From contig JAHBMJ010001393.1 of NCBI GenBank assembly GCA_018398765.1, forward strand, positions 1 through 31,520: a stretch of DNA of 31,520 bases, given 5' to 3'. The notes under the pieces are model-generated. The model searched no databases, had not been told where the DNA came from, and was given only the letters and a program-made list of their open reading frames with translations. How positions within the stretch are numbered: the first letter of the stretch is position 1; each line of letters starts with the position of its first letter. Shown piece after piece: positions 1 through 31,520 of this stretch. A program made the position numbers and the translations under genes. This stretch comes from Chromera velia (lineage: Eukaryota; Sar; Chromeraceae).

Positions 1-2
1 TT

Positions 3-1370
3 CTTTCTTTTGCTTCTTCGAAGGGATAGACGGCTGCAAAGTCGGATGTCTGCACTGCTTTTCTGACTGCTCCCATTTCTGACTCTGTTTTTATCTAACT
101 TCCCACTTCTCTCCCTCCTGATTGTCCTAAATAGATAAAACCAGGTGCTGTTTTAAAATTAAAGAAAGCAATGTACGGCCTTGCAGACAGTCCCCGTCTC
201 TTCTCTCTCTCCTTTAAGAAGATAGCAAAGGAATTGGGAGGGGAGGAGATAAAAGAAAGCATTTTCATTCACAGAGGCGGGGAGGGGGGTGAAGTGAAGG
301 CCGTGTTAGTTAGGCATGTCGATGATCTTCTTCTTTTTGCTAAAGATCCTCTTTCTTTCCTTTCTCCTCTTCAAGAGAAACTGAAAATGGACGAGCCCGA
401 GGTGTTAAAAGAAGGAGAGACAATGAGCTACATAGGCATGCAACTAAAGAAAACAAAGGAAGGTTTTGAGATGAGTCAGGAAGAGTATCTTGAGTCCGTT
501 AAAGTGGAAGAGAGCAAACTGAAGGGGGGAAAGATTAGACCAGACCTTTTAGACCCTCCAACAGAAGAAGAGATTAAAGAAGAATATATGCCCCTCATGC
601 AAAAGATCATGGGGGTGACTGGGTGGGCAGCAAGGACACAGCCAGACATTTCTTTTCTTTTTGGTGAGCTGAGTTGGTGGTTGACTAAGCCGTCTGCAGA
701 GAAGGTAGAAGGTGGTTTGCGTTTGTTGAATCATGTGAAGCAAAGGAAGACCTCTCTTGTTTTTACCACAGTCAAGGACCCCAAGATGGTTGTTTTCCAT
801 GATGGGTCTTATTCTCTCCAGAGGTGTGAAGGGCGATGGGGAAACGAAGCTTACCTTGTAGATCAGACAGAACAAGTAGACAGAGAAAGGATTCATGCTT
901 TAAGAAAGAGCAACCTTTTTGTATGGAAGAGTGCAAGAATGAAGCGAAAGCTGATTTCAAGCACTTCGTCGGAGACAGTTGCATCTGTAGAGAGCATAAA
1001 GAAAGCTTTTACTTGGAAGGATCTGGCAGAGGCGCTTTGGTGTAAGAAAGTGCCGATTGAATTCGTGACGGATTCCGGGCCGTTGATGGATCAGCTAGAG
1101 TTTGGACAGGCAAAGGCAGAGCCCACTATGAATGGTCTTCTTGCTTATGTCAGGCAGGAATTGCGTCGTCAGCGTTCTCGTATGTACTGGTGCAGGACTA
1201 GTGACATGAGGGTAGATAGACAGACCAAGCTCATGTTAGAGCGCTGCAATGGTGACGTTCCTTCCACTATGAGAGTTGAGAAGAAAGAGAAAGCAGGAGC
1301 ACGTGTTAAGAAGATTGACTTTGCGAAGCGATCGAGCATGTGCATGAGAGTCAGTCGGCGTTGTGGGTAG
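3..1370 (+). pseudogene. Ty1/copia reverse transcriptase-RNase H, 3' part of pol
   Basis: This is the C-terminal part of a copia pol polyprotein: reverse transcriptase followed by RNase H, which copy element RNA into DNA. From the ATG at 171 the frame is open for 399 codons. It shows the copia hallmark MYGLADSPRLF at residue 1, the catalytic HVDD at 49-52 (usual form YVDD), and RNase H acidic residues D211, E268 (in SSTSSETVAS) and D301. The same frame continues upstream to the window edge with DVCTAFLTAP and KLKKA just before MYGL, so 171 is not the real start. Upstream it is cut by TAG at 27, TAA at 96 and TAG at 132. The first sits where copia proteins usually have the Trp of a Gly-Trp pair. 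Integrase and gag lie outside the window. Family assignment is firm; the copy is inactive as read. Confidence 0.9.
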
Positions 1371-1408
1371 ACAGTCAGCTCTGTATTTGTTCCTTCATCT
1401 GTGTCTCA

Positions 1409-1430
1409 GTCAGGGGGTGATTGTTGAGCC
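1409..1430 (+). promoter_or_regulatory. putative polypurine tract and 3' LTR start of the copia copy
   Basis: Forty bases after the pol stop there is a CAGGGGG run followed by TGATTGTTGAG. In copia elements a G-rich polypurine tract lies directly before an LTR that begins TG, often TGTTGAG. The LTR would begin at 1418 or 1422. Its 3' end is not identifiable because the 5' LTR is outside the window. Confidence 0.35.
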
Positions 1431-2800
1431 GCCATGCCTGAAGTGCCCGCCGCCATACGCGCCGCCTTATAGATTGATGAGCCATGCCGAGCTGTATGCA
1501 TGCATGTGCATGCTTCTTCATACAATTTGAATTAATTGCAATCAATAGTAGCATGCTCATAAAATGCAATGAGATGAAACGGCTGAACAATGAAAGGAAC
1601 GGGAATATGTAATGTATCCCGTCCTTCAGTCTTTCCCTGTAAGAAGACCTTAAGAGACTCTTATGATAAGCTTCTAGTTGAGAAGATCTAGTGGCTTCTA
1701 GGGTCTTTCAGTTGGTACACTCAGAAATGAAAATCTGCTATCTTATTTGGGTAGATCTGTTAGTCGGGTAAGAAAGATCAAGTGAGCAGTCACAGTAACT
1801 CGTAAGAATGAAAATGATGCTGGACCCCCTGGTGGTGCCCAGGAAATTGAACTGTCATGGAACGGCTCACCAAAAATTATCTACCGTCACCGCCGAAAGT
1901 TGTAGCCAGGTGCCTTCGGTGCCCACTGGAAAGGGCCCTGGCGCTTTTGGCGCCTCTACCGAAATCTGTGCGACCAAAAACTGCCCCGGCGGAAATCGGC
2001 TTCCTGGGTAGCGCCAATGTAATTCATAGAAATGCATCCGGATGATGCGCGCGACACTCCTCAAACTAATCTGCAGGGGTTTGGATTTTCAATCCTCACT
2101 GATCCGACAAGTCCGGTAACAATGGAAACAAATCTCCTGTCCGGTAAAGAAAGATCAACTCAGAAGTCGGGGCCTAACACGATTTTTGATGATGGGCTTC
2201 TATACGGGCTTCGACCCAAAAATTCAAGCTCACCATGGATAAAAACAAATTGCACAGATCTGACGCACGCAAGCGTCCGAATGGCCCCGGAAAGCCAAAA
2301 AAGAATTGGCGCCGCGCACGCACCCCGAGCTTTCCGGGGCATGGGCCAAGGGTAAGTTTTTTGGTAAGTGCCCCACGCTTCGCTTTCCAGGGCCACAAGC
2401 CGCGCCTCAAGACGGTATACACAACAAGGTGATTGGTTCAAGGCAGATAGATAGATAGTGCGAGATGATTAGATCACTGTGTCTCTCATGAGGTCTGGGA
2501 ACAGAAAAATGCACAAGCTCCTTGTGACCGCCATCCCCTATTCAGCTGGTCTTGTAACTGACGTTCACAGCGTGCATCTTTCCTGCAATACATAGATCGA
2601 TGTCTTTTCATCTTCTTCAGCCAACCTGTAGAGTTGTTGATCACAACGACTTGAGGATATGTTTGTTTGCTTCACGGTATGTTAGCCCCCTGCTTTATCG
2701 TGCTCATCTTCCCTGCGGCTCCCTGTTTTTCATAGAGTCAGCACCTTCTTTTACACTTTGCGTTGCCCCGTCTCCTGCTTCATGACACGTCTTCTCTTTT
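1431..2800. other. no gene recognised; probable LTR and GC-rich repeat-like DNA
   Basis: The first few hundred bases are probably LTR of the copia copy. 1810-2440 is GC-rich with short open frames on both strands that look like one another's shadows. It has no domain, and codon use does not favour one frame. A 30-base stretch near 1755 resembles one near 2135 (both contain GGTAA followed by GAAAGATCAA), which may mark the edges of a small insertion. A donor-like GGTAAGT occurs at 2350. Confidence 0.4.
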
Positions 2801-2806
2801 CTACAG

Positions 2807-5800
2807 GGAACACCACAACACCGTAACCTTGTTTGCAGATCAGATGATGACAGCAGCACAGAAAGGAAAGGTGGCCTCGAGGAGTGGACTGGCAAGACTT
2901 CAGAGGCGGAGACACCTGGAGACGGAACGAAAGAGGTCAGCATCTCCTGATTCTTCTACTCGAAAGAAGAAGAATGTTGCACTGTTAGACTACCACGTTC
3001 AATGACAGCTCCAGAATCAGGTAAGGGGAGTACTCGGGGGTGGGACTGCAGATGAATGCAGACTTGCAGCGAGAAGTGGACATCAGCGGTCTCCAGCTGC
3101 TATCGCACAGTGGCCACTGGGTGCTGGTGACGAGTGGGTTGACTGAAGTTCGGGTCCGTACTTTCATGTGTCGGCACTTTTATGTGTTCTGTGTGTGCAC
3201 ACTCCCGTGGGTTCCGTGTGTTCGCACTCCTGCGAGTTCTGTGTGTCCGCACACTTCCATGTCTTGTGTGTTCGCACTATTTCATGTATTCCGTGTGTCC
3301 GTAGTTCCGTGTCTTGTGTGTCCGCACACTTCCGTGTCTCTGTACCTTCGTGTGTCTCTGCACTTTCATGTGCCTCCGTTTGTGCAGGTCGGCCTACAAC
3401 GATCATATTCTGCAGGTCATGGACAACCTTGCCGCACTCAACCGATCGGAATGGTTCACGGCTCCTCTCTCTCCCTGCTGAACACACCAGCATACCATTT
3501 TTCTGTTTGCTTCCGCCTCCACCAGAGTGCCCTGGTACAGGAGGGAATCAGCGGGATGATTGTACTCCGAAGGAGGTCAGTTGATGCTCTGCGTGTCAAG
3601 GCATCGGAAGACAAGCAGGTCAAAAAAACACACACAACGGGGGATGTGCATAGTAGATGCATCAAGAGTCCAATTGAGATACACTGGTGTAACGGCAAGC
3701 TCCTTCTTCCAGTCTCTATCTATCTTGTCTCGTCTTCTTTACTCTCAAGCAACGCAGCAGCAGCAGCAGCAGTCAGAGTGCGGTAAGCATAACATTCAAT
3801 GGTTGGGATGCGTGAACCGCCGTGTGTCCGTGCTCCAGTGTGTTTAGTGTGGTTGCACCTTCGTGTCTCTGTATTTCCTTGTTTCCATACATCCACACTT
3901 CTGGTGTGTGTGTCTTCACCTCCGTATGTCTGCACTTCCACGCGTCTGCACTTCCAGCCATCGGCACTTTCGTGTGTCTCTGTTTCTGTGTATGTCCACA
4001 CTTTCGTCTGTCCGTACTTCTGTGTATGTCCGCACCTTTGTACGTCTATGTGTATGTAGCTACTCTCACAGTGGGGGCTGTGCACGGAGTAGGGAAGATC
4101 GGGACTCAATTCATAGAATTTTCCAGGTCAGCTCCCATGTGCTGCTTCTGATCTTGGAAGTTCCAACTCTGCTGCTTCTTCAGATCTCCTCCCACCTGCT
4201 TCTTCAGATCTCAGCTCCCACCGGCTCCTTCATCTTTTGGAAGTCTCAACTCTGCTGCTTCTTCAGACCTCAGTTCCCACTTGCTTCTTCAGATCTATGC
4301 TCCCACCTACTGCTTCAGGTCTCAGAAGTCTCAACCCTCCCCCCTCCATCCACTCTCACACCTACTTTTCCAACCTTCAGCAGCCTGCAGCCCCCCTCTC
4401 TCCCTATCTGTCTGCTGCATGGTCAGTCTCATGCAGATCTGTTTTATTTGACCTCCTGCAGATCCCCTTTATCTTCTTTCCACAGAGTCTACAATCATAC
4501 AGTCGTCTTGCCAGGCCTTCTTCCATCTGCTTGCTAGTCTTTTTGTTTATAGACATCCCCTGCTGGTTGCTCGCCATTCTGGTACAGACAGACCCCTTCC
4601 ACCTACCTGCTACAGCCCCCTCTGATGGGCGCCAGCAACGTCCCCTCAATCTGTTTGCATCTGCTTGCAGCCCCCCTGTATATTCACATACTGTCTTCCC
4701 GTCTGCGATTCGTCTGATCCTTTCGTTCTTTCATTGTTCATTTCAGTGCTTTTTGTCGTGCCGTGTCCCTACTGGAACGGTAATTACCGTTCCCCTCTCC
4801 CTCTCTCTCGTTGTGCTTTACGCAGAACCAGCAGGGAGTGGGGGAGAAAAAAAAACGCCAAGCGGTAAAAGGCAGCAGGTCGGTCCCTTTTTGTGAACCT
4901 CAACGTCCTTCTTATTCCTGTGTGCCTTCTCGATTTTGTCTCTCTTCACACTCAACACAAGGGAGGTTTGTTCCAAAGCAATAGAGGTCGTATGCATGAT
5001 GGTTGTTGTACACACGGTTTAGCTGCATATCTGTCGCTGCTTTTTTGTGTGTGTGCACACACCTCCGTCGGGTTTCAGACGGTCAGTCAACAGAAAAAAG
5101 GAGAGGGAATGGGTGCTCCAACCACAGCAGTCGGACTTGTGGTTTTTTGTCCATTCCGGTCGCGTTCTTCCTCTACTCTCCCCCACACGGTCCCACTCCT
5201 TACACCCTTGTCCCACTCTTCAGACTAATACTGTATAATCTCTCCCGACTCCGCAGTTTTCTCCTCCCCCTTTTTGTCCTCCCTCCATTCCCGTAGGTAC
5301 GCCATTCTCCTCATTTCGGGGCTTTTCTCATTATTGATTTGTGTTGTTAGTGTGTTGTCTGCAGCAGCTCCACGAGAGAGATGCACAATACAGCGAGATT
5401 ACAGAGCTACCGGCGGGAATGACCATGCACCAGACAAGGACAGCGGTCTCATGACTGCATTTATCGACTGGAGGAAGCAGAGAGCGGAAGTAGGGCTGAC
5501 GAGACTGGGTTTTCCGCTTCCGTCAGGGCGAGTTCCGATCGTGGACAGACGAGAACGGTAGGTGTCATGGTGCTGCCGATGAAGTTTTGGTTGATACAGT
5601 ACCTAAGACTCAGACGTTCCTCCTCCTTTTCCTTTTCATGGTACCCACCCATCCTTGAGTGAATGAGCGACAGGTCGACTGGCTGATTTAGTAAGTGAGT
5701 GACAGACTGTTGCGGCGTTCCAGTGGAGTGGCGGGTATTGCTCCCGCACAGTAATGCGTCTTCTTCTTGCCTTGTCTGTCTCGTGCCCCTCTCCTTTTTT

Positions 5801-6581
5801 TTTCTTGTACGTCCTCCCTGACGTCGTTGTCTGTATGGCTGCCTGTCCATCTGTGTGACTTACTGTCTATCTGGTCTGCCTGCGTCACTGACTGACTGGA
5901 TGCCTACCTGTCTGGTTGTCTACCGGTATGGCTAAGTGCCTGGCTACCTGGCTGACGGACTGTCTGACTGGATACCTAGCTGTCTGGCTCGTTGCCTCCC
6001 CGACTGTCTGCCATTCCGCAGCTCATCTGATTGATCGCTATCTGCAGGCGCTCAGCCAGACTCTACAACGCGAGGGGTTGAGGGATGCCCAAGACCTCCA
6101 GAGAGATTTGGCGAGGGTAGAGACGAGACTCCCCCGTCAGTGTTGCTTCCTTTTTCTTCTCCCCTTCCGCCTCGCTTTTTTTGTTGGTCGTTCCATCCTT
6201 CACACATCAATTCATTCCTTGTTTCCCTCTTTTTTTTTGCTTCCTTCAAACCTCCCTCTGCCCGTCCCTCCTTGTGATGAAGGTTTCCTCCTCCATCCAC
6301 TTTATTCAGGTCCCCTGACGAGCCATGCACGCGGTCTTTTACTTCATCTCTTCCGTGCTAGTATGCCTTTCTCTCCTTTTTTTGAAAAAAAAATTTTTTG
6401 TACCTCCAAGGTCCCCTTCCTCTCTTGCTTTTGCAGCCGCCACAGCTCAACCCCCCTCTGGACCCCAGTCGCAGAGAGGAGATGACTGGCTGCCCGATCC
6501 AACAGGGAAAGGCATCAATCATTGTTCACCATCCACAGTATGCAGATGCACATATGTTTGCAACCCAGTCAGCTGAAGCAG
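2807..6581 (+). CDS. candidate spliced host gene, exon islands only
   Basis: Short protein-like islands with splice-like borders alternate with pyrimidine-rich spacers. The best candidates are 2807-3020 (acceptor ctacag, donor CAG|gtaagg, helical and rich in Arg/Lys/Gln, with an in-frame TGA at 3003 that preserves Gln-rich sequence on both sides); about 3387-3470 (acceptor tgtgcag, with NDHILQVMDNLAALN); 6022-6116 (acceptor cgcag, donor gtagag, with LIDRYLQALSQTLQ); and 6437-6581 (acceptor ttttgcag, donor CAG|gttctc). The islands look amphipathic and possibly coiled-coil. I recognise no family, and start, stop and exon joining are not determined. It may be a pseudogene. Introns hold the minisatellites listed separately. 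Confidence 0.35.
3155..3385 (+). repeat. minisatellite, about 24 bp unit (TGTGTCCGCACTTCC-like)
   Basis: Degenerate tandem copies of a unit containing GTGTGTCCGCACACTTCC with CATGT spacers. It sits between two exon-like islands and ends at a tgtgcag acceptor, so it is probably intronic. Long open frames through it are a by-product of the repeat. Confidence 0.75.
3755..3772 (+). repeat. (CAG)6 microsatellite
   Basis: Six perfect CAG copies, shortly before the second block of the TGTGTCCGCACTTCC-type repeat. No convincing coding frame uses it. Confidence 0.85.
3830..4060 (+). repeat. second block of the TGTGTCCGCACTTCC-type minisatellite
   Basis: Same family as the block at 3155-3385, with units such as TTCGTGTGTCTCTG and ATGTCCGCAC, more diverged. 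A short stretch of the same family recurs at 28370-28440. Confidence 0.65.
4130..4335 (+). repeat. minisatellite, about 26 bp unit (CTTCTTCAGATCTCAGCTCCCACC)
   Basis: Six to seven imperfect tandem copies of CTTCTTCAGATCT plus CTCCCACCTG-like sequence. The block is pyrimidine-rich and lies in a presumed intron. Confidence 0.7.
4700..5465 (+). repeat. segmental duplication, copy 1 (partner at 28445-29150)
   Basis: Collinear with 28445-29150 in the same orientation. Shared blocks include GTCGGACTTGTGGTTTTTTG, CTCACTCCTTACACCCTTGTC-like text, and an exon-like end with ACCAGACAAGGACAGC. Both copies have a ctgcag acceptor-like site before an exon-like island (about 5366-5560 here, continuing to a possible donor at gtaggt). 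The copies differ by many substitutions and small indels, including one in the shared exon, so the duplication is old. Confidence 0.8.
5880..6005 (+). repeat. CTG/CTGNCTG-rich simple repeat
   Basis: Degenerate 4-8 bp periodicity of CTGACTG, CTGTCTGG and CTACCTGG just before the exon-like island at 6022. Confidence 0.6.
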
Positions 6582-7440
6582 GTTCTCAAAGCTGTAGAGC
6601 GTGTCACTTCTGCCTCGGTCCCCAACCTTTTTTTTTTCTTGGTGTTCTCCTCTGCTCCTTCTTCCTCCAGACTCCCCTGTTCTTTTTTTCCCTTTACTCT
6701 CCCTCCTCTACGGCCCTTTTGCTCATCTCCCCGCATTTTTGCATCCCTCTTCTCCTCATTCTCTCTTTTTTTTTTCTGTGCGCTCCCTGTCGATCCCCTC
6801 CTCCCTTCTGTTTTCTCCCCGTATTTCCTCACGTTCTTTTCGTTCTCTCCTCTGCTTGGTTCTCTTATTCCCCAGTTCCCGTCTTCCGTTTCTGTTTGTC
6901 TTCTTTTTGTTTATTCCCCTGCTTCCACTGTTCCGGTGTCCTCCAGTTTCCCCACCCTTCTGTCTCTTGTTCTCCTTTCTTTTCCTCTTCTCCTCACTCC
7001 CTCTCCTGCTCTTTTTTTTCCTCCGGTAACACGCCAATATTGGAGCAGCAACACTCCTTTTTGTATTACTGCTGTAGCGTGGTTGACATCACGGGCCGCT
7101 ACATGATAAACGCGGGTATGTCCGCAGTGTACACCGGTTGGTCTTCCGGTTGAGATTCCAGTGCTTCCCGGTCGTGTGCCCCGGTGTGTTCCCACACAAG
7201 CTCATGACATTGTGCATCCTCCTGCGGGAGACGGAGGTTGCCAAGTAAGAAAGTATGCATGAGCGGAGGGGGGATGATTCTTTTAATCTGGTGGAGGCAT
7301 GCTCCTGGCTGCAGCCTGGCCGTGACCCGCGGAAGGGAAGCAGTTTTTGAGTGCGACATCCCTTTGACATGTGAACTTCTACCTGCCTGATGGGATACTG
7401 GAACTGGCTAGATAGTAAGCTATGGTAGAGAGAGAGGCAT
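6582..7440 (+). other. pyrimidine-rich spacer, probable intron or decayed gene end
   Basis: Nearly unbroken C/T tracts run from 6610 to 7020. The resulting Ser/Phe/Pro/Leu frames are composition artefacts. 7020-7400 is more balanced and may contain further exon sequence, but I cannot assign a frame. Confidence 0.4.
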
Positions 7441-7589
7441 TCATTAACTAAAAAAAAGAGAGAGCGGAAATAGTGCTGACGGTATACCGGTTATCAGATT
7501 GTTTCCATCAGACGTATATGAAATCTAACCACAGCCCCAACAATACAATACTGCTATAACCTAAACTAACTACGGCAGGAAGCCTATCT

Positions 7590-7935
7590 TCTAAACATAA
7601 ATTCTATCTCATCCTATAGGTACATGACCACCTATAGCTAAAACGAATGATTACTCCTAGATATAGCTACAATAAATGATTACTCCTAGATTTATTGAAC
7701 CATCTAGGAGTACTTTAGTCTACCTTAATAAAATATGTAACTACCTAATTAAAATATGAAGCTAGTTAAAACAGTGAGGGTCAACCAATCAGCCAGAATA
7801 GGTTATAATCTTAATAAAATAGGTAATGATGCACATAGCTAAAACAGGTGATCACAGTCAGATCATTCGGCTAGAATATATAACCATCCAAGTAGAATAT
7901 AGATAAACTACAATCTAAATAAAATAAATGACTCC
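7590..7935. repeat. AT-rich degenerate tandem repeat
   Basis: Recurring words such as ATGATTACTCCTAGAT, CTAGGAGTAC, AATAAAATA and TAGCTAAAAC give an irregular period of about 30-45 bp. No coding capacity. Confidence 0.5.
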
Positions 7936-7961
7936 TCAGCCCGCTTAAAAATGATTACTCT

Positions 7962-8978
7962 ACAGTCATGAACTTGGTTGTGTACGGTACTTGAAGAACT
8001 TTAGAGATCATGTACTCCTTCACTCATTGTTTTCCTCGTCCTTCCTCGTGCTTTTACAAGACAATAATGCACACACTGAAAAAGACATACATAAAACAAT
8101 ACCGGTAGTACCAGTATCAGCAATTCCGGGTTGACGCGAGGACTCATGAAGCTTATGCCCGCCCACTTGCCGGAGATATAGAGCAGTACTAACGTTGGCA
8201 ACGAGGTCTCATTCTCACACATACGCTTACACTCATACTCACATTCATTGGTGAAATGCATGCAATCGCTCTATCTTGTACTGGTAGTCACACAGTCATG
8301 CACTTGCAGTCACCTTCCACCAACGCAAGTACCTGTTCTAATATAACCACAGTCATGCACGGCCCTTGAAAAACTCTGAAGTTTGTGCACTCGTCACCTC
8401 TCCTTTTTCCTCGTTCTTTTTCATGCTTCTTTGTAGCACAATGCACATACTGAAAAAGGTATACATGAAACGATACCGGCAGCACCAGCGTCAGTAAGGG
8501 TGGAACGCGAAGACTCACAAAGCATGCTTCACTTGCTGTAGATATACAATAGCACCAGCGGCGGTAAGGGCTGAATGCGAAGACTTACGAAGCATGCCCA
8601 CTTACCGCAAACACATGGCAGCACCAGCGGCGGCAAAGGCGAAACGCAAAGACTCACGAAGCATGCCTAGTTGCCGCTGTCACCAAAGCCAAAAGTGTTA
8701 GGACAGCGAGGTTCGTACACCACTCCATACAGTTATACACTTGCAGTCACCTCACACCAAAGCATGTACCTGTTCTAATATGTCCATAATCATGTACGGC
8801 CCTCGAAAAATGGAGTCCGTGCACTCATCACTCCTCCTTTTTTTTTTCATTCTTTCTCATACTTCTGCTTTTTTTTTTTAACAGAGCGAGCGATATACAC
8901 ACTGAAAGAATATACAAGAATCGATGCCCGCTTACCACAGACACATAGCAGCACCAACTTTGGCACGGGGAAAATTAT

Positions 8979-9009
<31 letters not shown>

Positions 9010-9165
9010 TACACACACACACGAGAAGCGTATGCCCACTTACTGCAGATACAGAGCAGCTGTACCAATGTCGGTAAGGGCGAAATGTGAAGACTTATAA
9101 AGTATGCCGGGCCCATTTGCTGCAGATGCATCGCAGCATCAGCATCAGCAAGGATATAACGCAAA
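7962..9165. repeat. three large tandem repeats (about 390-440 bp) with about 75 bp subrepeats
   Basis: A block beginning CAGTCATG...GTACGG, then a pyrimidine tract, then CACATACTGAAAAAG, then GCACCAGCG..AAGG, starts near 7963, 8350 and 8786. Inside, a unit of about 75 bp (AGCACCAGCGGCGG...GCGAAGACTCACGAAGCATGCCCACTT in pieces) is repeated several times at 8480-8690. An AC microsatellite lies in the third copy. Minus-strand frames here are not convincing genes. Confidence 0.75.
8979..9022 (+). repeat. (AC)n microsatellite with AT interruptions
   Basis: Twenty-odd dinucleotide units broken by two CATACAT steps, inside the third large repeat. Confidence 0.95.
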
Positions 9166-9273
9166 GACCCGAGCCTGCTGGTACCCTCGCTGCATCGTGC
9201 TGACCTCCCCTGACTGATCTATCCCCTCTGCTGTCTAGACACCCACAGTGCATCACGGCGGCTTTGTGCAGCC

Positions 9274-9369
9274 GCGCGCATAGCAAACATGGCTCTACTC
9301 TCCCCGTGGCCTTCACCTGGCTGAGGGCCCTCAGCCGACAGATGGCCCAGGCCCAGGGACTTAGAGTGG
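9274..9369 (+). CDS. candidate internal exon with consensus splice sites
   Basis: A ttgtgcag acceptor and a GTG|gtaagt donor enclose about 96 bp that is open in one plus frame, with FTWLRALSRQMAQAQG, a plausible amphipathic helix. No partner exon was identified. It overlaps by a few bases the end of the minus-strand ORF at 9361-10080, so one of the two may be fortuitous. Confidence 0.25.
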
Positions 9370-10080
9370 TAAGTGCTGACCATACAGCCGCCCTGCGAGT
9401 CCCCAGAGGAATGCCCAGAATCTGCCCCTCCATGTTAGAGGCTGCGGTGCGGTTGGCTGCGGCACCGTCACTGCTGTAGGTTTACCAAAAAAAATTTCTA
9501 GCTTGGTCTTAGCATTGCCATGAATCTCTTCTTCCCAGCGATCTCCTGTGCTGTCTCTGACAATAAAGCCGTTAAGCCGCCTTATGGTCTTTTCGATCGG
9601 CTTCACAATGGACATGAAGCTTCGTTCATCAACGTCGTCAACGCCGATCTCGGCTATCAACTCCTTGTATTGTTGAGCAGAAGCAACAGGATAGAGACGC
9701 ACCAGACGATGAACCTTGCTGGAGCCTTTGTCGAAGTAATCGGCGATTCGGATGATTTCCTTTACCTTGAGAGTCATGAATGTCAATGAATACCACTCTT
9801 GATAAACAGTCTGCGTGGTTTTGGTCATGTTCTTATACGTGAACCGCTTTGATGTAGTCCTGGTTTTTGAGAACTCTACGTGAGCTTTCGCTCTAAGCAG
9901 ATCCATTAACCTCGAAGAAGTCTCGCCTCCACATGACGTCCGTGTTTCCTCACCATAGTCCCGTTCCACCTCTGCTTCCGGTGGAACTTCTTGCACTTTG
10001 AAGTACTTCCTCGTCAATGTGCGAACAAACAGGGTGGTCGTAACATGGTCACTTTGTGCTCCTCTTACCAGAGGCTCCAT
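9361..10080 (-). CDS. orphan ORF, 239 aa, unknown function
   Basis: An uninterrupted ATG-to-TAA frame of 239 codons on the minus strand, the longest ORF in this part of the window. The composition is protein-like and balanced, unlike the low-complexity frames around it. The N-terminal part has RTLTRKYFKVQEV; a central region is basic and helical (KVKEIIRIADYF, KELIAEIGVDDVDERSF); the C-terminal tail is Pro/Gln-rich and then hydrophobic (WRGRFWAFLWGLAG), which could anchor to a membrane. I recognise no family and no catalytic motif. No LTR, TIR or partner gene is visible next to it. It may be one exon of a larger gene or a mobile-element ORF. Confidence 0.5.
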   Translation of the reverse strand: MEPLVRGAQSDHVTTTLFVRTLTRKYFKVQEVPPEAEVERDYGEETRTSCGGETSSRLMDLLRAKAHVEFSKTRTTSKRFTYKNMTKTTQTVYQEWYSLTFMTLKVKEIIRIADYFDKGSSKVHRLVRLYPVASAQQYKELIAEIGVDDVDERSFMSIVKPIEKTIRRLNGFIVRDSTGDRWEEEIHGNAKTKLEIFFGKPTAVTVPQPTAPQPLTWRGRFWAFLWGLAGRLYGQHLPL

Positions 10081-10209
10081 AGGATTATTGTTGCGGAACT
10101 ATAGATACTGCGGCAAAAGTTCTACAATACACATGATGTATATGAACAAATCAAAAAATAAGAACTGCTTGCCGGAATGCTTGGCTGTGTGTGGTTAAAG
10201 ACCGCTCGA

Positions 10210-10610
10210 GACGAATCCGATTTTAGGATTGTGAGCGCATCATATGTATCACCATCATGCGGGCATACCAAGGCTTCTGTAAATTACGACGCCCCCACGC
10301 GGGGACTGTTTCATATCATAAGCAGTTGCTGCGGAGGGCAAAACAAACGGCCTCACAGTGAACTTAAAAGGCCCCATTCCACATACTACAGCAATGCTCG
10401 CAGCTCCAAAGGCCCCGGAGGGCATGTCTCCAGGAGCGCCGGCAAGACATCCATGCAGCGGTCCCCACCAAATTTCAGGATATATGCGTGGGCCCAATAT
10501 ACCCGGGCCCCATCGATTTTATGGTACAGCGTCGCCCTCTCTATCAAAAAACGCTCAGATAACAAAATGAATCTGATTTTAGGATTGTATGTATATCATA
10601 TAAATCACTG
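10210..10610. repeat. near-40 bp direct repeats flanking a GC-rich insert
   Basis: GAATCCGATTTTAGGATTGT at about 10213 recurs as GAATCTGATTTTAGGATTGT at about 10569, and similarity continues through CATAT..ATCAC. The roughly 320 bp between them is GC-rich with local palindromes (GGGCCCAATATACCCGGGCCC region near 10490). It could be a small insertion flanked by duplicated sequence. Confidence 0.4.
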
Positions 10611-11250
10611 ATATCGTGTAAAAGTGTATAAAGGATGCGATATTTGAGGCTTCTCAGGTTATGATGCAATACGCTGGTACCTCCCCCCTTAAGAGGTGTT
10701 GTTCCCGTGATTGCCGGCTTGGGGGCCGCACATAGGAAAGCGTACATCAATAAGAGCGCCTTTCGGGGTTTGTGTCAAACATCCGGTCATGCCACATAGT
10801 AGGCTTTGCTCCATTTGAGCCCAATAGGAACTGAGACCTTTCGTTTACATGGATTGATGTGTGAATGGCCAAGCTTATACACACAGCCTTTTTCGATCTT
10901 GAGCTCAAGTTTTCTGTATGTCTGGTTCGGGATTAAGTAGCGGCTCTCCCGTGTTTTTGGTTATTTTTGTAATTCTTTGCTGTTTCAGTATCTTCTGCAA
11001 GACTGGAATATGAACTGGACGTGGTATCACCGTGGTTGCACCTCAGAGGGAAGAATCTACCAAGAAGGGTGCTTGCTGTCTAGTTATCGTCCACAACCCT
11101 GGAGATCATGAAGAGAGCAGGTGAGAGCTGTACACCACACATGTAGATATCCATCTCTTACCACGCAAGTGAAGGGAAGTGGTACTCATCTCTTACCACA
11201 ATCTGTATGTCTGTTGTATACCGAGTCTCTATGGATGTTTCTTTTACAGT
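10611..11250. other. no gene recognised
   Basis: Mixed-composition DNA without a long frame. A GAGCAG|gtgagag donor-like site lies near 11117 and pyrimidine-rich sequence follows, so it may be exon-intron sequence of a plus-strand gene whose intron is the minisatellite that follows. Confidence 0.3.
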
Positions 11251-11254
11251 CTCT

Positions 11255-13105
11255 TCAGACCCATTGCAGAATCTTGTACACTTTTCCGTCAGGCCTCTAA
11301 CAAAATCCCCTCTCCCCTGTTTCTGTTCAGATCTTAGATGTCTCCCCTATTTCTGTCAGACCTCCGATGGAACCCCCCCCTCCCCTGTTGCCGTCTACCT
11401 CCCCTGTTTCAGTCAGACCTCCAACAGAATCCCTTCCCTGTTTTCATCTAAGTCTTAGATGTTTCCCCTGTTTCCATCAGGTCTCTGAAAGAACCCCTCC
11501 CCTATTTCTGTCCACCTCCCTAGTTTCCATCAGATTTCCTACAGAACCTCTCCCCTATTTCTGTCCACCTCCCCAGTTTCCATCAGATTTCCTATAGAAC
11601 CCCTCCCCTATTTCCGTCAGATTTCCTATAGAATTCTTTCCTTGTTTCCGTCAGACCCCCCATAGAACCCCTCCCCTGTTTCCGTCAGATTTCCTATAGA
11701 ATTCTTTCCTTGTTTCCGTCAGACCCCCCACAGAATCCCCCCCCTGTTTTTATCAGACCTCCCACAGAATCTCTCCTCTGTTGCCGTCAAGCCTCCCCTG
11801 TTTCTTTTAACCCCTCCCCGTTTCCGTCAGACCTCCCACAGAATCCCTCTCCTGTTTCTATTAGAGCTCCCCCGTTTTCGCCAAACCCCCTGCAGAATGC
11901 CTCCCCTGTTTTCGTCAGACCTCCCCTGTTTTTTTCAAACCCCTCCTTATTTCTGTCAGACCTGCTACAGTATCTCTCCCCTGTTTCCGTCCACCTCTCA
12001 GATGTTTCCCCTGTTTTCCGTCAGACCTCCTACAAAATCCCTCTCCTGTTTCCGTCAGACCCGCTACAGTATCTCTCCCCTGTTTCTATCAGACCTCCTA
12101 TAGAATCTCTCCTCTGTTTCTGTCAGCCCTCCCCTGTTTCCGTGAGACCTCCCACAGAATCCTTCAACTGTTTTCGTCAGACCTCCCCAGTTTCAATTAG
12201 ACCCCCCGATAGAATCCCTCTCATGTTTCTGTTAGACCTCCTCTGTTTCTGTTAGACCTCGCCCTATCTTTGTCAGACATCCTACAGAATCCCCCCTTTG
12301 TTTTTGTCAGACGTTCTATAGAATCCCTCTCCTGTTTCTGCTAAACCTCCTATAAAATCTCTCCCCTGTTTCTATCAGACCTTCCACAGAATCTCTTCCC
12401 TGTTTTTGGCAAACCTCCCCTGTTTTCGTGAGACCTTCCACAGAATTCTTCAACTGTTTTCGTTAGACCTCCCCTGTTTCAGTTAGACCTCCCACAGAAT
12501 TTCTCCCCTGTTTCTGGTAGACGCCTTATAGAATCGCTCCTCTGTTTCCGTCAGACCACCCACAGAATTCCTTCTTTGTTTTCATCAGATCTCTACAGAA
12601 TCATTCCCCTATTTCCATCAGACCTCCCCCTGTTTTCGTCAAACCCCCCACAGAATGCCTCCCCTACTTTTGGCTAACCCCTCCTGTTTCCGGCAGACCT
12701 CCCCTGTTTCCGGCAGACGTCCTAGAGAATCCTTTCCCTTCTTCTATCAGACGTCGTACAGAATCTTTCCCCTGTTTCCAGCAGATGTCCTACAGAATTT
12801 TTCCCCTGTTTTCATCAGAGCCCCCGACAGAATCCCTCCCCTGTTTCCATTAGACCTCACCTATTTCCGTCAGACCTCCCACAGAATTTCTCCCCTGTTT
12901 CTGTCAGACCACCCACAGAATTCCTTCCTTATTTCCGTCAGACCCCTACAGAATTATTCCCCTATTTTTGTCAGACCTCCCCCTATTTCCGTCAAACCCC
13001 TCACAGAATGCCTCCCCTACTTTTGGCTAACCCCTCCTGTTTTCGGCAGACTCCACATAGAATCTCTCCCCTGTTTCCATCAGATCTTCCGTATAGAATC
13101 CTTTG
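11255..13105 (+). repeat. large minisatellite, 35-36 bp unit
   Basis: About 50 imperfect tandem copies of a unit of the form CCCCTGTTTCCGTCAGACC plus TCCCACAGAATCCCT. Variants change single bases and unit length (35 or 36, sometimes shortened). Where the unit is 36 bp the plus frame stays open and would encode Ser/Val/Arg/Pro-rich 12-residue repeats, but frames break often and no start region is seen. Confidence 0.9.
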
Positions 13106-13610
13106 CATATGGATGATAAATGTGTTCCTATCTATAATTATACATATGTACGTATGTGTACGCCTTTTGTCTTGCTCCCCATGCAGCTGTGTAGCTCAGA
13201 AAAGGAGGACGCTTACTGTTCAGCTTAAGCGCACCCCCCTCCGTGACCGCTGCATGATCTACTCGATTCCTCTATCTGGTATTGCTCCAAAAAATGGCCA
13301 TCAGTCAGCCTTTGTTCCTTATTTATATTGTTTGACCTACAGAAAGAATGTTGGCTACAATAATTATGTGACTGTTTATACCTGCTGCTGCTGCTACTCG
13401 TTGCTACAAATTTCGGTAACCAGGTGTGATGGTGGTGAAGATATAGGGACTCATTAAAAATAATTTAATGATCCACACACCATAGTATGTTTTCATATCA
13501 TACACACAAACACCCACTGTTTATATATCATAGAGACAAACACTCGCGGCTGACGTGTTGTACAGATAAACACACAGTCTTGATTTCCCTCTCTTACTCA
13601 GATACCACAG
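13106..13610 (+). other. no firm gene; possible exon sequence
   Basis: A ccatgcag acceptor-like site near 13185 precedes a short open stretch. The sequence then becomes AT-rich with CACACAAACAC repeats at 13470-13575. A ataccacag acceptor-like site directly precedes the ATG of the next ORF. Confidence 0.3.
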
Positions 13611-13943
13611 ATGACTAACATGGCAAGAAGAATCACGATCTCTATCCATGATGATGGGGTGTGGCAGAGGCTTCAACAGCTCCTCCATTCTCAGGAGCTG
13701 AATGCTCACAATGTGCTTTGGGAGTTAACTGGTGTAACTACAGCAGACGAAACTAATACTGCACTGGTGCACGGGGTCTTTCTCCTTACAGTGCCCCAGC
13801 AGGTACTAATGGTGACCGCCAGTGATGAGGAGGATGACAGCAGTGCCAGTGATAAAGAGGACAACAGCGGTGCCAGTGATAATGACAGCAGCTTTACGGA
13901 AGGAGAGGAGAAAGAAGACAGTGATGAGGATGAAGATGAGTAG
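13611..13943 (+). CDS. small protein with acidic C-terminal tail, 110 aa
   Basis: ATG at 13611, with a second Met four codons in, and TAG stop at 13941. Residues 1-70 look like a folded or helical region (DDGVWQRLQQLLHSQ). From about residue 70 the protein is almost entirely Asp, Glu and Ser (ASDEEDDSSASDKEDN, then EEKEDSDEDEDE). Acidic tails like this occur in histone-binding and other nuclear proteins and are CK2 targets, but no specific family is recognised. The start is preceded by an acceptor-like ataccacag, so an upstream exon is possible. Confidence 0.5.
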   Translation: MTNMARRITISIHDDGVWQRLQQLLHSQELNAHNVLWELTGVTTADETNTALVHGVFLLTVPQQVLMVTASDEEDDSSASDKEDNSGASDNDSSFTEGEEKEDSDEDEDE

Positions 13944-14235
13944 ACCCCTCATTCTAACTCGAATGATGGTATATTGTACTATAAGCTTTCGGAGGAGCAG
14001 CTGTTTAGGTCCCCTTCCGCGGGCTGCTTCAAGTTACGGTTATAAAGAGGAGACGTGACAGGCACTATAGTAACTGCTCTTGGGATAGTGTTTTGTTTAT
14101 CAGAGTCAAATCTGTGCTACGGTCGTTCAGTAAGGTGGTTTCAACACCCATGGTTCAGTGGTATTATCTAATTGCTGATAATCGTATGACTTGCCCATCG
14201 TATACATGGATAGTGGTATTTTTTTTACCTTTTTT

Positions 14236-14640
14236 TACGCCCAGGGGCGACTGTTTTTTACAGTTAGATACGCCCGGGGGCGTTTTTTCTTATTAGGGTA
14301 TAGCCTGTTCTTCTTATTTAGCTTAAGACAACTCATAAAGCTGTTGATCCTAAGGGTACTAGGATTAAAATATGGAATGTAAATAGTAGGTCGTGTATAT
14401 CGTTAAGGGGATTTAGCCTCGTCTTAACATGATTGCCTTACCCTTTGCTGAATAATGAAGTGTTATTCTAGTTGGGGAATTTCAAAGTGTTACTACATTA
14501 TTTTAAGTGTCATTAGTATCGGGAGATAAACTAGGCTTAAAATGATACTGATGACACTTGTAACACTATTTCCCCAAACTTTTTAGATTTTTTTATAAAC
14601 CTCACCAAAATTTTCCCCCTTCAACCACTATGGAGGAGTA
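14236..14640 (+). repeat. outer inverted repeat, left arm
   Basis: Begins TACGCCCAGGGGCGAC, then TTTTTACAGTTAGA, then CGCCCGGGGGCGT. The reverse complement of the same series ends at 30369. Similarity continues through TTCTTATTA and TAGCCTGTT, and later a shared AAACTAGGCT followed by ACT..TGACACTT. Each GC block is itself palindromic. Iterated TAACACTT-like words follow in both arms. Overall similarity is moderate, so the pair is old or only distantly related. Confidence 0.55.
14497..14565 (+). repeat. hairpin: AAGTGTCATTAGTATC and its inverse
   Basis: AAGTGTCATTAGTATC near 14499 pairs with GATACTGATGACACTT near 14543, with one mismatch over 16 bp and a loop of about 28 bases. The arm carries the same TGACACTT word that fills the termini of the 18781-27263 element. 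Confidence 0.7.
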
Positions 14641-14654
14641 GTTTGACATTATAT

Positions 14655-14795
14655 GAAAAATATAAAACAAAGCGTCATAAATGTCACTAGTGTCACTTGA
14701 AGCCTCAATGCAGTATTAAATTAAGTGACACTTCAAAAAATACGGACCCCAGAGTGTCATCAAGGTGTCATTATTTAGCTTTATCCCTATTTATA
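14655..14795 (+). repeat. relic TIR-like block with TGACACTT words
   Basis: AATGTCACTAGTGTCACTTG, then AAGTGACACTTC, then AGAGTGTCATCAAGGTGTCA. Word order and spacing resemble the inner half of the terminal repeat at 18975-19095 (shared CAC.AGTGTCACT..AAGCC). It may be the end of a related, deleted element. Confidence 0.45.
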
Positions 14796-15600
14796 CACCA
14801 GACAAAGACGGGAAAAGCATGGCAACTGATACCAATGGAAATTATCCGGCAATGCCGGTCGTGTCGATATCTTGTGTAGCATGACTGCTAGACAGGCTCA
14901 ATACGGGGTACTCAGTACTCGGGACCACGAACCGACAGCTTCTCAACAAGCATATACTGGTTGGTACTAAAGGATCCTTGACTCCTCAATGCGGGCATTT
15001 ATTATCATAGCAGCAAAAAACTGCGTCCGGTGGATGATCCGTGGTATTCCATCGCCTATTATCCTTTGTGCTTGCCCGTACTCCTTCATAGAATGCAAAT
15101 ACTGCAGGATACCGCAGGGGTAGTCGCATACTTAAGGTGCGTTGTAGCTAAACTAAAAAGCTGTCGCCTCCGGTGGTATTAAAACAGAATCCTTGAAATC
15201 GTTGCGGAGACTCGATACCACTGAGTAGCTGCAGAAAGCGATGCACCGAGGGCAAAACATTGCACAAGCACGTACATGATCACCTCAAGGAAAGGGGGAG
15301 CAGGCAAAACAGAGAGGAAGGAGGGAGGAGAGAGGTGAAGAAGAGGACCATGGTGGGGAGGAAGGAAATGTATGGGCGTGAAGAGCGCCAAAGATGGTAC
15401 AGAACAGAGTCTCAGCCGCGGGAGGCAGGCTACAACAATCCCTTCAAGCGCTCGTTCATATGCGTGGGAGAAGATGGAACCGGACACCATCTGACTGCCG
15501 GTTGGATATTCACCTATTCATAAAACTATAGGACTAGCGGCAGTACATACCACACAAACTTGGAAGCGCCTCTGAAATGATTGAAACACAGTACAAAAAA
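14796..15600. other. no gene recognised
   Basis: Open frames here are short. A purine-rich tract at 15285-15400 gives an artefactual Leu/Pro/Ser frame on the minus strand. Confidence 0.35.
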
Positions 15601-15850
15601 GATGGGTATCTCCGGTGGCAAAATACCGGAACCTCTACGCCCAATAGACACGAAAAGAAAAGAGAGAGAATATACGGAAGCCCATCATTGGCGAAATATG
15701 AAAATAAGCTCTGCCTGGCTACGTAGACGGCGCACCCAACGAATGAACAGGGGGAAGGACTAGTATCTCCGGTAACGGGAAGGACGGTATCTTGGGTAGA
15801 AGGGTAAGGACTGGTATCTCCGATATAACAGAGAGAAAACATACGGAAGC
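15600..15850 (-). repeat. 22 bp minisatellite, diverged block
   Basis: Scattered copies of GGTATCTCCGGTGG and GGACTGGTATCTCCG, the same family as the blocks at 16995 and 17975, downstream of exon 16136-15930 of the minus-strand gene remnant. Confidence 0.6.
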
Positions 15851-16994
15851 AAAACACCTTCGAAGATATGTTCTGCCTAGCCACGCATGCAGACGGCGCC
15901 CCCAACGAACGAACAAACCACAAAGATACCAAGACACGGCACTGAATTAATCCATCTGGAGTCATCGTACTGCTTCCTGAGAGCAATCTTCTGCTCAAGA
16001 GTTGGGCCGTTGAAATCCCCCTCGCCCAGCCCGCTTGAAACGACCTACTGCTTGAACCCCTCATCGAGCTCCTGCTATGGATTCCCATTGTACGCGTAGA
16101 CAAGCCGATTCCTCACCTCACAAAAAAGGGCCCATTCTACATCACAAACCGCCAGGTCATATACATGATGGATGAAGTCCTCAGTCACTCAAAAGAACCC
16201 GAAACGAAGATAGGGAAGAGACTGGCAAGGAAGAGGGCACAACAAGCAAACACCGTAAGGAAAGGACTAAAGACCAGCACTCCAGCGAAAGACCCTACGA
16301 ACACACCGAGATGGAGGCAAAGCTAGACAGAAGGGATGAAAACAGTGGGTGAGCCAGAAGGGAGGAAGAAGAAAGCACTCACAGAGGAGGCTCCAGACCA
16401 ACAAAATAAAATTGGAACAAAGAACGGCCTTCTAGGCGGCGTAAGAAATCTTTATGCAACGTATAGCTAAGTAAAACGTGACCCTGGAGAGGCGATAAGA
16501 CTGTGCAGGAGGGTAAAGAAAAGAAAACGTGGCCGCAAAGATGACTAAACATAGAAGGGCGAGGAGAAAGGAGAACCCGGTAGGTCCACTGCTGGAGCCG
16601 AGCACCCGACGAGCCACACGCAAGGGTGGCAGACAAGGCACATACGTCGAATGAACAGACGATCATCCCAGTAAAAAATGCAGTCAACTTACACATAATA
16701 CACGGACGCACCTGTGGATGGAGCCCGACTGCCCCCGTCAAGACGCTGCTCGTTCACGAGGGCGTTGGAAGTCTTCAGAGCCTGCAGACGAGATGGGAGA
16801 GTGTCAACCACGACCGCTGCTTAAGTCGATCATCAGGGCATGCTCAACTCACCGCTTGAAGCAGCTTTTGGGCTAGAGACTCGGGTCCCTAGTGCGGTTT
16901 GACCAGCTTGCTGCACTCGGTGGTTCCCTGAAGACGGCCGGAAGGACCTGCAGAAGAGCTCAGAAAGAAGAAAGACAGTACACAAAGATATTCA

Positions 16995-17215
16995 AACTGG
17001 TATCTCTGGTGGGTATCTCCGGTGGGAAAGACTGGTATTTCTGACGGGAAGGACCGGTATCCCCAGTCGGAAGGACCAGTATCTCTGGCGGGAAGGACCG
17101 GTATCTTCAATGGGAAGGATCTGTAAATGAAAAGGACCGGTATCTCCGGTAACGAGAAGGACGGTGTCTCCGGTATAAGGGAAAGGACCGGTACCTCTGG
17201 TAACGAAAAAGACTG
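16995..17215 (-). repeat. 22 bp minisatellite, unit GGACCGGTATCTCCAGTGGGAA
   Basis: About eight tandem copies of a 22 bp unit (GGACCGGTATCT core), lying in the gap between the exon-like islands 17424 and 16781. Confidence 0.8.
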
Positions 17216-17974
17216 AACTCTCCAATACAAAATACCGGACAGGAGCAGAGACAGCACACAGATCGCAAAAAAAAAAAGATGGACACACCGCGTAGACCTG
17301 AAAATTTGGAGTCTTGCAAGCAGATGAACCACTATGCTAGAGGGTGCAACGGCGTGACCACGACCGCATAACGCGTACAAAAAGAGCGGTGTGCTTTGGA
17401 GACGACAGCCTGCATTCACTGACCAGAGCTGGAGGGGGCCTGCTGCTGCTAGGCTAGGAGGAGGTTCTCTTTGTTCGTCAGCTGCTTCAGCTCGTCCCTC
17501 AATTGCTTAGGCTCCCAGTCCTTTTATGTGTCACAATTTTCCTCCGAAGGCAAACCGAGCGCAGCCTCTACCATCGCTATCTTCTCCCCAACTGCTGCGA
17601 TCTGCTTCTGGAGATCTGGCTGCCCGACCACAGCCACACTGTTCTCGTTGTACGCGTGGGCGATCGTCTTGCTCGAGAGGGCCCACTCTGCACTCCGCAG
17701 TCGGAAACAAAAAGGGGGGACGTGAGCATACGGCGAAGGGTACAAAGCTTCAAGCTGACACTCCATCCAGGTGAGAACCTTCGTGTGTATATCTGACACC
17801 AATGGCCGCCATCCGTGTACTCTAAGCGAACAGACACGCATATAAAAACGTGTAAACAAAGGTGAGTGAGCGATAAAGATATGAAAGAAAAGAGAGAGAG
17901 AGAGAGCATACAAAGGCCAATCGGCGAAACACAAAAAACACTATACGATATGCTTTGCCTGGCCACCCAACGAA

Positions 17975-18320
17975 CGAACGGGGTATCTTCAGTGGGAAGG
18001 ACGGAATCTCCGGGATAAGGGGGAGGACCAGTACCTCCGGTAACGGGAGGAAGGATCCGTATCTCCAGTAACGCGAAGGACCGGGATCTCCAGTTGAAAG
18101 GACCGGCATCTCTGGCGAGAAGGACCGGTATCTTCGGAGGGAAGGACTGGTATCTCCAATGGGAAGGCCCGGTATCTCCAGTTGAAAGGACCGGCATCTC
18201 TGGTGGGAAGGACCGGTATCTTCGGTGGTATCTCCAGCGGGACCGACAGGTATCTCCAGTGGGAAGGACCGGTATCTCTAACGGGAAGCGCCGGTATCTC
18301 CAGTAAGATAAACGGTAATA
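17975..18320 (-). repeat. 22 bp minisatellite, main block
   Basis: About fourteen copies of the same 22 bp unit, with occasional truncated units, in the gap between exon-like islands 18390 and 17687. Confidence 0.85.
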
Positions 18321-18780
18321 TCTCTGGATACTTATATTAAGATAAGGCTTGCAAACAGATAGATGCAAACCTCAAACAGGAGCACTGACCTCCCATCATC
18401 GCGGTGTTTTTTGCCGATCGTTGCATGGCATCGCGCTTGCCGTCAAGGAGGCGCAGCACGATAAGCCAAAAACCTAAGGGTTCTATCACTTGCTTTACGT
18501 TCGGCTCCTGCCTCGTGAATCTACAGCTTAGAGTCTGCGAGGAGGCTGGTGTTCTCCGTCTTGTCCAGGCCCATAACCCCCCTCTTCAGTCAAGTCTCGA
18601 ACCTGGTCATCCACACACCCTACAGGCAGACATCGAGAATCAAACCAAAGTCTGGATGTCCCGAGTTGTTATTTTAAAACCAGTAACTATATATCGTTTT
18701 CTCCAAACCACTCGCCCCCCCTCCTTTCCCCCCTACCGAACAAGTAGGAGGATGAAAAAAGTTATATATTTATTATGTAA

Positions 18781-19095
18781 TGACACTGGTGACACTTTGG
18801 GGGAAGACAGATCCAAAAGTGTCATTCAACAGCGGCTTTGATTCGACCTGTCAGTGATACTTATGACACTTATGACACTTTTTAGAATTATTTTATATTA
18901 AAAATAATACATAACTAATTTAATTCCTCCTACATATTTTTTCAATTTTTTTAAAAAATAAAAAAATTCTGGGAGAAAGTGTCACAACCGTCACAAGTGT
19001 CACTGTAAGCCGGATCCAGCTCCTACTTTCTGTGACACTTTGATTTGGGATGTGACACTTTCACATCCGGTGTGACGTTTTTTACTGAGTGAGGG
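18781..19095 (+). repeat. terminal inverted repeat, left
   Basis: Starts TGACACTGGTGACACTTT and ends near GACGTTTTTTACTGAG. Matches the reverse complement of 26936-27263 along its length, including CCTGTCAGTGATACTTATGA and GTGTCACAACC.TCACAAGTG. Outer and inner thirds are well conserved and a central AT-rich 80-100 bp is diverged. It contains around ten TGACACTT words in both orientations. Confidence 0.9.
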
Positions 19096-19284
19096 GTTGT
19101 AGAAAACGGAGACAAGCAGATGGATTAGGCAAAGCTACAGGAACTGTGTCGAGCACTTTGGAGAGAAGACTGCGGCACTCCGGGAAATGCAGGAAGGCTG
19201 CCATGGTCTCCTCCTGAGACTGTAAAGAGCTGGAAGACAAATCGAAAAAACCGTCTGACGAACCTGCAGGAGGTTGCGGCACAT

Positions 19285-19560
19285 CAATCGGAGATTGGCT
19301 GGGGGGCTGTGTATCGGAGGTTTGTCAGATGTTTGTGTCGGAGAGGTCTGGGGGACATCAGTTGGAGATTGGCTCGGGGGATGTGTGTTGGAGATTGGCT
19401 GTATGTTGGAGGTTTGTCGGATATCTGTGGCGGAGATCTTTCAACATCAGTCGGAGATTGGCTGTATGTCGGAGGTTTGTCGGATGTCTGTGTTTAGAGA
19501 GGTCCGTGGAACACCAGTCGGAGATTGGCTGTGTGTCGGAGGTTTGTCGGATGTCATACA
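19285..19560 (+). repeat. tandem repeat inside the element (GGAGATTGGCTG...GGAGGTTTGTCGGATGT)
   Basis: Four to five imperfect units of about 65-75 bp, each with GGAGATTGGCT and GGAGGTTTGTCGGATGTC. The open frames over this stretch are repeat by-products. Confidence 0.75.
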
Positions 19561-20560
19561 CAGGGGTTGAAGCTCGCATCGAAGGCATCCCATACAGACG
19601 CTACACACTCAAACAGACTTACCCTCCCGCAGCCTTTGCGTAGACGGAGTCGATCGAACGGGCGCCGTTGCCTCCTCTTTACCCTTCTCGCGTGTGTGCA
19701 CCCACTCGCACTCGCCGTTTTGTGGTGCCCTTCCCACTCCTCTCTGCTCCCGAGACCTGCGTTTTTCCCACGCGACGCCCAACAGCAGCTTGATCACCCG
19801 TCACAATCCCTCCAAAAGAGAAATGCCCCCCCACATCTCCGTGTATGCCCACTCCCTGATCGCCGCACCCTCCCTCGAGGACAGTACCACCACCTCCCAC
19901 ATCTACAGCAGCACCGGAGACAAAACGAGGACGAGGACCGGGAGGTAGCTCCGTGGGTCAGCCCTTTTGGTCTTCAGCTCCACCGCCGCCTTTTGCACAG
20001 ACACTGGCAGTACTCCTCATCTTTTCCCCCGTCGACCCTCCAAGGTGTTCCCTCGAATGGAGGGGGGGTGAATCGACAGGGAGACAGCGGTTGCGTTTGT
20101 TGTTCGAGGTGTACGGTGTTGAAGCTTCTGCTGGCAACGTTTAGCCGCCCGGTCCCAAACAAAGATGGACAGACGAAGACAAAGGCGAGGTCGAACACAA
20201 GTCTGCGGTAGCTGTAAAAAAAAGCTGCAAACCCTCACTCAGTCAGACTCACTCAGGGTTCTTACAATTCTATTGCAGCCGGTGATACGTTAGTAGGGCG
20301 GTTTGCATCGTGTGTGCACTCCGCTCAATATGGGTGGCTACTCCAATTAGTGCGAACCGAGTGTAAGTTTTTTTTTACCGATACAGAGTATACGGCGGAG
20401 ATCGAGCAATATGGTGAGCATTATGATAGGGATACAACCCGATACCGATACACAGTGAGCATTATGATAGAGAGATGCAGAGAAAACTACCCAATACCGA
20501 CACACACGGGTAAAAAAAATGGGAAACATACTCTTATACCTCTGCCAACATCAACGCACC
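19561..20560. other. GC-rich to mixed spacer in the element, no gene recognised
   Basis: Overlapping frames on both strands with no decisive coding signal. A Gly-rich minus-strand frame around 19680-19900 (GDVGGHFSFGG) and a Pro/His-rich plus frame occupy the same bases. Short direct repeats of GAGCATTATGATAG occur at 20414 and 20456. Confidence 0.35.
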
Positions 20561-20599
20561 ACCCACACCAACGATGACCACTTCTCCTTTAGCCTCCAC

Positions 20600-21370
20600 C
20601 GTTACCACCACCTTGTTTTCACTTTGATAGGTCCCACAGCCTTCGGGTCCGGGGAACGTATGTCAAGCCGCCGTTTAATGCCGTTGACGCATGTCGAGTT
20701 CTCCGTCTACCTACTGATACGATTCTCCATAAAAAGGGGCTGCTCACAAAGTGTCAGTTGTACCGGCTGATACGGTAGTGCCCAAACAGGGGACTTGCCA
20801 CGCAGTTCTGCCGCTGGCTCCACAACGACGTGATGTTTTCACTTCGGCTCGCCTTTGACCACACGCGACACACGCCAGAGCATGTTCGGATCGGAAAGCA
20901 AAGTTACTGATGGTAACGCCGTTGAGTCTGGCCTACGTAATGCGAGAGCAGCTGGCGCCGTCCTTGCCGAGTCCGGTACCTTCCACCACCTCTTCGAGCC
21001 GGTCGATCTCATCGCAGAGGTCCATGTCCTCGGGCTGCCCTAGGGTGAACATGAGGTGGGTGTTCATCCGGTGTGCCACGTGCCTCTGTAACAGAAAAAA
21101 TACTCACATAGGGATTTTTTGACAACAAAATTTCGTCTGCTCACGCTCACAAGATTTTGTCAGTTTACCAATGCAACAAACTAACTCTAAGAATGGAAGA
21201 GTGGTTCTTCACAATGAAGCGGAGGGCATCTATCTCCTGTTTCCGTATGGAACAACAGGCATGCCTTCTTGTTTACAGGGGAAGAGGGTTCGTCATTTAC
21301 AACATCCGCATCTTTGTCACCCCCCACGCTTTTTTTGCAAACGCCGGGCTGGACTGCGCGATGTTCTTAA
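20600..21370 (-). pseudogene. degenerate minus-strand coding block, identity unknown
   Basis: Protein-like stretches occur on the minus strand in changing frames. One runs about 21085-20935 and directly follows a ttctgttacag acceptor-like site (MNTHLMFTLGQPEDMDLC then EIDRLEEVVEG). Another lies near 20840-20720 (WALPYQPVQLTLCEQPLF). Between and beyond them frames shift or stop. The second fragment has the general look of a beta-rich structural protein, but this is not enough to call a capsid. Position and strand suggest continuation of the broken gene at 21759-21371. Confidence 0.35.
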
Positions 21371-21759
21371 TCACCCCCCGCTGAAGTTAGCACCTGTGAA
21401 GTAAATCACCTTCTTCTCAACCGCGGTCCGACCAAGCGCCGCTATCTTGATATAGTAGAGGGCACTGTTCATGTCTGGGCACACGTTCGTCTGTTCGTTG
21501 ATGGCCTTCAGGAGAAATATATTTTCCTCAACTGTGCAGCCAGGTTCTGGAGGCATGTAAGGGGGGGGGGTGGGGGGGTCTCCACAACGAACGCAGGGTA
21601 GTTGATATCCTGGTTGAGGAGGCCGCCGTGCAAGACCAGGTCCACGTCTATCATATCTAGGGACTCAAAATGAGTCTCATAGGTTTGGGGGGCAGTGTTG
21701 ACAACTCCACGGTTCCCATATCTCATAGCTTTCCGGTCAGTTTGTTTGAGGGACCTCAT
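21371..21759 (-). pseudogene. unknown element protein, frameshifted at a C-run
   Basis: ATG at 21759 opens a frame with MRSLKQTDRKAMRYGNRG and LDMIDVDLVLHGGLL, leading to a Pro run. That run is encoded by C7-A-C9 (21561-21577 on the plus strand as G9TG7), and after it coherent sequence continues in another frame (PPEPGCTVEENIFLLKAI, then ALYYIKIAALGRTAVEKK) to a TGA at 21371, itself next to a G6 run. Two frames joined at a homopolymer suggest a single gene broken by slippage, an assembly error, or less likely programmed frameshifting. No family recognised. Its ATG overlaps a TGA as ATGA in the frame of the upstream small ORF. Confidence 0.5.
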
Positions 21760-21959
21760 AGGCACATCCCATTTCTGTATCAGCCTGGATACAGAAACGT
21801 CTCCCGCTTTCTTGTATAAGCTGCCGCTTTATATTGTGATGATGGCTTTTGTGATAACTATTATGTCTTGATTAATCAGATCTGGTTTGAGGGCCTATAG
21901 CGTAACATGGCAGTCAGTGCTTGTGCCAGGATAGTGGTACACTTAATAAAATTATCCCA

Positions 21960-22187
21960 CTAACTCTGCTTGCGTTGATATGCAAATTTGTCCAAATCCC
22001 TGAGTACTTCTTGGTGAGGTGGCAGCGGTGATAGTGGAAAAAATGACCACACCGGTTCAATGACCATTACACGGACCTGGTTGCCGATACTTTGCAGTGT
22101 TTGGTGGTACTGTTGTACCATCGTTATTGGGTGAGAAGACAATAACCGCCTTCTAACTCCTTGTTTATCTGGAGTTGAGGGTTTCAT
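21960..22187 (-). CDS. small element protein, 75 aa, unknown
   Basis: ATG at 22187 to TAG at 21960, opposite in direction to the nuclease-chromodomain gene and sharing a 99 bp AT-rich spacer with it. It begins MKPSTPDKQGVRRRLLSS and ends in a charged segment (LRDLDKFAYQRKQS). The same frame stays protein-like after the stop (WDNFIKCTTILAQAL) but meets TGA, TAA, TAG and TGA before a TGA that overlaps the next ATG at 21759. The ancestral protein may have been longer, about 143 codons; that extension is uncertain because stops are dense. Function unknown. Confidence 0.45.
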   Translation of the reverse strand: MKPSTPDKQGVRRRLLSSHPITMVQQYHQTLQSIGNQVRVMVIEPVWSFFPLSPLPPHQEVLRDLDKFAYQRKQS

Positions 22188-22286
22188 TTTTTTTAAAAAA
22201 ATTACAAACAAAGGGTTTCATCCCTTTAAGTGAAGAATGCCTTTTTTTATTTCAAGTGCCAGCTCCATGAAACAATAAAACCAAAA
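22188..22286. promoter_or_regulatory. divergent intergenic region
   Basis: A 99 bp AT-rich spacer between the small minus-strand ORF and the plus-strand nuclease-chromodomain gene, with a TTTTTTTTAAAAAAATTA stretch. A single shared promoter region is likely by arrangement. No specific box was identified. Confidence 0.35.
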
Positions 22287-23675
22287 ATGCCTGCAGGAGG
22301 AGCCATCGCCTATCTTATTAACGTCAACCGCCCAGTGCTGTACGCGTTCGAGAATCCACTCATTGGGAATCTGGTGTTGATCAAGATTGGGAGTACCTAC
22401 AAAAATCCTGGTCAGCGGTTCAACCAGTATCATCTGTGCTACCCTTGGGGGGTATCTGTGATTTGCATACTCGTTTTACCACCCACAACGAGCAAAACCC
22501 GTCTAGAACACCTCAAAAAATTACTGCTCAAACTTTTGAATGAATACCGGCTGAAGAGCCTGACCCGTTTGTTCGAATCTCGACAAGAATGGCTCGTCAA
22601 GGTCTCATGGGAATACGTCCTCACAACGTTCCAAAAATTTCGGGACACCATAGTTAAGAACGTATACCGAACCGATTCATACCTTTTGTGGTCTGACTAC
22701 CATTTTTCTTCAAAGTATATTTTAGATTCGGGATGTACCATATCCTTTAACCCAGCTGATGAGTCAGATTGGATGCGGCGGGAGCATACAGTGCCATCTG
22801 CAATTGCATTGAGCCCTGAAGAAAAGGAAGAAAACAGACGGATGCGTGAGCTCCAGCATTATCAAACAACAGAACAGGCCAAACAGATAACAGTCCAGAA
22901 GCTACGCTGGGCAGCAGGGTTTGATTATGAAGCACCAGCCGGAGATATGGATCTATTGAATGAATACCTTAGAGGAAAGGGGGTACTAAATTTTAGTGGT
23001 AGCAGCCACGGAGTGCCAATGACAGCAACTACTGAGTGGGAGGTAGAAGAGGTTTTAGATTACGACGAGCGACGCAATCGGTATAAGGTGAGGTGGAAAG
23101 ACTATCTAGTTGGAAAAGATAATCCGGCTTGGGTACGTGCGGCCGATTTCAAAGGCTGTGGTGACCGGTTGTTGATTGAATACCACCACAAAGTCCGGAA
23201 AGACCTCCAGCTCCTTGATCAGCATCTCGCTGTATTGGACTTTAACCAATGGGAAAGGGAAATTGTAGAACATCCACCAACTTTAGCGACAAGAGTAAAG
23301 GAAGAAGGAGCCTTGGAATGGACACCTAGCATAGAGTTAAAATTGTATTTCAAATTTCAGCTTCCACCCAGTCTTCAAGCAGAACTAGTTCAAGCGTATC
23401 CTGCATTAAAGGCGTTGTTGTATCAAGAATCATCATCGGGAAGAGAAGTAAAAGCTCGTTCACCCCCGGCTGATGATGATGATGATCAAAAGATGAAAAG
23501 TCAAGATCAACGACCCTCCGATCATGCGCTTTTATCACGAACAAAGAGCCCATCAAGGTGGATCAAAGCCATTCGGTCAACGCCTCATAAGCAATCAACC
23601 TCTTTTTATCAATCTTCTTCTTCTTCGCAGCCAGGTATCTTTCAGAAGATGGAGGATTTTATGCGAGATGACTAG
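22287..23675 (+). CDS. T5orf172/GIY-YIG-like nuclease fused to a chromodomain, 462 aa
   Basis: Intact frame. I chose the ATG at 22287; the frame is open 19 codons further upstream without another ATG. Residues 6-115 look like a T5orf172/Mug113-type GIY-YIG domain: AYLI (8-11) for the first strand, KIGST (33-37) for the YIG half, R44 in PGQRF, E74 in the following helix, and EWL at 101-103. 118-245 is a linker with a charged helix. 250-299 matches a chromodomain (EWEVEEVLDYDE, YKVRWKDY, PAWVRAADF, LLIEYH): W251, W270 and Y273 align with the aromatic cage that binds methyl-lysine, and W282 with the conserved Trp of the fold. The tail is Ser/Asp-rich. The inferred role is cutting or processing DNA with guidance to modified chromatin. 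Domain calls are by eye; the first Tyr of GIY is uncertain. Confidence 0.8.
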   Translation: MPAGGAIAYLINVNRPVLYAFENPLIGNLVLIKIGSTYKNPGQRFNQYHLCYPWGVSVICILVLPPTTSKTRLEHLKKLLLKLLNEYRLKSLTRLFESRQEWLVKVSWEYVLTTFQKFRDTIVKNVYRTDSYLLWSDYHFSSKYILDSGCTISFNPADESDWMRREHTVPSAIALSPEEKEENRRMRELQHYQTTEQAKQITVQKLRWAAGFDYEAPAGDMDLLNEYLRGKGVLNFSGSSHGVPMTATTEWEVEEVLDYDERRNRYKVRWKDYLVGKDNPAWVRAADFKGCGDRLLIEYHHKVRKDLQLLDQHLAVLDFNQWEREIVEHPPTLATRVKEEGALEWTPSIELKLYFKFQLPPSLQAELVQAYPALKALLYQESSSGREVKARSPPADDDDDQKMKSQDQRPSDHALLSRTKSPSRWIKAIRSTPHKQSTSFYQSSSSSQPGIFQKMEDFMRDD

Positions 23676-23895
23676 TTAACATGCCAAGGTAGTAGCCCTT
23701 GTAGTAACACTCTTTGCACGTCCCAATAATCATATCATCGGGAACCAGTGGCGTCTCACCGTACCACAGTCGTTTGGAAAAAAACTGATGAATACACTGC
23801 TGGAGAGCTGGTGAAGATATTAATATGCGATCAAAAAATGACTTCGTACTTCGGCTTCTCTTGATGACCGAGTGGATATATGTGAATATACACAT
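23659..23895 (-). CDS. small element protein, 78 aa, unknown
   Basis: ATG at 23895 to TAA at 23659; the last 17 bases overlap the 3' end of the convergent nuclease-chromodomain gene. The protein is basic at the N terminus (VIKRSRSTKSFFDRI) and has a CKECYY cluster near the C terminus. Upstream is strongly AT-rich DNA with TATACTTTTTATATG-like boxes, and it lies between the primase-helicase and the nuclease gene. No family recognised. Confidence 0.45.
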   Translation of the reverse strand: MCIFTYIHSVIKRSRSTKSFFDRILISSPALQQCIHQFFSKRLWYGETPLVPDDMIIGTCKECYYKGYYLGMLTSHLA

Positions 23896-24152
23896 TTGCT
23901 TTCAGAAAGTCGGACTATATGAGTTGGAAAGTGATTTAAAGATAAAAAAACTTTTTTATGTATATTCATTCATATAAAAAGTATAAAAACTTCCGATTCT
24001 CAACGACGGGCCATGCAGGCTTATCAACTCTATTATCCCGAACGAATCCGTAAAAGCAGACAACAGTGGTACTAACAAAAGTGTCTAAATCCTGATTGGG
24101 TCCAAAATCACCGTCATAAGGCACGGTTGTACTACTATAACCGTTGCTGCCA

Positions 24153-26558
24153 TCAGGATACTAACGAGTAGTCCTTTGCTGCATCTGTAAACTTGAGGCC
24201 ACATAACCCGCGGTCTTGTCTACTATAGTGCCGCTGTGCCCCATGTTTAATTAAGGTTTGCTGGAGCTTCATTACACTCATGTTTATTTTGAAGCGGGAA
24301 AGAAACAATCTGAGGTCATCGTTCTTAATTACATCAGTGGCAAAACGAGTAATAATGAAACAGTTACGACAAATTGAGGCTGCGTCTTTGTCATCGCTAA
24401 AGCTGTCGACATTCTCAGAGACCACGGACGATAACTGTAAGGCACAAGGCTCATAGCATCGGAAGATTAAATGGTAGCATGTATGGATTCACCGCGTACT
24501 TGAGCACTTTTCCTTAATTTCCGGATCGGCTATTTTATATCCACTGAAGTTAGTGCGTTGTTTTTCGTGTTTTTACTGCTTAAACCACTCTGATGGTTTG
24601 AACTGCGTCGTGCTTTGGAAAGAGACGAGGGTTTCACGGGTGTCGGGTGGGTTAATCGGTGGAAGATCATTACAAAACATTAATAACTGGGCCTAGGTTT
24701 TGAACTCTCAAGGATTCTGGTGTAATTTTCTCGCATATAGGACGTCGCCCCCAGAGTTGAAACGCTTAATCAAGTTTCCGTTAATCCGGACACTCCAATC
24801 CGCAGCATCCATTTTTATCTCCTGCGTGATTGACAACCGTCCGAACTCACAATCCAGCATCCAACCCTCCTGTTTAGCCGGATCGGTATTTTGTGTATTC
24901 ATCAAAAACACTTCCGAGACGATATTCGTGATATACCCTGGGAATGTGGCTTGGAGGAGGTTGGTTGTGACTCCTTTACCGGAGTTACGGTCCTCCATAC
25001 AAACTCCCCAGTGTTTATCTTCGACATGGCCCGCCAATGCTCAAGCAAGGAAGCGAAGAAAATCAAGCGTTTGGTCTTCTCCAAAAATTGCTTCAAAAAT
25101 CTGGGTTCGGACTTCTTCGATCGCGTCTTCATCCAGAATAGGTTTATAATCATAAGGGATCACTACTGCGGTCTCCACCGCTTCAAGCAATTCGTCCTAC
25201 ATAATGAACTGTCGGTGTTGAAAGTCGTATACCCCGTTTTGAAAACAGATTTTCCCCTTTATTGTTGTATGCAGTCGGTTGTAAAACATATCATCAGGTG
25301 GGAGCAATACCTTCATAGCCTGAATAATATTTTTGCATCCCGGAATATTAGCGAAGTACGGAACATTTTTTTTCTTTTTCCCTCCAGAGGAGGGCTTCAA
25401 GATATTTGCTCTTAAGCAGGCGGCCTGGAGTTCACGGTCGACCATTTCTGGGGACGTGTACCATTGGTAGTTAACTTGTAGATAGTATTGCCCCCGACAA
25501 TACTTAATCTGGTCTTTCAGTATATCTCGGAAGAGTTCACCTGCCTCGCGATCGGTGTGAGCGACCCGTTGCTGCATGTGTTCTTCTTGTTTTTATTGGG
25601 ATGAAAGCAGTGGTACCGGTGGTAGAGGTGGTGGGGATTGTTCAACTGATTGAAGTAGGAGTGATGAGGATAGAGTCGGAGTTGAAAGAAATAACTGGGC
25701 GTATTTTTCAGGATTTTTGGTCTGGGCCCAGAGGTGTAAGGATGCTTTGGTCAACTGGTTTGTTTCTCAAAGAGTTAATGAAGTGTAGTCTTGATCGCAC
25801 GCTATTGTACAATAGTTGGACGGACACGTTTGGGAAAACGTATAGAAGAACTTACGGCCGTCTTCTCCGAGTTCATTTTTGAGGAGTTGCCCTACCTCAA
25901 TCCACTCTTGCCGGTCTGTAGCGCAACTTGTAGATAAACAAGAACATAAATTGGCAATTTCGGTTAAGTAGTTTTCTTTTAAATCAGTTGTTGATGCATC
26001 GGTAGGTAATTGGACAGGCGGGGGTATTTTCTTCCTTTTGAGGTCCTCTTTTATAAAGTCTGGAATAGAAAGTACTTCTCTATCCACATAACGGTACTTA
26101 ACCGTTATCGTTTGCTTTTGAAGGACATATACCATTGGGGGGGCAAACACCAGACTGTCATCACTGCGGATGTCTACTTTATTGTACGACATCAACCCAT
26201 TGGTAGTCGTTGACACCTCCGGGTCATATTTGCAATACAAATGATAACCGTTTGGTAACTTAACCGTGTAGTACTCTTTTAATTCCGGATGTTCTTCTAC
26301 CATTCGTTGGTACCCGCCTACATCATCAAAGTCAATCATAGTTAAATTACTTTGGACACCATATATGATAGCAAGTGCCTTATGAGTTTTGGGATGGATA
26401 TAGTTCTCCATTGTTTTGCGTGTCATTTCCTTCCAACTGAATCCACATCGAAACTGTTTCTTTTCTTCACCATTCTGGTTGATAAATATAGTCAGACACG
26501 GAAACGTAAAGAAGAGAAAGCCGGCTTGCCGGTATTGATTGAGCTGAGCAGGATCCAT
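24153..26558 (-). pseudogene. primase-polymerase/D5-like SF3 helicase, eight in-frame stops
   Basis: One frame of 802 codons from ATG 26558 to TGA 24153. Residues 1-200: archaeo-eukaryotic primase-polymerase with D76/D78 (MIDFDD), H106 (NGYHLY) and D129 (VDIRSDDSLVFAPP). 205-310: PriCT-2-like region (EWIEVGQLL, then HLWAQTKNPEKYAQL). 440-700: SF3 helicase with Walker A RNSGKG (K528), Walker B ITQEI (E580), FNSGGD before LYAR, and motif C FCNDLPP (N630). 700-801: C-terminal DNA-binding-like region. It would prime and unwind element DNA for replication. In-frame stops at codons 264 UGA, 322 UAA, 454 UAG, 506 UGA, 617 UGA, 622 UAG, 662 UAA and 690 UGA interrupt it, yet homology runs through every one without a frameshift. 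The first 263 codons (the primase part) are intact. Family is firm; functional state as read is broken. Confidence 0.9.
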
Positions 26559-26575
26559 TGTATTTATATAGGTAG
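26559..26575 (-). promoter_or_regulatory. TATATAAATA box directly before the primase-helicase ATG
   Basis: On the minus strand CTATATAAATACA ends at the ATG, so the TATA-like box is only a few bases upstream. This very short leader would resemble viral promoters more than typical host ones. Confidence 0.45.
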
Positions 26576-26935
26576 GATAAGCTTTCTTTAAGTCATTTTA
26601 TCGGGATATATGCCAACGGGGGCTGTGTATTTAGGGTTTGATTCGAACGTTGGTCCAACCTATAGAAAGAAAAGGATAGGTAATGAGAAATACAAAGGTA
26701 GACAAGACCTAAATTGGATTTAAAAAGTGCAAACACCGTATGAAGGCCATATATATGAGTAGTGTGAACCGTACACATACGATGGATGCCTCTTTTAAGT
26801 AATCAGAAAGGTACAAGGGAAAAAATACTGCAAACGCAAAGGTAAAAGGCAAAACAAAGTAGCGAGAGAAACATCATAGCTTTTTTTAAAGAGTAAAATG
26901 AAAGTTTGCCCTGTTCCCTTTCCCGTGCCTTTCTC
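26576..26935. other. spacer between primase-helicase gene and right TIR, no gene recognised
   Basis: AT-rich at first, then purine-rich. Only short frames. Confidence 0.45.
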
Positions 26936-27263
26936 CCCCGCACTCAGTAAAAAACGTCATTCTTTATACGAAAGTGTCATATCTAGAAAAAAAGTGTCAC
27001 TGAAAGAGGGGGTGAAATCCAGCTCACAGTGACACTTGTGATGGTTGTGACACTTTTCCTCCAAAAATTCTTTTTTCTTTCTTTTTCTTTTTTTTGAAGA
27101 GAATAGGACGAACAAATATATTCATTATTTAAATTATTATGATTTTACAAAATAATTCTTAAAAAGTGTCATAAGTGTCATAAGTATCACTGACAGGTCA
27201 AATTAAAGCCACCGTTGAATGACACTTTAGGTTGTGCCTTCCCCTAAAGTGTCACAAGTATCA
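26936..27263 (-). repeat. terminal inverted repeat, right
   Basis: Reverse complement starts TGATACTTGTGACACTTT and ends at GACGTTTTTTACTGAGTG; see the left TIR. Slightly longer than the left arm because of its AT-rich centre and a pyrimidine tract near 27070-27090. Confidence 0.9.
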
Positions 27264-28370
27264 TTTTTTTTTTTTCTCTTCTCTTTCTTTTGGGTGGGGG
27301 GTACAGGTGTCATGTATGTTGCGCCCAGAGGCGGCGAGGTGGGCGTCTCATATTCTAGAGTCCTTCACCCTATCATCTTTGTGTGTGTGTATGTGTGTGT
27401 GTGTGTATGTGTGTGTGTTCTCCTCCTGTCTTCTTACTTTTTGGCTGTATCACATTTTTACGCTTGCATGCAGATGCCCTGCACAGAAGAGCATGCAGGG
27501 TACGGCAGAGAAACAAAAGGTCCCCCCCTGTGTTTTTCCATAAGCCCTCTCCCTTTATCTACCCCTCAGAATTGGCGGCCAGGCCAGCTTGCTTTCCTTA
27601 TAGCTATGTGGCAGCTCTCACATACCGTCTTCTCTTTGGTCTTTTTTTTTTTCCCTCCCTCTTTGTTTCCCTCTGTTTTTCCTATCTCTTCTCTTCCCTG
27701 CATTTCTTTTGGTTATAGCTATTCCAGGTTTTGTTCTCTTTTTTCTCTCACTGTTTCCTTACAGTCAGGTCTTCTATCAGCTGTAGCACATGTGTCTCTC
27801 AGCTGCCTTTTGAGTATGAACGTGGCAGGCCGAAGTGTCAGGTATCCGACGGCAAGATGTATCTTGGCGAGAGACGTCCCTTTCTTTTTTCCTGTTTTTT
27901 TTGCAGCCAAAGGCCCCAAAGAACTCCGACATCAGCTGTAGCTCCTCGTGAACGGAGGTGGGCGGCAGCCACGCTTCTTTCACCTTGTTTTTCCCTTATT
28001 TATTCATGTTCTCCCTCCCTTGATACCTCTTCTACTGCCTCCTATTTCTACACGCTTTACGGCTGTCCATCCATCCGTTTCTGCACGCCTCTGTGTGGCT
28101 GTCTTTGTGGTGGTTATTCCTCTGCCTCTACTTGTTTGGGCAAGCATGTATACGGTGCTCTCAAGGGAAAGTAGACAGAGAAATGAAACGAACGGACACC
28201 CACGGTAACCACGCAGACAAGAAACATATTCATCTATTTTTGTAACAAAGGAAAAAAAGAAAGAGAGAGAAACGAAGGGCCTTCAAATCTAAGAGCAAAG
28301 GAGAAAGAAGAAGCAAAGAATATGATCAAGCTTTTTTAGCGAGACAGGCTTGGGACTGCACTTTTGTATA
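27264..28370 (+). other. pyrimidine-rich DNA with candidate exons
   Basis: Islands with splice-like borders: about 27764-27840 (acceptor ttacag, donor CAG|gtatcc; SAVAHVSLSCLLSMN) and about 27906-27957 (acceptor ttgcag, donor GGAG|gtgggc; PKELRHQL followed by an in-frame TAG). The remainder is C/T tracts. It could be the paralogue of the 2800-5500 gene, since the duplicated segment follows directly. Confidence 0.3.
27380..27419 (+). repeat. (GT)n microsatellite with two AT interruptions
   Basis: Twenty dinucleotide steps of GT with two TATG breaks, in a pyrimidine-rich non-coding stretch. Confidence 0.95.
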
Positions 28371-28444
28371 TCTGCACTCTCTCGTGTGTTCACACTTCCA
28401 TGTCTCAGCACTTCTGTATGTCCGTCTGCCCGTATGTTTTTTTT

Positions 28445-29150
28445 ATTGTAGAGTGATTTAAGTCCCTTCGTGCTTTCATCATTCTTTTTAGTGTTTTCGC
28501 CATAGCACGTCCGTACTGGAACAGTAGTTTCTTATTGTGCTTTCGCACAACTAGTATGGAGTAGGAAAAAGAGCAACAATAGTAAAAAGGAGCAGGTTGG
28601 TGCCCTTTTGTAAACCTCAACGTATCACCACCAGTGTGTGTTTTCGATTTTGTTCCTCTTCATATAAAGAACAACGGAAGCCAGTTCTTACTAAAGGATG
28701 TCTGATGGTTGTTGCATATCGTTTGGCTATGTATGTGTCTGTTTGTGCCTTTCGCTGCTCTTTTGTGCATACACCTCCATCGGGTTTTAAGCAACAGAAA
28801 AGAAAAGAAAGGGAACGTACGCTCCAACCATAGCAGTCGGACTTGTGGTTTTTTGTCCGTTTGGATTGTGTTCTTCCTCTACTCTCTCCCATACGGTCTC
28901 ACTCCTTACACCCTTGTCTCACTGCGATTTATTTTTTTAGGCTAATACCAAACAATCCCTCTTGACTCTGATTTTTTGTCTGCAGTCTTCTTGTCTCCCT
29001 TTTTTCCCTCTGTTTATTTCTGTTGGTACGCAATCTCATACCATGACTCTCATATTATTGTTTTGTTTTGTTGGTGTGTTGTCTGCAGCTCTACAAGAGA
29101 AACGAGGTTGCAGAGCTACCAGAAGAGTGATCATGCACCAGACAAGGACA
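28445..29150 (+). repeat. segmental duplication, copy 2 (partner at 4700-5465)
   Basis: Collinear diverged copy in the same orientation as 4700-5465, preceded at 28370-28440 by the same CACTTCCATGTCT-type repeat words found before copy 1. The exon-like end (after ctgcag at 29089) has one fewer base than copy 1 in the CTACC..CATGCACC stretch, which shifts its frame. Confidence 0.8.
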
Positions 29151-29169
29151 GCACTCCTACGTTCATGAC

Positions 29170-30079
29170 CGTAGAAGTTGAAAGGGATTTACGACTATTA
29201 ATTGTAAAAAGTTTCTTAAACGGTTATGTGTAGGCTCTTCCATTTTTATACACATCAACGGTCTCTTCTTTCTCTGTATAGGCAATCAAATCGGGGTGTT
29301 CTGATCTTTCTCTTGTTTTCTTTCTTGTTTCCCCTCCCTTGAAACAAAAATATATATTTTAATTTTTTAAACGTATATACAAAAATCAGATAGGCAACAC
29401 ACTTTTGGGTGCATATTTGTAGAAGCACTACTCAATTGGATACTAAAGTGGGGCTTAGGATGATACTACCGCATAGATACTTTTTTTCTCTCTCTTTGGT
29501 CCTTTGTCCGAAAGCCCTACCAGCTTATAGTAGCAAACCAAGTGAATAAAATCGTTGATCATCTAAAAAATCTTGCGCAATGTAGCTTTTGTCCATATAG
29601 CCAAACCGTAGCCTCGGAAACTGTGTAAAAGATTTATGGTTTGTATGTTACATTTGATAACATATTTTTTTCTATGCCTGGTCATATATTAGGTCGAACA
29701 CCCCCTAGAGGGCATAATAACCAACTATCCCGGCAAAATGATCTGACTATATATTAATTTTGTGGCCGCTCTTAGAAGCTCAAAAATCTAAGTTTTGTAA
29801 ATTTGAAAAATAATTAGTATCTATATGATAGTACTAGTAGTAATACTTTAGTCAATGATTTTTATATATTAGAATGATTAATCGATCACTAATGGAAAGG
29901 GCTCAAAAAGTTTAAAATTTTTTATTAGAAAAACCCCCAAGAACAAAAAATGCCCGTGGAGGCCGGTTTAGGAAGCTTGAAGCGGCTAGTACGGTTCCTG
30001 AAAGCCGTACGTGGCATTATCATGTTAGACCATGGAATTATCATATTGGTGTGGGAGGTCTATCTTGCAGACATTAATC
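29170..30079. other. AT-rich DNA, no gene recognised
   Basis: No long frame on either strand. A perfect 6 bp stem GTACGG..CCGTAC near 29990 is the only local structure I noticed. Confidence 0.5.
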
Positions 30080-30369
30080 CTATTTTAAGTGTCAGTAGTG
30101 TTAGCTATAGCCTAGTTTAGCTTCGTTAACGCTTTAGAAAACCGATTAACGCTTTCGAGAAATAGAGTAACACTTTGCTAGTCATATTATTAAAAAAAAG
30201 TAGATATCACACCTCCCACAAATTCCTATCTCTTTCTAGCAACACAATTTAACCCCGAGAATGTTATCAGCTTTTTAAAAGAATTAAATGAGGATAACAG
30301 GCTAGACTGTAATAAGAAGAGACGCCCCCGGGCGCGTCTAACTGTAAAAACTGGTCGCCCCTGGGCGTA
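30080..30369 (-). repeat. outer inverted repeat, right arm
   Basis: Reverse complement begins TACGCCCAGGGGCGACC, TTTTTACAGTTAGA, CGCCCGGGGGCGT, matching the arm at 14236. Iterated TTAACGCTTT and GTAACACTTT words lie at 30126-30178. With the left arm this would bound 16.1 kb that includes the smaller TIR element. Confidence 0.55.
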
Positions 30370-30403
30370 CAAAATCAAAACATAACCCTTTGGAACACCG
30401 CTA

Positions 30404-30450
30404 GCCTTCTGTCTTCTGCGAGCTGTCTTCTGTCTTCTGCGAGCTGCGCT
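30404..30450 (+). repeat. short tandem repeat GTCTTCTGCGAGCT
   Basis: Two full copies and partial copies of CTTCTGTCTTCTGCGAGCT, just outside the outer inverted repeat and upstream of the LINE-like ORF. Confidence 0.75.
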
Positions 30451-30569
30451 CTCAGAGCGAATTGGAACGAAAGCTTCCCGAGAAGAAAAGGTGAAGAGAC
30501 GGCAAAGTTTTGGGCACACGTGCAACAGTCAAAAATCCTTAGCCGTCTCACTTTTTCTTTGTGGTCAGA

Positions 30570-31520
30570 ATGACAGAACAGGAGGAAAGAGATGCAGAAA
30601 CGAACTTTCTGAAGTGCCCTGGCCTCTCTGATATCAGCTCAGACGAAGAAGGGACCCACAAGGAGATGCTGAAGGACAGGAAGAAGATGCCCGAGCAGCC
30701 AGCTCTCACGGAAGGTGCCATGGAAAGGCTACTCCGTGAAAGCGAGGCTCGAACAGAAGAGAAATTGGGAGGGAAGATCCAGGGACTGAAAGACAGTATA
30801 GAAGAGATGGGGGAGCATCAAAGAAAGATGCAGCAGACGGTGAACGATCACGAAACGAGACTGGGAAATTTGGAGAAGGGACAGAAAAGATCGGCCAAAG
30901 AGAAGGTGGAAGAGGAGAGGAGAATCTGCTCGCGGGTTGTTCTTGGACTGAAACTGCCCAAGAAAGACATCCGCATACACGCAAAGAATTTCATCTACAC
31001 AGCAGCACTCGATCCCAATGGGGCGAGAAAAGATACCCGACTGCAGGCTGCAGCGTTTGCTGAGACGATGTTCCAGGCATTCCAGGGGGTGATGTCGATG
31101 AACCATCAGTCGTGGGGGTCAATGACGAAGATGGTCTTCAGTGCAGAAACAGTAGCAAGGGATTTCGACTCCCTCTTTGATGAACAGAACAACATGCAGC
31201 ACCCAGAAACAGGAGACCAACTCCGCTGTGTGATCCCAAGGACGAAGGAGCAGACAGACGCGGCAACGAAAAAGTGGGCAGTGGGAGTGATGGGAGATGC
31301 AGCTTCCAGCGACCAGAAGAAAGAAGAGGCGAGGAAGGCCCTTCAGAGACTAGGAGTTCCCCTCTCAGAGCAACCCCAACCGAGAGCCCCAGAGGGAGAT
31401 GGAGATCTCGTGATGGGGGGAACAGAGAGAGATGGCCAGCAAACAGGAATCCCGAAACCGAGCCCCAGGATTGAGCAGAAGGGAAAGAAGAGGATGCAGG
31501 AGCAGAACGGAAGTGCAGAG
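30570..31520 (+). CDS. retrotransposon ORF1-like protein, partial (runs off the window)
   Basis: ATG at 30570 starts a frame open for 317 codons to the last base. Residues 1-50 are acidic (SDISSDEEGTHK). 50-125 form a heptad-like coiled coil (EEKLGGKIQGLKDSIEEMG). 130-240 is a compact basic domain (RVVLGLKLPKKDIRIHAKN, then MTKMVFSAETVARDFDSL) that could be an RRM-like or other RNA-binding fold. From 270 it is Pro/Gln/Lys-rich. Coiled coil followed by a basic domain is typical of LINE ORF1 proteins that coat element RNA. No zinc knuckle is seen so far. An endonuclease/RT ORF2 would be expected beyond the window. A host coiled-coil protein is the alternative. Confidence 0.55.
   Translation, partial: MTEQEERDAETNFLKCPGLSDISSDEEGTHKEMLKDRKKMPEQPALTEGAMERLLRESEARTEEKLGGKIQGLKDSIEEMGEHQRKMQQTVNDHETRLGNLEKGQKRSAKEKVEEERRICSRVVLGLKLPKKDIRIHAKNFIYTAALDPNGARKDTRLQAAAFAETMFQAFQGVMSMNHQSWGSMTKMVFSAETVARDFDSLFDEQNNMQHPETGDQLRCVIPRTKEQTDAATKKWAVGVMGDAASSDQKKEEARKALQRLGVPLSEQPQPRAPEGDGDLVMGGTERDGQQTGIPKPSPRIEQKGKKRMQEQNGSAE

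Follow-up and report, generated by a model that had tools for sequence, protein, structure and literature searches.

The window (the whole stretch of 31,520 nucleotides of Chromera velia DNA that was analysed) rather probably carries, in decayed form, one copy of a DNA element that is repeated in the genome and has no recognised capsid or integrase; the element would replicate from its terminal inverted repeats (TIRs), and its nuclease might cut the insertion site. It is best interpreted as related to the gene pool of polinton-like viruses and virophages, devoid of a capsid and copied from its terminal repeats. The presence of TIRs, a PrimPol gene and a nuclease-chromodomain frame at positions 18781..27263 was confirmed.

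Organization of the element

The original observation that inverted repeats enclose PrimPol-SF3 and GIY-YIG/chromodomain genes was borne out by the alignment of both TIRs over 332 columns (E 1e-65), with ungapped arms at 18779-18909/27135-27265 (82% identity) and 18953-19096/26936-27079 (76%). The PrimPol/SF3-helicase gene and the GIY-YIG-chromodomain frame lie between them in convergent orientation (Table 1). Among all copies, both TIRs were found in that of the window only. An element of 8.5 kb had been proposed; its TIRs and gene pair stood, but the 8.5 kb are not a wholly conserved element, since a genome search did not find the interval 19100-21750 elsewhere, except for two short repeat matches, and the corresponding interval of copy C1089 does not align with it. 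The suggested check for target-site duplications turned out negative, none being visible at the ends of the window element (a single element with old ends), and an empty insertion site was looked for and not found.

Table 1. Features of the element and their positions in the window.
Feature	Position	Strand	Remarks
Left terminal inverted repeat	18779..19096	+	Ten TGAYAC/GTRTCA motifs flanking an A+T-rich tract
Interval inside left TIR, repeat-rich	19100..21750		Not conserved among copies
Stretch upstream of nuclease gene, kept in several copies	21756..22146	-	Possibly a small gene
GIY-YIG-chromodomain protein, open frame	22287..23675	+	462 aa counted from first Met
GIY-YIG (T5orf172-type) part, limits approximate	22329..22600	+	Alignment with family pieces
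Chromodomain	23037..23189	+	PF00385, E 0.003, under Pfam cut-off
Broken D5-type PrimPol/SF3 helicase gene	24153..26558	-	One frame, 8 internal stops
SF3 helicase piece, Walker A-like stretch	24711..25040	-	PHROG 1156, E 1e-5
PriCT_2 domain	25779..25955	-	PF08707, E 4e-9
Prim-Pol (AEP) domain	26118..26417	-	PF09250, E 4e-7
Right terminal inverted repeat	26936..27265	-	78% identical to left, motif order the same

Each TIR of the window contains ten TGAYAC motifs arranged round the A+T-rich tract. TGACACTT was present in 22 copies in the window versus 1.47 expected (maximum 5 in 100 shuffles), and 16 of the 22 were located inside the TIRs, 8 in each. The open PrimPol frame of C2799 likewise has a motif array upstream. 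These arrays may be likened to an origin or a protein-binding array.

Primase-helicase gene

The PrimPol gene of the window, which extends to position 24153, is a single frame of 815 codons, spanned without frameshift by a single-frame tblastn match to the open relative on C2799. With its internal stops, this copy of the gene is dead. The degenerate coding block described previously proved to be its broken downstream part. The PHROG entry matched by the helicase piece is annotated as "DNA primase"; the first Gly of the Walker A-like stretch is substituted, and D5_N reached a Pfam E of only 0.003 in the window copy. D5 primase-helicase domains and fold are those of an AEP-S3H replicase, a trait variable among polinton-like viruses and not defining on its own.

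GIY-YIG-chromodomain protein

The T5orf172 profile matched 11 of the 36 family pieces (best E 2e-8) and was not listed for the protein of the window up to E 1 in the Pfam scan; the GIY-YIG assignment of the latter rests on alignment with the matching pieces. Tyr (20/20), Lys (20/20), Arg (18/20) and the Glu of "EW" (22/22) are conserved across the family pieces; one candidate Glu position is variable, with E in 8 and D in 10 of 21. With this profile and these catalytic residues, the family is predicted to be a GIY-YIG (T5orf172) nuclease. The chromodomain profile PF00385 also matched 11 of the 36 pieces (best E 9e-6), and the positions that we take to form the aromatic cage, by mapping to HP1, are conserved (W 12/12, W 12/12, Y 13/13); profile and cage together indicate a chromodomain. 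The chromodomain fold match was not significant (E 0.35), and the predicted structure of the protein was poor (pLDDT 58). Selection on the open nuclease frame of the window could not be demonstrated from codon-position counts: changes unique to this copy were distributed as 10:6:11, and a coarser comparison yielded 12:11:27 and 18:23:29.

Copies across the genome

The genome, of 178 Mb, holds at least 31 PrimPol loci and at least 77 nuclease-chromodomain loci (the latter a merged count; the lists of both genes are lower bounds). Thirteen PrimPol loci, including that of the window, have a nuclease-chromodomain locus within 4 kb, and 12 of these 13 pairs are convergent and 2.0-2.9 kb apart; within 12 kb, 15 of 18 pairs are convergent. 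No nuclease gene was found within 12 kb of 13 of the 31 PrimPol loci, and for many nuclease loci no PrimPol was found. The pairing is not due to chance.

The search for further TIR copies suggested at the outset placed the TIR next to PrimPol on C1530 and on C2903, and next to the nuclease gene on C1089, in matching orientation. Genes and TIRs are thus linked in other copies too, as expected from the claim that primase-helicase, TIRs and nuclease-chromodomain protein go together in a recurrent element. That the window repeats are unrelated small repeats flanking decayed genes by accident is very improbable: repeat copies beside which neither gene was found occur on C1886, C1293, C1659 and C3429, but these share outer and inner flanks and therefore constitute one duplicated relic, whereas the three gene-bearing loci agree in orientation and, in a comparison that took in C1530, C2903 and the window, neither contig shares an outer flank beyond the TIR with the other or with the window. 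These loci bear on the objection that the TIRs belong to unrelated elements. The second objection, that the genes occur without these termini, concerns a diverged C376-type subfamily which carries the genes and whose termini, possibly the same TIRs, were not reached: an inverted repeat was looked for in C376:80500-91999 and none was found, and a sharp edge in C376 is not an element end, because three other copies continue past it.

Decay of the copies

Every copy family examined shows decay. A reassignment of stop codons was considered and rejected, since the in-frame stops fit C:G-to-T:A decay. In alignments of the copies, TGA corresponds mainly to Arg (62/124) and Trp (19), TAG to Trp (110/186) and Gln (32), and TAA to Gln (47/130), which is what such decay predicts (counts are one per query per stop, and the events are not independent). 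Among the host HSP70 matches, 37 of 38 lacked stops. Support for a RIP-like targeted mutation was weak; C-to-T changes by next base were CpA 47/729, CpG 25/360, CpT 35/740 and CpC 21/544.

Searches for virus and mobile-element genes

The element showed neither an integrase or recombinase nor a packaging ATPase. The Pfam scans of its selected frames, with the decayed pieces scanned in part, gave no rve integrase, and no capsid gene was recognised in those frames with general Pfam and PHROG models. The protein-primed PolB profile PF03175 had 0 matches in the genome, but likewise 0 in the controls. The Rfam search gave no match and the viral-contig scans no relatives. No public environmental relative of the nuclease-chromodomain protein was found; there was one for PrimPol and ten for the helicase profile. 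Matches to a phage collection were at 22%, in 4 records.

It is unlikely that the copies are what remains of polinton-like viruses or virophages that had integrated and whose capsid module was lost or decayed beyond recognition, the GIY-YIG gene being a homing nuclease without a role in integration. AEP-S3H replicases, T5orf172/GIY-YIG genes and TIRs are reported for such viruses in passages of PMC4642659, PMC12220804 and PMC12721341, the helicase relatives sit on environmental contigs of up to 24.7 kb, a size compatible with such viruses, the longest being 24.7 kb for P0005 and 21.4 kb for P0008, and the general decay of the copy families would fit as well. However, the two genes keep a constant spacing wherever the pair recurs, so that the reduced unit itself was amplified, and the packaging ATPase profile PF04665 had 0 matches genome-wide (the control was positive in 2 of 14 genomes, and diverged ATPases could escape).

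Quite unlikely is also a satellite mobilised in trans by the enzyme of another element, e.g. a tyrosine recombinase or a Polinton integrase, which the TIRs would serve. The genome has 19 tyrosine-recombinase (PF00589) matches elsewhere, and the lack of a visible target-site duplication has a parallel in a tyrosine-recombinase polinton-like virus described in part of PMC12721341; but no helper was linked to these TIRs. In a by-eye comparison, none of the 19 matches shared a contig with a listed locus of the two genes (lists that are lower bounds).

Proposed mechanism and classification

For an element replicating from its own termini, the primase-helicase would be loaded at the TIR arrays, open the A+T-rich tract and prime replication of the element in an excised or extrachromosomal state, which host polymerases would complete. 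More tentatively, the nuclease-chromodomain protein, held on methylated histones, might cut chromosomal DNA, and the element might be inserted there through end joining or recombination and not through a staggered transposase cut. The copies would afterwards have died, mostly through C:G-to-T:A changes. A putative role of the nuclease-chromodomain protein in place of an integrase is plausible.

The element may be a new variant of known elements and, possibly, a new class. A distinct class of mobile DNA in eukaryotes that has no capsid, primes itself from motif-bearing TIRs and is integrated by a chromodomain-steered GIY-YIG nuclease, without DDE transposase, retroviral-type integrase or tyrosine recombinase, is conceivable but doubtful. 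If the proposal is true, the module by which polinton-like viruses and giant-virus satellites replicate can persist in chromosomes as a transposon lacking capsid genes, and the fusion of a nuclease to a chromodomain may take over the task usual for an integrase-chromodomain fusion. Terminal motif arrays and nuclease provide two biochemical predictions open to direct test.

Comparison with known systems

Some Polintons/Mavericks have a chromodomain on their integrase. Like the element presented here they are self-replicating TIR elements; they differ in that the latter has a primase-helicase and no recognised protein-primed PolB or retroviral-type integrase. Penelope-like elements, in the passages of PMC1564403 considered, have a GIY-YIG nuclease proposed as the cutter of the chromosomal target, but carry a reverse transcriptase, of which the element has none. 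Transpovirons, as portrayed in part of PMC3671162, are small, capsid-less and of the same gene network; they are linear plasmids of mimiviruses with an SF1 helicase, whereas the element is chromosomal and has an SF3 helicase. Polinton-like viruses, on the passages cited above, share with it the primase-SF3 helicase fusion, nucleases of the T5orf172/GIY-YIG type, TIRs that are hundreds of bp long, a presence in many copies in unicellular eukaryotes and, in one case, the lack of a target-site duplication. They measure 14-40 kb and have capsid and packaging genes, none of which was recognised in the element, and, unlike in these viruses, its nuclease is fused to a chromodomain.

Genomic organization and recurrence

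The 177.8-Mb assembly searched includes the window as one entire contig (C1391); assembly size, a copia-type reverse transcriptase and the family of chromodomain genes were the grounds for treating it as eukaryotic. Its features are detailed in the table below, together with the extra gene of a second subfamily. The window PrimPol gene was a single frame of 815 codons with 8 internal stops; its one tblastn match to an open relative (49%) stayed in a single frame.

Coordinates of features in the window and of the extra gene of the second subfamily
Feature	Position	Strand	Details
Inverted repeats (TIRs)	18779-19096 and 26936-27265		78% identity over 332 alignment columns
Prim-Pol/PriCT_2 frame, then D5_N-like part, then helicase part	ends 24153	minus	
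Nuclease-chromodomain open frame	22287-23675	plus	converges on PrimPol gene
Third TIR-like block, diverged	14479-14772	minus	59% to left TIR, 296 columns; 74% over 114 to block near C2799 PrimPol
Copia-type reverse transcriptase fragment	135-1370	plus	RVT_2, 9e-9
Degenerate tandem repeats	11300-13110		spacing 34 bp
Degenerate tandem repeats	17012-17157 and 18039-18350		spacing 22 bp
Degenerate tandem repeats	19280-19555		spacing about 65 bp
Inverted pair	14231-14320 / 30285-30374		84%
Direct pair	5094-5217 / 28800-28923		85%
Extra 248-aa gene, second subfamily	L069:5453-6196	minus	about 70 merged loci in genome

In the same genome, 51 PrimPol matches were merged into at least 31 loci and 96 nuclease-chromodomain matches (89 of 156 candidates scored) into at least 77, both locus numbers being lower bounds. 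A nuclease-chromodomain locus lay within 12 kb of 18 of the 31 PrimPol loci, in convergent (15), tandem (2) or divergent (1) arrangement; within 4 kb, 12 of 13 pairs were convergent, the window counted, with 2.0-2.9 kb separating the matched parts. The remaining 13 PrimPol loci, including any at contig ends, had no nuclease-chromodomain locus within this 12 kb distance.

Eight other contigs matched the TIR, of which C1355 was left out of these comparisons. The TIR was placed ahead of PrimPol on C1530 and C2903, and, without its outer tip, ahead of the nuclease gene on C1089, in all cases in the expected orientation. On C1886, C1293, C1659 and C3429 the repeat was present and neither gene was found; these four share at least 0.35 kb on the outer side and, on the inner side, most of the flank compared, and are thus copies of one relic. 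The original prediction of a TIR element with a primase-helicase and a nuclease-chromodomain protein was right in outline, as the convergent pair recurs and TIRs adjoin the genes elsewhere; this anatomy is real and recurrent.

On C1530 (5456-25962), two PrimPol parts (6700-7198 and 22384-22686) are separated by 15 kb, next to a single TIR and a single nuclease gene; a large insertion may have divided one element, or two copies may be present.

The second subfamily (C376, C3740, C3475 and others) showed the same convergent pair, with PrimPol identity of about 40%, and an extra gene that immediately precedes the nuclease gene in the same orientation. Its 248-aa frame, without Pfam match, gave 101 matches merged into 70 loci. 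For 23 of these the contig had no nuclease match; each of the remaining 47 lay upstream of a nuclease gene and in its orientation, 34 of them at a distance of 1 kb or less. No match to the extra gene was seen on eight checked contigs of the window's subfamily.

Termini and insertion marks

Of 22 occurrences of TGACACTT in the window, against 1.47 expected, 16 fell inside the TIRs. TGAYAC/GTRTCA motifs numbered ten per window TIR, compared with 0.38 per 320 bp in the rest of the window, and 5 to 8, in largely the same places, in seven other TIR sequences, four of which are the duplicated relic. The tract between the motifs was 76-92% A+T, and on C2799 a cluster of 9 motifs preceded the open PrimPol frame. 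Motifs and A+T-rich tract may constitute an origin or a protein-binding array. The third TIR-like block could represent the terminus of a further related element.

The target-site duplications sought by the original prediction were not visible at the ends of the window element. An empty site was not found either: the final 480 bp on the left side were unmatched elsewhere (40 of 41 candidates scored) and the right flank matched a simple repeat alone (40 of 640 candidates scored).

Decay of the copies

The window PrimPol gene contained stops and no frameshift, and other copies both; stops aligned chiefly with Arg, Trp and Gln. A non-standard code as the source of the stops was rejected, since host HSP70 matches were stop-free in 37 of 38, and the element copies are decaying under the standard code. 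In a comparison of six copies of the nuclease gene, C:G to T:A accounted for 161 of the 242 changes found in a single copy, and totals by codon position (92:62:88) indicated no third-position excess. Many indels relative to the window nuclease frame were multiples of three (3, 6, 9, 27); lengths of 1, 4, 5 and 8 were also found.

Characterization of the proteins

The PrimPol relative on C2799 was open over 857 codons, with a stop directly ahead of the first Met; 782 aa of this frame were used for domain search and structure modelling. It matched PriCT_2 (6e-16), Prim-Pol (3e-8), D5_N (9e-5) and, under that family's cut-off, DUF5906 (1e-4). Its AlphaFold model (pLDDT 74, pTM 0.47) matched D5 helicase-primases, with Bodo saltans virus at the top (8e-29), followed by proteins of other giant viruses, ascovirus and iridovirus, of Zamilon and of a Yellowstone Lake virophage; phage proteins were matched as well. 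PDB matches were AsfvPrimPol and poxvirus D5/E5. TM-scores over the whole length were low (about 0.2-0.3), so these matches bear on the fold and domain order of the protein, and say nothing on ancestry. The best environmental relative compared (P0008) showed 33% identity over 726 columns.

The nuclease-chromodomain alignment comprised 36 stop-free pieces picked from a longer list, of which 11 matched T5orf172, a GIY-YIG family (best 2e-8), 6 MUG113 and 11 Chromo (best 9e-6); the sole domain match of the window's own piece was Chromo (0.003). In the GIY-YIG part, covered by about 20 rows, Tyr (20/20), Lys (20/20), Arg (18/20) and the Glu of 'EW' (22/22) were conserved, as were W (12/12), W (12/12) and Y (13/13) in the chromodomain; we take these to be catalytic and cage positions, respectively. 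The structure model was poor and its top fold matches, mainly chromodomains, were not significant.

Remoter nuclease-chromodomain relatives on C1667, C3114, C3700 and C1710 (32-36% identity, matches stop-free) could be younger or domesticated.

Comparison with known systems

No description of a GIY-YIG-chromodomain fusion was found in the literature searched, which comprised few subscription papers and no preprints; in the available passages of PMC1564403, both instances of 'chromo' mean chromosomal breakage. That the nuclease acts as integrase, a step taken in the original prediction, is a fair hypothesis, neither shown nor excluded by these data. Tyrosine recombinases were present on contigs other than the element's. 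By profile search, the packaging ATPase PF04665 had no match in this genome, and PF03175 none, its controls likewise being without match.

Capsid genes and a packaging ATPase are the features by which PMC4642659, in the portions available, describes polinton-like viruses. Among small relatives without a capsid in that gene network, transpovirons appear as the nearest (from the part available of PMC3671162). According to the available parts of the reports, polinton-like viruses and their relatives carry AEP-S3H or primase-helicase genes, GIY-YIG nucleases including T5orf172, or TIRs (PMC4642659, PMC12721341, PMC12220804, PMC10120064).
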